In this document: positions 1 to 64,000 of the stretch, piece after piece | Numbering within the stretch: position 1 is the first letter of the stretch | Layout: each line of letters begins with the position of its first letter | Assembly: GCF_003602275.1 (NCBI RefSeq) | Contig: NZ_QZVT01000005.1 | Span: 258,895 to 322,894 of the forward strand | Source: Arthrobacter cheniae | GTDB taxonomy: Bacteria > Actinomycetota > Actinomycetes > Actinomycetales > Micrococcaceae | DNA: 64,000 nucleotides | Direction of reading: 5' to 3' | Made by a program: the position numbers and the translations under genes | The notes under the pieces: generated by a model | Told to the model about the DNA's origin: nothing | The model's input: only the letters and a program-made list of their open reading frames with translations | The model's database searches: none

Positions 1-1848
1 GGGCCTCGGACCGAGCCATAGCTCGGACGCCGCGATGCCCGCCGTCTCGTCGTCGTGCGCGATCAGGAGGACCGTCAGCCCGGGCCGGCGTGCCTGGAGG
101 GCCGCCCGGATGGCTGCCGACGACTCTTCGTCGACATGCGCGGTGGGCTCGTCGAGGAGCAGGAGGCGGACCAACGGATCCTGTGCGCGCATGAGCGCCC
201 GGGCGACGGCGACACGCCTCAGCTCGCCGGGACTCAGCTCCCCCGTAGCCCTGTCCACGAGTCCGCCCGCCCCCACGGATGCGAGCGTCTCCGTAATCGA
301 CGGATCGTCCTCGGAGACCCCGCCGTACAGGGCGAGTTCCGCGCGGACCGAACTCATGAGCACTTCGGGGTGTTGCGGGACCCATGCGACTCCACCGTCC
401 TCGAGGCCCGTCATGCTGCCCGCGAGCTGGAGACCCGGCGGGACTGCCCCGCCCCCGGCCAGTGCTCGCATGAGCGTCGATTTTCCCGATCCGCTCGGAC
501 CTCGGAGAGCCGTGACGGAGCCGGGTCGAAGTGTGAACGACACGCGGTCGACGACCGGCTCCAGGACGCCGTCGTACCGGGCAGTCAGTCCTTCCACGCT
601 CACACCGGCCCATGCCACGGCGGTTTCCCGATAGGCCGTCGACGGGGCTGCTTCCCCGGCTCCTCGCGCAGCGTCGACACCGGCCGGTCCCGGGGCTGCT
701 CCCCCGGCCCCTTGCGCAGCGTCGACACCGGCCGGTCCCGCAGCGTCGACACCGGCCGGTCGCGGGGCGTCGATCACGGCGCGTACCCGCGACCCGGCCT
801 CCTCGCCGTCCTCGCTCGCATGGTGGGCTGCACCGACGTCGCGGATCGGGCCGTAGCATTCCGGCGCGAGGATGAGTGCGATCAGGGCCGTTTCCAGACT
901 CAGGTCGCCGTGGATCAGGCGGATGCCGGCGAACACCGCGACGACGGCGACGGAGATGGTGCTGATCAGTTCCAGGGCGAGGGAAGACAGGAAGACCGTG
1001 CGGAGCGTCGTCATCGTACGCGAGGTGTAGGCGCCGGCGATGTCGTTGAGAGCCCGCGTCTGCTCAGCGGCCCGCCCGAGGCCCACCAGGACGGGGAGAC
1101 CCCGAGCGAGTTCGAGCAGGTGGTCGGAAAGACGCCCGAGCGCCGCAGCTGCCTGCTGCGTGCGGTCCTGGGTGTGCAGGCCGATCAGCGCCATGAAGAC
1201 CGGGACGAGAGGCACTGTGAGGACGATGATGAGCGCGCTGACCCAGTCGGCGGCGAGGATCCGCGCACCGATGAGAAGCGGCACCACGGCGCAGGTGATG
1301 AGCGCGGGCAGGTACTGCGTGTAGTACTTGTCGAGCCCGTCGAGGCCACGGGTCAGCAGCACTGCCAGGGAACCCTGTCCGCTGCCGGGCGCTGCCGTGG
1401 GCGCAGTGCCGCCGTCGTCGAGCACGCGAAGGAGGGCGGACTCGCGCATCCGCTCCCTGACACCCATCGCCAGTCGCGCCGCCGTCGCATCCTGACCCCA
1501 GGCCGCGACTGTGCGCAATCCTGCGCCGGCGATGCCCTGGAGCAGGACCGAACGGACGTCCAACGAATCGGCGGCGAGGGACGCAATCCCGAGAGCGAGG
1601 GCCTGCGCCATGAGAACCAGGCCCAGGGCGCGGGCGGCGGCTAGGGCCCCGAGGAGATACACGGCCGTTCCGGACCCCGCCGCTCCCGCCGGCCCACCCG
1701 CCCGGAGGGAGGAGATCGGCGAGACCCGGTGCGTCTGCTGCCCGCTTCCCGTGCCGCCGTCGGCGGCGGCCGGTGCTGTGGTCGGTGAAGCAGTCGGCGG
1801 TGAGGTGGGCGTGCTCTCGTGCATGGGTGTCCTGGTGGCTCCGCTCAC
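1..1848 (-). CDS. cydD: CydD-type ABC transporter (thiol exporter for cytochrome bd assembly), partial at left edge
   Basis: CydDC exports glutathione or cysteine and is needed to assemble cytochrome bd. The 616 visible codons have no stop, so the gene continues to the left; in many actinobacteria CydD and CydC are fused, which cannot be decided here. Six membrane segments fill the first half (ABC exporter transmembrane domain). The nucleotide-binding domain follows, with Walker A GPSGSGKST, signature LSPGELRR and Walker B RLLLLDEPTAHVD, so the ATPase half is intact. The linker between the halves is unusually long and repetitive (PAGVDAA units). I chose GTG at 1848-1846 because it overlaps the cydB stop in GTGA, a translational-coupling arrangement; a downstream in-frame ATG lies at about 1824. 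Third gene of a cydA-cydB-cydD operon. CydD versus another CydDC-like exporter rests mainly on position. Confidence 0.9.
   Translation of the reverse strand, partial: MSGATRTPMHESTPTSPPTASPTTAPAAADGGTGSGQQTHRVSPISSLRAGGPAGAAGSGTAVYLLGALAAARALGLVLMAQALALGIASLAADSLDVRSVLLQGIAGAGLRTVAAWGQDATAARLAMGVRERMRESALLRVLDDGGTAPTAAPGSGQGSLAVLLTRGLDGLDKYYTQYLPALITCAVVPLLIGARILAADWVSALIIVLTVPLVPVFMALIGLHTQDRTQQAAAALGRLSDHLLELARGLPVLVGLGRAAEQTRALNDIAGAYTSRTMTTLRTVFLSSLALELISTISVAVVAVFAGIRLIHGDLSLETALIALILAPECYGPIRDVGAAHHASEDGEEAGSRVRAVIDAPRPAGVDAAGPAGVDAAQGAGGAAPGPAGVDAARGAGEAAPSTAYRETAVAWAGVSVEGLTARYDGVLEPVVDRVSFTLRPGSVTALRGPSGSGKSTLMRALAGGGAVPPGLQLAGSMTGLEDGGVAWVPQHPEVLMSSVRAELALYGGVSEDDPSITETLASVGAGGLVDRATGELSPGELRRVAVARALMRAQDPLVRLLLLDEPTAHVDEESSAAIRAALQARRPGLTVLLIAHDDETAGIAASELWLGPRP
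644..763. repeat. in-frame 48-bp minisatellite inside cydD
   Basis: Two adjacent 48-bp units (644-691 and 692-739, a few mismatches) are followed by a third copy of their distal 24 bp (740-763). Each unit contains GCAGCGTCGACACCGG. 48 and 24 are multiples of three, so the reading frame is kept and the repeat adds PAGVDAA-type blocks to the linker between the membrane and ATPase domains. Confidence 0.85.
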
Positions 1849-2867
1849 AGGGCTGTGACGGCGTGCGCGGCGGGGATGCTCGCCTCGGACACACGCCGAC
1901 GGAAGACCCAGTATGTCCAGGCCTGATAAGCGAGGACGAGCGGGAGTCCGAAGCACGCAACCAGACTCATCAGTCCGAGGGTGTAGGGCGAGGAGGACGC
2001 ATTCTGCACCGTCAGGTCGAAGGCCGGGTCGAGGGTGGAGGGCAGGACCACGGGGAAGGCGGCCCCGAAGATCGACCCGATGAGGGCCAGCATGCCGACC
2101 CCCAGTCCGGCGAAGGCCCGCCCGTCGCGGCCGACGGTCGCGGCGCGGTAGGACGCGATGAATGCCACGACCGCAAGCACGACGACGAACCACGTGACGA
2201 CCGTGCCGCTGCCCACCTGCACGAGCAGCGCCCAACCCAGGAACGGGATCATGGCGACCGGCAGGAGTCGGCGGAAGAGCCGGTCCGCCTGACTGCGGAT
2301 GCTCCCCTCCGTCTTCAGCGCCACGAAGGCTGCGGCGTGGACGAGGCAGAAGAGCACGACGGCGACGGCACCGAGCAATGCGGGCATCGTGGCCCAGGCG
2401 AAGGCACCGCCCACGCGATTGCCATTGACGTCGAGCGGCAGCCCCGTGGTCGTGAGGGCGAGCGCGGCACCGATGCCTGCCGCTGCAATGAAGGATCCGA
2501 CGGCGATGGCCCAGTCCCAGCGGTCCCGCCACGCGTCGCTGTCCCGCTTTCCGCGCCACTCGAAGGCGACAGCACGAAAGATGAGGCCGAGGAGCACGAG
2601 CAGGAACGGCAGGTAGAGCGCCGACAGCAGCGACGCGTACCAGTGGGGAAACGCGGCGAAGGTGGCGCCTACAGCGGTGACGAGCCAGACCTCGTTGCCG
2701 TCCCAGACGGGGCCGACCGTATTCAGCAGGACGCGCCGCTGGGTGTCGTTGCGTGCCATGAGTTTCATGAGCATGCCCACCCCGAGATCGAACCCCTCGA
2801 GAAAGAGGTAGCCGGCCCACAGCACGGCGATCAGGACGAACCAGAGGGTAGGCAAGGCCTCGGTCAT
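1845..2867 (-). CDS. cydB: cytochrome bd ubiquinol oxidase subunit II
   Basis: Subunit II of the cytochrome bd quinol oxidase, a high-affinity terminal oxidase in the cytoplasmic membrane. The 340-residue product is the usual CydB length and begins with the typical ALPTLWFVLIAVLWAGY segment followed by FLEGFDLGVGM. About eight to nine hydrophobic segments are visible. The frame is open further upstream, but that extension is low-complexity Arg/Cys-rich sequence. The true start is ATG at 2867, which follows a GAAAGGTG ribosome site. The stop overlaps the cydD GTG start. It lies 210 bp after cydA, an unusually long gap for these two genes. Confidence 0.96.
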   Translation of the reverse strand: MTEALPTLWFVLIAVLWAGYLFLEGFDLGVGMLMKLMARNDTQRRVLLNTVGPVWDGNEVWLVTAVGATFAAFPHWYASLLSALYLPFLLVLLGLIFRAVAFEWRGKRDSDAWRDRWDWAIAVGSFIAAAGIGAALALTTTGLPLDVNGNRVGGAFAWATMPALLGAVAVVLFCLVHAAAFVALKTEGSIRSQADRLFRRLLPVAMIPFLGWALLVQVGSGTVVTWFVVVLAVVAFIASYRAATVGRDGRAFAGLGVGMLALIGSIFGAAFPVVLPSTLDPAFDLTVQNASSSPYTLGLMSLVACFGLPLVLAYQAWTYWVFRRRVSEASIPAAHAVTAL

Positions 2868-2950
2868 CGAAGCACCTTTCGGGGAGTCGCAGGCATCAGG
2901 TATGCGCGGACGGGGTCGGGGCGGGCCCCGCCGCGGGCAGCGACGGTAGT

Positions 2951-3080
2951 CCGCACCCGCGCAGCGCGAGTGGTTTTCGGCGACGTAGCGCCAATCCTCC
3001 GCGCCCGCACAGCACCGGTTGCGTGCGCCGACGCGACGCCCGTCCGCGACCGCGCAGCGCAAGTGGTTTGCGCCCGGTCA
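2951..3080. repeat. degenerate ~47-bp tandem units between cydA and cydB
   Basis: The 210-bp cydA-cydB gap holds about three imperfect units of 46-47 bp. The best pair is CGCGCAGCGCGAGTGGTTTT (2958-2977) and CGCGCAGCGCAAGTGGTTTG (3051-3070), with a more degenerate copy near 3004. They contain no ribosome site and do not appear to encode a protein. The RNA would be structured, so an effect on the cydA:cydB expression ratio is possible but is inference. Confidence 0.6.
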
Positions 3081-4685
3081 GTAGGCGAAAGCGAGGACAT
3101 CGCCGTCGTCCTTTCCTCCGTGGCGCGCTCCGGACACGCCGCTCCCGCCGTCGCCCCCGTGACCGGAGTCCGAACCTGCCTGCGCCAGCTCCGGCATGGC
3201 TGAGGCGGTGCCACCCCGGACGTAGGAGAAGAGGAGCTTCACCTCGACCACGAGCAGGACGGCGTACACCGAGGTCAGTGCCACGAGGGACGCGACCAGC
3301 TCGCCGAGGGAGACCCCGGGCGACACGGCGGCGGCGGTGAACATGAAGACGCTGTCGATACCGGAGGGGTCGGGATTCGGCGCGACGACGAACGGCTGCC
3401 GGCCCATCTCCGTGAAGATCCAGCCTGCCGAGTTGGCGCCGAAGGGGGCGAGGATCCCGAAGACTGCGAGCCGCATGAGCCAGCGGGATTCGGGAACGGT
3501 CCCCTTCCTGAGGACCCAGAGGGCGAGCGCGGCGGCACCCGCGGCGATCGCCCCGAAGCCGATCATGATGCGGAAGCCCCAGTAGGTGACCTCCATGACG
3601 GGTAGGTAATCGATCTCCGTGCCCGCCCGCTCGCCGTACATGGGATCGTCGGGCAAGGTAGTGCCGTACTTCTCCTGATATTCGGGAAGCAGGGTGTTCA
3701 CGCCCTTGACCTCGGTGGTGAAGTCGCCGTTGGCCAGGAAGGACAGCACGCCGGGTACCTCGATGACGGCCGTGATGTCGTCACAGCTCTGCGCGCCGAG
3801 GTTGCCGACGGAGAGGATGGAGAATCCCGTGCCGTCGTGGCAGGCAGCCTCGGCTGCAGCCATCTTCATGGGCTGCTGGTCGAACATGAGCTTGCCCTGC
3901 AGGTCACCGGTGATGCCTGTCCCCGCGAAGGCGATCATGGCGACAATGGCCCCGGCCCGGGCGGACACCAGCCACACCCTGTGGTCGACGGCGTCACGGG
4001 CACCGCCGGCATCGCCCACGATCACGGTGCCATGGGCACCCACCGTGTCGAGGCCGTCGTGGCGTCGCTTGTGCAGGTGATACCAGCTGATACCGAGGAG
4101 GAAGGCACCTGCGACCGCCAGTGCGCCGAAGACGGTGTGCGGGAAGGCGACCAGTGCCGTGTTGTTCGTGAAGACCGCCCAGGCGTCGACCATCACGGGC
4201 CGGCCGTCGACCATCTCGACCCCCACGGGGTGCTGCATCCACGAGTTCGCCACCAGGATGAAGTAGGCAGAGAACACTGAGGCGAGCACTGCGGCCCAGA
4301 GACAGAGCAGGTGGACCAGACGTGGCAGCCGGCCCCAGCCGAAGATCCAGAGGCCGAGGAAGGTGGATTCCACGAAGAAGGCAAGGAGTGCCTCCATGGC
4401 GAGCGGGGCACCGAAGACGTCACCGACGAAGCGGCTGTACTCGCTCCAGGCCATCCCGAACTGGAATTCCTGCACCAGGCCCGTCGCCACACCCATGATG
4501 AAGTTGATGAGGAAGAGCTTGCCCCAGAACTTCGTCATGCGCAGGTAGTGCTCCTTCCCGGAGCGGTGCCACATGGTCTGCATCACGGCTACCAGCAAAC
4601 CCAGCCCGATCGTCAGGGGGACCATGAGGAAGTGATAGACGGTGGTGATTCCGAATTGCCACCTGGCAATTTCCAAGGCTTCCAT
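3078..4685 (-). CDS. cydA: cytochrome bd ubiquinol oxidase subunit I
   Basis: Catalytic, haem-bearing subunit of the quinol oxidase; it oxidises quinol and reduces O2 to water. At 535 residues it is close to the usual length. Visible haem-ligand positions are His18 in TTVYHFLMVPL, the His of FPHTVFGALAV, and Met in FRIMIGFG. The conserved acidic residues appear in APLAMEALLAFFVESTF and the family motif GRQPF is present. Nine or so membrane segments are visible. The C terminus ends in a Gly/Ser/Asp-rich tail. ATG at 4685 has GAGAGGG upstream. It is the first gene of the cyd operon and is transcribed away from a BlaI-type repressor across a region with three palindromic operators, so repressor control is likely. 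Confidence 0.97.
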   Translation of the reverse strand: MEALEIARWQFGITTVYHFLMVPLTIGLGLLVAVMQTMWHRSGKEHYLRMTKFWGKLFLINFIMGVATGLVQEFQFGMAWSEYSRFVGDVFGAPLAMEALLAFFVESTFLGLWIFGWGRLPRLVHLLCLWAAVLASVFSAYFILVANSWMQHPVGVEMVDGRPVMVDAWAVFTNNTALVAFPHTVFGALAVAGAFLLGISWYHLHKRRHDGLDTVGAHGTVIVGDAGGARDAVDHRVWLVSARAGAIVAMIAFAGTGITGDLQGKLMFDQQPMKMAAAEAACHDGTGFSILSVGNLGAQSCDDITAVIEVPGVLSFLANGDFTTEVKGVNTLLPEYQEKYGTTLPDDPMYGERAGTEIDYLPVMEVTYWGFRIMIGFGAIAAGAAALALWVLRKGTVPESRWLMRLAVFGILAPFGANSAGWIFTEMGRQPFVVAPNPDPSGIDSVFMFTAAAVSPGVSLGELVASLVALTSVYAVLLVVEVKLLFSYVRGGTASAMPELAQAGSDSGHGGDGGSGVSGARHGGKDDGDVLAFAY

Positions 4686-4726
4686 GTGGCCCTCTCAGCA
4701 GCGCCTGGCGTCAGTGTCGACGGAAC

Positions 4727-4743
4727 TTCTACAGTCTGTAGAA
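4727..4743. promoter_or_regulatory. BlaI-type operator 1
   Basis: TTCTACAGTCTGTAGAA is a perfect 17-bp palindrome (8+1+8) containing TACA and TGTA halves like those bound by BlaI/MecI/CopY repressors. It is the site nearest cydA and one of three copies of TTCTAC-N5-GTAGAA in the cydA-blaI gap. Confidence 0.8.
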
Positions 4744-4750
4744 CAAGTTC

Positions 4751-4767
4751 TTCTACCTATCGTAGAA
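4751..4767. promoter_or_regulatory. BlaI-type operator 2
   Basis: TTCTACCTATCGTAGAA has the same half sites as operator 1 with an asymmetric 5-bp centre. Its centre is 24 bp from that of operator 1. Confidence 0.8.
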
Positions 4768-4782
4768 CATGCACGGCATCAT

Positions 4783-4799
4783 TTCTACGTAGAGTAGAA
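4783..4799. promoter_or_regulatory. BlaI-type operator 3
   Basis: TTCTACGTAGAGTAGAA is the third TTCTAC-N5-GTAGAA site; symmetry extends to 4781-4801. Its centre is 32 bp from that of operator 2. It lies nearest blaI and probably covers that promoter. Confidence 0.8.
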
Positions 4800-4801
4800 A
4801 T

Positions 4802-4834
4802 GTGGTGCAAGAAGTTGTACGTTAGATGCACCAC
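4802..4834 (+). promoter_or_regulatory. inverted repeat upstream of blaI
   Basis: GTGGTGCA (4802-4809) pairs exactly with TGCACCAC (4827-4834) across a 17-base loop. It begins just beside operator 3 and lies 74 bp before the blaI start. It could be a leader hairpin or a further protein site; I cannot tell which. Confidence 0.45.
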
Positions 4835-4907
4835 GCTTCATCGCTCGCTTCGGGGAGCGGATCCGGGTCCAGGTCGGATCGGGATCGCAATTGATCGAAG
4901 GAAGAAC

Positions 4908-5276
4908 ATGGCAACGCTCGGAGATCTCGAACGCACAGTGATGGAACTGCTGTGGGCAACGCCGGAAGCGATGACCGCCAATGAGCTGCGGGATGCCATT
5001 GCCGAGGCGCCCCTGGGAGAAGTGGGACGCGAGCTCGCCGTGACGACGGTCCTCACCGTCCTCTCGCGGCTCGAGAAGAAGGGACTGGTCAAGCGGGAGC
5101 GCGACAACCGGCCCCACCGCTACAAATCCGTGACGAGCCGCGAGGACCACACGGCTGAACTCATGCACGAGGTACTCGTGACCGCACCGGATCGCGAAGC
5201 AGTTCTGGCGCGCTTCATCGGCAGCGTCTCCGAAACCGAGGCACAAACCCTGCGCAAGCTGCTCGGCGGCAGCTGA
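4908..5276 (+). CDS. BlaI/MecI/CopY-family transcriptional repressor
   Basis: A 122-residue winged-helix repressor of the penicillinase-repressor family. The opening ATLGDLERTVMELLW and the recognition segment VTTVLTVLSRLEKKGLVKRE are typical, followed by HRYKSVTSREDHTA and a C-terminal dimerisation helix. These proteins bind TACA/TGTA palindromes as dimers and are inactivated when a partner M56 protease cleaves them. That protease is encoded 7 bp downstream, and three matching palindromes lie upstream. ATG at 4908 has AAGGA about 6 bases before it. The target here is inferred to be the cytochrome bd operon plus its own gene; nothing nearby suggests beta-lactam resistance. Confidence 0.93.
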   Translation: MATLGDLERTVMELLWATPEAMTANELRDAIAEAPLGEVGRELAVTTVLTVLSRLEKKGLVKRERDNRPHRYKSVTSREDHTAELMHEVLVTAPDREAVLARFIGSVSETEAQTLRKLLGGS

Positions 5277-5283
5277 CCCGCCC

Positions 5284-6276
5284 GTGTTCTGGGCCTCCTA
5301 CCTGCTCGCGGCCCTCGCGATCCTCCTTGCGTGGCCTGCCCCCATTGCCCTTTCCCGCGCCTCCTGGCCTGCCCGTGCACCCTTCACGGCCATGGTGCTA
5401 TGGCAGTCGATCGCTCTTGCCGGCGGACTGTCGATGATCGGGGCCATGCTCGTGTGGGGCCTCGAACCGCTGGGGGACAATCTCATTTCGGCGTCGTCCG
5501 GGTTCTTCGACATCGTGCTCAATGACAGGTCCGCGCAGACCCTCGGCGTGATCCACGTTTTCGCCATCAGCGCCGCAACACTCCTGTTCGGCCACCTCGT
5601 CTTCACCCTGGCCCTGACGTTCGTCCGGATCCGTCGGCAGCGTCGTCGCCATCGCGACATGCTCAATCTGCTGAGCTCCCCTGCGGCCGACCAGCCAGCG
5701 ACCCTCGTCATCAATCACCCGGCTCCCGTGGCCTACTGCCTCCCCGGCGGCGCACGCTCGGTCACCGTCATGTCCGACGGCCTGATGGATCTGCTGAGCC
5801 GCGCGGAACTCGACGCCGTCCTCACCCACGAGAACGCGCACCTCCACCAGCGCCACCACCTGCTGCTGTGGGCATTTGCTGCCTGGCGTTCGGCCTTACC
5901 GTGGCTTCCGACGTCGCAACTGGCGCAGCGCGCCGTGAGCGAACTGATCGAAATGCTCGCCGACGATGAGGCGCTGCGCCACGTGGATGAACAAACGCTC
6001 ATGCGCGCCATCGTGATCGTCGGTGCAGGCACACTTCCTCGCGCAGCGGACCCCCTTGATGATCCCCTCGCGGACGAGACCAGGTTCGGGACCACCCCGG
6101 GGGCGGACGTAACGGGTGGTACCGCGGACGCGCACTCCACCGCGCCTCGCCTGCGCCGGTTACTCACTCCGCTGCCACCCCTCGGCAGGGTCCAGCAAGC
6201 GCTCGCGCTGTCGACAGCAGGCTTGTTGCTCGTGGTGCCGCCGGCCCTGCTGGTCGCTCCGGAACTGCTCGGCTGA
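5284..6276 (+). CDS. M56-family (BlaR1/MecR1-like) membrane metalloprotease without a sensor domain
   Basis: A 330-residue membrane protein with hydrophobic segments near residues 3-25, 37-60, 88-113 and 188-205, and a last one near 300-325. The zinc site HENAH is at about 182-186 in AVLTHENAHLHQRHH, with a possible third ligand in ELIEMLADDEA. BlaR1 and MecR1 are near 585-600 residues because they carry an extracellular penicillin-binding domain. That domain is absent, so the signal must be something else. Start GTG at 5284, 7 bp after blaI, implies one transcript. Its likely role is proteolysis of the neighbouring repressor in response to a membrane signal; for a cyd-linked module, redox state, haem or a metal are possible but unproven. 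Confidence 0.88.
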   Translation: MFWASYLLAALAILLAWPAPIALSRASWPARAPFTAMVLWQSIALAGGLSMIGAMLVWGLEPLGDNLISASSGFFDIVLNDRSAQTLGVIHVFAISAATLLFGHLVFTLALTFVRIRRQRRRHRDMLNLLSSPAADQPATLVINHPAPVAYCLPGGARSVTVMSDGLMDLLSRAELDAVLTHENAHLHQRHHLLLWAFAAWRSALPWLPTSQLAQRAVSELIEMLADDEALRHVDEQTLMRAIVIVGAGTLPRAADPLDDPLADETRFGTTPGADVTGGTADAHSTAPRLRRLLTPLPPLGRVQQALALSTAGLLLVVPPALLVAPELLG

Positions 6277-6310
6277 CGCTTCCGGCTACTGGCAGTCCAT
6301 CGGCGCCCCG

Positions 6311-8419
6311 TCAGGCGTCGATGCGATCGCGATCCAGGGATGCTGCCCCAGCGACGATGAAATCCTTCCGCGGCGCGACGTCGCTGCCCATCAGGAGATC
6401 GAACACCCGCTCGGCCGACTCCGCTTCCTGGATTCGCACCCGCCTCAAGGTCCTGTGCCTGGGGTCCATCGTGGTCTCCGCGAGCTGGTCGGCGTCCATT
6501 TCCCCCAGCCCCTTGTAGCGCTGGATAGGTGACTTGTAGCGCTTGCCCTGCTTCTCCATGGCCGCGAGGAGACGTGTCAGTTCCGCCTCCGAGTAGGTGT
6601 AGATCATCTCGTTCGCTTTGGATCCGCCGTTGATCACCTCGACGCGGTGAAGGGGCGGCACGGCGGCATACACGCGTCCGGCCTCGACCAGCGGCCGCAT
6701 GTAGCGGAAGAACAGGGTGAGCAGCAGGGTCCGGATATGGGCACCGTCCACATCGGCGTCGGTCATCAGGATGACCTTGCCGTAGCGCCGGGCATCGAGC
6801 TGGAAACTCCTGCCGGAACCGGCCCCGATGACCTGGATGAGTGCGGCACACTCGGCATTCGAGAGCATGTCGCCGACGGAGGCCTTCTGCACGTTGAGGA
6901 TCTTGCCTCGGATGGGCAGGAGCGCCTGATAATCGGATGACCGGGCATTCTTCGCGGTACCGAGGGCGCTGTCGCCCTCGACGATGAACAGCTCGGAACG
7001 TTCCTGGTCGTCGATCCGGCAGTCGGCGAGCTTGGCCGGCATGGTCGACGTCTCGAGGGCGTTCTTGCGGCGCTGTGTTTCCTTATGCACCCTCGCGGAG
7101 ATACGTGACTTCATCTCCGCGACGACCTTCTCCAGCAGGAGAGTCGACTGGACCTTGTCATTCCGGGCAGAGGAGGAGAGGCGCGCCTGCAGTTCCTTCT
7201 CGACGACTTTCGTCACGATGGCCTTGACGGCCGAGGTACCGAGGATCTCCTTCGTCTGACCCTCGAACTGAGGCTCCGCGAGCCGCACGGTGAGAACTGC
7301 GGTCAGTCCTGCGAAGACGTCGTCCTTCTCGATTTTGTCGCTGCCGGCCTTCAACTTGCGGGCGTTGTCCCCGATCACCTTGCGGAAGGTCTTCAGCAGG
7401 GCCTGCTCGAAGCCGCTCTGATGCGTGCCGCCCTTCGGCGTCGCGATGATGTTCACGTAGCTCCGGACGGTCGTCTCGTAACCGATACCCCAGCGCAGGG
7501 CGATGTCGACGTCGCAGTCGCGCTCGACTTCTGCCATCTGGCTGTGGCCGCGGTCATCGAGGACGGGGACGGACTCCTTGAAACGGCCGGAGCCCTGAAT
7601 GCGCCACACGTCGGTGACGGCCGCGTCGAGGGCGAGGAACTCGGCATACTCCGAAATTCCACCGTCGTGCTGGAAGACTTCCTCGACCGGTCCGGATTCG
7701 CCGGGCGTGCCCGGCATCTTCCGCTCGTCCCGCAGTACGATGCGGAGTCCCGGCACCAGGAACGACGTCTGGCGAGCCCGCGTCTGAAGCTCCTCGTAGG
7801 AGAAGGCTGCGTCTGCGGTGAAGATCTGGCGGTCAGCCCAGTACCTGATGCGCGTGCCGGTGACCCCGCGCTTCGCCGTGCCGACCACCTCGAGGCGCGA
7901 TCCGTCGAGGAAGGGTTCGAAGGCGGACGTCGGCGACGGCGTCTTCGCGTCCTTGAACACGCCCGGCTCACCCCGCCGGAAGGACATTGCATAGGTCTTG
8001 CTACCGCGGTCCACGAACGCATCGAGTCGGGAGGACAGGGCATTGACGACGCTCGCGCCGACGCCATGGAGTCCGCCCGACGCCGTGTACGAACCGCCGC
8101 CGAACTTGCCGCCCGCGTGGAGTTTGGTGAAAACGACCTCGACACCCGTCAAACCGGTCTTCGGTTCGATGTCGACCGGGATCCCTCGGCCGTCGTCATG
8201 GATCTCGACGGACCCGTCGGCGTGCAGGATCACCGTGATGCTCTGCCCGTATCCTGCCAACGCTTCATCGACGGAGTTGTCGATGATTTCCCACAGGCAG
8301 TGCATCAGGCCGCGCGAGTCCGTCGATCCGATGTACATGCCGGGACGCTTGCGGACCGCTTCGAGGCCCTCGAGGACCGAGAGGTGCCGGGCTGTGTAGT
8401 CCGAAGTGGGGGGTGTCAC
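6311..8419 (-). CDS. parE: DNA topoisomerase IV subunit B (type IIA, GyrB/ParE family)
   Basis: ATPase subunit of a type IIA topoisomerase. The GHKL ATPase comes first (IIDNSVDEALAGYG, DDGRGIPV, GGLHGVGASVVNALS). The TOPRIM domain follows (ELFIVEGDSALG and DADVDGAHIRTLLLTLFFRY), with the C-terminal QRYKGLGEMDADQLAETTMD block. The product is 702 residues. The frame extends ten codons upstream to GTG 8449, but the AAGGAGA ribosome site lies inside that extension, so I chose GTG 8419. Short length, the absence of a neighbouring recF/gyrA and position next to sigA favour the second, ParE-type copy over gyrB. It converges on the M56 gene with 34 bp between them. Confidence 0.92.
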   Translation of the reverse strand: MTPPTSDYTARHLSVLEGLEAVRKRPGMYIGSTDSRGLMHCLWEIIDNSVDEALAGYGQSITVILHADGSVEIHDDGRGIPVDIEPKTGLTGVEVVFTKLHAGGKFGGGSYTASGGLHGVGASVVNALSSRLDAFVDRGSKTYAMSFRRGEPGVFKDAKTPSPTSAFEPFLDGSRLEVVGTAKRGVTGTRIRYWADRQIFTADAAFSYEELQTRARQTSFLVPGLRIVLRDERKMPGTPGESGPVEEVFQHDGGISEYAEFLALDAAVTDVWRIQGSGRFKESVPVLDDRGHSQMAEVERDCDVDIALRWGIGYETTVRSYVNIIATPKGGTHQSGFEQALLKTFRKVIGDNARKLKAGSDKIEKDDVFAGLTAVLTVRLAEPQFEGQTKEILGTSAVKAIVTKVVEKELQARLSSSARNDKVQSTLLLEKVVAEMKSRISARVHKETQRRKNALETSTMPAKLADCRIDDQERSELFIVEGDSALGTAKNARSSDYQALLPIRGKILNVQKASVGDMLSNAECAALIQVIGAGSGRSFQLDARRYGKVILMTDADVDGAHIRTLLLTLFFRYMRPLVEAGRVYAAVPPLHRVEVINGGSKANEMIYTYSEAELTRLLAAMEKQGKRYKSPIQRYKGLGEMDADQLAETTMDPRHRTLRRVRIQEAESAERVFDLLMGSDVAPRKDFIVAGAASLDRDRIDA

Positions 8420-8672
8420 AGTGCAGTGGTCTCCTTGGCAGGACGGCACGATCCAGGACAGGCGTCAGGAGGGTGATTGCGGAAAAGGTTTCGATTCAGT
8501 TTATTACGCGGGACCGACACGCTGCGGCAGGCGCGTCCTGCCGCGGAATCCCGCCCCTGCCGAAGTGTGACCCATACCCCTGGTACGCCCGGAGCGAAAG
8601 GAGGCCCAGCCAGCGAAGCAGTGGCAACGAATAGTGGTTATATGAGTACACGATCCACATGAGGAGGCAATC

Positions 8673-8894
8673 ATGACCACTGCAGTAGCAACTCGCGAAC
8701 TCACTGCCCTGGACCGCTGCGACCGATGCGGTGCCCAGGCTTACGTGCGGGCAGTCCTTCAGTCCTCCGGTGGAGAGCTTCTGTTCTGCGGCCACCACGC
8801 GCGCGCCGTCGAAGCGAACCTGAAGCCGCTCACATCCGAGTGGCAGGACGAAACCGAGCGGCTCCGCGAAAAGCCGGCCGTACCGGCTGACTGA
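8673..8894 (+). CDS. DUF7455-like small zinc-binding protein
   Basis: A 73-residue protein with two Cys/His pairs, CDRCG near residues 16-20 and CGHHA near 39-43, which could hold one zinc ion. This matches the short actinobacterial DUF7455 family often found beside sigA. The function is unknown. GAGGAGG lies 5 bases before ATG 8673. TTATAT at 8637-8642 could be a -10 element. A strong hairpin terminator follows at 8959. Confidence 0.85.
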   Translation: MTTAVATRELTALDRCDRCGAQAYVRAVLQSSGGELLFCGHHARAVEANLKPLTSEWQDETERLREKPAVPAD

Positions 8895-8958
8895 CCTGCG
8901 GACCTCCGCACACCGACTTCAGAGCAAGCGCCCCCGTGTACAAGGCGCTGAAGATGAG

Positions 8959-8995
8959 AAGAACGGGTCCCCTCCACCGGAGGGGGCCCGTTCTT
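8959..8995 (+). terminator. intrinsic terminator after the DUF7455 gene
   Basis: AAGAACGGG-t-CCCCTCC pairs with GGAGGGG-g-CCCGTTCTT around a 3-base loop, then TTGTC. Confidence 0.85.
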
Positions 8996-9090
8996 TTGTC
9001 GTCCTCGACAAGCCTGTTCACCTTCGACGACGTTCATGCACAGTGCTCCCGTCTGCTCATGAAGCCGGACCTCACGCGCAGGAGGTTCTC

Positions 9091-9140
9091 CGGACAAGAC
9101 ACAGGGCCCCTCCCGGAGGAAGGGCCCTGCGTCTTGTCCG
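9091..9140 (-). terminator. hairpin terminator after sigA
   Basis: CGGACAAGAC-ac-AGGGCCC on the left arm pairs with AGGGCCCT-gc-GTCTTGTCCG on the right. The long stem begins 17 bases past the sigA stop. There is no clear U-run in the sigA direction, so efficiency is uncertain. Confidence 0.75.
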
Positions 9141-9156
9141 AGCGGGTTTCGCTGAA

Positions 9157-10368
9157 TCAGTCGAGGTAGTCGCGCAACACCTGGGACCGGGACGGGTGCC
9201 GCAGCTTCGACATCGTCTTCGATTCGATCTGGCGGATCCGCTCACGGGTGACCCCGTAGACCTTACCGATCTCGTCCAGCGTTTTGGGCTGTCCGTCGGT
9301 CAGGCCGAAGCGCATCGCGACGACGCCTGCTTCGCGTTCCGACAATGTGTCGAGCACCGAGTGGAGCTGCTCCTGAAGGAGAGTGAAACTGACGGCGTCG
9401 GCCGGAACGACTGCCTCGGAGTCCTCGATCAGGTCGCCGAACTCCGAGTCGCCGTCCTCGCCGAGGGGGGTATGCAGTGAGATGGGCTCGCGGCCGTACT
9501 TCTGGACCTCGACGACCTTCTCCGGTGTCATGTCCAGTTCGAGCGCAAGCTCCTCCGGTGTTGGTTCCCGTCCAAGGTCCTGCAGCATCTGGCGCTGGAC
9601 GCGTGCGAGCTTGTTGATGACCTCGACCATGTGCACCGGGATGCGGATGGTCCGGGCCTGGTCAGCCATGGCACGCGTGATGGCCTGGCGGATCCACCAG
9701 GTCGCGTAGGTCGAGAACTTGAAGCCCTTGGTGTAGTCGAATTTCTCGACTGCGCGGATGAGACCCAGGTTCCCTTCCTGGATGAGGTCGAGGAAGAGCA
9801 TGCCGCGGCCGGTATAGCGCTTGGCAAGGGATACGACGAGGCGGAGGTTCGCCTCGAGCAGGTGGTTCTTCGCCCTCTTGCCGTCATGGATGACGAATTC
9901 GAGCTCGCGCTTCAGCTTGGGATCCATGTCCGGATCAGCCGCGATCTTCTCCTCGGCGAAGAGGCCTGCTTCGATACGGAGTGCCAGATCGACTTCCTGC
10001 TCGGCATTGAGCAGTGCGACCTTTCCGATCTGCTTGAGGTAGTCCTTGACAGGGTCGGCCGTGGCACCGGCCGAGACGACCTGCTGGGCGGGAGCGTCGT
10101 CGTCGTCGGCGTCGGAGTAGACGAAACCGGTGGTGGTGCCGCCCTCGGCGACATCGGGCTTTGCGTCCTCGGCGTCTACGGCGACATCGACGGCCGGATC
10201 CGCTGCATCGAGCGTGTCCACCGAACCCTGGGCATCCGAGGTGGAAGCCTTTGCGGCCGCCGCGGAGGAAGCAGCCTTCGTCGCGGGCTTCTTCGCCGCT
10301 ACCCGTCGCTTGGTAGTGGTGGTACCAGCGTCTGTCGACGCCGGTGCTGCTGTCTTCTTGACCGACAC
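9157..10368 (-). CDS. sigA: principal RNA polymerase sigma factor SigA (RpoD)
   Basis: Housekeeping sigma-70 factor, 403 residues. An Ala/Lys/Thr-rich N-terminal extension of about 95 residues precedes region 1.2 ([11 protein letters not shown]). Regions 2 to 4 are intact: [37 protein letters not shown], region 3 with GREPTPEEL, and the region 4 helix-turn-helix [20 protein letters not shown]. It ends LRDYLD as group 1 sigma factors do. GTG at 10368 is preceded by GAAAGG with 7-base spacing. The acidic and Lys/Ala-rich N terminus is typical of actinobacterial group 1 factors. Confidence 0.97.
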
Positions 10369-10683
10369 AGAGAACCTTTCGTACGGCGGTGTGTGGTGCC
10401 ATCAGACGGACAACACCACTATGACCCTGTCAAGTCCGCGCTGTTACCAGGCGAACCCGGCGGGGCCTGCTCCCATTGGAACGGTCCTGCCGACCGTGCT
10501 ATTCCCCTCGGCGTGCGCCTCAAGGCGACGACCTACATGGGATGCTCGGTGCTGTTCTGGTGCACGGACCCAACCGGGTCTCAACCTTTATTGTCTCACG
10601 CTTCGCTGTCACGTCGGAAATTCCCAGCTTGCTGAACGCGACGGGGTGACGCGTCGTTTCCGGCCCCGGCGCAGCTCTCCCCG
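10369..10683. other. 315-bp gap upstream of sigA
   Basis: Lies between the DUF4192 gene and sigA, both leftward. It should hold the sigA promoter. The segment near 10580-10600 is AT-richer than its surroundings, but I cannot assign -35 and -10 boxes with confidence, and no ORF here is convincing. Confidence 0.5.
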
Positions 10684-12096
10684 TCAGGCCGCTCTGCGGG
10701 AAGTGCGCCCTGCTTCGGCCGTCCAGGCAGTCGAACGGATCCGGGCCCAGGCAGGCAGTCCGCCACGACGCAGGAGCTCCTGGAGGAGCCGCGCGAGCCG
10801 ATAGCCGGGTACCGCCTGCTCCGCTGCATCCAGGAATACCGCTGCGCGCGAGCCCCGGCCGCGCGCATATTCGAACCAGGCGCACATCGTCAGCACTGCC
10901 GCGCGCGACTCCCCCTCGGCCGCACAGGCGAGGCCCCCGAGAACAAGGGTCATCGAATCGACGCGACGCCAGTCGATTTTTCCTGTGAATCGACCGGCCA
11001 GAACGTCGGCATACAACTGGGCCGCGTCCTCGCCGGCATCTTCTCGCCGGGACGGGTCACGATTATCGCCCGAAGCAATCCTGCAGATGGCAACGGGCAG
11101 CGCGGCCTCTGCGGCTCCAACGGCGGTGCGGAGTTCGCCCGGCATGACCACCTCGGGTACCCACGGCGTGACGGACGCACCGATGGTGAGGCCGGTTTCC
11201 CGGCCACCAGCGCGTTCCTGAAACCCGTCAGGCTCTTCCGACTGCTCGAGCAGGCAGCACGCTGTTGCGCCCTCGAGGGCGGTAACCGACCCCACGCACG
11301 CGCTTGCAAGAAGGAAATCACGAATGGTCCGCGACTCGACACTGGCCAACAGGAATCCGGCGAGGTCGGGCTCGACGTCCACGCGGAACCCGCCCGCGTC
11401 CTGCAGGACGGCGTCCCAGACGGCAGAGGTGGCGTGGAACTGCGCCTCGTCCGTCCAATGGCCCGCACAGCAAGCGGCGTAGTGCGCCTGCGCATCCTCG
11501 ACAGCAGGGATGGTTGTCGCCGACGTCCCCGACCTGGCGACGACGGCAGGGGCCTCGCGGAAGACGGCTTCGGGGGCCGATGGATGGAAAGCACTTCCGC
11601 CGAAGATGAGTTCCGCGTTCAGGGCGCTGTCCACGACGGCGTCGAGGGGCTGCCCGGGCCAGGGGCAGCAATCCGCGTCCATGCAGAAGTAGTCGCGCCA
11701 CCCTCCTGCGGAAACGAACCAGCCGCCTCCCACAGGCAATCCTGCAGCTCCCAGCACGGCTTCGAGCTTCAGCACCATCGGCACACGCGGTGCGGGAGCA
11801 CCTCGTGCCCATTCCTGCCGGGCGTACACGACCACGAGCGAACCGTCGGCGCCGGCGTCACCCCGGAGGAAGGACAACACCCCCTGAGCGAAGACCAGTA
11901 GGTCGGAGCCGTCCGGCGGCAGGTCCACCCGCAGCGTGGCACCCAGTTTCCGGCCCGATGTCGTCAGGACGACCAGGCTCTCCTCGGGCATGAAACCGAG
12001 GGCGTGGGGTATGTAGGACAGCATGTCGGCCGGTGATGTGACGGCAAAGGGTGAGGACGTCGGGCTGCCGGGTGCGGGGCTTATGGAGGAGGTCAT
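10684..12096 (-). CDS. DUF4192 domain-containing protein
   Basis: A 470-residue cytoplasmic protein of the actinobacterial DUF4192 family. The diagnostic opening is visible: VTSPADMLSYIPHALGFMPEESLVVL, followed by LGATLRVDLPP. The middle carries WRDYFCMDADCCPWPGQPL, a Cys cluster conserved in the family. The rest is Ala-rich helical sequence. Function is unknown; it commonly lies near sigA. ATG 12096 has only a weak ribosome site. The family assignment is from remembered motifs, not a search. Confidence 0.88.
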   Translation of the reverse strand: MTSSISPAPGSPTSSPFAVTSPADMLSYIPHALGFMPEESLVVLTTSGRKLGATLRVDLPPDGSDLLVFAQGVLSFLRGDAGADGSLVVVYARQEWARGAPAPRVPMVLKLEAVLGAAGLPVGGGWFVSAGGWRDYFCMDADCCPWPGQPLDAVVDSALNAELIFGGSAFHPSAPEAVFREAPAVVARSGTSATTIPAVEDAQAHYAACCAGHWTDEAQFHATSAVWDAVLQDAGGFRVDVEPDLAGFLLASVESRTIRDFLLASACVGSVTALEGATACCLLEQSEEPDGFQERAGGRETGLTIGASVTPWVPEVVMPGELRTAVGAAEAALPVAICRIASGDNRDPSRREDAGEDAAQLYADVLAGRFTGKIDWRRVDSMTLVLGGLACAAEGESRAAVLTMCAWFEYARGRGSRAAVFLDAAEQAVPGYRLARLLQELLRRGGLPAWARIRSTAWTAEAGRTSRRAA

Positions 12097-12227
12097 GCGG
12101 AACAGCCTGCTGCCCCTGCTCCGGTCAGGCTCCTGACAGGAGCACTATGTGGACAAGCCGCGTTGTCTTATCAATAGGAGAGCGCTGCCGCGCGGACTCC
12201 GCAGGGTCGCTCGGCGGCGCACGATGA

Positions 12228-13568
12228 CTAGCTGTCGCGCCTCCGGGCCGCCTTCTCCTCCCGGCGTCTACGGCGTTCCCGAGCGAGGGCTTCCCGCAAC
12301 GGAGGAACGACGACGCCCTGTTCCGCCATCCGCCGTCGAACCCGCCGCCGGGCGCTCACGATCGCGATGGCGCCGGTCGCGAGCACCACGAGCTGCACGG
12401 CCATTGCGAGGCGGAAGGATGCCAGCGCGTACAGGTCACCTTGAGAGAAACCACTTCCGAGCAGCAGATCGAGGACGACCCCGATGACGAACATCGTCAT
12501 CAGGGATGCCATGAAACCACCGATGTTCACGATCCCTGTGGCCGTTCCCATACGGGCTGCCGGATTGAACGTGCGGGCGAAGTCGAAGGCGATCATGGAA
12601 CCCGGCCCGCCGACGGCCAGCGCCACCACGAGCAGTGTGAGCAGCGGCAGTGGCGCGGGACCCGGGTACAGCAGCACCGCGAGCCACGCACCCGACATCA
12701 GGGCGGCGATAGCGAGCACCATCGTGGACCGCCGCAGCGGATGCCGACCGACGTAACGGCCGAGGAGAGGCCCGCAGGCGATGCCCACCGCCACGAAGAG
12801 GGTCATGAGGGCGGACGCGGGGCCCTCCCCCACCTTCTCCGCTCGCACCAGGTAGGGGTAGCCCCACATCAGGACGAAGACCGTCCCGGGGAACTGGATG
12901 GTGAAGTGGGACCACAGCCCGAGGCGTGTTCCGGGTTGCTTCCACGCCTCCGCGAGAGACGCACCGGTCTCCCTGAGCGTCTGGGTGGTGCGCTCCGAGC
13001 CGGCCACGGGAGAATCGCGGATCACGCTGACGGAGAGCACGACGGCGATCACCGAGAGCGCCGCCGCGGACAGGAACGCGGGTTGCCATCCGAAGGTCGA
13101 GAGCAACGCCACGAAGGGGATGACCGAGACCACCTGCCCGAGCTGCCCGATGATTCCGGTCCATTGCGTCAGGACGGGTATGCGCCGGGGTTCGAACCAG
13201 GCAGGAAGCAGTCGCAGGACGCTGATGAACGTCGTCGCGTCCCCCGCACCCACGAACAGGCGGCCGATGATGCCGGCGCCCACGGAGTCCGCGAACGCGA
13301 GTTGTGCCTGACCGACCGCCATCAGGATGCCGCCGGTCACGATGAGCGCACGGGGGCCCCAGCGGTCCACGAGGACACCCACGGGCACCTGGAGGCCCGC
13401 ATACACGAGCAGCTGGACGACGGTGAACACCGACAACTGGGAGGCTGATGCGCTGAAGCGGTCCGTGGCTTCCAGTCCGGCTACGCCGAACGTGGTGCGC
13501 TGGGTGACTGCGACGAGGTAGGCCGCCACACCCGCCGCCCAGACCAGGGTCGCCCTCGAAGGATTCAC
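12228..13568 (-). CDS. major facilitator superfamily transporter
   Basis: A 446-residue membrane protein with about 12 hydrophobic segments. The loop 2-3 signature is present as GVLVDRWGPRALIV (typically GxLaDRxGrR), and a related motif follows segment 8 at GRYVGRHPLRR. The N-terminal AYLVAVTQRTTFGVAG and the early FTVVQLLVYAGLQVPVG resemble drug/metabolite exporters of the MFS-1 group. The substrate cannot be read from the sequence. The C terminus is a cytoplasmic Arg/Glu-rich tail. The start is GTG 13568 with AGGGGA close upstream. It is probably its own unit. Confidence 0.9.
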   Translation of the reverse strand: MNPSRATLVWAAGVAAYLVAVTQRTTFGVAGLEATDRFSASASQLSVFTVVQLLVYAGLQVPVGVLVDRWGPRALIVTGGILMAVGQAQLAFADSVGAGIIGRLFVGAGDATTFISVLRLLPAWFEPRRIPVLTQWTGIIGQLGQVVSVIPFVALLSTFGWQPAFLSAAALSVIAVVLSVSVIRDSPVAGSERTTQTLRETGASLAEAWKQPGTRLGLWSHFTIQFPGTVFVLMWGYPYLVRAEKVGEGPASALMTLFVAVGIACGPLLGRYVGRHPLRRSTMVLAIAALMSGAWLAVLLYPGPAPLPLLTLLVVALAVGGPGSMIAFDFARTFNPAARMGTATGIVNIGGFMASLMTMFVIGVVLDLLLGSGFSQGDLYALASFRLAMAVQLVVLATGAIAIVSARRRVRRRMAEQGVVVPPLREALARERRRRREEKAARRRDS

Positions 13569-13637
13569 TCCCCTAGTATCCCGCCGCTGGTATCCCGCCG
13601 CTGCCGCCGGGCCCTACCCGCCCTTCGGAGTGTTGCT

Positions 13638-13688
13638 GCACATGAAGATGCCCTCCCGCCGGAGGGGCAGGAGGGCATTTTCATGTGC
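13638..13688 (-). terminator. terminator after the PAC2 gene
   Basis: GCACATGAAGATGCCCTCC pairs with GGAGGGCATTTTCATGTGC (one G:T mismatch) around a 13-base centre, just past the leftward PAC2 stop. Confidence 0.8.
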
Positions 13689-13698
13689 TATCGGACTT

Positions 13699-14784
13699 TC
13701 AGGTCGTGGGGCGGGGATCAGCGTCGGGAGTTCCGTCGTCGGCCGTTTTGGGATCGGCAGATACGCCGGAATCCGCGGAACCGGGCGACTGCTCACTCCG
13801 CCCGCCGTCGCCGCTCCCGTAGTCGATGGGCGTCGTACCCAGGAACTCGGTGTCCCAGAGGAGGGTCGACTCCTCCTCCGCCTGCGGACTGGCGAGATAG
13901 GCCTCGACGGCTGCACCGAGTTCATCGGCGCTGGCAAGCTCGCTGTTCTCCTTGACCAGCAGCGATCGGCGCTCGGCGCCGTCGGCGTGCTCGTCGTACC
14001 GCTGCTCGAGCGAGCTGACCACCGATTGCACCTCCGCAGAGTTACCGACCTGGCGGGCGATCTGACGTTCGACGTCGCGTCCGGTCTCGCGCAGCCTGTC
14101 CGTCGGCAGCACCAGGCGGGCTGTCGCCCCGAGGTACTCGAGGCCTGCTACGGCTGCCGGCGGATACTCTGCATCGGCGAGGTAGTGGGGCACGTGGATG
14201 ACGTGCCCGACGACGTCGTTTCCGGCCTCGATGAGGCGCATCTCCAGCACGTGGCCGATCGACGCCTGCACCTCGACGGTCGGTCGCCAGGCGCTCATTC
14301 CGTCGATGAGGTCGGAGCGATTGCCGTGCATCGTCACGCCGATCGGACGCGTATGAGGGACCGGCATGGGGATGGCGTGCACCCATGAGATGAGGGACAC
14401 CTCCAGCTCCTTGACGAGTCCGACGACGGCGCTCGAGAATCGCTCCCACTGGAGGTCCGGCTCGACGCCGGTCAGGAGCAGGAAGGGCTCGCCGAGCCCG
14501 TCGTGGAGCCGGTGGAGTTCGAGGCGGTGGGGCTGGTAATCCGTGAAATGGTCCTCGACGAAAGTGATCCGGGGGCGCCGGCCCCGGTAGTCCATGAGCT
14601 GGTCGGCGTCGAACTCGGCAACCAGCTCATGTTCGAGCACCTCGAGGAGCTCTTCGCTGACCTGCGACACCACGTGGCCGGCGTCCATGAAGCCGGTCAG
14701 GCTCATCAGGAGGGGCAGCCCCCTGGTCGTCGCGTCGTCGAAGATGTCGGTATTGATGTTGTACAGGGTTCGTGGATCCAGCAT
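13699..14784 (-). CDS. PAC2-family protein (proteasome assembly chaperone-like)
   Basis: A 361-residue protein of the PAC2 superfamily, whose actinobacterial members are found near the Pup-proteasome and peptidase genes; the role is unproven. Seen: an opening MLDPRTLYNIN, then the family-typical LMSLTGFMDAGHVVSQ and MHGNRSDLIDGMSAW. The last 55 residues are a disordered Ser/Asp/Gly-rich tail. The neighbour transcribed away from it is a leucyl aminopeptidase, which is suggestive only. ATG 14784 follows AACGGAGGAAAGAG, a good ribosome site. Confidence 0.88.
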   Translation of the reverse strand: MLDPRTLYNINTDIFDDATTRGLPLLMSLTGFMDAGHVVSQVSEELLEVLEHELVAEFDADQLMDYRGRRPRITFVEDHFTDYQPHRLELHRLHDGLGEPFLLLTGVEPDLQWERFSSAVVGLVKELEVSLISWVHAIPMPVPHTRPIGVTMHGNRSDLIDGMSAWRPTVEVQASIGHVLEMRLIEAGNDVVGHVIHVPHYLADAEYPPAAVAGLEYLGATARLVLPTDRLRETGRDVERQIARQVGNSAEVQSVVSSLEQRYDEHADGAERRSLLVKENSELASADELGAAVEAYLASPQAEEESTLLWDTEFLGTTPIDYGSGDGGRSEQSPGSADSGVSADPKTADDGTPDADPRPTT

Positions 14785-15072
14785 GGCTCTTTCCTCCGTT
14801 TAGGTCCTGTCTTCATCAACGCCGGCTGCATCGGCTTCATTCCGTATCACCTCGGAACCCGGTCGTGGGCGGAGAACCATGGCAGGAACCGCGCCGCAGA
14901 CCGTACCGGACCGACGATGCGATCTCTGCCGGAGGGGAGATGCGCAAACCACGGGCGGTCACCGCAGGCGCAGCGACTACGATCGTCAGGACGGTTCTCG
15001 GACCACCAGATGCCGGAACCACGATCGATGCAGCATCTGGACAACCCATCCGGACACGAGGAGACAGATTCC

Positions 15073-16620
15073 GTGATCAAGACGACCGAACTACACCTGA
15101 CAGCTTCCGCGAAGGACATCAGGAAGATCCCGAGCGATGCGCTCGTGATCGCGGTTGCCAAGGGGACGGACGGACCGGTCCTGCTCGCCAATCCCCTGCC
15201 CGCGAAGGCAGCCCGCGCCCTCGGCGATTCCCTTCAGGTACTCGGCATCACAGGAGCTGCGGATGAGGTCCGCCGGCTTCCCGGCCTGCCCGAGACCGGA
15301 GCGGACTCCCTCGTACTCTCCGGCGTCGGCCCGATGACTGCGGAGGCGGTGCTCGCCCCCGAGACCCTGCGCCGCGCCGCCGGGGCCGCTGTCCGCCAGC
15401 TGACCGGCCTCGACACCGTCGTCATCGCGTTTCCCGCGGATTCGGTTTCTGCGGCGACCGCCGTCGCAGAAGGTGCAGCGTTCGGTGCGTACAGCTACGA
15501 GGGCCACAAGTCGAACATGAAGCCCGACGGCACCGTCGCCCCTGCCACGGACCGGACCGCCGTCCGCAACGTCGTCGTCCACACCCCGGCAGCCGACGAC
15601 GTCGATCTCGTCCCTTCCTTCCGGCGCGCCGCCATCCTCGGCAAGAACGTCAACACCACGCGCTCGCTCGTCAACCAGCCACCCAGCCACCTCTACCCCG
15701 AGACGTTCGCCCAGGCGGCGAAGGAGCTCACGCGCGGGCTTCCCGTGAAGGTCACCATCATGGACGAGAAGCGCCTCGAGCGTGACGGCTACGGCGGTAT
15801 CCTCGGGGTCGGCAAGGGGTCATCGCGCCCGCCACGCATGGTCAAGGTGGAATACGCCCCCGCGAAGTCCGCCGTGCACCTCGCCCTCGTAGGCAAGGGC
15901 ATCACGTTCGACTCGGGCGGACTCTCGCTCAAGCCCGCCGCCGGCATGCAGACCATGAAACTCGACATGGCAGGCGCCGCCGTCGTCCTCACCACCCTCC
16001 TCGCGGTCGCCGAACTGGGCCTTCCAGCCAAGGTCACGGCGTGGCTCTGCCTCGCCGAGAACATGCCCTCGGGCACCGCCCAGCGGCCCGAGGACGTCCT
16101 CTCGATCTACGGCGGGCGCACGGTGGAAGTCCTCAACACCGATGCCGAGGGCCGCCTCGTCATGGCCGACGGCCTGGCAGCAGCGAGCGAGGAGTCCCCC
16201 GACGCCATCATCGATATCGCCACCCTCACCGGTGCACAGATGATCGCACTCGGCACAAGGGTCTCGGGCGTCATGGGCGACGACGGCGTGCGCGATGCCG
16301 TCAAGGCCGCCGCCGACCGAGCCGGGGAGCAGTTCTGGCCCATGCCCCTTCCCGAGGAGCTGCGTCCGAGCCTCGAGTCTCAGGTCGCGGACATCGCCAA
16401 CATCGGTGAGCGCAACGGCGGCATGATGACTGCTGCAGTCTTCCTGCGCGAGTTCGTGGGGCAGGTCGATGGCGAGAAGATCCCCTGGGCGCACCTCGAC
16501 ATCGCCGGACCCGCCTTCAACGAGGGTGCCGCGTACGGTTACACCCCCAAGGCCGGAACCGGGGTCGGCGTCCGCACACTTCTCGCGTACGTCGAGGACG
16601 TGCTCGCTCGCTCGGTCTGA
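15073..16620 (+). CDS. pepA: leucyl aminopeptidase (M17 family)
   Basis: Cytosolic M17 metallopeptidase that removes N-terminal residues from peptides with two catalytic metal ions. The 515-residue product has an Ala-rich N-terminal domain and a C-terminal catalytic domain. This carries the metal and active-site motifs GKGITFDSGGLSLKP, MKLDMAGAA and NTDAEGRLVMADGL. The frame is open far upstream, but GTG 15073 is the start: AGGAGA lies nine bases before it and the N-terminal homology begins here. The gene order pepA, then dlaT, lipB, lipA and glnA follows the M. tuberculosis Rv2213-Rv2220 region. A strong terminator follows. Confidence 0.95.
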   Translation: MIKTTELHLTASAKDIRKIPSDALVIAVAKGTDGPVLLANPLPAKAARALGDSLQVLGITGAADEVRRLPGLPETGADSLVLSGVGPMTAEAVLAPETLRRAAGAAVRQLTGLDTVVIAFPADSVSAATAVAEGAAFGAYSYEGHKSNMKPDGTVAPATDRTAVRNVVVHTPAADDVDLVPSFRRAAILGKNVNTTRSLVNQPPSHLYPETFAQAAKELTRGLPVKVTIMDEKRLERDGYGGILGVGKGSSRPPRMVKVEYAPAKSAVHLALVGKGITFDSGGLSLKPAAGMQTMKLDMAGAAVVLTTLLAVAELGLPAKVTAWLCLAENMPSGTAQRPEDVLSIYGGRTVEVLNTDAEGRLVMADGLAAASEESPDAIIDIATLTGAQMIALGTRVSGVMGDDGVRDAVKAAADRAGEQFWPMPLPEELRPSLESQVADIANIGERNGGMMTAAVFLREFVGQVDGEKIPWAHLDIAGPAFNEGAAYGYTPKAGTGVGVRTLLAYVEDVLARSV

Positions 16621-16627
16621 CGACGTC

Positions 16628-16661
16628 GGGACGCCGCGCCGCTCGTCGGGTGCGGCGTCCC
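16628..16661 (+). terminator. terminator after pepA
   Basis: GGGACGCCGC and GCGGCGTCCC form a perfect 10-bp stem 8 bases after the pepA stop, then CTTCC. Confidence 0.85.
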
Positions 16662-16931
16662 TTCCGCCCCTGGGGTGAGTACCGCCGACCCTGGTGACAC
16701 CGATGGACGTGACACTGCCCACATCCCCGCGCATATTGTGCGCATCAGGGGGCTCTGGCAGCCGCGACGTGCGCTTCAGGTGGATGCCGGCCACAACTGG
16801 GGATAGGGTGAAAAACGAGAGTACGCGAAGCATCTGCGCTCGCACCGCGACCGCACCAGCAATCGATGTATCGACCGATTTATCAACCGACGCGCCGGGC
16901 GCGTCAACAGATCACGCGAGGGAGCGTCCAA
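16662..16931. other. non-coding leader region of lpd
   Basis: No convincing gene. The region has AT-rich patches near 16800-16830 and the repeated ATCGA motifs at 16862-16885. A frame continuous with lpd opens at ATG 16866, but it lacks a ribosome site and family homology. The lpd promoter probably lies here. Confidence 0.45.
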
Positions 16932-18314
16932 GTGGCCGCATCGGCAACTGCGCAAGAATTCGACATCCTGGTACTCGGTGGAGGTAGCGGCGGATACGCT
17001 GCAGCACTTCGCGCGGTGCAGCTGGGATTCACCGTGGGGCTCATCGAGAAGGGCAAGCTCGGCGGGACGTGCCTCCACAACGGTTGCATCCCCACGAAGG
17101 CCCTCCTGCACTCGGCCGAGATCGCCGACGGCGCCCGCGATGCCGGGAAGTACGGCGTGAAGGCCACCTTCGAGTCGATCGACATGAACGCTGTGAACGC
17201 GTACAAGGACGGCATCATCGCCGGCAAGTACCGCGGGCTCCAGGGGCTCATCAAGTCCAAGGGCATCACGGTCATCGAGGGATCGGGCAGGCTCGCGTCG
17301 CAGAATACGGTCGATGTCGACGGCACCGTCTACACGGGCAAGCACATCGTCCTCGCTACCGGCTCCTACTCCCGCAGCCTCCCCGGCCTGGAGATCGGGG
17401 GCAAGGTCATCACGTCCGACCAGGCGCTGAAGATGGACTTCGTCCCCAAGACGGCGATCATCCTCGGCGGCGGAGTGATCGGCTGCGAATTCGCGTCGGT
17501 CTGGAAGTCCTTCGGCGTGGACGTCACCATCATCGAAGCGCTCCCCTCGCTCGTGCCGAACGAGGATGCGTCGATTGTCAAGAACTTCGAGCGCGCCTTC
17601 AAGAAGCGCGGCATCAAGTTCAACACCGGTACCCGCTTCAAGTCCGTCGAGCAGAACGACGGCGGCGTCGTCGTCTCGCTCGAGGACGGCAAGACCTTCG
17701 AGGCAGATCTGATGCTCGTCGCCGTAGGCCGCGGTCCCGTGACGCAGAACCTCGGCTACGAGGAGGCGGGACTGACCATGGACCGCGGGTTCGTCATCAC
17801 GAACGAGCGGCTCCACACGGGCGTCGGCACCATCTACGCCATCGGTGACATCGTCCCCGGCCTCCAGCTGGCTCATCGTGGCTTCCAGCAGGGCATCTTC
17901 GTGGCGGAGGAGATCGCGGGACTGAAGCCCGTCGTCGTCGCCGACCTCAACATCCCGAAGGTCACCTACAGCGATCCCGAGATCGCCTCGGTGGGCTACA
18001 CCGAGAAGGCAGCGCGCGAGAAGTTCGGCGACGACCGCGTCGAGACCCACGAGTACAACCTGGCCGGCAACGGCAAGAGCTCCATCATCGGCACCGGCGG
18101 CATCGTGAAGCTCGTCCGCGAGAAGGACGGCCCCATCGTGGGCGTCCACATGCTCGGCTCCCGCATGGGCGAGCAGATCGGCGAGGCACAGCTCATCGTC
18201 AACTGGGAGGCATACCCGGAGGATGTCGCTCCGCTCATCCATGCGCACCCCACGCAGAACGAGGCGCTCGGCGAAGCGCATCTCGCTCTCGCCGGCAAGC
18301 CGCTGCACGGCTGA
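16932..18314 (+). CDS. lpd: dihydrolipoyl dehydrogenase (E3)
   Basis: Flavoprotein that reoxidises dihydrolipoyl groups on the E2 subunits of 2-oxoacid dehydrogenases, producing NADH. The 460-residue product has the FAD fold (VLGGGSGGYAAALRA), the redox disulfide GGTCLHNGCIPTKALL, the NAD-binding GGGVIGCEFASVW, and the second FAD motif YAIGDI. The active-site His-Glu is in HAHPTQNEALGEAH. I chose GTG 16932 with GGGAG upstream over the ATG at 16866, because homology begins at QEFDILVLGG. It is followed 160 bp later by the E2 gene, so the two probably serve the same complex. Confidence 0.96.
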   Translation: MAASATAQEFDILVLGGGSGGYAAALRAVQLGFTVGLIEKGKLGGTCLHNGCIPTKALLHSAEIADGARDAGKYGVKATFESIDMNAVNAYKDGIIAGKYRGLQGLIKSKGITVIEGSGRLASQNTVDVDGTVYTGKHIVLATGSYSRSLPGLEIGGKVITSDQALKMDFVPKTAIILGGGVIGCEFASVWKSFGVDVTIIEALPSLVPNEDASIVKNFERAFKKRGIKFNTGTRFKSVEQNDGGVVVSLEDGKTFEADLMLVAVGRGPVTQNLGYEEAGLTMDRGFVITNERLHTGVGTIYAIGDIVPGLQLAHRGFQQGIFVAEEIAGLKPVVVADLNIPKVTYSDPEIASVGYTEKAAREKFGDDRVETHEYNLAGNGKSSIIGTGGIVKLVREKDGPIVGVHMLGSRMGEQIGEAQLIVNWEAYPEDVAPLIHAHPTQNEALGEAHLALAGKPLHG

Positions 18315-18347
18315 GGTACGTGGCAGGGCCCGCCACACGGCGCCGCC

Positions 18348-18382
18348 AGCTTAGTCCACGCCCCGAGGGCGTGGACTAAGCT
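18348..18382 (+). terminator. hairpin between lpd and the E2 gene
   Basis: AGCTTAGTCCACGCCC pairs exactly with GGGCGTGGACTAAGCT around a 3-base loop. There is no U-run afterwards, so it may be a partial terminator or an RNA processing site that tunes E2 against E3. Confidence 0.65.
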
Positions 18383-18473
18383 CGGGAGCAGGAATTTCAA
18401 GCACATCAAGCTGGACGGCCCCGCTCGTCGACCAGCTGCCAGGAACGATCTACAAAGGAGAAACGGGCGCATT

Positions 18474-20303
18474 ATGTCTGAATCCGTGAACTTGCCCGCT
18501 CTCGGTGAAAGCGTCACCGAAGGCACTGTCACCCGCTGGCTCAAGCAGGTCGGTGACCGCGTCGAGGTCGACGAGCCCCTTCTCGAGGTCTCCACCGACA
18601 AGGTCGACACCGAGATCCCCTCGCCGATCGCCGGCGTCATCGAGGAAATCCTGGTGGCCGAGGACGAGACCGCCGAGGTCGGCGCTCCCCTCGTGCGCAT
18701 CGGTGACGGCTCCGGAAGCGGCGACTCCGGCAGTGCCGCCCCGGCCGCAGCGGAAGAAGCCGCTGCTCCGGCGGCCGACGCCGCCCCGGCCGAACCCTCC
18801 ACGGAGAAGGAGACCCCAGCCGAGAAGGCACCGGAGGCGGGCTCCGGTTCCTCCGATGGGGCTGACGAAGCAGGTGAGGGTACAGAGGTGACCCTTCCTG
18901 CACTTGGTGAGAGCGTCACCGAGGGTACCGTCACCCGTTGGCTGAAGGCGATCGGAGACGATGTCGAGGTCGATGAGCCGCTGCTGGAAGTCTCGACCGA
19001 CAAGGTCGACACCGAGATCCCCTCGCCGGTCGCGGGCACGCTGCAGGAGATCCGCGTCAACGAGGACGAAACCGCTGAGGTCGGTGCTGTACTCGCCGTC
19101 ATCGGCTCCGGTGCAGGCGCGCCGAAGAAGGTCGAAGCTGCCTCCGGTGAGCCGCTCGTGGCAGCACCGGCCGAGGAGCGCAACGACGCCCCGACCGAGA
19201 AGTCCGGATCGGACCATGAGGCGGAGCGGGCCTCCAACACATCCGAGTCCGACGACGACGCAAGTGGTGCGCCCGTCCAGCAGCCGGCCGCGGCGAAGCC
19301 GGTCGAGGAACCCGCCCCCAGTGCCTCCACCGACACGGAGGCCTCCACCTACGTGACGCCACTGGTTCGCCGCTTGGCCAACCAGAACGACGTGGACCTG
19401 TCGACGGTCAAGGGCACCGGTGTCGGTGGCCGCATCCGGAAGCAGGACGTCCTCGAGGCTGTCGAGGCGCAGAAGGTGTCGCAGGCGCAGCCCGTCGCGC
19501 AGTCCGCTCCGGCGGCCTCCGCTCCGGCCGCACCCGCCACCCCCTCGAAGCCGGCAGCACCCGCCGTAGAGCCGTCGAAGCTGCGCGGCACCGTCGAGAA
19601 GGCACCGCGCATCCGCCAGACCATCGCGAAGCGCATGCGTGAGTCCCTCGAGGTCTCCGCTCAGCTCACCCAGGTGATCGAGGTCGACATGACCCGCATC
19701 GCCAAGCTGCGCACCGCGTCGAAGGAATCGTTCCAGGCCCAGAACGGCGCGAAGCTGACCTTCCTCCCCTTCATCTCGAAGGCCGTCACCGAGGCGCTCA
19801 AGCAGCACCCGAAGCTGAACGCGTCCTTCGACGAGGAAAAGAAGGAAGTCACCTACCACGACGCCGAGCACCTTGCGATCGCGGTCGATACGGAGAAGGG
19901 TCTGCTTGTCCCGGTCATCAAGGACGCCGGTAACCTCAACCTCGGTGGACTCGCCAAGAAGATCGCAGACGTCGGCTCGCGGACCCGCAACGGGCAGATC
20001 GGTCCCGACGAGCTGTCGGGCGGCACCTTCACGATCACGAACATCGGATCGGCCGGCGCACTCTTCGACACACCGATCATCAACCAGCCGCAGGTGGGCA
20101 TTCTCGGGACCGGCATCATCGTCAAGCGTCCCGTGGTCATCACCGGTGTGGACGGCGATGACACGATCGCCATCCGCTCCATGATGTATCTCAGCCTGAC
20201 CTACGACCACCGCCTCGTGGACGGGGCCGATGCAGGCCGTTTCCTCCAGACGCTGAAAGCCCGGCTCGAGGGTGGCGCCTTCGAAGCCGACCTCGGCCTC
20301 TAA
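18474..20303 (+). CDS. sucB: dihydrolipoamide acyltransferase E2 (2-oxoacid dehydrogenase complex), two lipoyl domains
   Basis: E2 core enzyme that transfers acyl groups from E1 to CoA. The 609 residues hold two lipoyl domains (about 1-77 and 140-215), each with the lipoylation site STDKVDTE. Ala/Pro-rich linkers separate them from the peripheral-subunit binding domain ([29 protein letters not shown], near 300-340) and the catalytic domain, ending with the active-site [11 protein letters not shown]. Databases often name such proteins SucB. Synteny with M. tuberculosis dlaT-Rv2216-lipB-lipA suggests the pyruvate dehydrogenase E2 (DlaT). AAAGGAG lies 13 bases upstream of ATG 18474, slightly far. 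A perfect terminator follows. Confidence 0.94.
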
Positions 20304-20321
20304 CACACCGCCTTATCGACC

Positions 20322-20355
20322 CAGGAGCCGCCTCCCCGCCGGGAGGCGGCTCCTG
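20322..20355 (+). terminator. terminator after the E2 gene
   Basis: CAGGAGCCGCCTCCC and GGGAGGCGGCTCCTG pair perfectly with a 4-base loop, then TCGTTTTC. Confidence 0.9.
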
Positions 20356-20499
20356 TCGTTTTCGGGTGGACCCGTTCCCGTCGCTCCGAAGGCTCTGGGG
20401 CCATGGCCGGTATTGGATGGCACGACGCTGCGCCGCTCCCTAGGATGGGAGGGAAGTAACGGGTGCGATCTCCGCGTCCGTCCGACAGCAAGGAGAATC

Positions 20500-20931
20500 A
20501 TGGCTACTGTTCGCACAGCCCACACCGTCTGGAGCGGGGACCTCCCCTCAGGCTCAGGCCAGGTCACGCTTGATTCCTCCGGTCTCGGTACCTACGACGT
20601 CACCTGGAGAGCCCGCGCGGAGCAATCCGAGGGCAAGACCAGCCCGGAGGAGCTCATCGCGGCCGCGCACTCGGCGTGCTTCTCGATGGCGTTCAGTCAC
20701 GCCCTCGGCGAAGAGGGGAAGACGCCCGATCGCGTCGCAACCAAGGCCGAGGTCGACTTCCAGCCCGGCACCGGTATCACCGCGATCCGGCTGACCCTCG
20801 ACGCGACCGTTCCGGACCTGTCGGAGGATGACTTCCAGCGCGTCGCCCAGGCAGCCAAGGAAGGCTGCCCGGTCTCCCAGGCCCTCGCCAGCGTCAAGGA
20901 CATCTCGCTGAAGGCTACGCTGCGAAGCTGA
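20500..20931 (+). CDS. OsmC-family peroxiredoxin-like protein
   Basis: A 143-residue OsmC/Ohr-family protein. Members reduce organic hydroperoxides with two cysteines; many use lipoyl partners. Both expected cysteines are present, in AAHSACFSMAFSHAL and KEGCPVSQAL, matching the OsmC subgroup. The opening MATVRTAHTVWSGDL and the SGQVTLDSSG strand fit. In mycobacteria the AhpC/AhpD system uses Lpd and DlaT; the position right after an E2 gene suggests lipoyl-linked peroxide reduction, but this is inference. AAGGAG sits just before ATG 20500. It has its own terminator. Confidence 0.93.
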   Translation: MATVRTAHTVWSGDLPSGSGQVTLDSSGLGTYDVTWRARAEQSEGKTSPEELIAAAHSACFSMAFSHALGEEGKTPDRVATKAEVDFQPGTGITAIRLTLDATVPDLSEDDFQRVAQAAKEGCPVSQALASVKDISLKATLRS

Positions 20932-20975
20932 TCCCCGGGCTGTACTGCCCCGTCGGCAATCCTGACACGATGCAC

Positions 20976-21010
20976 GAGAAGGCTCCCGGACTGTGTCCGG
21001 GAGCCTTCTC
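20976..21010 (+). terminator. terminator after osmC-like gene
   Basis: GAGAAGGCTCCCGGA and TCCGGGAGCCTTCTC form a perfect 15-bp stem with a 5-base loop. Confidence 0.9.
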
Positions 21011-21049
21011 GTTCGTCTCCCGGCCTCCGCCCGGTCCTCCCGTCGTGTT

Positions 21050-21072
21050 CAGCCCGAAGGTCCTTCGGGCTG
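21050..21072. repeat. perfect 23-bp palindrome
   Basis: CAGCCCGAAGG, a central T, then CCTTCGGGCTG. With no loop it fits a dimeric protein site better than an RNA terminator. It lies in the otherwise featureless 21011-21281 gap before the TIGR01777 gene. Confidence 0.6.
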
Positions 21073-21281
21073 GGATGGAAGCGCGATAGGTCTCGTGGGA
21101 CGGCTGGATACATCCGGTGACGACCCTGTCGGGGATCTACAGGTAGGCCAAGAGGTTCACGGGAATCGCTGCGCCCTGCGCCGTGGACTACGCCCGTTCG
21201 TCCGTCAGACGCTTCTCCCCGTGCCCGCCGGGACGACCTGTTCCGGTACCTTTCGTTCCTGACAAGTGGTTCGATGGAGCT

Positions 21282-22178
21282 ATGCGCATCCTCCTCGCCG
21301 GCGCGTCCGGGACAATCGGTACCGCCCTCATCCGCCAGCTCGAGAAGAACCACGAAGTGACGCGCCTCGTGCGTCGGGCACCGAAGGGCCCCCGGGAGAT
21401 TCGATGGAATCCCGCGTCCGGCGACCTCGATGTCGCCGCCGTCGAGCAGGCGGATGCCGTCATCAACCTCTCCGGCGCCGGCATCGCCGGTGGCCTCTGG
21501 ACGAGGAGCTACAAGGAGACGCTGTACTCCTCGCGCATCATGCCCACCAGGACGCTGGTCCAGGCCATGAGGAAGGCGAAGAATCCGCCCGAGGTCTTCA
21601 TCAGCCAGTCCGCGTCGGGCTACTACGGGGACCGTGGCGACGAGGTGCTCACCGAGTCCTCCGCGTCGGGCCAGACGCTGCTCGCAGACATCTGCCGTCG
21701 GTGGGAGTCGGAGGCCCTCGGCGCCCCCGATCCGGTCCGCGTCGTGATCACGAGGACCGGCATCGTGATGACGAAGGAAGGCGGCGCATTGCCGAACCTG
21801 CTCATCCCCATCAGGTTCTTCGCCGGCACGTCGCTCGGCTCCGGACGTCAGTGGTGGCCATGGATCAGTCTCAATGACGAGGTCCGGGCGCTGGAGTTCC
21901 TGCTCACCGCGCCCCTGTCCGGACCGGTCAACCTGAATGCGCCGGCTCCTGCGACCCTCGACACCGTCACCCTGCAGCTCGGCAAGGCCTTCAAGCGACC
22001 GGTGTGGTTCCGCGTGCCCGCGTTCATCCTGAAGGCGGGCCTCGGGCAATTGGGCTACGAGCTGCTGCTCGTCAGTCAGAGGATGGAGCCCCGTGCCCTG
22101 GCCGGAGCCGGCTTCGCCTTCGATGAACCGACCCCCGAGGCGCTCGCCGCCTGGGTGCGCCGGACCGTCAGCTCCTGA
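21282..22178 (+). CDS. TIGR01777-family epimerase-like SDR protein
   Basis: A 298-residue extended short-chain dehydrogenase of the YfcH/TIGR01777 type. The Rossmann motif is GASGTIGTAL (residues about 6-15), followed by ADAVINLSGAGIAGGLWT and the family signature QSASGYYGDRGDE. The C-terminal DUF1731-like part is GPVNLNAPAP to the end. The substrate is unknown. Its place between the E2 gene and lipB/lipA matches M. tuberculosis Rv2216. The chosen ATG 21282 lies three bases after GGAG; a further upstream frame (from 21183) lacks homology. Confidence 0.92.
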   Translation: MRILLAGASGTIGTALIRQLEKNHEVTRLVRRAPKGPREIRWNPASGDLDVAAVEQADAVINLSGAGIAGGLWTRSYKETLYSSRIMPTRTLVQAMRKAKNPPEVFISQSASGYYGDRGDEVLTESSASGQTLLADICRRWESEALGAPDPVRVVITRTGIVMTKEGGALPNLLIPIRFFAGTSLGSGRQWWPWISLNDEVRALEFLLTAPLSGPVNLNAPAPATLDTVTLQLGKAFKRPVWFRVPAFILKAGLGQLGYELLLVSQRMEPRALAGAGFAFDEPTPEALAAWVRRTVSS

Positions 22179-22238
22179 ATCGACGCGGCTTCCCGGGTCT
22201 TCTCGTCAACCGCATCGAGCGACACCGTAGCGGTGGGT

Positions 22239-24293
22239 TCAGGCGGGCAGCGACACCACGGAGTGGATGCGCCAGCCGTCGCCGGAGTTCCACAGGATGA
22301 ACATCAGGTCCTGCTGTCCCGCCGCCATCAGCGGCGGCACGGAGACGCCCTCGGACAGCGGCACCGCGCCCGTTTCGGTGTAGGAGGACAGGGCGGCCGT
22401 GGCACGGACGACCGACACCTCCGTAGTAGGCGGCGCGTCGTCGACGGCGGGTAGATCCGCGAGCGAAGGCAGAGCTGCGCGCTCGGCCTCGGTCATCACC
22501 GTCGGTTCGCGGATGGCGATCGTCAGGTCCCGCAGGCTCCGACCGGATGAGGAAAGGGCCTGCACGGCGGCGCGGTCGGCGCTCATGGCGGGTGAACCCT
22601 CGACATCGACCGTCGTGAGGAGGGTGGGATCGGCCGTCGCGAAGGCCCTGGCGCGGGCGGCGGCGAGGCTAGCCAGGGCGGTCGCGGGATCACCGGTCAG
22701 CAAGGCATCGTCGCGTGGAACCGACGGCTCGTCCGAGCTTCCTGACCCGTACCCGCCAGGGTCGGCCGACGATGTGTCCGAAGCGGCGCTCGGCTCCCGT
22801 AGGCCGCCGAGGGTCAGGGCCAGCCCCGTCACCAGCAGGACGACGGCGAGCAGTCCTGCCAGGACAGCGAGGCGTCCGCGAGCGGTCTCGTCGCGGGTAT
22901 CGCCGCGTCGTCGCTCCGAGGTAGGAGAGTCACCAGCCGCACCGTTGCAGCGAGGGAACCCACGAGGAAGGCCACCAGCCCGGTCGGGGCGTCCCCGGGA
23001 TGGCGGAACTGCCCGCCGCCGCTCCTTCGTCCGCGTACGGATCATCCGCTGCCACCTGGAGCGGGGTTCGGTCGGGAGCGGACCCGCACGCCGCGTGAGG
23101 AGTTCAGGCAGCACACTCGAGTGCACCGCCGGCACGAGGTTCACCGGTCCGGCTGCGGAACTCGCGAGCAGGGTCCGCGCGAACTGCTCCGCGGTCGGAC
23201 GACGATCGCGATCAGGACTGAGCCCGTCCTCGATGAGATGCATGAGCGGAGCGGGGACGTCGGGCACGATCAGCAGGAGCGGTGGTCGCTGGTCCGTGGG
23301 CCCGGGCACCCTTCCAGTGAGCGCGAACCAGGACACTGCTGCAAGGGCGAACACGTCCGTTCCGGCATCGAAGGCCCTGCTGCGCCCGGGGTCGATGAAG
23401 CCGGGCGTTCCGGCGGCAGCGCCGTCGTCAGCCCCAAGAAGCCGACTCGTGCCGAGATCACTGAGCAACGGCTTTCCCTCGTGGGTGAAGAGGATATTCC
23501 CTGGAGTGACATCGCCGTGCAGCGCGCCCGCGCCGTGAAGGTAGTGGAGCGCGTGAGCTATCGGCACCAGCGCTGTCACCACCTCCGGGATGGGCAATGG
23601 CCCGCGGCTGGTGACGAGGCCGAGAAGGGACCCGCCCGCCGCAAGATCCGCCAGCATCCCCGGACCCTGGCTCGTCGGAATGATGCGATGGACCCGCAGG
23701 AGGTGCTCGTGGGTGAAGCGCTGCAGGAGCCTCAGTTCACGCGTCGGCTCGTCGAGTCCGGCACCGCCGCCCGCCACGTCGCTGCGGTCGGGGGCAGGCG
23801 GCCCGTGTCCGTTGACCGGGGATGCCGCGGGCGCTGACGCGGGGCGCGACCAGCTGGATGACGGGGCGGGCCGTTCACCGGCCGCGGTACCTGCGCGAGG
23901 ATCAGCGGCGCGTCGGCCTCGGCGCCCGGGAGATAGCACCGAGGGAACCGCAGCGTTGAGCGCTCCGGAGTCTGCCACCGGTCCCAGTGGGCTTCGGCCC
24001 GACGGGTCCGGGACTGATAGAGCCGCTGATCCCGACGTCGGCCCGGTCACGTTCGACGTCCGTGACACCTTGAGCGCGAATCTCTGCCCGACGTCGTCCG
24101 TCACGTGCCATACGACGGAGGACCCACCCTGGCCGAGAAGTCTCCCGACGATCAGGCCGGCGACCAGGGGGCGCTCAGGCTCGCCATCGTGGTTCCGGTT
24201 CATCACTCCATCTGACGGTCCGCTCGGCGGAGCGCCGGCTGCGGCCGCTTCGATGGAGGTACTGGAGTGATCCTTCCGCGTGACGTCGCTCAT
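22239..24293 (-). CDS. serine/threonine protein kinase with a single membrane segment
   Basis: A Hanks-type kinase, 684 residues. Gly-rich loop GRLLGQGGSSVVW (50-62), ATP lysine in RFALKVSR (Lys75), catalytic loop HGDVTPGN (HGD in place of HRD), and DLG where DFG is usual. A low-complexity insert of about 100 residues (80-182) separates the lysine from helix C (TRELRLLQRFTHEHLL), which is unusual. A membrane segment (LAVLAGLLAVVLLVTGLALT) near residue 500 leads to an extracellular Ser/Gly-rich region and a C-terminal domain of unknown type. The start is uncertain: ATG 24293 has no clear ribosome site, and ATG 24203 is an alternative. The target is not evident. Confidence 0.88.
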   Translation of the reverse strand: MSDVTRKDHSSTSIEAAAAGAPPSGPSDGVMNRNHDGEPERPLVAGLIVGRLLGQGGSSVVWHVTDDVGQRFALKVSRTSNVTGPTSGSAALSVPDPSGRSPLGPVADSGALNAAVPSVLSPGRRGRRAADPRAGTAAGERPAPSSSWSRPASAPAASPVNGHGPPAPDRSDVAGGGAGLDEPTRELRLLQRFTHEHLLRVHRIIPTSQGPGMLADLAAGGSLLGLVTSRGPLPIPEVVTALVPIAHALHYLHGAGALHGDVTPGNILFTHEGKPLLSDLGTSRLLGADDGAAAGTPGFIDPGRSRAFDAGTDVFALAAVSWFALTGRVPGPTDQRPPLLLIVPDVPAPLMHLIEDGLSPDRDRRPTAEQFARTLLASSAAGPVNLVPAVHSSVLPELLTRRAGPLPTEPRSRWQRMIRTRTKERRRAVPPSRGRPDRAGGLPRGFPRCNGAAGDSPTSERRRGDTRDETARGRLAVLAGLLAVVLLVTGLALTLGGLREPSAASDTSSADPGGYGSGSSDEPSVPRDDALLTGDPATALASLAAARARAFATADPTLLTTVDVEGSPAMSADRAAVQALSSSGRSLRDLTIAIREPTVMTEAERAALPSLADLPAVDDAPPTTEVSVVRATAALSSYTETGAVPLSEGVSVPPLMAAGQQDLMFILWNSGDGWRIHSVVSLPA

Positions 24294-24377
24294 GTGTCAG
24301 TTCTAGATCACGTAACCACCCTCACAGCAGTTGTCCACAGGTTGGTCCGACTCTCGACGTATCTCCGATTGCTTTAA

Positions 24378-24393
24378 TAGAACAAAGGTTCTA
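24378..24393. promoter_or_regulatory. LexA-like SOS box
   Basis: TAGAACAAAGGTTCTA is a palindrome with the GAAC-N4-GTTC core of LexA sites in Gram-positive bacteria and actinobacteria. It lies 39 bp before the DUF6504-like start and just upstream of a possible -10, TAGGAT (24405-24410). Confidence 0.6.
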
Positions 24394-24431
24394 ATTTTAA
24401 CGTCTAGGATAGATTCGCGACAGGTTCATCC

Positions 24432-24881
24432 ATGATGAAGTCACGCCCCAGCCCCACCGACGCGGTCGGCTCCTGGCAGCCCTGCGATGAATCCGTCTCG
24501 GTGACGTTCAAGGAGGTCGATGGCGAGGTGCGGCCTCAGCGTCTCTCATGGCGGGGGGCGGAGTGGTGCGTCGTCGGGTGCAGCCGGCACTGGTTCACCT
24601 GGCATGCCCTGCCCGTCCTTTCCGTCGATACCAGGAGCAATCCGACAGTCCGCGGATTCCGGACGGACTTCTGGCGGTTCCAGGCGACGGCCGACGCCGC
24701 GTCACCCGTCCTGCGCTTCGAGGTGAGACGCGCGGACCGCGAGTGGCGGCTGGTGAGGCTGGGGGCGCCTTCGCCGTGCCACGGTGGAACGTGCGGCGAG
24801 TGTAGGACCTCGGATGAGCTCCCAACCGATCCCCGGACGCCGCGTCGCCGGTGGGAGGCGCCGGAGCAATGTGTCCGCTGA
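24432..24881 (+). CDS. DUF6504-like protein
   Basis: A 149-residue protein with a single beta-rich domain: ESVSVTFKEVDGEV, LSWRGAEWCV, FWRFQAT and LRFEVRRADREWRLVRLG. These resemble the DUF6504 family as I remember it; members elsewhere accompany the ImuB/DnaE2 mutagenesis polymerases. The last 40 residues are Cys, Pro and Arg-rich without recognisable motifs. There is no strong ribosome site before ATG 24432 (a second Met follows). The LexA-like box upstream would fit a damage-induced gene. It is followed 18 bp later by lipB, and transcription may run through. Confidence 0.65.
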   Translation: MMKSRPSPTDAVGSWQPCDESVSVTFKEVDGEVRPQRLSWRGAEWCVVGCSRHWFTWHALPVLSVDTRSNPTVRGFRTDFWRFQATADAASPVLRFEVRRADREWRLVRLGAPSPCHGGTCGECRTSDELPTDPRTPRRRWEAPEQCVR

Positions 24882-24899
24882 CGCGACTACGCTTGCACC

Positions 24900-25640
24900 A
24901 TGACTCTTGTACTGTCGCGTGTCGGACTCGCTCCTGACTACATCGAGTACACGCAGGGCTGGGAGATGCAGAAGGCGCTGCATGACCAGGTGGTAGCCGG
25001 CTCGGCCTCCAGCACCGTGCTCCTGCTCGAACACACGGCTGTCTATACGGCCGGCAAGCGGACGGAGGACCACGAGCGGCCCTTCGACGGGACTCCCGTT
25101 ATTCCGGTCGACCGGGGTGGCAAGCTTACCTGGCACGGACCAGGGCAACTCGTGGGGTACCCGATCCTCGCTCTCCGGAATCCGGCACGGGTGGCCGAGT
25201 ATGTCGACGTCCTCGAAGAGGTCATCATCGCCGCCCTCGCTCACGTCGATATCGACGGCATCAGGATCGCGGGCCGCTCGGGCGTCTGGCTCGCAGCATC
25301 GGGGAGCGCGCCGGCGCGCAAGATCGCGGCAATCGGGATCCGGGTCAAGGAGCGTGTCACGATGCACGGGTTCGCCGTGAACTGCAGCAACGATCTGGCA
25401 CCCTTCCAACAGATCGTCCCCTGTGGCATCAGCGATGCCGGAGTCACGTCGATCTCCGAAGAGTGCGGCCGGATCGTCGATCCTGCGGAGATCGTTTCGC
25501 TTATCGAGGCTGAACTGCGCAAGAATGAGGCGGTGCTGGTAGGCGATGATGCCACCGAGCCGCCCCGACCACACACTGCTGACGCCGCCGACTCCCCCGG
25601 CCCCGCCCGCGACCCCCAGTCAGAAGGAGCTTTACTGTGA
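24900..25640 (+). CDS. lipB: lipoyl(octanoyl) transferase
   Basis: Moves an octanoyl group from acyl carrier protein to the lipoyl domains of E2 subunits. A 246-residue product has [13 protein letters not shown], the conserved [25 protein letters not shown] and the catalytic-cysteine region [11 protein letters not shown] with the general-base Lys in RKIAAIG. The last 35 residues are a variable Pro/Ala tail. Start ATG 24900. Its stop overlaps the lipA start in GTGA, so the pair is translationally coupled and acts on the E2 encoded at 18.5 kb. Confidence 0.96.
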
Positions 25641-26638
25641 GCCTTGCACCCGAGGGTCGCCGCATGCTGCGCATCGAGGCGCGCAACGCCGAGACGCCGG
25701 TCGAGCGCAAGCCCGACTGGATCAAGGCCAAAGTCAACATCGGCCCGGAGTTCGTCGCCATGAAGAATCTGGTGAAGAAGGAAGGCCTGCACACCGTCTG
25801 CGAAGAAGCGGGCTGCCCCAACATCTTCGAGTGCTGGGAGGACCGCGAGGCGACGTTCCTCATCGGAGGTTCGGAGTGCACGCGCCGGTGCGATTTCTGC
25901 CAGATCGACACGGGCAAGCCGCAGCCGCTGGACCGCAGTGAGCCCTTCAAGGTGGCCCAGTCGGTCAAGTCGATGAATCTGCGCTACGCGACGGTCACCG
26001 GCGTCGCGCGCGATGACCTCGCCGACGAGGGCGTCTGGCTGTATGCCGAGACCATCCGGCAGATCCACAGCATGAACCCAGGCACAGGTGTCGAGATCCT
26101 CATTCCGGACTTCTCGGGCCGCTCCGAGCACATCGCTGCGATCTGCGATGCTGCTCCCGAGGTCTTCGCGCACAATGTCGAGACCGTCCCCCGCATCTTC
26201 AAGCGCATCCGCCCCGCTTTCCGCTACGAGCGCTCCCTGGATGTCATCACCCAGGGTCGTGATCTGGGCATGGTCACCAAGTCCAACCTGATCCTCGGCA
26301 TGGGCGAGACACGCGAGGAGATTTCGGAGGCGCTTCGCGATCTGCACCAGGCCGGCTGCGACCTCATCACGATCACCCAGTACCTCCGCCCGAGCGAGCG
26401 CCACCTACCGGTGGACCGATGGGTGAAGCCCGGCGAATTCGTCGAACTGAGCGAGGAGGCAGAAGAAATCGGCTTCCTCGGTGTCATGAGTGGCCCACTG
26501 GTGCGATCGTCCTACCGTGCGGGCCGCCTATGGGCGCGTGCCATGCGGAAGAAGGGGCTCGAGCTGCCCCCTGAACTTGCCCACCTGGACGAATCCGGGT
26601 CGGCGATGCAGGAAGCCTCCTCCCTCCTCGCAAGCTGA
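25637..26638 (+). CDS. lipA: lipoyl synthase (radical SAM)
   Basis: Radical-SAM enzyme that inserts two sulfurs into the octanoyl group made by LipB. The 333-residue product has both [4Fe-4S] sites: the auxiliary [12 protein letters not shown] and the radical-SAM CTRRCDFC (CX3CX2C). The C-terminal RSSYRAG, whose serine ligates the auxiliary cluster, is also present. Start GTG 25637 overlaps the lipB stop. Confidence 0.97.
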
Positions 26639-26710
26639 CGGACGACCGGCCCCGACCGCTCCGTACACGACCGCCGTAGTGCACAGGCCATCCCGTAGAA
26701 TCGAAGGACT

Positions 26711-27463
26711 ATGTCACACGCGATCGATTCCTCAGGTTCACCTACGCCCAAACGCCGTCTCTTCTCGCGGAAGCCGAAGCCAGGAAAGGGCCCGAAGAAG
26801 CCCGGACGGATGAAGCAGATCGCCGAAGTCTTCACGATGACGCGGCGCAATGACCCTAGTGCTGTCTGGTTCATGCTGCTGGCCTTCGTCGGCATCATTG
26901 CCGTCGGTCTCCTGATCGGGCTCCTGATCAACAACGTCATCACCCTGATGATCATCGCCGTCCCACTTGCGTTCCTCGCCGCGATCTTCATCCTGTCGCG
27001 AAGGGCCGAACGGGCAGCGTTCTCCCAGATCGAAGGACGGCCAGGAGCGGCCGGTGCCGCGCTCAGCGTCCTCCGCCGTGGATGGATCCTGCAGGAGCAG
27101 CCCGTCGCGGTGAACCCCCGCACGCAGGACGCCGTCTTCCGCGTCATCGGCCGACCGGGCGTCATCCTCGTATCCGAGGGACCGTCCACCCGGGTGAAGC
27201 AGTTGGTGGACGGCGAGAAGCGGAAGATGGCCCGGATCATCCCCAATGTTCCTGTCCATGTGATCGAGACCGGCCGGGACGATCGCCAGGTTCCCCTGTC
27301 CAAGGTGCCGAAGACCGTACAGAAGCTGAAGAAGACCCTGACCAAGCAGGAGGTCTACGCCGTCGACAAGCGGCTGACCGCGCTGGGCACCAAGCTGCCG
27401 ATCCCCAAGGGCGTCGACCCCTTCAAGGCGCGCCCCGACCGCAAGGCGATGCGCGGACGCTGA
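26711..27463 (+). CDS. DUF4191 membrane protein
   Basis: A 250-residue protein with a Lys/Arg-rich N terminus, then two adjacent membrane segments (FMLLAFVGIIAVGLLIGLLI and ITLMIIAVPLAFLAAIFIL, about residues 54-97), and a cytoplasmic C-terminal domain with IGRPGVILVSEGP and RIIPNVPVHV. This matches the DUF4191 family, found next to lipA in actinobacteria (M. tuberculosis Rv2219). Function unknown. ATG 26711 is preceded by GAAGGA. Confidence 0.9.
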   Translation: MSHAIDSSGSPTPKRRLFSRKPKPGKGPKKPGRMKQIAEVFTMTRRNDPSAVWFMLLAFVGIIAVGLLIGLLINNVITLMIIAVPLAFLAAIFILSRRAERAAFSQIEGRPGAAGAALSVLRRGWILQEQPVAVNPRTQDAVFRVIGRPGVILVSEGPSTRVKQLVDGEKRKMARIIPNVPVHVIETGRDDRQVPLSKVPKTVQKLKKTLTKQEVYAVDKRLTALGTKLPIPKGVDPFKARPDRKAMRGR

Positions 27464-27495
27464 GATACCGGCTGTTTCGACGAATACAGTCTCAT

Positions 27496-27541
27496 AGACG
27501 AGAAGAGCTCCTCCCGATCCAGGGAGGAGCTCTTCTCGTCT
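27496..27541. terminator. bidirectional terminator between DUF4191 and RDD genes
   Basis: Two perfect 20-base arms (AGACGAGAAGAGCTCCTCCC and its complement) with a 6-base loop separate convergent genes. It ends 13 bases before the RDD stop. Confidence 0.9.
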
Positions 27542-27553
27542 ACGGCCTGTTGC

Positions 27554-27997
27554 TCAGATTCGAAACAGACCGGTGGCGCGGGCCCGGTCGTGGAGACCGC
27601 GCTGATCGGTGTCGATGACGAACGCCGGGATTACGAGGCACAGGAGGACGCTGCGGATCAGGGCGGTCAGGTATCCGGCAGGCTTCCCGTCGAGAGTCTG
27701 CACCTGCATCCGGAAGATCCTGTGCCCGATGCTGTACCCGAAGAATCCGACGAACAGGATCTGTTCGATGAGGAAGATATACAGCGTCGCGAAGCTGTCG
27801 TACTCGAAGAAAGCGGCAGAGAGCACTGAGCAGATCAGCCAATCGATGAGGAGAGCTCCAGCCCGTGGACCGAAGCGGGCAATGGATCCGGGCCCGGATT
27901 CGGGCCGCCCCAGGCGTTGGCCCGGCCATTGCTGGTTGCCGGAGGGCGACGGACCACCCATCCACGAACCGAGATCATTTCTGTTCACCACGTCCAC
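27554..27997 (-). CDS. RDD-family membrane protein
   Basis: A 147-residue RDD protein. After a Gly/Pro-rich N terminus come GPRAGALLIDWLICS (the R and D of the family name), a second hydrophobic segment, GHRIFRMQVQTLDG, then TALIRSVLLCLVIP and the closing DTDQRGLHDRARATGL. There are three membrane segments. The role is unknown; the same neighbour occurs before glnA in M. tuberculosis (Rv2219A). Start GTG 27997; a GTG two codons further in is possible. Confidence 0.9.
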   Translation of the reverse strand: MDVVNRNDLGSWMGGPSPSGNQQWPGQRLGRPESGPGSIARFGPRAGALLIDWLICSVLSAAFFEYDSFATLYIFLIEQILFVGFFGYSIGHRIFRMQVQTLDGKPAGYLTALIRSVLLCLVIPAFVIDTDQRGLHDRARATGLFRI

Positions 27998-28077
27998 AGC
28001 CTACCGTTCGCGGGCGACAGGCATTATGCCCCCCATGTCTATGAACGGGCTAGGGTGAAAGGCGCAGTTCACATCAT

Positions 28078-28115
28078 GTAACGTCCCGGAAACAACCGCG
28101 ACACCAGCGAGAAAC
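28078..28115 (+). promoter_or_regulatory. GlnR binding site of glnA
   Basis: Four boxes with exact 6-bp gaps: GTAAC (28078-28082), GAAAC (28089-28093), GACAC (28100-28104) and GAAAC (28111-28115). This is the a-b-a-b layout (gTnAC-n6-GaAAC) that GlnR, the actinobacterial nitrogen regulator, binds upstream of glnA. Confidence 0.85.
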
Positions 28116-28130
28116 TGCCCGCTCCTAGAG

Positions 28131-28158
28131 TTGTAACGAGTCGGCGGCAGCGTTATCC
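28131..28158 (+). promoter_or_regulatory. probable glnA promoter
   Basis: TTGTAA (28131-28136) and TTATCC (28153-28158) are 16 bp apart, placed right after the GlnR site as expected for activation. The leader to ATG 28246 is about 80 bases. Confidence 0.5.
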
Positions 28159-28245
28159 TGCCAGAGCTCGTGACTTCCCGTGCGGTGCAGGGACACGCGC
28201 TGGCGCCGCGTTCTATCCCCAGCCATGCGTTAGGAGCATGAATCG

Positions 28246-29670
28246 ATGTTTAAGAATGCGGACGAGGTCCTCAAGTTCATCGCCGATGAAGACATCAGGT
28301 TTGTCGATGTCCGGTTCACCGATCTGCCGGGGGTGCAGCAGCACTTCAATGTTCCTGCCAAGTCGGTCGACGCGGACTTCTTCATTCACGGCCAGCTTTT
28401 CGACGGATCGTCCATCCGCGGGTTCCAGGGCATCGCCGAATCGGACATGCAGCTCATTCCGGACGTGACGACGGCTTTCGTAGATCCGTTCCGCACGGAG
28501 AAGACCCTTGCGCTCAACTTCTCGATCGTGAATCCACGCACCGGTGACCCGTACCACCGCGACCCTCGCAGTGTCGCCGAGCGCGCCGAGGCGTACCTGT
28601 CCTCCACGGGCATTGCGGACACGGCATTCTTCGCACCCGAGGCCGAGTTCTTCATCTTCGACAACGTTCAGTACGAGTCGTCTCCGCAGGGCAGCTTCTA
28701 CAAGGTCGATTCCATCGAGGCGCCCTGGAACTCGGGTCGCGAAGAAGTGGGCGGCAACCTCGGCAACAAGACTCCGTTCAAGGGCGGATACTTCCCCGTG
28801 TCCCCCGTCGACAAGCAGGCAGACCTGCGCGACGCCATCTGCGTCGAGTTGGACAAGGCCGGCCTCGAGGTGGAGCGCTCTCACCATGAGGTGGGCGGCG
28901 CCGGCCAGGCCGAGATCAACTACAAGTTCACGACCATGACGCACGCTGCCGATGACCTGCAGAAGTTCAAGTACATCGTCAAGAACGTGTCCAACGCCTG
29001 GGGCAAGTCGGCTACGTTCATGCCGAAGCCCATCTTCGGCGACAACGGCTCGGGAATGCACTGCCACCAGTCGCTGTGGGCCGATGGACAGCCCCTCTTC
29101 TACGACGAGCGCGGCTACGCCGGGCTGTCCGACATGGCCCGCTGGTACATCGGCGGACTGCTGAAGCACGCCTCGGCCGTCCTCGCTTTCACCAACCCGA
29201 CGGTCAACTCCTACCGCCGCCTGGTCAAGGGCTTCGAGGCACCGGTCAACATGGTCTACTCGCAGGGCAACCGCTCTGCCGGTATCCGTATCCCCATCAC
29301 GGGCTCGAACCCGAAGGCCAAGCGCATCGAGTTCCGCGCGCCGGACCCCTCGTCGAACCCCTACCTGGCCTTCGCCGCACAACTGATGGCAGGCCTCGAC
29401 GGTATCAAGAATCGGATCGAGCCCGCGGAGCCCATCGACAAGGACCTCTATGAGTTGCCTCCCGAGGAATCCAAGGACATCCAGAAGGCTCCCGGTTCCC
29501 TCGAGGAAGCATTGCTGGCCCTCGAAGCGGACAACGAGTTCCTGCAGGCCGGCGACGTCTTCACGCAGGACCTGATCGACACCTGGATCGACTACAAGCG
29601 CGAGATGGAGATCAAGCCCCTCTCGCTCCGCCCGAACCCCTACGAGTTCGAGCTGTACTACGGCGTCTAA
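28246..29670 (+). CDS. glnA: glutamine synthetase type I
   Basis: Makes glutamine from glutamate, ammonia and ATP as a dodecamer. The 474-residue product is full length and has FDGSSIRGF, the ATP/metal site [22 protein letters not shown], the nucleotide-site signature [17 protein letters not shown] and NRSAGIRIP. The adenylylation loop [10 protein letters not shown] carries the tyrosine that GlnE modifies, and glnE lies 5.3 kb downstream. It ends EFELYYGV. Transcription is probably controlled by GlnR. The last codons overlap the presumed left attachment core of a 3.75-kb insertion, so the 3' end may come from the incoming element while still encoding a normal C terminus. Confidence 0.98.
29650..29664 (+). 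repeat. putative attL core at the glnA 3' end
   Basis: GAGCTGTACTACGGC, within the last codons of glnA, is repeated exactly at 33400-33414. Similarity continues over the stop codon (TCTA) and, more weakly, about 25 bp beyond (ending GAAGCGG). Confidence 0.65.
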
Positions 29671-29696
29671 CTACATGACGCGGCTGAAGCGGGGTT

Positions 29697-29717
29697 AGTC
29701 CGCAGAGAGTCCGCAAG
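29697..29717 (+). repeat. left arm-type direct repeat
   Basis: AGTCCGCA at 29697-29704 and 29708-29715. The whole 21 bp matches 33283-33303 with one mismatch. Resembles integrase arm-type sites; it lies 27 bp after the glnA stop. Confidence 0.65.
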
Positions 29718-29723
29718 ACCTAC

Positions 29724-29753
29724 GGGGCCGGGAGGGAGACACCTCCCGGCCCC
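29724..29753 (+). terminator. terminator after glnA
   Basis: GGGGCCGGGAGG and CCTCCCGGCCCC pair perfectly with a 6-base loop. Confidence 0.85.
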
Positions 29754-30534
29754 GCCTTGCGGCTGGTGAGAAACGTCCACTTGGACGGTCAGACTCAATT
29801 TGGACGCGGGCGGCGTTTTTGATTGGCCTGCAAAGGGGACGCTGTTGCGGCCTACTACCCTCTACGGTGGAAGCCAACCTGTCGGTTGTCGGTGACGACC
29901 CGAAGGTTCGGCGAAGTTGCGCGCTCCAGCCTCAGCCGAGAGGAAATCGCGAGCAACATAAAGCAGCCTTCACGAGCGGACTTCAGCTATTCACGCGATG
30001 TGATCCAGCCGATCAATGGTGCGAAGAACGCATAGGCTCAGCCTAGTGCTCGCCTGCAGTAGGTCTGGCTGTGCTACCTAGGGGTTGAACGGGCCGGATG
30101 TATGAGGCCATCTGGGTAGGCCGCCTGGCTGGTCTCATGGCGTGGTTACAGGTGAAGGACCATCCGGCAGCGCGTGTTCGATGAAGTTACTCGATTGTCC
30201 AGTTGGACCGCGGCCATGTCTTCTTCGCTCTGATATCTCCTCGACGATCGAGCACCTGTTCGCAGCCGCTGAATCAGATAAGGGCGGCATCAGCGTGATG
30301 CACCTGGGCTGCCGGATCGGAACAGGAACCTAGGCGGCTCCAGTTCCAACCAAAGGTGCTCCGCGCGTCCAGAACCTACTACGAGTCATCGCACCTCGAC
30401 CAATCTCCCGGGCGGTGTACTCGCTCACCGGGTCGAGGACCTGAATGAATGCACCTGTAATGCGCGCCGGCCTCCCAAGAATCCCTGACGGCGCCACGAT
30501 GGCTAGAGCGACCGTCTATGTATAGGCAGCCTGA
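29754..30534. other. non-coding or decayed stretch inside the insertion
   Basis: About 780 bp with no gene I can support. Short open frames exist (for example 29823-30035 plus strand) but have no ribosome site or known motif. On the minus strand, a frame of about 52 codons near 30330-30490 reads GRPARITGAFIQVLD and SEYTAREIGRG; this may be a relic of a gene or chance. A 14-bp palindrome containing GTCCACTTGGAC lies near 29775. Confidence 0.4.
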
Positions 30535-32520
30535 TCACCTGCCCAATGTCGCCCGTAGCTTCGCGGTGTACAGGGGGGCGACGGCGTCGTGCCCGGCTTG
30601 CGACAGGTGGACGTTATCCAAGTACTGGGCGTTGGCTGTGCTGGCGAGGCCGGCAACAGAGATGAACGTGACGCCCTGCTTCGCCGCATTGGCTGCCAGA
30701 ACACCGTCTATGTGACGGCGCTGGACGTGGGAGGCATCGTTGCGCGACATGACGCCGTTGATGACGATCTTGCTTTGCGGATACATGAGCTTCAGCTTGG
30801 CCCACAGGGCTGAGCTGTCCGCTATGACCTGTGCGTCGGACCTGCCGGCCGATGCATCGTTTCCGCCCATGGACACCAAGACCAGGCCCGGAGTTCCGCC
30901 CGGGAAACGCACGAGTCCCTGCTGGACTGCCGTCCAGCCTGTCCCACCGGCCGAGGATGTCGGGGTCGAGTAGCCGATGCCTCCGAAGGAGAGGTGTGCT
31001 GCCTGGTCGGTGAAACCCATCGCACGGGCACCCTGCTCGCTCCAGGAGTCACCGTCGAGTTGTGAATCACCGTAGAGCACCACCGATGTGGCAGTGGCTT
31101 TGACATCAGTGAAGGGGTAGACGGGCGGCGCGCCACGAATCTCGGGCTTAGGAAAGCCGGCGGCGGCCCACTGGTTGTAGTTCACTGCGCGATTCAGGAA
31201 GGGACCCGAGTAGTAGATGGTCGGGTTCCCGTAGAGCTGGTAGAACACGTCACCGTTGACCCTGGCTTGCGATCGGGGCGTCGGTTGGCCTTCACCTCGC
31301 CATTCGTTGTAGCTCAGGCCGGACCCTTGTCCGGCTGACAAGCTGGTCATGCGTCCGATGTCGCTTGACCAGCTCAGCTTGACGAAGCCCTGGTCGTAGA
31401 TCGGCTGGAAGGGCTGGAAGCCGGAGCGCTGCCACTCGGCGTAGTTCAGGGCGTGCTTCGTTGCATCAGGGGCTTGCACGAAGATCTCGGACGAAGTTTC
31501 CCACCTGTAGAAGGAGCTGCCGGGGATCCATCCGATGTTCCGCTTGCCCGGAGATCCTGCTGCCCGGAACTGGTTGTAGTTCAGCATGTCCCACTGCCAG
31601 GCATTTTCGCCCCCCGGCCAAAATGTCACTGCATACACCGAGGAGGACCAGGCATAGCCGACATAGTCAGTAGGAGTGCGCGCAGGGCGCTGGAATCCGT
31701 AGACGTCGCGCCACTTCGCGAAATTGAGCGGCACCGGACCCGAGCTGCCGTCCTTGTAAGTCACGAATTCGTAAATTGTTCCGTCATAACTGTTCTTGAA
31801 CAGCGGCCACAGAGTTTCCTGCGGCGCTTCAGAAGCGGTGACGGCCAACGGGGGGACTGCCATCACGTAGCTTTCGCATGCACCGGAGAGGAAGTAGCGA
31901 AGTTGCGCCTGCTCCCTCGAGTCGACGGTGAGACCCCATCGGTACTTCACGCGAACCCACTCCGACACATACTGGCAGCGCGTATCGGCCAGTGATGGCA
32001 ACCACTCATACGGGTCTGAAGCCCCCCTCGATGCATTCAAGCTGCCCATCATGCCGGTCAAGGATGCATCAAGGTCGAGATCGTTGGCGAACCGCTGCCG
32101 TGTACTCGAGTCCCAGGAAGACGCTCCTGAGAACCAGGCTTCCTGCAGCGGCACGAAGTGAACGACGTCGATTTCGACGGGCGTGATCGATGTTCGGCCG
32201 TCCCACGGCGAATACCACTCGCCTGAAGCAATGGTGCATGCGTCTGCCATGACTACCGGTGTCACGGATTCTTCGATGAGTACTTCCTGCCGGGTATCGA
32301 GGCAGTCGCGGTCGTCGTCCAACCAGTGCTCGAAGTAATCCTGGCTATAGGCCGGTCCTCCTTCGGCCCTCAGAACGAGTTCCGAGAGGAGCGCAAGGCC
32401 GTTGAGGGCTTGGCCTTCTACGGCGTCGGCGTGCGAGGGTGCCACTACTCCGGTAAAAGCTGATCCGGTGATCGCAAGGCACGCGAACGCAGACATAGTC
32501 CGCCCTAAGCGATTGTTCAA
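30535..32520 (-). CDS. secreted fusion protein: HNH/DUF1524-like domain, YxxW repeats and SGNH hydrolase
   Basis: A 661-residue exported protein. A signal peptide (NNRLGRT, hydrophobic core, cleavage after SHA) precedes an HNH/DUF1524-like domain (about 35-205: DCLDTRQEVL, VVHFVPLQEAW, SLNASRG, EWLP). About five ~45-residue repeats ending LNYxxWxxxGxPxP follow (245-462). A complete SGNH hydrolase (about 470-661) ends the protein: GDSQ (catalytic Ser), a block II Gly in GGIGYS, GGND and DNVH. The usual DH of the nuclease motif is VH here, so nuclease activity is doubtful. Repeats of this sort may bind the cell wall. I chose TTG 32520 because GGGGGA lies before it; ATG 32574 and ATG 32496 are alternatives. 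The hydrolase probably acts on acylated surface polymers (inference). Confidence 0.85.
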   Translation of the reverse strand: MNNRLGRTMSAFACLAITGSAFTGVVAPSHADAVEGQALNGLALLSELVLRAEGGPAYSQDYFEHWLDDDRDCLDTRQEVLIEESVTPVVMADACTIASGEWYSPWDGRTSITPVEIDVVHFVPLQEAWFSGASSWDSSTRQRFANDLDLDASLTGMMGSLNASRGASDPYEWLPSLADTRCQYVSEWVRVKYRWGLTVDSREQAQLRYFLSGACESYVMAVPPLAVTASEAPQETLWPLFKNSYDGTIYEFVTYKDGSSGPVPLNFAKWRDVYGFQRPARTPTDYVGYAWSSSVYAVTFWPGGENAWQWDMLNYNQFRAAGSPGKRNIGWIPGSSFYRWETSSEIFVQAPDATKHALNYAEWQRSGFQPFQPIYDQGFVKLSWSSDIGRMTSLSAGQGSGLSYNEWRGEGQPTPRSQARVNGDVFYQLYGNPTIYYSGPFLNRAVNYNQWAAAGFPKPEIRGAPPVYPFTDVKATATSVVLYGDSQLDGDSWSEQGARAMGFTDQAAHLSFGGIGYSTPTSSAGGTGWTAVQQGLVRFPGGTPGLVLVSMGGNDASAGRSDAQVIADSSALWAKLKLMYPQSKIVINGVMSRNDASHVQRRHIDGVLAANAAKQGVTFISVAGLASTANAQYLDNVHLSQAGHDAVAPLYTAKLRATLGR

Positions 32521-32968
32521 AGGTGTCCCCCAAAAGAAGCCGTAGCCACAGCTCAAAGATGATGGCCTGAGCATACCGCCGCCGACAACCCTCGACCGTC
32601 ACCTGCCTCATTAAGCGGAAGTTCCGCGAGTACGCCTGGCGTTAGGCATAACAGGGTTCCCTCGCACCATGAATATCCACGAAACGGTCATAGTGCTCCA
32701 TCCACCGCTTATGTTTACACCCGAACCTATAAGGGTGTGCGGTCTCAAGTGCTACATAACGACTCAAGGCCACTGCAACATTCAGCTGTACTGGCTCCCA
32801 AACTGCTCAATCGGATTGTGACCATTCACAGGCGATTCCGTCGCCTTCGCGGTCGACCCTGTAGCGATAACCTGGGCTGCCCGCGGTCCGTGAGCTTGCA
32901 GTTCGCCAACGGTTCTAGTCGACTGACGGAAGCGCGCGAGGTCAGCACGGCGGACACTGCGGCTCTAG
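32521..32968. other. AT-richer non-coding region in the insertion
   Basis: Upstream of the fusion-protein gene and of a small plus-strand ORF. Base composition drops clearly compared with core genes. It should contain divergent promoters, but I cannot assign boxes reliably. No convincing ORF. Confidence 0.45.
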
Positions 32969-33199
32969 ATGGGCTCTTGTCATGTGAAGGCTAGAAGGAA
33001 CTGTGTCACCAGCAACACCCAGGGTTCCGATGTGGTTCAGAACGAGAGGTATGAAAACTACTTTCTGGCCCTCGTTTGGAATGCCAATGAGGGCGCCCAA
33101 CTCCATGCCGAGATAGACGGCACTCTGAGCCGTGAGGACAGTCTGAAGCTTGGAACGGACATTGCTCGGATAGCCGAGCAGATCAACGACCTCAATTAG
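32969..33199 (+). CDS. small hypothetical protein
   Basis: A possible 76-residue protein. Its second half looks like real, soluble protein (ENYFLALVWNANEG, LHAEIDGTLSREDSLKLG, DIARIAEQINDLN), while the first 20 residues do not. GTG 33032 (giving about 55 residues) is an alternative start; neither has a strong ribosome site. It lies just inside the right end of the insertion. I do not recognise the family. Confidence 0.45.
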   Translation: MGSCHVKARRNCVTSNTQGSDVVQNERYENYFLALVWNANEGAQLHAEIDGTLSREDSLKLGTDIARIAEQINDLN

Positions 33200-33282
33200 A
33201 CATCGCGTTCAGCGGACTGTGACCGGTAACTGAGCCGGACGGCCGTCGTTGGTCGTTCGTCGGATAGAACGTAGCGCTGTTC

Positions 33283-33303
33283 AGTCCGCAGAAAGTCCGC
33301 AAG
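33283..33303 (+). repeat. right arm-type direct repeat
   Basis: AGTCCGCA at 33283-33290 and 33294-33301, an 11-bp period identical to the left copy, with one mismatch over 21 bp. It lies 97 bp before the right core. Confidence 0.65.
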
Positions 33304-33387
33304 CGGGCTATTCCAACCAACGTCATACAACGGCTACTTCTGCGTACTGGCGCGGAATCCAATGATCCTCGACCTCTCACAAACACC

Positions 33388-33420
33388 ATGCGCGAGGTTG
33401 AGCTGTACTACGGCTTCTAG
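33388..33420 (+). pseudogene. glnA 3'-end fragment, putative attR
   Basis: Reads MREVELYYGF then stop, in the same frame as the end of glnA (EFELYYGV). The 15-bp core 33400-33414 is identical to 29650-29664. Probably the original chromosomal glnA terminus displaced by the insertion. Confidence 0.6.
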
Positions 33421-33486
33421 CTGCCGCACGGGCCGGAAGCGGTCTGTTCGACAGACTCTCCACAGGAAGTGCTGTGGCTGAACCGA

Positions 33487-33519
33487 AGGCCCCTCCCGGC
33501 ATTGCGACGAGGGGGGCCT
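33487..33519. terminator. hairpin between the glnA fragment and the acyltransferase
   Basis: AGGCCCCTC pairs with GAGGGG-gg-CCT with an imperfect stem. It may be the original glnA terminator, and it also lies past the leftward acyltransferase stop. Confidence 0.55.
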
Positions 33520-33575
33520 CTTGGTTGTGTCGGCACCACTCCTGTCCGCGGAGGGCGGCAAGGGAGCCCTAGCGA

Positions 33576-34583
33576 TCACGTGGCGCGCGGCGTGCCCAGA
33601 AAGATCTGAGAGAGCGGCGTCCGGTTGAGGATCATGGCTACGGACCATGGCAGGACCACCGCTGCGATCAGCACCCAGAAGGGCCGCTCCGTATCGGGGA
33701 TCCCAAGCAACCAGAGAACGTACGTATGGGTCAGCACGACCATCAGGCAACCCGCGGCGAGTCTCGTGGAAACCGTGTGGACCCATCCGGGCAGCCGGGA
33801 GAACACACCCTCGAGGATCAAGAGGAGGCCGAAGCTGATCAGCACCGCAGCGACGATACTGAGGACCGGCGTGCCGAGCTCGCCGTATTTCATGTCCAGT
33901 GGTGCTGACACTCCGGCGAGGACAGGAGCGGCGCCCGCAGCGAGGCACCCTGCACCGAACCGGACAGGCTTCTTCACCCGGCTACGGAAGTGCCGCAGCC
34001 CCTGGCCTGCAAGCATGAAGATGAGCGCGGAGCCCGCGACTCCGATCGACAGCGGCAGCGGTGCGAGGACGTCCCCGAAGAGATGGGTAGTGACGGTGAT
34101 CGCAGCGATGATCGCGACCCGAAGGACAAGGGAAAAACGCTCGAGTGCCCGGAACATGATCGCGGAGAAGAAGAGCGCAGGCATGAACCAGTAAGCGCCG
34201 AACGGCCCCGCGTTGAGGGAGCCGCCGATGAGGGGCAGGGTCACGGCCTCGGGCGTGAACGTGCCACGGTGATTGAGGATGGTGACGTGGACCAGGAGGG
34301 TCGCTACCAACCATGCGAAGTAGGGCGTCATGATGGTCCGGAACCGCTTTTTCGCTTCGCCCGCGACGGCCCCTCGGGCATCCGGTCTCCGGATCTTCCA
34401 GAGGTACCCGGACAGCAGGAAGAACGCAGGGACGTGCCACGTGTAGAGGCCGGCGTCGATGAACGGGCCCGCCCAGACGTGCCCGGTGACGATCCCGACG
34501 ACCGCGACGATGCGGAGGGCGTCGATGGCTCCGGAGCGGGTCGTGGTGTCGGCGTCCGGTGTCGGTGCGGGCAATGACGCCAA
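33576..34583 (-). CDS. acyltransferase-3 family membrane protein
   Basis: A 335-residue membrane protein with about ten hydrophobic segments, of the acyltransferase-3 (OafA/NodX-like) family that O-acetylates surface sugars. The early RIVAVVGIVTGHVW has the family His in segment 1, and WHVPAFFLLSGYLW in segment 2 matches the usual pattern. The start is TTG 34583 with GGAGGA five bases upstream; an ATG at the same place is in another frame. It stands alone between the glnA fragment and glnE, so it was probably also acquired. The adjacent SGNH hydrolase points to a possible joint role in acylating and deacylating a cell-surface polymer. Confidence 0.88.
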   Translation of the reverse strand: MASLPAPTPDADTTTRSGAIDALRIVAVVGIVTGHVWAGPFIDAGLYTWHVPAFFLLSGYLWKIRRPDARGAVAGEAKKRFRTIMTPYFAWLVATLLVHVTILNHRGTFTPEAVTLPLIGGSLNAGPFGAYWFMPALFFSAIMFRALERFSLVLRVAIIAAITVTTHLFGDVLAPLPLSIGVAGSALIFMLAGQGLRHFRSRVKKPVRFGAGCLAAGAAPVLAGVSAPLDMKYGELGTPVLSIVAAVLISFGLLLILEGVFSRLPGWVHTVSTRLAAGCLMVVLTHTYVLWLLGIPDTERPFWVLIAAVVLPWSVAMILNRTPLSQIFLGTPRAT

Positions 34584-35008
34584 TCATTCCTCCGAGGTCG
34601 AATTGGTCAGTATCAAGGGTAGTCGAGGGCTCCTCGACGACTCGAATCACAATGTCGGACTGACCCATGAGCGCATACCTGCTAGCTGGCAGGACTCGTC
34701 AGGTGCTCTCCCTGGCCTGGTCCGCGGGCTCCGGACGAGGCCGCCCTCGTCCTCTCCCCCACACGACGCCGAGGCAAAGCCAGTGTGTAACTAGACCGTC
34801 AGCGAAACGTTCTTGCCGAGGGCAACCCTTCAGCAAGGTTTTTCCTGTCTCGCCAGTCCACGGTCGCGCCTTACCTCCGCTGTGCAAGCACCTTCATGCG
34901 ATCACTCACCCCCGTGCTAGCCGATCGGTTCGCGGCCAGCAACGAATAGGAGGATCCGCCGCGCCAGACGCGGAGGCTGCCTCCCAGGAGCCGTTCACCG
35001 GTGCGGCC
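34584..35008. other. 425-bp gap between acyltransferase and glnE
   Basis: Non-coding as far as I can see. A small inverted repeat GTCGAGG-gct-CCTCGAC lies near 34620-34640. No tRNA or other RNA gene recognised. The acyltransferase promoter should be at its left end. Confidence 0.45.
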
Positions 35009-38000
35009 TCAGTAGCCGTAGAAGTGCCGTTCGAAGATGGCCCGGCTCCTGCGCGTCATGCGGAGGTAGTCCTCCTCGAGGTCTGCGCCGCTGCCCGGTC
35101 CGTACCCGCACCACCGTGCCACCGCCTCGAGGTCACGGCGGGGTGAAGGCAGGAGGTCGGAGTTGCGACCACTCCAGATCACGTTTGCCGCTCGGATACG
35201 CGTGGCGAGGCTCCAACCGGCCCGCAGCGTGGCGACGTCCTCGACAGGAAGCAGCCCCTCGTCCGCGATGACGTCCAGCCCCGAGAGCGTGGACTGCACC
35301 CGCAGGGCCGGAATCGCATGGGCGTGCTGCAGCTGGAGAAGCTGTACGAGCCATTCGACATCACTCAGTGCCCCCCGTCCGAGCTTGAGGTGCCGTGACG
35401 GGTCAGCGCCGCGGGGAAGCCGCTCCGACTCGACCCGGGCCTTGACCCGCCGGATCTCCCGGACGTCGGAGTCGCCGAGCTCCTGCGGGTAACGGACGGG
35501 ATCGATCAGTGCGAGGAACTCGGCGGCGAGCCCGTCGTCGCCGGCAAGCGGCCTCGCCCGGAGGAGCGCCTGCGCTTCCCAGACGAGCGACCAGCGGCGG
35601 TAGTACTCCCGGTAGGAGTCGATGGAACGAACCATAGCGCCCTGCTTGCCCTCGGGCCGCAACGCCGCATCGATCTCCAGGACCCGTTCTGCACGGACCG
35701 GAGGCTTGCACGGCTGGGTCAGGAGGGCGGCAAGGCGGGCCACGATCGCCTCGGCCTGCTTCTGCGCAGCAGCCTCGTCCGCACCCTCGAACGGGCGGTG
35801 CACGTAAATCACGTCAGCGTCTGAGCCGTACGTGATCTCACGTCCGCCCTGCCGGCCCATGGCCATGACGACGATGTCGGTCAACCGCTCCTCCCCCCGC
35901 CCGAGGATCTCCTTCTCCGCGACGTGGAGTGCTCCAAGGATCGCGGCGCGGTCGGCATCCGCAAGGGCCTCTCCCACCTCCGCCTGCGTCAGGAGGTTCG
36001 AGCTGTCGGCGATGGCGATCCGCAGCAACTCGCGGCGTCGGATCAGGCGGATCAGGCGGATGGCCTCGCCCGGCTCCGGATGCCGGGACATCTTGGATTG
36101 GATCTCCTGCCATTGCGCCTCGAAGGTATCGGGCACGAGCGCGGCATCGGATCCGAGCCACTGCGTCGATTCCGGGGAGACCTCCAGCAGATCGGTGATG
36201 AACCGGCTACTCGAGAGCACGGCGCAGAGGCGTTCCGCCGCCGCGTTCGAGTCGCGGAGCATCCCGAGATACCAGTGACTCTCGCCGAGTGATTCGCTCA
36301 GGCGGCGGAAGCCGAGGAGGCCGGCATCGGGATCGACGCCGTCGGCGAACCATGCAAGCAGGATGGGCAGTAGCTGCTTCTGCAGCATCGCGCGTCGGCG
36401 CAGTCCGCCGGTCAGGGCCTCGATGTGGCGCATGGCCCCGCGTGGATCCTGATAGCCGAGGGCCGCCAGGCGGGCTTGCGCCGCTTCGGCCGTCAGCTGG
36501 ACGTCCTCAGGTTGGAGTGTTGCCGCGTTGTTGAGCAGCGGTCGATAGAAGATCGCCTCGTGAAGCCGCTTCACGAGGCGTCGCGTGCGCTGCCACTTCT
36601 CGTTGAGGCTCTGCGCACTGGGCCTGATCGTGACCATGCGCCCCTCGGATGAACGTGCGAGGGACCGCAGGGACGTCTCGTCCTCGGGCATGAGATGCGT
36701 ACGACGCATCTGGGTCAGCTGGATCCTGTGCTCCAGGACGCGCAGGTAGCGGTAGGAGTCGTCGAGGTCCAGTGCGTCCGACCGGCCGATGTAGCCCGCC
36801 GAACTGAGGGCGGCTATCGCGGACACGGTGTCCCTGACGCGCAGCGACTCGTCCAGCCGCCCGTGCACCAGCTGCAGCAACTGGACCGTGAATTCGACGT
36901 CGCGCAGGCCCCCGGGTCCGAGCTTGAGCTGGCGCGCCTCCTCCTCGCGCGGGATGTTGTCCGTGACGCGGCGGCGCATGGCGCGGACGGCTTCGACGAA
37001 GCCCTCACGCTGCGACGACGCCCACACGAAGGGGGCGATGGCCTCCTCGTACCGGCGGCCGAGCCCCGGGTCACCCGCGACGGCGCGCGCTTTGAGGAGA
37101 GCCTGGAACTCCCACGTCTTCGCCCACCGCTGATAGTAGGACACGTGGGATTCCAGGGTCCGCACGAGTTGCCCGTCCTTGCCCTCTGGCCGGAGGTTCG
37201 CATCCACTTCCCAAAGCGCCGGTTCCGGGCCGGGTGAGTAGACACCGCGGGACATTCCGGAGGCCAGGCCGGTGCCGATCCTGGTGAGCGTCGTGTCATC
37301 GAGGTCGTCGGCCTCCACGACGTAGACGACGTCGACGTCGGAGATGTAGTTCAATTCGCGGGCCCCGCACTTACCCATCGCGATCACTGCCAGCCGGACC
37401 CGGGCGACGACGTCGGGCCCGTAGACCTCGCCGAGCTCCGCACGTGCGACGGCGAGCGATGCCTCCAGCGCAGCCGCGGCGAGATCGGCAAGCTCACGCG
37501 CGACGACGGGTAGGTAGTCGACCGGCGCGCAGTGGGAGAGGTCCCGGACCGCGAGATCGGTCAGGTGCCGTCGGTAGGTCACCCGCAGTGCGCGGTAGGC
37601 GTCCACTCCTACGGCACCGGCCACCGGGTTGTCGTCCGCCGGGTCGGCGACGACGGATCTGAGCAGGAGGGACCTGAGGTCTCCGGGTTCGACGACTCGC
37701 GGCATGGCAGGCCCCGGCGCGACGACGTCGAGGTGCTCCGGGTGGCGCATGAGGAACTCTCCGAGAGCTTCGGAGGCACCGAGCAGCCGGAACAAAGATG
37801 CACGCCTGCCTTCGTCCGAGAAGGCGGCATCGACTGCCCTGCGATGGACGGCCAGCAGGCGCACGAAGGACTGCAGCGCGAGGTCCGGGTTTGCGGCGAC
37901 CGCGAGCCCGGCGAACAGGGCGTCGTCGTTCAGTCCCTGCAGCTCCGGTGCGTCCAGGAAGCGCCGACTCTTCTCGAGGTCCGTGAAGCCGTAACTGATC

Positions 38001-38020
38001 AGCTTTCGGTTAAGGCTCAT
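35009..38020 (-). CDS. glnE: glutamine synthetase adenylyltransferase / adenylyl-removing enzyme
   Basis: Bifunctional enzyme that adds and removes AMP on the adenylylation tyrosine of GlnA, setting its activity by nitrogen status. At 1003 residues it is full length. Two nucleotidyltransferase domains are visible. The N-terminal (removing) domain carries GKCGARELNYISDVDVVYV, and the C-terminal (adenylylating) domain carries MGRQGGREITYGSDADVIYV. Each is followed by the LRPEGK motif and a LKLGxGxLxDVEWxVQLLQL-type helix. ATG 38020. It lies 38 bp after glnA2 on the same strand, so the two form an operon. Confidence 0.97.
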   Translation of the reverse strand: MSLNRKLISYGFTDLEKSRRFLDAPELQGLNDDALFAGLAVAANPDLALQSFVRLLAVHRRAVDAAFSDEGRRASLFRLLGASEALGEFLMRHPEHLDVVAPGPAMPRVVEPGDLRSLLLRSVVADPADDNPVAGAVGVDAYRALRVTYRRHLTDLAVRDLSHCAPVDYLPVVARELADLAAAALEASLAVARAELGEVYGPDVVARVRLAVIAMGKCGARELNYISDVDVVYVVEADDLDDTTLTRIGTGLASGMSRGVYSPGPEPALWEVDANLRPEGKDGQLVRTLESHVSYYQRWAKTWEFQALLKARAVAGDPGLGRRYEEAIAPFVWASSQREGFVEAVRAMRRRVTDNIPREEEARQLKLGPGGLRDVEFTVQLLQLVHGRLDESLRVRDTVSAIAALSSAGYIGRSDALDLDDSYRYLRVLEHRIQLTQMRRTHLMPEDETSLRSLARSSEGRMVTIRPSAQSLNEKWQRTRRLVKRLHEAIFYRPLLNNAATLQPEDVQLTAEAAQARLAALGYQDPRGAMRHIEALTGGLRRRAMLQKQLLPILLAWFADGVDPDAGLLGFRRLSESLGESHWYLGMLRDSNAAAERLCAVLSSSRFITDLLEVSPESTQWLGSDAALVPDTFEAQWQEIQSKMSRHPEPGEAIRLIRLIRRRELLRIAIADSSNLLTQAEVGEALADADRAAILGALHVAEKEILGRGEERLTDIVVMAMGRQGGREITYGSDADVIYVHRPFEGADEAAAQKQAEAIVARLAALLTQPCKPPVRAERVLEIDAALRPEGKQGAMVRSIDSYREYYRRWSLVWEAQALLRARPLAGDDGLAAEFLALIDPVRYPQELGDSDVREIRRVKARVESERLPRGADPSRHLKLGRGALSDVEWLVQLLQLQHAHAIPALRVQSTLSGLDVIADEGLLPVEDVATLRAGWSLATRIRAANVIWSGRNSDLLPSPRRDLEAVARWCGYGPGSGADLEEDYLRMTRRSRAIFERHFYGY

Positions 38021-38058
38021 GAGCCAACATTAGCCAAGCAGCGAGCGGCGGACAGGGC

Positions 38059-39399
38059 TCACAGGATGTTGAGGTTCCGGCGCAGTTCGTATGGCGTCAC
38101 CTGGATGCGGTAGTCGTGCCACTCGGCGCGCTTGTTCCGCAGGAAATTCTCGAAGACCTGCTCACCGAGGATGTCCGCCACGAGCTCGGAGTCCTCCATG
38201 ACGCGGATTGCATCGTGGAGGCTTGCCGGCAGCGGATCGTGTCCCATTGCGCGGCGTTCGGCAGCGGTGAGGCTCCAGACGTCGTCCTCGGCGGCCGGAG
38301 GGAGTTCGTAGCCCTCCTCGATGCCCTTGAGACCGGCGCCGAGCAGGACGGAATAGGCGAGGTAGGGGTTGCTCGCGGAGTCGATGCCCCGGTACTCGAT
38401 GCGTGCGGATTGGCCCTTGTTCGGCTTGTACAGCGGCACGCGGACCAGCGCGGAGCGGTTGTTGTGACCCCAGGACAGGTAGCTGGGTGCCTCTCCCCCA
38501 CCCCAGAGCCGCTTGAAGGAGTTCACGAACTGGTTGGTCACGGCCGTGAACTCGGGAGCGTGCCGGAGGATGCCCGCGATGAAGTGCCGCGCGGTCTGCG
38601 ACAGCTGGAACTCGGCGCCGGCTTCGTAGAAGGCATTGGTGTCGCCCTCGAACAGGGAGAAGTGCGTGTGCATGCCCGAGCCCGGGTGCTCGGAGAACGG
38701 CTTCGGCATGAAGGTCGCGTAGCTGCCGGACGTCAGCGCGACTTCCTTGATGATGGTGCGGAACGTCATGATGTTGTCCGCGGTCTGCAGCGCGTCGGCG
38801 TAGCGCAGGTCGATCTCGTTCTGGCCGGGACCGGCCTCGTGGTGGCTGAACTCCACGGAGATACCCACGGATTCGAGCATCGCGACGGCGGTCCTGCGGA
38901 AGTCCTGCGCCACACCGCCCGGTACATGGTCGAAGTAGCCGGCATGGTCGACGGGGACGGGCTGCCCGTCCGGTCCGACGTCGGCCGACTTCAGCAGGTA
39001 GAACTCGATCTCGGGATGCGTGTAGCAGGTGAAGCCCATGTCCGCGGCCTTCGCCAGGGTCTTCTTGAGGACACCGCGGGGGTCTGCGGTGGACGGCTGG
39101 CCGTCCGGGGTCAGGATGTCGCAGAACATGCGCGACGTCTGCTCCTTGTCACCGCGCCATGGCAGGATCTGGAATGTGGTCGGATCGGGTTGCGCGAGCA
39201 TGTCCGATTCGTAGACACGGGCGAGGCCCTCGATCGATGAGCCGTCGAAGCCGAGCCCCTCCTCGAAGGCGCCCTCCACTTCCGCCGGAGCGAGGGCGAC
39301 CGACTTCAGCGAGCCGACGACGTCGGTGAACCACAGGCGCACGTACCGCACGTCGCGCTCCTCGATGGTTCGCAGTACGAACTCCTGCTGCCGGTCCAT
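38059..39399 (-). CDS. glnA2: glutamine synthetase GlnA2 type
   Basis: A second type I-like glutamine synthetase, 446 residues, the length of actinobacterial GlnA2. Motifs: LGFDGSSIEGLA, HPEIEFYLL, HHEAGPGQNEIDLRY, KPFSEHPGSGMHTHFSLF and NNRSALVRVP. The adenylylation loop of GlnA is replaced by EGYELPPAAED, so GlnE control is doubtful, and it ends RRNLNIL. GlnA2 enzymes often have low glutamine synthetase activity. A frame is open to 39501, but ATG 39399 has GAGGG upstream and starts at the conserved MDRQQEFVLRTIEERDV. Confidence 0.95.
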   Translation of the reverse strand: MDRQQEFVLRTIEERDVRYVRLWFTDVVGSLKSVALAPAEVEGAFEEGLGFDGSSIEGLARVYESDMLAQPDPTTFQILPWRGDKEQTSRMFCDILTPDGQPSTADPRGVLKKTLAKAADMGFTCYTHPEIEFYLLKSADVGPDGQPVPVDHAGYFDHVPGGVAQDFRRTAVAMLESVGISVEFSHHEAGPGQNEIDLRYADALQTADNIMTFRTIIKEVALTSGSYATFMPKPFSEHPGSGMHTHFSLFEGDTNAFYEAGAEFQLSQTARHFIAGILRHAPEFTAVTNQFVNSFKRLWGGGEAPSYLSWGHNNRSALVRVPLYKPNKGQSARIEYRGIDSASNPYLAYSVLLGAGLKGIEEGYELPPAAEDDVWSLTAAERRAMGHDPLPASLHDAIRVMEDSELVADILGEQVFENFLRNKRAEWHDYRIQVTPYELRRNLNIL

Positions 39400-39708
39400 G
39401 ACCACCCTCATTCCTTGATTCGTCGCCCGGGCCGCCCCATCGGGGCAGCGGACTGTCCATGCCCGACGTCGTGCGCGTCCAGCCCAGCACTCCCGCGGCA
39501 CACTCGTGCCCTGCGGGCATTCAAACGCCTGCCGTCAACACTCTACTGACCCGCACGCGCAGTTCGGGTGCGGCCGGTCCGCTCATCGTGGCGCGCCCTT
39601 GCCGGCATGCCGCTTCGGCACTGCGTACGCGACCTGGCGCCGAGCATGATCCGGTCGACGAATGACGACGGCAGGCGGCCGCACTGCGGGGTCCGATAGT
39701 CTCGTGGC
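39400..39708. other. divergent region between glnA2 and panB
   Basis: 309 bp carrying promoters for both genes. TTGACG on the minus strand near 39535-39540 could be the -35 box of glnA2. No GlnR four-box site like that of glnA is visible. No ORF is convincing. Confidence 0.45.
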
Positions 39709-40593
39709 ATGACGTCCGCTGAATTGCCCGCCCCCTACGGAGACGGTGTGGCCCCGAACTCCGCCGGACCGTCGGGCACATCATCGGGACCGAGGATCCC
39801 TGGCAGGATCCGGATCCACCACCTGCAGCAGGCCAAGGACACGGGCACGCACTTCGCGATGCTCACTGCCTACGACCAGTACGCCGCGGCGGTGTTCGAC
39901 GAGGCCGGCATCGAGGTCCTCCTCGTCGGCGATTCGGCAGCCAACAATGTCCTCGGACACGCCACGACATTGCCCATCACCCTTGACGAGATGATCCTGT
40001 TCAGCCGTTCGGTGAGTCGAGCCTCGCACCGGGCCCTCGTCGTGGCCGACCTGCCGTTCGGCAGCTATGAGGTGTCACCCCAGCAGGCAGTGGAGTCCTC
40101 GGTCCGGCTGCTCAAGGAAGGACTTGTGCACGCCGTGAAGATGGAGGGCGGCGCCGACTACGCCGACACGGTGCGCGCCGTGGTTCGCGCCGGCATCCCG
40201 GTCATGGCGCACGTCGGTTTCACCCCGCAGAGCGAGCACGCTCTCGGCGGCTATCGTGTCCAGGGCCGGGGTGAGGCGTCCCAGCGGATCGTGGACGACG
40301 CCGTCGCCCTCGCCGAGGCAGGGGCGTTCTGTGTGCTGATGGAGATGGTGCCCGCCGAGACGGCAGGTGCCGTGGAGGCCGCGGTGCGCGTACCGACGAT
40401 CGGCATCGGAGCGGGTCCCGGCACGACCGGCCAGGTACTCGTCTGGCAGGACATGGCCGGGCTGCGCGGCGGCCGACAGGCGAGGTTCGTCAAGCAGTAC
40501 GCGGACCTCCGGACAACCCTCTCGGACGCAGCCAGGGCCTACGCGGACGATGTCCGGGGAGGAACCTTCCCAGGACCGGAGCACACCTTCTGA
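39709..40593 (+). CDS. panB: 3-methyl-2-oxobutanoate hydroxymethyltransferase
   Basis: First committed step of pantothenate synthesis: transfers hydroxymethyl from methylene-THF to 2-oxoisovalerate. The 294-residue TIM-barrel protein has LTAYDQYAA, the metal/substrate motif LLVGDSAANNVLG, VKMEGG, PVMAHVGFTPQS and IGIGAG. A disordered N-terminal extension of about 30 residues precedes the domain. ATG 39709. In M. tuberculosis panB also lies near glnA2 and glnE. Confidence 0.96.
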   Translation: MTSAELPAPYGDGVAPNSAGPSGTSSGPRIPGRIRIHHLQQAKDTGTHFAMLTAYDQYAAAVFDEAGIEVLLVGDSAANNVLGHATTLPITLDEMILFSRSVSRASHRALVVADLPFGSYEVSPQQAVESSVRLLKEGLVHAVKMEGGADYADTVRAVVRAGIPVMAHVGFTPQSEHALGGYRVQGRGEASQRIVDDAVALAEAGAFCVLMEMVPAETAGAVEAAVRVPTIGIGAGPGTTGQVLVWQDMAGLRGGRQARFVKQYADLRTTLSDAARAYADDVRGGTFPGPEHTF

Positions 40594-40617
40594 CAGTCGG
40601 ACCCTGCAGCGTGGGCC

Positions 40618-40779
40618 CTAGTCGTCGTCCCTGTCCCAGTCGTCATTGCGCTGCTGGACTTTTTCGAGCGCCTTCTCCGCCTCGGCGCGGGTAGCGTAGG
40701 GCCCGAGAAGCTGCGACCAGTCCGACAGCCGGTCCTCCTCGATCTCGTGCGTGCGAACGTTGAACCAGTACTCCGTCAT
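40618..40779 (-). CDS. SPOR-like small protein
   Basis: A 53-residue protein starting TEYWFNVRTHEIEEDRLS, with GPYATRAEAEKALEKVQ, the tail of a SPOR-type motif, then an acidic C terminus. Similar short proteins are common in actinobacteria; some are annotated SPOR domain. Function unknown. ATG 40779 has AGAAGG five bases upstream; the longer frame to 40845 is not supported. Confidence 0.75.
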   Translation of the reverse strand: MTEYWFNVRTHEIEEDRLSDWSQLLGPYATRAEAEKALEKVQQRNDDWDRDDD

Positions 40780-40906
40780 GTCGACCTTCTTCTGTCCGGG
40801 GCTTGTGGATCCGGCCCCGTGGATGCGGGACCCGCGCCGTGTCATCCGGGCGTCGGAGCGCCAGCTCTGACAGCTGTCGTACCGACCCCGCTATAGGATC
40901 AAGGGT

Positions 40907-41785
40907 ATGCCCCAGCCATCCGCCACCGCCCCTCTCGGGACCCTGACACCCGGCACCATCTCGCCGCAGCGTCCCGTCCCACCGGGCATCGCCCGTCCCG
41001 AGTACGTGGGGCGCACGGCGCCTGCACCGTTCACCGGATCCGAGGTCAAGACACCGGAGACCATCGAGAAGATCCGCGTCGCGGGCAGGATCGCCGCACA
41101 GGCCATCGTCGAGGTCGGACACCACGCGAAGCCCGGCGTCACCACGGACCACCTCGACCGGATAGGCCACGAGTACATCCTCGACCACGGCGCCTACCCC
41201 TCGACGCTCGGCTACCGTGGCTTCCCCAAGTCGCTCTGCTCATCGCTCAACGAGGTCATCTGCCACGGCATCCCGGATTCGACGGTGCTCAAGGACGGCG
41301 ACATCCTCAACATCGACATCACGGCCTACAAGGACGGGGTGCATGGGGACACGAACTACACCTTCTGTATCGGGGATGTCGACGAAGAGTCACGCCTTCT
41401 GGTCGAGCGCACGCAGGAGTCCCTCAATCGGGCCATCAAAGCCGTGGCCCCCGGTCGCGAGATCAACGTCATCGGACGATCCATCGAGTCCTACGCGAAG
41501 CGCTTCGGTTATGGTGTTGTCCGTGACTTCACCGGGCACGGCGTCGGAGAAGCGTTCCACACGGGCCTGATCATCCCCCACTACGACGCCGCCCCCGCCT
41601 ACAACCGTGTCATCGAGCCGGGAATGGTCTTCACCATCGAACCGATGCTCACCCTGGGGAGCATCGACTGGACCATGTGGGCGGATGACTGGACCGTCGT
41701 CACGAAGGACCGCAAGAGGACAGCGCAGTTCGAGCACACGCTCGTTGTCACCGACCGCGGCGCGGAGATCCTGACCCTGCCCTAG
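40907..41785 (+). CDS. map: methionine aminopeptidase type I
   Basis: Removes N-terminal Met from new proteins, using two metal ions. The 292-residue product has an N-terminal extension of about 45 residues rich in Pro (as in actinobacterial MapB forms). The metal ligands are all visible: [18 protein letters not shown] (two Asp), the His of [11 protein letters not shown], the Glu of FTIEPM, and the final Glu of [13 protein letters not shown] 40907. Confidence 0.96.
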
Positions 41786-41838
41786 CGCAGCCTCCCCGCA
41801 CTTCCTGCCCGCACACTGCACCACGCCATTCCGGCTCG

Positions 41839-41870
41839 CGCCGACCCACCTCAACGCCGACCCACCTCAA
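41839..41870. repeat. 16-bp tandem duplication before ppgK
   Basis: CGCCGACCCACCTCAA occurs twice head to tail, ending right before the ppgK ribosome site GGAG. A recent slippage or short duplication. Confidence 0.9.
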
Positions 41871-41879
41871 CGGAGAATC

Positions 41880-42695
41880 ATGGCCAAGGACATCGAGAAG
41901 AAGAAGTCGAAGAAACTCCCCGCAACAGTCATCGGCGTCGATATCGGCGGCACGGGCATCAAGGGCGGCATCGTAGACCTCGAGAAGGGCGTGATCGTCG
42001 GCGAGCGGTACCGCATACCCACGCCGAAACCCTCGACTCCTGAGGCTGTGGCGGAGGTCGTAGCTCAGATCGTCGCTGAACTGTCGGCTCGACCCGAGGG
42101 TCCCGGAGCCGACGTCCCGGTGGGAGTCACGTTCCCAGCGATCATCCAGCACGGTGTCGCCCGCTCCGCGGCCAACGTGGACAAGAGCTGGGTCAACACG
42201 GATGTCGACGCCCTGTTCACGAAGGTCCTCGGTCGCGATGTCCATGTGATCAACGACGCCGACGCGGCCGGGCTCGCCGAAGTCCGCTACGGAGCCGGCA
42301 AGGGAAAGATGGGCACGGTCCTGGTGATCACCCTCGGAACCGGTATCGGCTCAGCCTTCATCTTCGACGGAAGGCTCGTTCCGAACGTGGAACTCGGGCA
42401 CCTCGAGGTGGACGGCCACGACGCCGAGACCAAGGCTTCCGCCGTCGCTCGTGAACGGGACGGCATCGACTGGGACGAGTACGCCGTGCGCCTCCAGCGC
42501 TACTTCGCCCACGTGGAGTTCCTCTTCTCCCCCGAGCTGTTCATCGTCGGCGGCGGCATCTCGAAGCGCAGCAGCGAGTACCTGCCCTCCCTTCAACTGC
42601 GTACCCCCATCATCCCGGCACAGTTGAAGAACCATGCGGGAATCGTCGGCGGCGCCCTGCAGGCAGCACTCCTTCAGTCCAAGGGCCTGAGCTAG
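41880..42695 (+). CDS. ppgK: polyphosphate glucokinase
   Basis: ROK-like kinase that phosphorylates glucose with polyphosphate (and usually ATP), typical of actinobacteria. The 271-residue product has the phosphate-binding GVDIGGTGIKGGIVDL, VGVTFPAIIQHG, the catalytic-Asp region VINDADAAGLAE, and GTGIGSAFIFDG. A Lys-rich N terminus (EKKKSKKLP) may bind polyphosphate. GGAG five bases before ATG 41880. It has a strong terminator. Confidence 0.95.
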   Translation: MAKDIEKKKSKKLPATVIGVDIGGTGIKGGIVDLEKGVIVGERYRIPTPKPSTPEAVAEVVAQIVAELSARPEGPGADVPVGVTFPAIIQHGVARSAANVDKSWVNTDVDALFTKVLGRDVHVINDADAAGLAEVRYGAGKGKMGTVLVITLGTGIGSAFIFDGRLVPNVELGHLEVDGHDAETKASAVARERDGIDWDEYAVRLQRYFAHVEFLFSPELFIVGGGISKRSSEYLPSLQLRTPIIPAQLKNHAGIVGGALQAALLQSKGLS

Positions 42696-42733
42696 TCCGA
42701 GGGCCCGAATTCCCGGACAAGCCCCGTATAGCG

Positions 42734-42772
42734 GTGAAGCCCGGTACGGATCGGATCCGTACCGGGCTTCAC
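42734..42772 (+). terminator. terminator after ppgK
   Basis: GTGAAGCCCGGTACGGA pairs perfectly with TCCGTACCGGGCTTCAC with a 5-base loop. Confidence 0.9.
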
Positions 42773-42864
42773 TTCTGTCCCGGTCCTGCCTCCCACGAGG
42801 CGGACGTGGAACCGGTGGTGGCGTCGGCTTCCCCTCCGCAGCCACCACCGGGGTCTCATGGGCG

Positions 42865-43362
42865 CTACCGCGCCGTCAACGGCCTCTGCGCCCCGGCGGG
42901 CACGCGCTCGTTGTCACTCGTCTGCCGGCGAAGGGTGCTGATGGCCTCTTCGAAGTCCTCGAGGGATTCGAAGCCCTGGTACACGCTGGCGAAACGCAGG
43001 TAGGCGATCTGGTCGAGCTTGCGCAGTGGCTCCAGGATCGCGAGCCCGACTTCATGCGCATCGATCTCGGCGACACCGCTTGCACGGACCGTCTCCTCGA
43101 CCTCCTGCGCCAGCAACGCGAGGTCGTCCTCCGTGACGGGCCTGCCTTGGCACGCCTTGCGGACGCCGTTGATGATCTTCGACCGACTGAAGGGCTCCCC
43201 GGCACCTGAACGCTTGACTACGCTGAGGCTCGTCGTCTCGACGGTACTGAAACGCCGCCCGCACTGGGGACACAGACGACGACGGCGGATTGCTGATCCG
43301 TCATCTGCGAGCCGGCTGTCGACGACACGCGAGTCGGGATTGCGGCAGTACGGACAGTACAC
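42865..43362 (-). CDS. nrdR: transcriptional repressor NrdR
   Basis: Zinc-ribbon and ATP-cone repressor of ribonucleotide reductase genes that senses (d)ATP. The 165-residue product has the zinc ribbon CPYC and CPQC (residues 3-37), the DSR and RRRRLC basic stretches, and the ATP-cone ([22 protein letters not shown], then [12 protein letters not shown]). Start GTG 43362. Paired NrdR-box-like sites lie upstream, so self-regulation is likely. It follows hisD on the same strand. Confidence 0.97.
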
Positions 43363-43406
43363 AGCTCCCCCTTCAGTTCCTCGGCGGTCATTATGCCCAG
43401 TTTAGG

Positions 43407-43450
43407 ACTACATGTGGTGAAACAACAACACTGTAATTACCAGATGTAGT
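43407..43450 (-). promoter_or_regulatory. paired NrdR boxes before nrdR
   Basis: ACTACATGTGGT (43407-43418) and, inverted, ACCAGATGTAGT (43439-43450). Centres are 32 bp apart, near three helical turns, as NrdR pairs usually are. A possible promoter (TTGTTG, 18 bp, TAAACT on the minus strand) overlaps. Confidence 0.7.
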
Positions 43451-43462
43451 GGCCGGAAGCCT

Positions 43463-44848
43463 TCAGGAGGCAGATTCCGACATCTTCTCGAAGCGTGCCA
43501 GAACTGCTTCACCGTGCGCAGGGAGATTCTCAGCAGCCGCAAGGGCCACGATCGACGACGACACTTCGCGCAGGGCGTCCCGATCGTAGTTCACGAGCTG
43601 CACCGCCTTCAGGAAGGTCGTGACGTTCAGGCCGCTCGCAAAGGCAGCGGTGCCGCCCGTCGGCAGGACGTGATTGGATCCGGCACAGTAATCTCCGAGG
43701 CTGACCGGGCTGCTGGCGCCGATGAAGATGGCCCCCGCGTTCCGGATACGCGCCGCTACTCCTGCCGCGTCTGCCGTCTGGATCTCGAGGTGCTCCGCCG
43801 CGTAGGCGTTGCACACGGCGATGCCCTGCTCGATGTCGTCGACCAGGATCACTCCCGATTGCGAGCCGGACAGGGCCGTCCGCACGCGCTCGGCGTGGCG
43901 CGTCCGTGCGGCCCGCACCTGAAGTGCTTCGACGACGGCTCCGGCAAGGCCCCCGGAATCCGTCACGAGCACCGATGCCGCCTGTGGATCGTGCTCCGCC
44001 TGGCTGACCAGGTCCGCGGCCACCAGGTCCGCGTTGGCAGTCGCATCGGCAAGGACGGCTATCTCGGTGGTCCCTGCTTCGGAATCGATGCCGACCTCAC
44101 CGCGCACCAGTCGCTTGGCTGTGGCTACGAAGACGTTGCCGGGTCCGGTGATGACATCAACAGGGTGGATCGCAGCACCGACCACCGCCGGGTCCTGCAC
44201 CCCGGCATCGGCGATTCCGTAGGCGAGGGCAGCCACGGCCTGCGCACCGCCCATGGCGTACACCTCGGAGATGCCGAGCATCGACGCGGCCGCGAGGATG
44301 ACGGGATGCGGCCAACCGCCGAACTCCTTCTGCGGAGGGGAGGCGAGTGCGATGGATCCGACCCCGGCCGCCTGGGCGGGAACGACGTTCATGACAACGG
44401 ATGAGGGGTAGACCGCCAGGCCCCCGGGCACGTACAGGCCCACGCGGTCGACGGCGATCCACTTGTGGGTGAGGGTGGCTCCAGGAGCGATGTCGACCTC
44501 CACGTCCCGGGGCACCTGGGCCTGGGCGAAGATGCGTGCGCGGCGGATGGCCTCGTCGAGGGCCGACCTCACATCGTCGTCGAGCCCCTCCACCGCGGCT
44601 GCGATCACCTCGGCCGGCACGCGGGGGTGCTCCTGCTCGACGCCGTCGAAGCGGAGGGCGAAATCCCGGAGTGCAGCGAAGCCACGGCTCCGGACGTCAT
44701 CGATGATCTCCTGCACTGCGCTCTCCGAGGACCGGGCACTCGCGGCTGCCCTCGGCATGGCGCGCTTCAACTCACCCGGCGACAGTGCCCGGCCCCGAAG
44801 ATCGATCGTCCTGAAGGCAATGGATGAGGTGCTGGGCGCTTGGGTCAC
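43463..44848 (-). CDS. hisD: histidinol dehydrogenase
   Basis: Last two steps of histidine synthesis: oxidises L-histidinol to histidine with NAD and a zinc ion. The 461-residue product has VGLYVPGGLAVYPSSVVM, the NAD region, SEAGTTEIAVLAD, SQAEHDPQA (zinc ligand Gln/His), AEHLEIQT (base Glu/His) and the conserved DYCAGSNHVLPTGGTA. The N terminus begins FRTIDLRGR. No other his gene lies in the window. It is upstream of nrdR. Confidence 0.97.
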   Translation of the reverse strand: MTQAPSTSSIAFRTIDLRGRALSPGELKRAMPRAAASARSSESAVQEIIDDVRSRGFAALRDFALRFDGVEQEHPRVPAEVIAAAVEGLDDDVRSALDEAIRRARIFAQAQVPRDVEVDIAPGATLTHKWIAVDRVGLYVPGGLAVYPSSVVMNVVPAQAAGVGSIALASPPQKEFGGWPHPVILAAASMLGISEVYAMGGAQAVAALAYGIADAGVQDPAVVGAAIHPVDVITGPGNVFVATAKRLVRGEVGIDSEAGTTEIAVLADATANADLVAADLVSQAEHDPQAASVLVTDSGGLAGAVVEALQVRAARTRHAERVRTALSGSQSGVILVDDIEQGIAVCNAYAAEHLEIQTADAAGVAARIRNAGAIFIGASSPVSLGDYCAGSNHVLPTGGTAAFASGLNVTTFLKAVQLVNYDRDALREVSSSIVALAAAENLPAHGEAVLARFEKMSESAS

Positions 44849-44897
44849 CTCCGAAGTCTATCGGGAGCCGCGGCCGGTCCTCGCGGACCGGAAGCGG

Positions 44898-45425
44898 TCA
44901 GGACCTCCGGCGTGCAAGGCCGATGAGGGCCGTGACGAAGATGATCACGGCGGCGACGGCGGGCCAGATCGCGAGAGCACCGTACGACTGGAGCAGGAAG
45001 TCGGACCCGGGAAGCTCGTCGCGCCCGTGCGGGCCGAACAGATAGGCGAGGCCCTCGCCCACGCCCAGTGCTAGCAAGGAGCCGAGCACCGAGCCCCCGA
45101 TTGCGGCGAGGATACGGGCTACGACCCCGGGGCCCCTGAGCCTGACCGCGACGACGGTACCCACTGCGACGCCCGCGACCAGTTCGAGGCCGGCCAGGGT
45201 GAGGTCACGAAGCACCCACTGGTCTGCACTGACCGGATCGCCGAAAACGCGCCCGGTCGGAGCGAGCAGCCACCACGCCACCCCGATGACGGCCCCCAGC
45301 AGGATGGTCGAACCGAGCCACCAGAAGACTCCGGCCGGTGGCACGGATCGGCGGTTCTCGGCGACAGCGTAGACAGCAGGTGGATAGTTGCTCGAACCGG
45401 CATCCGGTTCCTGGCTGGCACGCAT
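44898..45425 (-). CDS. predicted membrane protein with four segments
   Basis: A 175-residue protein with hydrophobic segments near residues 33-54, 72-96, 103-130 and 146-171, and a short cytoplasmic Arg-rich C terminus. The pattern resembles DUF2567-like actinobacterial proteins, but I am not certain of the family. It sits upstream of hisD on the same strand with a 49-bp gap, and may share its transcript. Function unknown. Confidence 0.75.
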   Translation of the reverse strand: MRASQEPDAGSSNYPPAVYAVAENRRSVPPAGVFWWLGSTILLGAVIGVAWWLLAPTGRVFGDPVSADQWVLRDLTLAGLELVAGVAVGTVVAVRLRGPGVVARILAAIGGSVLGSLLALGVGEGLAYLFGPHGRDELPGSDFLLQSYGALAIWPAVAAVIIFVTALIGLARRRS

Positions 45426-45560
45426 GACTTCTACATTAACAAACCACCCCGTGTCCGGGGACCGCGCCTAGTGTTGTTGTGGCAACGCGAAGGGTCATCC
45501 TCATCGGACGGGCCCTCCACACAGCGCTGTCCACCGCCGTCGATCCCCCGGAGGAACCAC

Positions 45561-46088
45561 GTGAACAATTCGAGCACCGCGCCGGAGCTGCAGCCCCTTT
45601 CCGAGTCGCACGGCGAGTCCTTCCGCGAGATCTTCCGCCGCCATGCCGCCGGCGTCGCCATCATCACGGCCACGTACAACGACATCCCCTTCGGGTTCAC
45701 GGCCACCTCGGTGGCCTCGCTGTCCGCCGAGCCACCGCGGTTCTCGTTCAACATGGCGCGGACGTCATCCTCGTGGCCGGCGGTGGCCAATACGAATTTC
45801 GTGGGGGTGCACATGCTCAGCACCGAGAACGAGGGTCTCGCCAATCGCTTCGCGCGGACCAAGGACCGTTTCACCGGTGACCACTGGGAGTCCGGCCCCG
45901 AGGGCGTGCCCATCCTGAAGGACGTTGCCGGCTGGCTCGTGGGACGCATCAGCATGCGCCTGTCCTTCGAGAACAACGCCGTGGTCGTCGCCGAGGTGGT
46001 CGCGGGGAATATCGGGCCTGACGGCGCCCCCCTGCTCTACCACGGCGGCAGCTACGGAACGCCGACGACGACCGACTACGTGATCTGA
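45561..46088 (+). CDS. flavin reductase family protein
   Basis: A 175-residue FMN-binding flavin-reductase-like protein. Domain start FREIFRRHAAGVAIITATYN, then GFTATSVASLSAEPPRFSFNMA, SSTENEG-type loop HMLSTENEGLANRFA and a C-terminal VVAEVVAGNIG. Members reduce FMN with NAD(P)H for monooxygenases. The partner enzyme is not in the window. GTG 45561 has GGAGG seven bases upstream; a longer frame from 45471 is not supported. Confidence 0.9.
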   Translation: MNNSSTAPELQPLSESHGESFREIFRRHAAGVAIITATYNDIPFGFTATSVASLSAEPPRFSFNMARTSSSWPAVANTNFVGVHMLSTENEGLANRFARTKDRFTGDHWESGPEGVPILKDVAGWLVGRISMRLSFENNAVVVAEVVAGNIGPDGAPLLYHGGSYGTPTTTDYVI

Positions 46089-46145
46089 CTCGCCTGGCCG
46101 CCCTCGGGCCGTGCCGCGCCGCCCTCGAGCCGCCCGTCGCCGCCC

Positions 46146-49100
46146 TCAGGCGTCGAGGCACGCAGGCCCGAGCAGGACCTTCAGGTCGCCGAACAGTCCC
46201 GGCGTCGGACTGACCCGCAGGTCGACACCCAGCTTCAGGACCTCCACCTTCCTGGACCCGTTGAGCCGGATCAGCACCTCGCTGGTTCCGGGATGGGTCC
46301 GCAGGACGTCGCCGAGGGCCGTGACGGCGGTCTCCGTCGCCTTGTGCTGCAGCATCGAGATCACCACGGGCCCTGAGTGCCCCTCGCTGAGGTCCGGCAC
46401 GGAGAGTTCCTGCGCGTTGAGCATCACGGCGCCGTCGTCCCTGCGCTGCAGGCGACCGCGCACGACGACGATCAGGTCCTCCGCGAGGACACCCGAGATG
46501 GGTCCGTACACCTGACCGAAGAACATGACCTCCATGGAGCCCGCGAGATCCTCGACCTCGGCCCGTGCGTAGGCGTTGCCGCTGTTCTTCGCGATCCTGC
46601 GCTGCAGCGAGGTGATCATGCCCGCGATGGTCACGATGGCGCCGTCGGCCGGACCTTCGTCACTGATGATCGAGGGGATCGACGAGTCGGCGTGCTGACC
46701 GAGGATGCCCTCCAGGCCCTGCAGCGGATGATCCGACACGTAGAGCCCGAGCATGTCGCGCTCAAAGGACAGCTTGTCCTTCTTGTCCCATTCCGGCAGG
46801 TCCGGCACCTCGACCGACAGTCCGCCCACGCCGCCAGGGCCGTCGTCGAATGCGCTGAAGAGGTCGAACTGGTTCGCCGCCTCGTTGCGCTTGAGGACGA
46901 TCACGGAGTCGACGGCTTCCTCGTGAATCATCGCGAGGGCCCTGCGCGGATGCCGCAGCGAATCGAACGCTCCGGCCTTGATGAGCGACTCGATGGTGCG
47001 CTTGTTGCAGACGACGGCGGGAACCTTCTGCAGGAAGTCGCTGAACGAGGTGAACGCGCCCTTCTCCTCGCGCGCGGCCACCATGGCGCCGACGACGCTC
47101 GCGCCGACGTTCCGGATGGCGCCCATGCCGAAGCGGACGTCCTTCCCCACGGGGGTGAAGTTGACGCTCGATTCGTTGACATCCGGAGGCAGTACGGTGA
47201 TCCCCATGCGGCGGCACTCGTTGAGGTAGATCGCCAGCTTGTCCTTGTCATCGCCGACGCTCGTGAGAAGCGCGGCCATGTACTCGGCGGGGTAATGCGC
47301 CTTCAGGTAGGCGGTCCAGTAGGACACCAGTCCGTACGCAGCCGTGTGGGCCTTGTTGAACGCGTAGTCCGAGAAGGACTCGAGCACGGTCCACAGCTTG
47401 TCCATCGCGGCCTGCGAGTAGCCGTTGGCCTTCATTCCCGCGAAGAAGTCGGCCTGCTGCTTGTCCAGCTCCGACTTCTTCTTCTTGCCCATCGCGCGGC
47501 GGAGCATGTCCGCCTGGCCGAGCGTGAAGTTCGCGAGCTTCTGCGCCGCGGACATCACCTGCTCCTGGTAGACGATCAGGCCATAGGTCCCCCCGAGGAT
47601 CTCCTCGAGCGGCCCCTCGAGCTCAGGGTGGATCGGCTCGATATCCTGCAGCCCGTTCTTGCGCAGGGCGTAGTTCGTGTGCGAGTTCACGCCCATGGGA
47701 CCGGGCCTGTAGAGGGCAAGAACGGCCGAGATGTCCTCGAAGTTGTCGGGGCGCATGAGCTTCAGCAGGGACCGCATGGGCCCGCCGTCGAGCTGGAAGA
47801 CCCCCAGTGTGTCGCCGCGCGCCAGGAGCTCGTAGGACTCCTTGTCGTCGAGCTCAAGATCCTCGAGGACCAGGTCGGTGTCCTTGTTCGCCTTGATGTT
47901 CTCGACGGCGTCCGTGATGATCGTCAGGTTCCTCAGGCCGAGGAAGTCCATCTTGATCAGTCCGAGGCCCTCGCACGTCGGGTAGTCGAACTGCGTGATG
48001 ATCTGGCCGTCCTGCTCGCGGCGCATGATCGGGATGATGTCGATCAGCGGGTCCGAGGACATGATGACGCCGGCTGCGTGCACGCCCCACTGGCGCTTCA
48101 GCCCCTCGAGGCCGAGAGCCGTCTCGAAGACCTTTTCGGAGTCGGCGTCCGTCCTCAGCAGCTCACGCAGTTCCTCCGCTTCGGAGTAGCGCTTGGCACC
48201 CTTGTTGTGGACGTCCGCCAGGGCAAGGCCCTTACCCATGACGTCGGGTGGCATGGCCTTCGTGAGGCGCTCACCCGTGGAGAACGGGTAGCCCATGACG
48301 CGGGAGGAGTCCTTGAGCGCCTGCTTGGCCTTGATGGTGCCGTAGGTCACGATCATCGCCACGCGCTCGTCGCCGTACTTCTCCGTCACGTACCGGATGA
48401 CCTCGGAGCGGCGCCGATCATCGAAGTCGACGTCGAAGTCGGGCATCGAGACACGCTCAGGATTCAGGAAGCGCTCGAAGATGAGTCCGTGCTTCAGGGG
48501 ATCGAGATCGGTGATGCGCATGGCGTAAGCCACCATGGAGCCCGCACCGGAGCCACGTCCGGGGCCCACCCGGATACCGTTGTTCTTCGCCCAGTTGATG
48601 AAGTCGGCGACCACGAGGAAGTAGCCCGGGAAGCCCATCTGGGTGATGACGCCGACCTCGAACTCGGCCTGCTTCCGCACATCGTCGGGCACGCCGGCCG
48701 GGTAACGGAACTGCAGTCCCGTTTCGACCTCCTTCACGAACCAGGACTGCTCGTTCTCCCCCTCGGGGACGGGGAACCGCGGCATGTAGTTCGCCTTGGT
48801 GTTGAACTCGACGTCGCAGCGCTCTGCGATGAGCAGCGTGTTGTCGCAGGCCTCGGGGTAGTCGCGGAAGATCGCACGCATTTCTGCCGGCGACTTGAGG
48901 TAGAACTCGTCGGCGTCGAACTTGAAGCGTTTCGGGTCCGCGAGCGTCGACCCGGACTGGACACAGAGCAGGGCGGCGTGGGCCTTGGAGTCCTCGGCGT
49001 GGGTGTAGTGCAGGTCGTTCGTGGCGACGAGGGGGAGGTTGAGTTCGCGCGCGAGCTTGATCAGGTCCGCCTTGACGTTCCGCTCGATATCGAGCCCGTG

Positions 49101-49685
49101 GTCCATCAGTTCGCAGAAGTAGTTGTCGGCCCCGAAGATGTCCCGGAAGTCCGACGCCGCCTGCACCGCTTCCCTGTACAGCCCCAGGCGCAGCTTCGTC
49201 TGCACTTCACCCGACGGGCAACCGGTGGTCGCGATCAGGCCCTTCCCGTAGGTCTGCAGCAGGTCGCGGTCCATACGGGGCTTGTAGAGGTAGCCCTCGA
49301 GGGAAGCCAGGGACGACATCCGGAACAGGTTGTGCATGCCACCGGTGGTCTCGGACCACAGGGTCATATGGGTGTAGGCACCCGCGCCCGAGACGTCGTC
49401 GCGCCCGCCGCCACCCCACTTCACACGGGTGCGGTCGTTCCGCGCGGTTCCCGGCGTGAGGTAGGCCTCGACACCGATGATGGGCTTGATGCCCGCGCTG
49501 GTCGCCTTGCTCCAGAAGTCGAAAGCGCCGAACACGAACCCGTGGTCCGTGGTCGCGAGGGCCTTCATCCCCAGTTCCTCGGTGTGGCTGAAAAGGTCCG
49601 TCAGCCGGGCGGCGCCGTCGAGCATCGAGTACTCGGTGTGGTTGTGGAGATGGACGAACGAGTCTGTTGATGCAGGAGTAGCCAC
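46146..49685 (-). CDS. dnaE: DNA polymerase III subunit alpha
   Basis: Replicative polymerase catalytic subunit, 1179 residues, the length of actinobacterial DnaE1. N-terminal PHP exonuclease domain (FVHLHNHTEYSMLDG), polymerase core with the catalytic aspartates in PDFDVDFDDRRR, finger domain, helix-hairpin-helix (NKAHTAAYGLVSYWTAYLKA region) and C-terminal OB fold (VTIAGMITSLQRRI). The PHP motif looks intact, so it probably proofreads. The start is GTG or ATG at 49685. It is next to the pseudouridine synthase gene. Confidence 0.98.
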   Translation of the reverse strand: MATPASTDSFVHLHNHTEYSMLDGAARLTDLFSHTEELGMKALATTDHGFVFGAFDFWSKATSAGIKPIIGVEAYLTPGTARNDRTRVKWGGGGRDDVSGAGAYTHMTLWSETTGGMHNLFRMSSLASLEGYLYKPRMDRDLLQTYGKGLIATTGCPSGEVQTKLRLGLYREAVQAASDFRDIFGADNYFCELMDHGLDIERNVKADLIKLARELNLPLVATNDLHYTHAEDSKAHAALLCVQSGSTLADPKRFKFDADEFYLKSPAEMRAIFRDYPEACDNTLLIAERCDVEFNTKANYMPRFPVPEGENEQSWFVKEVETGLQFRYPAGVPDDVRKQAEFEVGVITQMGFPGYFLVVADFINWAKNNGIRVGPGRGSGAGSMVAYAMRITDLDPLKHGLIFERFLNPERVSMPDFDVDFDDRRRSEVIRYVTEKYGDERVAMIVTYGTIKAKQALKDSSRVMGYPFSTGERLTKAMPPDVMGKGLALADVHNKGAKRYSEAEELRELLRTDADSEKVFETALGLEGLKRQWGVHAAGVIMSSDPLIDIIPIMRREQDGQIITQFDYPTCEGLGLIKMDFLGLRNLTIITDAVENIKANKDTDLVLEDLELDDKESYELLARGDTLGVFQLDGGPMRSLLKLMRPDNFEDISAVLALYRPGPMGVNSHTNYALRKNGLQDIEPIHPELEGPLEEILGGTYGLIVYQEQVMSAAQKLANFTLGQADMLRRAMGKKKKSELDKQQADFFAGMKANGYSQAAMDKLWTVLESFSDYAFNKAHTAAYGLVSYWTAYLKAHYPAEYMAALLTSVGDDKDKLAIYLNECRRMGITVLPPDVNESSVNFTPVGKDVRFGMGAIRNVGASVVGAMVAAREEKGAFTSFSDFLQKVPAVVCNKRTIESLIKAGAFDSLRHPRRALAMIHEEAVDSVIVLKRNEAANQFDLFSAFDDGPGGVGGLSVEVPDLPEWDKKDKLSFERDMLGLYVSDHPLQGLEGILGQHADSSIPSIISDEGPADGAIVTIAGMITSLQRRIAKNSGNAYARAEVEDLAGSMEVMFFGQVYGPISGVLAEDLIVVVRGRLQRRDDGAVMLNAQELSVPDLSEGHSGPVVISMLQHKATETAVTALGDVLRTHPGTSEVLIRLNGSRKVEVLKLGVDLRVSPTPGLFGDLKVLLGPACLDA

Positions 49686-49777
49686 CCCCTGAGTCTAGTG
49701 CGCCGACTCCCCACCGAGGATCGTCGAGGCCGTCCTACGAGGTCCTCGCGGCGTGTCGCACTGGTCCGCCCCTCGGG

Positions 49778-50713
49778 TCACACCAGGCCGTTGGACAGCG
49801 CCGTCAGCGCATACGCCAGGTCCACGGGGTAGGGGCTGGTGACGAGCACCGGCTCCCCTGTGCGGGGGTGTGCGAAGCCCAGGCGGTGCGCATGGAGCCA
49901 CTGCCGCGTGAGACCCAGGTCGGCGGCGAGACGCGGGTCGGCACCGTAGGTCAGATCACCCGCGCAGGGGTGGCGGAGCGCGGAGAAGTGGACGCGGATC
50001 TGGTGCGTCCGCCCTGTCTCGAGGTGGACTTCGACGAGGCTCGCGCGCCCGAAGGCCTCGAGCACCTCGTAGTGGGTGACCGAGTCCCGGCCGTCCTCCA
50101 TCACGGCGAAGCGCCACTCATGGTGCGGGTGCCGCCCGATCGGCGCATCGATGGTGCCCTTCAGCGGGTCTGGCAGGCCCTGGACGACTGCGTGGTAGAC
50201 CTTTTCGACCTCGCGTTCCTTGAAGGCGCGCTTCAGGGCCGTATAGGCGGGCTCGGTCTTGGCAACCACCATCGCGCCCGACGTCCCGACGTCGAGCCGA
50301 TGGACGATACCGACGCGCTCAGGTGCACCCGAGGTCGAGATGCGGTAGCCGGCTGCTGCGAGGGCTCCGACGACGGTGGGACCGACCCAGCCCGGAGAGG
50401 GATGGGCGGCGACACCGACGGGCTTGTCGACGACGACGAAATCATCGTCATCGAGCAGTATCCCCATGCCGTCGACGGCCTCGGGGATGATTCGGTTCCG
50501 GTCCTCGGGATCGGGCATGTCGATGCCGATCCGCTCTCCCTCATGAACCCGGTCCGACTTGGCCAGGCGCGCGCCGTCACGGATGACCCGACCGTCCGCG
50601 CACCACTGTGCGACGGCGGAACGGGAGACCTCCAGCAGGCGGGCCACGGCGGCGTCCGCCCTGGTGCCGGTTTCGGATTCGGGGACGATGACGTCGCGGT
50701 GCTCAGCGGCCAC
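49778..50713 (-). CDS. rluD: RluA/RluD-family pseudouridine synthase
   Basis: Converts uridine to pseudouridine, probably in 23S rRNA. The 311-residue product has an S4 RNA-binding domain ([20 protein letters not shown]) and a catalytic domain with [19 protein letters not shown], whose Asp is the nucleophile, plus the RTHQIRVH motif. The exact uridine target cannot be read. GTG 50713 overlaps the lspA 3' end by 11 bp, so the two are one operon; the longer frame to 50836 is the lspA antisense part. Confidence 0.93.
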
Positions 50714-51482
50714 GGTCGTCGTCCCCGTCCTCGGTCGTCGATTGCGTCGCGCCGTCCGATTGCGTCGCGCCGTCCGCGGCCGCGTCCGGTGCTTCACCGG
50801 ATGTCGTGTCCGTCGATCGGTGAGCGACGTCTGCACCCTCCGCGTCTGCCGCGCCTGCCGAGCCTGCCGAGCCTTCCGCCATCGATCCTGCTGGAGCCTC
50901 GTCAGCGCTGCGGCGTCCGTCCATCCCGATGCCTCGCAGGGTCAGGATGCAGATCAGTACGACGCCGCTGACAACGGCCGAATCGGCGATGTTGAAGATT
51001 GCGAAGTTGGGCAGGGCGATGAAGTCCACGACATGGCCCTGTCCGAAGGAGGGTTCCCTGAACAGCCGATCGGTGAGGTTGCCGAGCGCACCACCGAGGA
51101 CCAGCCCCAGTGCCACCGACCACCCCCACGATGCGACCTTCCGGACCTGCAGCACGATGGCCGTCGCGACGACCACCATGATGATCGTGAAGACCCAGGT
51201 GTAGTCCGTGCCGATCGAGAACGCGGCTCCCGGATTACGGATGAACCGCCAGTCGAGGAGCGGCGGGAACACCGGGGTGACCTGGCCCTCGCTCATCGTC
51301 GAGACGACCCACCATTTCGTGAGCTGATCGAGGACATAGGCCACGAGGGTGCACAGGAGCATGACGACGCCGTAATGCCTGGGGATGCGCTGCCGGTCAC
51401 GGGATGCAGCGCTTCCTGGGGGTCCCTCCGCCGCCGATGGCGATGCCTCGGGTGTCGGGTCTGTCGGCTGGTGCTCGTCCAC
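50703..51482 (-). CDS. lspA: lipoprotein signal peptidase with a long acidic tail
   Basis: Aspartic protease of the membrane that removes lipoprotein signal peptides. The 259-residue product has four membrane segments and catalytic aspartates in GNLTDRLF and FNIADSAVV, plus the early [10 protein letters not shown]. Most LspA proteins are 160-200 residues. The extra length is a Pro/Ser-rich N terminus of about 35 and an Asp/Ala-rich C-terminal tail of about 70. The tail includes an 18-bp tandem duplication (50740-50775). The start GTG 51482 has a weak ribosome site. A 20-bp palindrome lies just upstream. Confidence 0.92.
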
Positions 51483-51510
51483 TGTCCATCCAGGGTGTAG
51501 GTGCTGATGC

Positions 51511-51530
51511 GGCCACGGTCGACCGTGGCC
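51511..51530. repeat. 20-bp perfect palindrome before lspA
   Basis: GGCCACGGTCGACCGTGGCC, 28 bp upstream of the lspA start, next to the divIVA terminator. No loop, so a protein site or a cruciform is more likely than an RNA hairpin. Confidence 0.6.
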
Positions 51531-51538
51531 TGAACGGC

Positions 51539-51582
51539 GAAGGGCCGGCTTCCGGGGTTGTGCCCCCGGCAACCGGCCCTTC
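51539..51582 (-). terminator. double hairpin after divIVA
   Basis: GAAGGGCCGG pairs with CCGGCCCTTC, and the inside holds a second stem (CCGGGG with CCCCGG). It separates divIVA from lspA. Confidence 0.8.
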
Positions 51583-51618
51583 CACTGCTGGCCCGACAAG
51601 GATCGGGCCGGATGCCTG

Positions 51619-52266
51619 CTAGGCGGCCGGCGCGTCGGAGGCGAGCGATCCACGCGAGTCGAGGTCGCGGAGCTGGCCCTCGATGTACGCCTTGAGGCGC
51701 GCACGGTAGTCACGCTCGAAGCCTCGGAGCTGCTCCACCTTGCGCTCCAGGACGGACTTCTGCTGCTCGAGGTCCCCGAGGGTCTTGCGGCTCTTCTCCT
51801 CGGCGTCATTGACGAGGCCGCTTGCTTCGATCTGCGCTTCGGCGATGATCTTGTCACGCTGCTCGACGCCGGCGTTGACGTATTCGTCGTGCAGGCGCTG
51901 CGCCATTGCGAGGACACCTGCAGCGGACTCGGCGGTCCCACCGGTTGCTGCCGGCGCGGCGGGTGCCGGTGCGGGCGTCGGCTCTTCGACCTCGGCCACC
52001 GCTACGGCGGGAGCGGACTCGTCCTCGGAGCCGACCTCCTCGGTATGCGACCTCGCCGCGACAGGGGCGGGGACTGCGGTGGCCTGTGAGGTGTCCGACG
52101 AGCTGCCCGTCACCTTGCGGCGCAGGTCCTCGTTCTCCTGGTTCAGGCGGCGGAGTTCGACGACGATCTCGTCAAGGAAATCATCCACCTCGTCCTGGTC
52201 GTAGCCCTCGCGGAACTTCGTCGGCTGGAACCTCTTGTTGACAACGTCTTCTGGCGTTAGAGCCAT
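51619..52266 (-). CDS. divIVA: DivIVA (Wag31) polar growth and septum protein
   Basis: Coiled-coil protein that marks the poles and septum and guides cell wall growth. The 215-residue product has the membrane-binding N-terminal domain MALTPEDVVNKRFQPTKFREGYDQDEVDDFLDEI (conserved Phe-Arg near residue 18), the first coil, an acidic Ala/Pro linker (about 60-105) and a long second coil (about 110-200). ATG 52266. It ends the cluster that starts at mraY. Confidence 0.97.
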   Translation of the reverse strand: MALTPEDVVNKRFQPTKFREGYDQDEVDDFLDEIVVELRRLNQENEDLRRKVTGSSSDTSQATAVPAPVAARSHTEEVGSEDESAPAVAVAEVEEPTPAPAPAAPAATGGTAESAAGVLAMAQRLHDEYVNAGVEQRDKIIAEAQIEASGLVNDAEEKSRKTLGDLEQQKSVLERKVEQLRGFERDYRARLKAYIEGQLRDLDSRGSLASDAPAA

Positions 52267-52411
52267 GTGGTCACCTCATACTGATAGGAGCCCACCCGCC
52301 GGACGGCGGGTGAGGCTGCGGTACCGAATTATGGACACGAGCCGCTGGACTCACATCGAACTGTGGATCAGCGTATATGGTCGGGAACTCATCACGAAAC
52401 GGGCCTGTACG

Positions 52412-52702
52412 CTACCTCGCGAGGCTGCTCGAGACCGACATCAGGATCAGCACGACGATGAAGAGAACCAGGAATGCGAGGTCTAGTTGCACCCCGCCCA
52501 GTCGAAGCGGAGGGATGAGGCGGCGCAGTGCCTTGATGGGCGGGTCCGTGATGGAGTACACCCCTGAGGCGAGCACGAGTGCCAGCTTCTGTGGGCGCCA
52601 GTCACGGGCAAAGCCCTGCACGGCGTCGAAGATGATGCGAAGGATCAGCGCGAGCTGGAACAGCATCAGTACCAGGTAGATCAGGGCGAATACCAAACTC
52701 AC
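52412..52702 (-). CDS. YggT-family membrane protein
   Basis: A 96-residue protein with two membrane segments (about 3-25 and 72-92) around an Arg-rich loop (RDWRPQK) and the family motif SITDPPIKALRRLIPPLR. YggT proteins sit between sepF and divIVA in actinobacteria; some act in K+ or osmotic tolerance, though the role here is unknown. The start is GTG 52702. Confidence 0.93.
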   Translation of the reverse strand: MSLVFALIYLVLMLFQLALILRIIFDAVQGFARDWRPQKLALVLASGVYSITDPPIKALRRLIPPLRLGGVQLDLAFLVLFIVVLILMSVSSSLAR

Positions 52703-52762
52703 AGAGCTGTTCCAGTCCTTCGGGCCTTAGGTGGTCTAACGCGACCGTCGAGGCCGCCGGGC

Positions 52763-53284
52763 TCAGCTCTGGTTGAAGAAGCTGGTCTGAGCTTCGCTTG
52801 CCTTGAGGTCCTCGCCGAGGACTTCAATATACGACGGCGACAGGAGGAACACCTTATTGGTGACCCGCTCGATGCTGCCGTGCAGCCCGAAGACGAGTCC
52901 TGCGGAGAAGTCGACCAGGCGCTTGGCGTCCGACTCGCCCATATCTGTGACGTTCATGATCACGGGAATGCCGTCGCGGAAGCTCTCACCGATGAGCTTG
53001 GCGTCATTGTAGGAGCGCGGGTGGATCGTGGTGATCTGGCGGAGCGCGGCGGAGTCCTCGCGGGACGACGGTGCGCGCTTGATCGGGGTCACGGGGGCTC
53101 GGTATTCCTCGGCGGGAGCTACCCGGCTGACGGTAGGAGCCGGCTCCAGGCGTCGTTCGTCACGGTCGTAGTCCACTGTGTAGTCCTCGTTCCTGCTCTG
53201 CGCGCTTTTCGATTCGGGCTCGTAGTGCTCGTCACCATCGGCGAGCCCAAGGTAGATCATTGTCTTGCGCAGTGCGCCAGCCAT
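52763..53284 (-). CDS. sepF: cell division protein SepF
   Basis: FtsZ membrane anchor that aligns filaments at the septum. The 173-residue product has the amphipathic membrane-binding N-terminal [14 protein letters not shown], an acidic linker, and the globular domain with [27 protein letters not shown] and [23 protein letters not shown] 53284 has AGGAGC just upstream; the longer frame to 53299 is unlikely. Confidence 0.96.
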
Positions 53285-53381
53285 GGTAGCTCCTGTCATA
53301 AGAGAGTGGATGAGGGGTCGGCGCCTGGGCTTTCAGGATCCGACTCGGAGGCCTTGGTGTGCCGCCGTTCTAGCTGGAACG

Positions 53382-54134
53382 CTACCCCACGGCCGGACGC
53401 GGACCGAGGACATCAGAACCAATCCTCAGGTGTGTCGCTCCTGCGGCGATCGCCTCCTCGAGGTCCCCGCTCATACCGGCCGAAACGGCGGTCGCGGACG
53501 GCTCGACGGCCCGCACCGACGCGGATATCTCCAGCAGACGTTCGAAGGCTTCAGCAGGAGACGCACCGAGCGGGGCCACGGCCATGACCCCGGCCAGACG
53601 AAGGCCCTCGGTCGCGAGGACCGCCTCAGCAAGCGACTCGGCATCCACGGGTTGCGCCCCTCCCCTGCTACCCGGGGCGGTTTCGAGGGTGAACTGGAGA
53701 TAGCAGTCCAGTTCACCGCGTAGCTCCATACCCGCCTCCGCCCGGCGTCCGTTCTCCGCTCCGACCGCCTTTCCCAGGGCGGCGACGAGGGATGAGCGAT
53801 CGACGGAGTGAACGCTGTGTGCGTAGCGGACCACCGACTTGGCCTTGTTGGTCTGCAACTGACCGATGAAGTGCCACGACAGCGGAAGCGCCTCGAGCTC
53901 CCCTGCCTTGAGGGCCGCTTCCTGGTCGCGGTTCTCTCCGACGTCGGTGACGCCGAGGCCGGCGAGGATGCGCACATCGGACGCCGGGAAGTACTTGGTG
54001 ACGACGATCAGGTGCGGCTCGGGGCGATCTGCTGCGGTTGCTGCAGCGGAGATGCGCGACCTCACGGCGCGGAGGCGTGCCTCGAGGTCCTGTTCGCGGG
54101 CGCTTCCAGCCCCATCCGGCATCAGGTGCGCCAT
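53382..54134 (-). CDS. YggS-family pyridoxal phosphate homeostasis protein
   Basis: A 250-residue PLP-binding protein without known catalytic activity that buffers free PLP. The PLP lysine lies in HLIVVTKYFPA, with GENRDQEAALK, WHFIGQLQTNKAK and AGMSGDLEEAIAAGATHLRIGS. Its start overlaps the end of pgeF by 13 bp, so it is co-transcribed. Confidence 0.95.
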   Translation of the reverse strand: MAHLMPDGAGSAREQDLEARLRAVRSRISAAATAADRPEPHLIVVTKYFPASDVRILAGLGVTDVGENRDQEAALKAGELEALPLSWHFIGQLQTNKAKSVVRYAHSVHSVDRSSLVAALGKAVGAENGRRAEAGMELRGELDCYLQFTLETAPGSRGGAQPVDAESLAEAVLATEGLRLAGVMAVAPLGASPAEAFERLLEISASVRAVEPSATAVSAGMSGDLEEAIAAGATHLRIGSDVLGPRPAVG

Positions 54135-54874
54135 ACGAGTCCGGCGATGCGTCCGGCTCCTGGTTCACGCCGATGGGAGAACAGTGCGGGGTTCTCCAGG
54201 GTGCAGAGCGAGCCAGCACCGTGTACCTCACCGGCCATCACCCCGGAGAGGGCGAGCTGCCGGCGGACTGCGGCGGGAAGATCGAGCGCCGTCGTTCCCG
54301 AAGGAGTGCGGGACGCCGCGGCGGGGATGTCCCGCGCAATTCCGAGCATCATCGCCTCGGGCACCTCGTAGCAGGATCCGCAGACCGAGGGACCGATCCA
54401 CGCCGCGAGGTCCGTTGCACCCTGGCTCTGCAGGACACGCACCGCATTCGCGACGACACCGTTGGAGACACCGGCGCGACCGGCGTGGACGACCGCCGTC
54501 GCTCCTGTTCCGCCCTCGGCGATTCCGGCATCCGCCAGGACGATCGGCACGCAGTCGGCGACGAGGACGGCGAGTGGGTCGGCTCCCCTTGGTGAGACCA
54601 TGCCGTCGGCGTCCGGCGCGGCCGTGACGCCTCCCGATCCGACCACGGCTATCCGGTCCGAGTGGGTCTGGCTCATGAAGCGGAGTGATGACGCCGTGAT
54701 GCCCATTGCCCTTTCGAGGCGACGGCGGTTGTCCCGCACGCCCTCCGGCTCGTCCCCGACGTGTAGGGCGAGGTTCCCCGCCGATGCTGCCGTGAAGGCT
54801 ACCCGCAGCCCCGGGCGGACCTCCTCGTTCGCGTAGAACGGGGAAGAACTCCCGGGACCGACGGCTGCGTCCAC
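54122..54874 (-). CDS. pgeF: purine nucleoside phosphorylase / peptidoglycan editing factor (laccase domain)
   Basis: A 250-residue YfiH/YlmD-type protein with the multicopper-oxidase-related fold. Metal and active-site residues are in FMSQTHSDRI, LVADCVPIVLAD, AVVHAGRAG and IGPSVCGSCYEVPE. These proteins have purine nucleoside phosphorylase and adenosine deaminase activity, and the E. coli member (PgeF) prevents mis-incorporated Ser in peptidoglycan. The start is GTG 54874, three bp after ftsZ. Confidence 0.93.
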   Translation of the reverse strand: MDAAVGPGSSSPFYANEEVRPGLRVAFTAASAGNLALHVGDEPEGVRDNRRRLERAMGITASSLRFMSQTHSDRIAVVGSGGVTAAPDADGMVSPRGADPLAVLVADCVPIVLADAGIAEGGTGATAVVHAGRAGVSNGVVANAVRVLQSQGATDLAAWIGPSVCGSCYEVPEAMMLGIARDIPAAASRTPSGTTALDLPAAVRRQLALSGVMAGEVHGAGSLCTLENPALFSHRREPGAGRIAGLVWRT

Positions 54875-54877
54875 CGA

Positions 54878-56077
54878 CTACTTGAGGAAGTCGGGGACGT
54901 CGAGGTCGTCCGACCGGCCGGCGGACAGGTCGGGCTCCACGATCGCGGGCAGGTCGACGTCGAAGCCCGAGTCGGCCGGGACGGCCTGCACGTTCTGCGC
55001 GCGCTGCTGCGACCATGCGCCGAGTCCGGCGGTAGCGGCACCGGCCATGCGCTGCTGCTCGCCTCCGACACTCGGGGCGACTACCGGCCGCGAAGCAGGC
55101 GCCGACGTGGGCGCGGGCTGCGACGTGGCATCCACCTGGTCGAAACCGGCCGCGATGACCGTCACGCGTGCCTCGTCACCGAGGGCGTCGTCGATGACCG
55201 CACCGAAGATGATGTTCGCTTCCGGGTGAGCGACCTCCTGCACGAGGCGGGCGGCCTCGTTGATTTCGAAGAGTCCGAGGTCGGAGCCGCCCTGGATCGA
55301 CAGCAGGACGCCGTGGGCGCCATCGATGGAGGCTTCGAGCAACGGCGAGGCGATGGCCAGCTCCGCGGCCTTGACGGCGCGGTCCTCACCGCGAGCGGAG
55401 CCGATACCCATGAGCGCCGAACCGGCACCCTGCATGACCGACTTCACATCTGCGAAGTCGAGGTTGATCAGGCCCGGCGTCGTGATGAGGTCGGTGATGC
55501 CCTGGACACCCGAGAGCAGCACCTGGTCGGCGGAGCGGAAGGCATCGAGCATCGAGACGTTCCGGTCGCTGATGGACAGCAACCGGTCGTTCGGGATGAC
55601 GATGAGGGTGTCGACCTCCTCGCGGAGGGTGTCGATGCCGCTCTCGGCCTGGTTGGAGCGCCGGCGGCCCTCGAAGGTGAAGGGGCGTGTGACCACGCCG
55701 ATGGTGAGGGCGCCGAGCGATCGAGCGATGCGGGCCACGACGGGAGCACCACCGGTACCGGTGCCTCCACCCTCTCCTGCTGTGACGAAGACCATGTCGG
55801 CGCCGCGGATGACTTCCTCGATCTCCTCGGAGTGATCCTCCGCGGCCCGCCGACCCACTTCCGGATCCGCTCCCGCGCCGAGGCCGCGCGTCAGTTCGCG
55901 GCCGACGTCGAGCTTGACGTCCGCGTCACTCATCAGCAGCGCCTGTGCGTCCGTGTTGATGGCGATGAATTCCACGCCACGGAGCCCGACCTCGATCATG
56001 CGGTTGACGGCGTTGACGCCGCCGCCGCCGATGCCGACGACCTTGATGACGGCCAAGTAATTCTGAGGTGCTGCCAC
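54878..56077 (-). CDS. ftsZ: cell division protein FtsZ
   Basis: Tubulin-like GTPase that forms the Z-ring. The 399-residue product has [16 protein letters not shown], the tubulin signature [15 protein letters not shown], the T7-type [11 protein letters not shown], and the C-terminal conserved peptide [10 protein letters not shown] that binds partners such as SepF. The middle linker is Pro/Ala/Gln-rich. GTG 56077 is chosen ([12 protein letters not shown]); the longer frame to 56146 is not supported. Two GTTAACGTT repeats and a TTGACA box lie upstream. Confidence 0.98.
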
Positions 56078-56153
56078 GTCCTGTGTCCCTTGTTCGAATC
56101 TGTGTGCTGTACGGGGTCTGCCGATGGTCCGGCATTCGATCTTCACTCGAGAA

Positions 56154-56191
56154 AACGTTAACGTTCAGGTTGAGAGTTAACGTTATGTCAA
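56154..56191 (-). promoter_or_regulatory. ftsZ upstream repeats and probable promoter
   Basis: AACGTTAACGTT (56154-56165) is a 12-bp palindrome. GTTAACGTT occurs at 56157-56165 and again at 56176-56184. TTGACA on the minus strand is at 56191-56186. The segment is far AT-richer than its surroundings. The -10 box is not clear. Confidence 0.5.
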
Positions 56192-56329
56192 GTAACTTCT
56201 ATGTTCGACGCTAGGTGTATGTCTTCCGCGTTGCAATGACCGAGCGCCGTGTGTCGGGCGTGTCGACGTGTCCCACTGTCCGGGCAGCTGCGTGAACGGC
56301 GCCCGGGCAGTTGGACGAACGACGCCCGA

Positions 56330-57142
56330 TCACCTCGTGACCGGCCGGTCGGGGGTGCTGACATCGAACTCCCTGACCGGCGGATCGGACTCCGGTATCG
56401 CCAGCATCGCCTCGAGGACCTTCGCCTTCTCCGCGCTGCGCTCCGAGCTACCCCAGAATATTCTCTGGTCCCCTGTGAGGGACAGTCGGATCGAGTCGAC
56501 ACTTACCGCCGACGCGTTGTTGAGCCTCGAGAGGATCGAGACCGGCAGTTCGGCAAGGACCGCGGTGATCGAGGAGAAGACCTCGGAGTTCACAGCATTC
56601 GTGCCGCCGTCGATCAGGGGTAGCTTGACCTGGTCCCGCTCGGCCACGCTCGTCAGCTGCCGTCCCTCGGAGTCGATGAGCACGAAGTCCCCACCCTCCT
56701 GCAGGACGGCGACGGGCACGCGTTCATGCACCGTGACGACCAGCGTCGACGGAGGCTCGGCGGCGATCTCCACGTCCTCGATGGGCGCCTGGTCAACGAG
56801 CAGTGCGCGGACCTCGCCCGTCGAGATGCGCGTGAGCGGCGTCCCGGTCAGCGGGGCGAGGGCGGACTCGATCTCGGCTGTGGCCACCAGCGCATTGCCC
56901 TCGACGACGACGGCACGAAGCGCGAGCGCGGGCGAGAAGATGACGTACGCCACAACCCCTCCCAGGACGAGCACGACGGCCGTGATCGCGAGGAGGAGGT
57001 TGCGGAGCCGGTGGGAGCGCCGGGGCGCGGGGAAGTCAAGCACCTTTCCCGGCGGCAGGGCTCCATCCGAACGCTCGAGCAGGGAGACCTTCCCGGGCGC
57101 TGATCCCCCGGACCGGATGACGGGCGGCTTCCGCGGCGTCAT
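56330..57142 (-). CDS. ftsQ: cell division protein FtsQ
   Basis: Bitopic divisome protein, 270 residues. A basic, Pro-rich cytoplasmic N terminus is followed by one membrane segment (LLLAITAVVLVLGGVVAYVI, about 50-69), the POTRA domain (LRAVVVEGNALVATAEIES) and the C-terminal beta domain (ILSRLNNASAVSVDSIRLSL). Its start overlaps the murC stop in ATGA. It links FtsB/FtsL and divisome enzymes. Confidence 0.95.
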   Translation of the reverse strand: MTPRKPPVIRSGGSAPGKVSLLERSDGALPPGKVLDFPAPRRSHRLRNLLLAITAVVLVLGGVVAYVIFSPALALRAVVVEGNALVATAEIESALAPLTGTPLTRISTGEVRALLVDQAPIEDVEIAAEPPSTLVVTVHERVPVAVLQEGGDFVLIDSEGRQLTSVAERDQVKLPLIDGGTNAVNSEVFSSITAVLAELPVSILSRLNNASAVSVDSIRLSLTGDQRIFWGSSERSAEKAKVLEAMLAIPESDPPVREFDVSTPDRPVTR

Positions 57143-58743
57143 CCGCTCACTCCTGCCGACGATGTGCCCGCTGCGCGGTCCCGGAGCAGTCCGACGAGCC
57201 GGACGCCGTACTGCGTGACGTCCCCGGCTCCGATGGTCAGGACGAGGTCGCCGCGCCCGGCGTGACCGACAACGGCGCGAAGGGCTTCGGAGGGGTCCTC
57301 GATGAAGGTCGCTTCCGCAGCGGGCATGAGGTCGGTGATGGTCCAGCCACCCACGTCGTCGACCGGGTCCTCGCGTGCTGCGAAGACCGGCAGGACCGTC
57401 GCCGTGTCCGCCAGGGACAGCGCATCGGCGAAACCGTTTGCGAACTCGCGCGTCCGGGAGAAGAGGTGCGGCTGGAAGAGCACATGCACGCGGTGCTCGC
57501 CCGCGACCGTGCGCGCCGCGGTCAGCGCGGCCCGGACCTCCGTCGGATGATGTGCGTAGTCGTCGAACACGCGCACGCCGTCGCCTTCACCGCGTGCCTC
57601 GAAGCGGCGCGCGGCACCTGAGAAGAGGGACAGTCCCGTCGCCGCCATGGCCGGGTCCACGCCGAGTTCGAGTGCAACGGCGAAGGCGGCTACCGCGTTC
57701 AGGATGTTGTGCCGTCCGGGCACACTCAGCTGCAGCTCCTGCTGGGCGTCGAGTCCGTCGACGCTGAACGAGAGCACGCTGTTCGTGGTGCTTCCGAGGG
57801 CCCTTGTCCCGCTGATCCTGATGTCTGCGGTCTCTGCGTACCCATAGGTCCGGACGCGGCGCGTCGACGGGATTGCCGAGGCCAGCTCTGCCGACCCCGG
57901 GTCATCCGCGCAGGCCACGAGGAGCCCGTCATCGGGCAGTCCCTCCGCGAACTGCCGGAACGCTGCGTGGACGGCGTCGGCGGTGCCGTAATGGTCGAGG
58001 TGGTCGGCCTCGGCATTGGTGACGACGGCGATGCTCGGCGAGTAGTTGAGGAAGGAACCGTCCGACTCGTCGGCCTCGGCGACGAAGACGTCCCCGCCGG
58101 TCCACTCCGCGTTCACCCCCAGGGCCGCCACCTCTCCCCCGATGGCGAACGACGGATTGCGACCTGCCTGCTGGAGGAGGACCGTGATCATCGCCGTCGT
58201 CGTCGTCTTGCCGTGCGTCCCGGCAACCGCAATGGCCCGCTGGCCGGACATCGCGGCCGCGAGTGCCTCGGACCGGTGGAGGACGGGCAGCCCCCGACGG
58301 CGAGCCTCGGCGAGCTCGGGGTTCGTCTCGCGGATCGCCGATGACACGACCACCGTCCCGGTGTCAGGGACTGCTGCGGATTCATGGCCCACGTGGACGA
58401 CGGCGCCCAGAGCAGCCAGGGCGCGAAGTCCCTTCGATTCGGCTGCATCCGATCCGGACACGCGCATCCCCTGGCCGAGCAGCACCCGCGCGACGGCGGA
58501 CATTCCCGCACCTCCCAACCCGATGAAGTGCACGGGCTCCTGCAGACCGCTGCGCCCGCCGGGCGCTGGAAGGGAGGGGCCGGGGTCGGCCGTTGCTGGA
58601 ACAGCCGTTCCAGCGGTGGCCGGGGTTGTGCTGTCCGGGGTCATGCCGTCCGTCGTGATGCTGGGTCCTTCCGATGCGCCCTGTGCGGGCTGCGTGCGGC
58701 CGTCGTCGGTGGGCGACGCCGTCGTTCCTCTGTCAGCGGGCAT
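57139..58743 (-). CDS. murC: UDP-N-acetylmuramate-L-alanine ligase
   Basis: Adds L-Ala to UDP-MurNAc. The visible Mur ligase domains are: Rossmann domain (HFIGLGGAGMSAVARVL), ATP-binding P-loop (GTHGKTTTTAMI), NADVDHLDHYG-type loop (NAEADHLDHYGTAD), and the C-terminal FDDYAHHPTEVRA. It has an extra N-terminal Ser/Thr/Pro-rich stretch of about 60 residues before the domain. I chose ATG 58743; GTG 58752, which overlaps the murG stop in GTGA, is an alternative. The longer frame to 58893 is not supported. Confidence 0.95.
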   Translation of the reverse strand: MPADRGTTASPTDDGRTQPAQGASEGPSITTDGMTPDSTTPATAGTAVPATADPGPSLPAPGGRSGLQEPVHFIGLGGAGMSAVARVLLGQGMRVSGSDAAESKGLRALAALGAVVHVGHESAAVPDTGTVVVSSAIRETNPELAEARRRGLPVLHRSEALAAAMSGQRAIAVAGTHGKTTTTAMITVLLQQAGRNPSFAIGGEVAALGVNAEWTGGDVFVAEADESDGSFLNYSPSIAVVTNAEADHLDHYGTADAVHAAFRQFAEGLPDDGLLVACADDPGSAELASAIPSTRRVRTYGYAETADIRISGTRALGSTTNSVLSFSVDGLDAQQELQLSVPGRHNILNAVAAFAVALELGVDPAMAATGLSLFSGAARRFEARGEGDGVRVFDDYAHHPTEVRAALTAARTVAGEHRVHVLFQPHLFSRTREFANGFADALSLADTATVLPVFAAREDPVDDVGGWTITDLMPAAEATFIEDPSEALRAVVGHAGRGDLVLTIGAGDVTQYGVRLVGLLRDRAAGTSSAGVSG

Positions 58744-58748
58744 GGCGA

Positions 58749-59870
58749 TCACTGTCCGCCTGCCGCTGCGGCGAGGACGAGGTCGGCCATCCGCCGGTCC
58801 GCGTCGCGCACGCCCTGGGCGTAGGACGCAGTGGACATCGCGGACAGTCGTCGGGGATCGGTGAGGAGCGGCAGCACGGTCGTGCCGATCCATTCCGGGG
58901 TGAAGGCGGCATCGTCGACCAGGACGGCTCCTCCGGCGTCGACGAGCGCCGCGGCGTTGAACCGCTGCTCGCCATTGCCGTGGGGCAGCGGAACCAGCAC
59001 GGCGGGGAGTCCCACGGCGCTGACCTCGCTGACAGTGGCGGCACCGGCGCGTGCGACGAGCAGATCGGCCGCCGCGTACACCTGTTCCATGCGATCGACG
59101 AACTCGACCTGGTGGTACCCGTGGGCGGCCAGGGGATCCCGGTCGGTCCCGAGTACCTGCTTGCCCCGTCCGGTGATGTGGAGGATCTGGACCCCGGCGG
59201 CGGTGAGGAGCGGGACTGCAGCGGCGACCGCGCGGTTGAGGCTCGCGGCTCCTGACGACCCGCCCGTCACGATGAGGGTCGGGCGGTCGGCGTCCAGTCC
59301 GAGGGCAGCGCGGGCGCTGCTCCGTTCCGCTGCACGGTCGAGGTCGGCGATGGTCCTGCGCATGGGCATGCCCACGAGGACCGCGCCGGGGAGGCCTGTG
59401 CCGTCGAAGGCGACCGCGACGCGCGCCGCGATCCGCGCGCCTACACGGTTGGCCATCCCGGGTCGCGCGTTCGCCTCGTGGATGACGACGGGCACGCGTC
59501 GGGTCCAGGCTGCGAGGTAGACAGGAGTGGACACGTAGCCACCCACGCCGACAACGACGTCAGCCCCGGCCTCGGCCACGATGGCGCGGGCCTGGCGAAC
59601 GGCTCGCACGAGACGGACCGGCAGTTTGACGAGGTCGATGGAGGGCCTGCGCGGCATGGGTACGCGGTCGATGGTGCGGAGTTCGAACCCGGCCGCGGGG
59701 ACGAGGCGCGTCTCCATGCCCGCCTCGGTACCGACGGCGGTGATGCGCGTGCCCGGTCGCTGATCGACGATCGACCCGGCGATCGCCAGCAGGGGGCTGA
59801 TGTGTCCGGCCGTCCCGCCGCCCGCGAGGACGACGGAGAGCGCGCGGTCGGGCATGGAGGGGTGTGTCAT
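58749..59870 (-). CDS. murG: UDP-GlcNAc transferase MurG
   Basis: Adds GlcNAc to lipid I to make lipid II at the inner membrane face. The 373-residue product has the phosphate-binding [18 protein letters not shown], the [26 protein letters not shown] and the donor-site [23 protein letters not shown]-type motif. ATG 59870 overlaps the ftsW stop in ATGA; an alternative ATG lies 15 bases downstream. Confidence 0.97.
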
Positions 59871-61282
59871 GAAAGTGAGTGGCCTCTTCCGGAGGTGGGC
59901 ACGGCGGGCCTCCGGTCGGCGGCCGCAGGAGTCGGAGGGTGAGGGGTCTTCCGCGCGAACGAGAGCAGCACGCCGACGGCGGCGAGCGTGAACGTGAGCG
60001 CGGACCCACCGTAGGAGATGAAGGGCAGCGGCACGCCGATCACGGGCAGCAGCCCGGTCACCATGCCGATGTTGACGAAGGCCTGCCCGATGAGCCAGAC
60101 GAGGATAGATCCCATCAGGATCCGCACGAACGGATCGGTGTAGCGCAGCGCCACCCGGATGGTCGCCACGGCGAGGATCCCGAACAGCAGGATGACGACG
60201 AGGGTTCCGAGGAGCCCGAACTCCTCGCCGATGATGGCGAAGATGAAGTCGTTGTGCGCTTCGGGGATCCAGTTCCACTTCTGCCGGCTCTGGCCGATGC
60301 CGACGCCGAACCAGCCGCCCGAGGCCATGGCGAACAGCCCGTTGTCGGCCTGCAGGCAGAGGTCCGCGCCGTCGTCGCAGTTCAGCCTCAGCCAGGCGCT
60401 GATGCGGCCACCGCGGTTCGAGCTCGTCGCCACCATTAGGAGGGAGCCCGCCAGGGCTGCGGCTCCCGCCAGCGTGAAGAGCTTGAGGGGTGCCCCGGCG
60501 AAGAACAGCGCGGCTCCGGCGATCATCATCAGCACGAGGCCGGTGCCGAGGTCACCACCGATCAGTACGAGACCGATCGGCAGGCCGCCGAACGGCAACG
60601 CCGGGATCATCGCGTGCTTCCAGTCCCGGATCAGCGCTTTCTTGCGCTCGAGCACGGCAGCAAACCAGAGGGCCAGTGCGAGCTTGGTGGGTTCGGATGG
60701 CTGGAAGGTCTGGCTGCCGATCTGGATCCAGTTCTTGTTGCCGTTGATCTCGACGCCGATGACGAGCACGAGGATCAGCAGCACGATGGCGATGGCCAGG
60801 CTCGGCCAGGCGAGGGCCTTGTAGGCGCGGGGGCCCAGGCGCGAGAGAACCAGCATCAGCATGAGCCCGGCGCTGGCCCAGACGGCCTGCTTGAGGAAGA
60901 GGTCGAAGGTGTCCTTCCCCTCGGAGATCGCCTCGACCGACGACGCGGAAAGAACCATGAGGAGGCCGATGGCGGTCAATGCCAGGGCGGAGCCGAGGAT
61001 CAGGTAGTAGCTGGAACGGGAGGGCGCACGGTCAGCACCCTCGAGGAGTTGCCAGCCGCGCCGGGCCCGTGCCCTGATGCCCCGGTCCTGGACGTCGGCT
61101 GCCTGCACCGCCGGGGCTGCTGTCGTGGCTCGGGTCCGTGGCTGAGACGTCGTGCTCGCGGCCGCTCCGGATCCGCCGGGCGTCCTCGTACCGGCGCCGG
61201 TGACCGGCCTGCCCGTCTCCTTGGTCCGGGCTGGCCGGACGGAGGGCTTACGTCCTCCTGGGCGGGTCGGCGTGGTCGCCAT
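59867..61282 (-). CDS. ftsW: peptidoglycan glycosyltransferase FtsW
   Basis: SEDS-family polymerase of septal peptidoglycan, about ten membrane segments. The 471-residue product has an unusually long basic, Thr/Pro-rich cytoplasmic N terminus (about 85 residues), then [31 protein letters not shown] and the closing [22 protein letters not shown] motif. The C terminus is basic and Pro-rich. It abuts murD with no gap. Confidence 0.96.
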
Positions 61283-62860
61283 CTAGAACTCCTTCGCGAT
61301 TGTCCCCTGGCCACCACGCGCACGGACGGCCGCCATGAAGGCGGCCCCCCGGTGCGCGTAGGAGGAGAACTGGTCCATCGATGCGGCGGCCGGTGCCATG
61401 AGCACGGTGTCACCATCCCGGGCGACACGGGCTGCTTCGGCGACCACCCACTGCATCAGGGCGTCGCCGGACACGGGGTCGGGTGACCCGCTGCCGTCGT
61501 GCCCGAATCCAGTGTGAAGGCTTGGATAGGAGGACACCGGAACATCGGGAGCGTGTCGGGCGAGGGCGCCCTGGAGCGGCGTCGGATCCTGCCCGATCAG
61601 GACGACGGCGCGGAGTCGCTTCGCATTGTCCTTCACGAGGTCGTCGTAGGAGACGCCCTTCGACAGGCCGCCGGCCACCCACACGACGGATGGGAAGGAG
61701 GAGAGGGAGGCGGACGCGGCGTGCGGATTCGTGGCCTTGGAGTCGTTGATCCAGAGCACTCCGTCCTCGTTCGCCACCACCTGTATGCGGTGATCACCGG
61801 GCTGGAAGGCGCGGATGCCGTCCCGCACGGCGGCCACCGGGAGTCCCGCAGCACGGACCAGGGCTGCCGCCGCCAGGGCATTCGCGACCAGGTGCCGGGG
61901 AACCACGTCACCGAGCTCGCTGATGGACGCCAACTCGGCGGCCGAGTCCTTGCGCTGCTGGATGAAGGCTCGGTCGACGAGCAGGTCCTCCACGACTCCC
62001 AGCATGCTGATGGACGGCATCCCCGTGGTGAAACCGACGGCCCTGCAGCCCTCGATGACGTCGGCCTCCTCGACCATGGTCTCGGTGTCGCGCTGCTCGA
62101 CGTTGTAGATGCAGGCGATGCGGGTCCGCTCGTAGATCGATGCCTTGGCTGCGACATAGGCCTCGTAGCTGCCGTGCCAGTCCACGTGGTCTTCGGCGAC
62201 GTTGAGGCAGACGCTCGCCAGCGGCGAGATGGAGTGCGCCCAGTGCAGCTGGAAACTGGAAAGCTCCACGGCGAGGAAATCGTAGCCCTGGGGGTCCCGG
62301 ATGACGTCGAGGATCGGTGTGCCGACGTTGCCCGCTGCGACGGCGCGCTTGCCGCCCGCGATGAGCATGGCTTCGGTGAGGCCGACGGTGGTGGTCTTGC
62401 CGTTCGTCCCGGTGATCGTCAGCCATTCCGCCGTCGGGCGTCCTTCGCGCACCCGAACGCGCCAGGCCAGCTCGACATCACCCCAGATCGGTACGCCCGC
62501 GGCCGCAGCCTGTGCGAGGAGCGGTTGGCTCGGGCGCCAGCCGGGCGACGTGACGACGAGGTCGGCCTGCTCACCGTCGACGAGCGGGAGGCTTTCGGCA
62601 TGGTCCGCCCCGAGCAGGACCTGCCGGGCGCCGACGATCCGGAGCGTGTCGGCCTTGGCCTCGTTCTCCTCGGTCGCGCCGGCGTCGACGACGACGACGA
62701 TGGCTCCGAGTTCGATCAGGGTGTCGGCTGCCGAAAAGCCGGACGCACCGATACCAGCGACGACGACCCGCAGGCCCGCCCAGTCCGAGTCCCAGCTGGT
62801 CAGGTTCTTCAACCGTGGGGTCTCCCAACGGGGCAGCCCGGTTTCCTCGGCCCCGCTCAT
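61283..62860 (-). CDS. murD: UDP-N-acetylmuramoylalanine-D-glutamate ligase
   Basis: Adds D-Glu to UDP-MurNAc-L-Ala. The 525-residue product has [17 protein letters not shown], the ATP site [17 protein letters not shown], the carbamoylated-lysine region ([12 protein letters not shown]), [13 protein letters not shown] and a long loop before the C-terminal [17 protein letters not shown]. The start ATG 62860 overlaps the mraY stop in ATGA; ATG 62872 is four codons earlier. Confidence 0.96.
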
Positions 62861-63957
62861 CCGACGACCCATTCCGCATAGAAGATACCGAGCGCCACGG
62901 CGACGAACAGTCCGGCGAGGATCCAGAAGCGGACCACCACGGTGACCTCCGCCCAGCCCTGGAGCTCGAAGTGGTGCTGGAGGGGCGCCATCTTGAACAC
63001 CCGCTTCCCGCCCGACATCTTGAAGTAGCCGACCTGGATGATGACGGACAGCGTGATCATCACGAACAGTCCTGCCAGGATCACCAGGAGCAGTTCGGTG
63101 CGCGAGAGGATCGCGAAGCCGGCGATGGCTCCGCCGATGGCCAGTGAACCGGTGTCACCCATGAAGATCTTCGCGGGCGAGGTGTTCCACCAGAGGAAGC
63201 CGACGAGCGCACCGCACATCGAGCCGGCGATCAGCGCCAGGTCGAGCGGATCACGTACCTCGTAGCAGACGCTGCCTGCACCGGGCGAACCACAGCTCTG
63301 GTTGCTCTGCCAGATGCCGATCAGCATGTAGGCACCGAAGACGAGAATGGAGGCGCCGGCAGCCAGGCCGTCCAGGCCGTCGGCGAGGTTCACGCCGTTG
63401 CTGGCACCCGTGATGATGAGGTTGGACCAGATGACGAAGAGGATGGCCCCGACGACCGTGCCGGCGAACGCGAGGTCGATGGGGAGGTCACGGATGAACG
63501 AGATCGCCGTCGACGCCGGGGTACGGCCCTGCTCGTTGGGGAACATGAGCGCCAGGACACCGAAGATGATGCCCACCGCGGTCTGCCCGATGATCTTGGC
63601 CGGCGCGCTCAGGCCGAGGCTGCGCTGCTTCGAGATCTTGATGTAGTCGTCGGCGAAGCCCACCAGTCCCATTCCTGCGGCGAGGAACAGCAGCAGCAGG
63701 CCGGAAGCACTGGGCCCGCCGACCGGGGAATCGGCCGCCATCATGATCAGGTGGGTCAGGAAGTAGGCCAGCAGGACGGACCCGACGATCACCGCGCCGC
63801 CCATGGTGGGCGTGCCGCGCTTGGTGTGGTGCGACGTCGGACCGTCGTCGCGAATGAACTGGCCGTAACCCTTGTTGACGAGGAGCCGGATGAACAGCGG
63901 CGTGCCCACGAGGGCGAAGAACAGGGCGGAGGCCGAGCTGATGAGAAGTGCTATCAC
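62857..63957 (-). CDS. mraY: phospho-N-acetylmuramoyl-pentapeptide-transferase
   Basis: Makes lipid I by joining UDP-MurNAc-pentapeptide to undecaprenyl phosphate. The 366-residue membrane protein has ten segments, the GTPTMGG and metal-site motifs [20 protein letters not shown] and [12 protein letters not shown]. The C-terminal [15 protein letters not shown] is characteristic. GTG 63957 overlaps the preceding stop in GTGA; GAAAGG lies upstream. Confidence 0.97.
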
Positions 63958-64000
63958 GGCTGGTGGGCCTTTCCGGATCCGTCAGGTCCACTGTCCGCTT
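63954..64000 (-). CDS. murF: C-terminal end of the upstream gene, probably murF
   Basis: The last 14 codons ([14 protein letters not shown]) end in a TGA that overlaps the mraY start. Gene order in the dcw cluster makes murF the expected gene; the tail itself is not diagnostic. Confidence 0.55.

Follow-up and report, generated by a model that had tools for sequence, protein, structure and literature searches.

What does an exported protein that joins an HNH-like domain, a repeat module and an SGNH hydrolase do, and how did its gene come to lie between glnA and glnE? The question is raised by P0001, the product of a minus-strand gene at 30535..32520 of a 64,000-nucleotide stretch of Arthrobacter cheniae DNA (the window; contig C27, genome of 4.0 Mb). 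The account favoured here, whose chances of being right we put at about even, is that P0001 is a wall-tethered carbohydrate (glycan) O-acyl esterase, with an activity predicted from residues and fold, and the principal cargo of a small integrative island.

Gene and domain layout

The minus-strand open reading frame spans 30535-32574 and comprises 679 codons when read from the ATG at 32574. A TTG at 32520 has the stretch GGGGGA just upstream, and the first start codon of the corresponding frame in the related genome G032 is a TTG at the matching place; for these two reasons the likelier predicted product is a protein of 661 residues starting at the TTG, with the ATG as the alternative start. 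Residue numbers refer throughout to P0001 counted from the ATG.

The protein begins with a signal peptide (residues 19-50, 32425..32520, identified by eye), through which it is predicted to be exported, as an earlier reading made from the sequence alone (the sequence-only reading) had proposed. It is followed by a GmrSD_C/HNH-like module (residues ~55-235, 31870..32412), a five-repeat module that is likely to target the cell wall, as judged from its partner domains (residues 258-482, 31129..31803), and an SGNH hydrolase domain carrying Ser504, Gly532, Asn572, Asp653 and His656 (residues 483-679, 30538..31128), all on the minus strand. Pfam recognises GmrSD_C (PF07510, residues 137-225, 25.8 bits against a cut-off of 23) and Lipase_GDSL_2 (PF13472, residues 501-664, 45.7 bits against a cut-off of 32.9), with no family match for the middle region, which bears out the domain order given in the sequence-only reading.

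Comparison with the G032 protein gave dN/dS values of 0.19 for the HNH module, 0.38 for the repeats and 0.10 for the SGNH domain, at dS values of 0.8-1.7 that are partly saturated. These ratios argue that the frame is not a chance one, and purifying selection seems to act on each of the three modules. A full-length AlphaFold2 model computed from a 24-row alignment reached a mean pLDDT of 59 and was poor outside the SGNH domain, and its HNH and repeat parts were left out of use. Neither P0001 nor the product of the acyltransferase gene in the window matched the PADLOC models at an E-value of 0.1.

Rarity of the architecture

The complete combination proved rare rather than common. Some part of P0001 has a match in 34 of the 38 genomes of the genus, and HNH domain, repeats and SGNH domain are found in one protein in two of them (G000 and G032). 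Among the seven of 395 family-sample genomes that encode the repeats, the same two are the only ones with the combination (loci L086 and L088 left out). Other repeat proteins of G032 combine the repeats with an HNH domain and Excalibur, with Excalibur alone (by eye), with a metalloprotease-like domain or with a GH25 domain, and HNH domains with repeats and no SGNH domain occur in G113, in G359 (two proteins) and, outside the family, in G1051. The genome_contigs scan returned three relatives, Arthrobacter agilis 4041, Arthrobacter sp. B0490 and SX1312, all through the SGNH domain, and none of the 478 plasmid records that match P0001 does so over 80% of the protein. In the literature, searched by title and the start of the abstract, no description was found of the P0001 architecture, of the repeat or of glnA as an integration site of this kind. 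The general kind to which P0001 belongs, that of repeat-anchored SGNH esterases, is already known.

A complete SGNH domain behind an exchanged module

The catalytic residues listed above, with the glycine position as Gly531/532, belong to blocks I, II, III and V and are invariant in all 16 aligned sequences. The SGNH domain of P0001 looks complete, as the sequence-only reading had it, and is predicted to be an active esterase. In the full-length AlphaFold2 model the block pLDDT is 74-95 from residue 491 onward, and the best solved Foldseek match is a sialate O-acetylesterase (E-value of 1.1e-7); other solved SGNH matches include carbohydrate esterases of families CE2 and CE3 and PAF acetylhydrolase. 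The domain is also the most strongly constrained of the three modules (omega 0.10). Weak matches of the region in PHROGs were to head decoration, tail and esterase/lipase families. In the proposed mechanism, this domain would strip acyl groups from a surface glycan.

The closest relatives of the domain follow a different module. LGFP repeats have an anchoring role. In six other Arthrobacter records, those of A. agilis (L034), B0490, SX1312, G004, G005 and G006 (the last five among loci L033, L007, L008, L009 and L035), an SGNH domain 80-87% identical to that of P0001 follows LGFP-type repeats, and a more distant protein, P0002, on a plasmid of Arthrobacter sp. ERGS1:01, has an SGNH domain 52% identical. 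The LGFP repeats (PF08310, preceding PF13472) are recognised by Pfam in L034 and P0002 and by eye in the other five. Like P0001, these proteins are predicted to be exported and place wall-type repeats before the same SGNH subfamily, whereas in P0001 the place of LGFP is taken by an HNH-like domain together with five repeats of an unrelated kind. Since a closely similar SGNH domain follows LGFP-type repeats in those six records, the module ahead of the conserved esterase appears to have been exchanged; if so, this is a clear case of LGFP repeats replaced by new ones before one conserved esterase. LGFP repeats occur in surface proteins, according to an excerpt of PMC2447325.

The five-repeat module

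The region between residues 258 and 482 contains five repeats of ~45 residues each, with a W...G.P-type end (by eye), and four of the five are also detectable as DNA repeats with a spacing of 132-135 nt (family D1). It is a real module. It has no Pfam or NCBIfam model, the P0001 segment giving no match at an E-value of 0.01; among 35 aligned repeat segments, single ones match models of BT_3657-like_N, DUF7857 and acylphosphatase. LGFP (PF08310) gave no match for P0001 at an E-value of 10, nor for the 35 segments at an E-value of 0.01. BTRD1 (PF17660) scored 18.9 and 20.3 bits, below its cut-off of 23, in two repeat proteins of G032, and gave no match for P0001. The module is rare and scattered, being found in seven of 395 genomes of the family sample, nine of 396 of the order sample and three of 394 of the class sample, samples that overlap in their members and include the window genome.

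A wall-acting domain above the Pfam cut-off accompanies the repeats in 15 of 35 repeat proteins (raw share), namely VanY in four, GH25, polysaccharide deacetylase, M23, SpoIID and SLT/Transglycosylas in two each, and NlpC/P60 in one. Because the repeats are fused to wall-acting domains in these relatives, the module probably targets the cell wall, a guilt-by-association argument from partner domains that agrees with the earlier description of five cell-wall-like repeats. Against it, 20 of the 35 have no such domain above the cut-off. GmrSD_C is present in six of the set above the cut-off and in one more below it (L068), and the remaining proteins carry CAP (two), metalloprotease-like (two, one below the cut-off), endonuclease/phosphatase (one) or 5'-nucleotidase (one) domains, Big/TIG (three, one below the cut-off) or no recognised family (four). 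The set leaves out L077, L111, L113, L118 and L096, as well as L086 and L088 (47-residue fragments); L103, L107 and L110 share proteins with scanned loci, and L100 is a second copy of L094. In the favoured mechanism, the module of P0001 would bind the cell wall of the producer or of a near relative.

The partner domains also bear on whether P0001 might be an enzyme that scavenges external polysaccharide of plants or microbes, its repeats serving as a carbohydrate-binding module (CBM) as in CE2 esterases. A binding module beside a GDSL-type SGNH domain, the order of CE2 and related carbohydrate esterases, is described in an excerpt of PMC9487903; CE2 and CE3 structures are among the fold matches, and one of the 35 repeat segments matches the model of an arabinosidase N-terminal domain. 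P0001 differs from those esterases in that its middle module matches no Pfam family and accompanies an HNH-like domain. Against a scavenging role, the partners of the repeats are mainly wall-acting or HNH domains with no plant-polysaccharide hydrolase among the Pfam matches, and the alternative partner of the P0001-type SGNH domain is the LGFP-type repeat. We regard the scavenging role as quite improbable, and retain wall tethering as the favoured function of the repeats.

Modelled on its own from 35 sequences, the module was predicted by AlphaFold2 with a mean pLDDT of 97.1 and a pTM of 0.85, each repeat comprising beta strands and one short helix. A Foldseek search of the PDB with this model found nothing at an E-value of 0.001, the top row being EccB1 (E-value of 0.0035), and a search of BFVD likewise found nothing at 0.001. 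On re-alignment with VIA the best match was again EccB1 (Z-score of 4.2, but with an r.m.s.d. of 17 Å over 104 residues), and a single EccB3 repeat superposed on 41 residues with an r.m.s.d. of 2.3 Å and a Z-score of 3.0. These Z-scores appear too low to claim kinship with EccB. An excerpt of PMC4769845 describes a weak resemblance between the EccB1 repeats and PlyCB, a phage protein that binds the wall. The P0001 repeats, as modelled, resemble those of these proteins in having small beta/alpha units with a Pro-rich strand after them; the five-repeat module gave no sequence match, though, and the likeness may be only a common arrangement. The missing structural match would not in itself prove a new fold.

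A five-bladed beta-propeller lectin was weighed as the identity of the repeats and not adopted: some propellers are present in weak rows, and neither Foldseek nor VIA gave a convincing match. A sequence search of the PDB returned two matches, with E-values of 0.17 and 0.78, which were taken as chance.

It may well be, with a probability we place near one half, that the repeats constitute an undescribed wall-binding family of Actinomycetes with a fold of its own, which combines with lysozymes, D,D-carboxypeptidases, endopeptidases, lytic transglycosylases, deacetylases, nucleases and esterases, replaces LGFP before the same esterase, and is spread with that esterase by mobile glnA islands, leading to remodelling of the host surface. 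If this holds, high-GC Gram-positive bacteria have a new class of wall-targeting module that can be put to the test. At one locus of G032 (L058:2172-7555), a secreted metalloprotease-like protein adjoins a GH25 lysozyme, the two carrying near-identical copies of the repeat module, an arrangement that looks like a recent duplication.

A probably degenerate HNH-like N terminus

The sequence-only reading assigned a nuclease fold to the N terminus. The relationship to HNH proteins stands, PF07510 being above its cut-off; a working nuclease is doubtful, given that valine replaces the aspartate at position 138 (codon 32161-32163). The HNH signature of P0001 is incomplete, reading D-V-V-H where relatives have D/Q-x-D-H, so that the Asp-His pair is replaced by Val138-His139; of 20 aligned sequences, the 19 others all have aspartate, and in a second alignment that includes the HNH and repeat proteins it is present in the other seven of eight, with valine only in P0001. 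The general-base His139 is present, and Asn180 aligns with the asparagine of relatives in the helix after the hairpin. A PDB sequence search with the HNH alignment gave nothing at an E-value of 1. The six phage records that match P0001 all do so over the HNH part only.

Several relatives place this change in context. Secreted GmrSD_C (DUF1524/HNH) proteins with Excalibur, such as L003 of the same genome, have an N-terminal domain homologous to that of P0001 (~31% identical); L003 has the D-H pair and an Excalibur end, whereas P0001 has V-H and ends in repeats and SGNH. Five further proteins (L057, L067, L068, L073 and L115) have the HNH domain and five repeats ordered as in P0001 and, in place of SGNH, a C terminus with Excalibur (L057) or another tail. 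All five have the aspartate and four of the five have Asp, His and Asn, L068 having aspartate for the asparagine. The other SGNH-fused protein, L004 of G032, has the D-H pair and serine at the helix asparagine. As the short HNH-only proteins L010 and L015 have threonine at that position and L068 aspartate, the helix asparagine alone is not decisive.

In Eco94GmrSD, the variants D507A, H508A and N522A are without activity, as stated in an excerpt of PMC4619093. Because Val138 replaces the aspartate that is essential there, the HNH domain of P0001 is probably degenerate, with loss of DNA cleavage, and would be kept as a structural or ligand-binding part after losing its metal-binding aspartate. 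Its dN/dS of 0.19 suggests a kept function and counts against a dead domain. With a single genome of the species sampled, Val138 might also reflect a sequencing error or a change private to that genome.

We consider it unlikely that the domain has stayed functional as an extracellular nuclease in spite of Val138, which would make P0001 a bifunctional wall-anchored nuclease and esterase that degrades external or incoming phage DNA. The retained His139 and Asn180 and the low dN/dS would fit such an enzyme, as would the abundance of HNH-module relatives in the genus and their presence on Streptomyces plasmids, and the intact Asp, His and Asn of the four proteins without SGNH. The aspartate shared by the other 19 aligned sequences, the effect of D507A and the serine of the other SGNH-fused copy speak against it. 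The degenerate domain remains the preferred interpretation.

An island at the glnA 3' end

The gene lies in a 3.75-kb stretch bounded by two copies of the end of glnA (host gene, 28246..29670, plus strand), whose 3' end is the target. The left attachment sequence is the glnA 3' end itself (29643..29692) and the right one is a second copy (33393..33442), both on the plus strand; the two are identical at 39 of 50 nt, while 203 control 50-mers reach at most 29 of 50. Just inside these copies lie two end motifs, also on the plus strand: AGTCCGCAGAGAGTCCGCAAG at 29697..29717, 26 nt past the glnA stop codon and with the same spacing as in G032, and AGTCCGCAGAAAGTCCGCAAG at 33283..33303, which precedes the right glnA-tail copy by 116 nt (by 127 nt in G026). 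Across the whole genome, their 18-nt core, AGTCCGCARANAGTCCGC, matches at exactly two positions, 29697 and 33283. Among the 38 genus genomes the motif occurs in six, at seven places, and a reversed-pattern control in none.

Matching sites are present in other genomes. In G032 the sole motif copy lies 26 nt past the glnA stop codon. Close to glnE, 32 nt of the glnA 3' end are repeated there (91%), and the frames between the tail copies include broken ones that look integrase-like by eye, the pieces not being recognised by Pfam. G026 has a second, exact copy of 22 nt of the glnA tail at a distance of 38.4 kb, which the motif precedes by 127 nt (L122-L124, G026:C150:80900-130000), and an open 375-residue frame near the left end terminates in an integrase-like R..H..R..Y region (by eye). 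This frame matches the G032 pieces with 81% identity over 72 residues, 86% over 58 and 45% over 74. The motif copies of G009 and G006 coincide with integrases recognised by Pfam or are close to them, and that in G003 (L126) has no recognised integrase among the listed open reading frames. On the strength of the tail repeats, the end motifs and the matching G032 and G026 sites, the 3.75-kb stretch of the window is a putative small member or remnant of a family of integrative elements at glnA. If so, these observations define the glnA 3' end as an integration site in the genus, and the end motifs allow such islands to be found.

No integrase open reading frame was seen between 29693 and 33393, none of the six Phage_integrase matches of the genome falls there, and a search of the window island for a remnant of the G032 integrase gave no credible match. 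The island would integrate at the glnA 3' end by means of a tyrosine integrase that it does not carry, by analogy with the G026 island. With the glnA-tail duplication and the P0001 gene as its main open reading frame, the island upholds the earlier suggestion that P0001 is the main cargo of a mobile element. Apart from one of 85 residues (32737-32994), no further non-overlapping frame reaches 80 residues. A possible open reading frame of 55 residues, with a GTG start, was noted by eye at 33032-33199 on the plus strand.

The content of the island bears on two further explanations. P0001 could be a functionless, decaying chimera left by module shuffling in a dead island, for which the lost HNH aspartate, the missing integrase and flanks with little coding content might be cited; in view of the 679-codon open frame, the purifying selection on three modules and the intact SGNH set, this is very improbable indeed. 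It could also be a weapon: once exported, it would attack competing relatives as a wall-binding effector. Fusion of the wall-targeting module to lytic enzymes in relatives, carriage as mobile cargo and a sporadic distribution are compatible with such a role. However, the island holds no sizeable candidate for an immunity gene, the 85-residue frame being the only other one of at least 80 residues, and SGNH esterases are not known to be wall-lytic by themselves, which makes a weapon distinctly unlikely.

Of the roles that the sequence-only reading had left side by side, we favour modification of the host surface and rank action on competitors, on phages or on external substrates below it. For island and host alike, the benefit would most likely lie in a changed surface, for example one on which phage receptors are altered or which resists lytic enzymes.

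The glnA-glnE gap as a hotspot

In many relatives glnE comes immediately after glnA; in the window the two are separated by a gap of 5.3 kb (29670-35009). In the 19 other genomes measured (loci L036-L055, with L055 left out at a contig end), the gap is ~75-135 bp in eight and 0.9 to ~39 kb in 11. The glnA-glnE intergenic region is a hotspot of gene gain in the genus. A glnA-tail copy is absent from nine of the 11 other filled gaps, so not every insertion between glnA and glnE is of the island kind.

The inserted genes recur in type. HNH-only genes with secreted-type N termini lie in the gaps of G006 and G025 (two of 20 loci), and OafA-like AT3 acyltransferases with a C-terminal SGNH domain in four gaps (L040, the one scanned with Pfam, L044, L039 and L045). 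The window also encodes an Acyl_transf_3 (AT3) acyltransferase (33576..34583, minus strand; PF01757, 84.5 bits against a cut-off of 31), which differs from the AT3-SGNH kind and lies between the right attachment copy and glnE, outside the 3.75-kb island. As empty sites have only ~80 bp there, it is probably a separate insertion. Surface acylation and its editing may be a common theme of the hotspot, and the recurrence of secreted HNH, acyltransferase and esterase genes there points to surface modification as a theme of the cargo.
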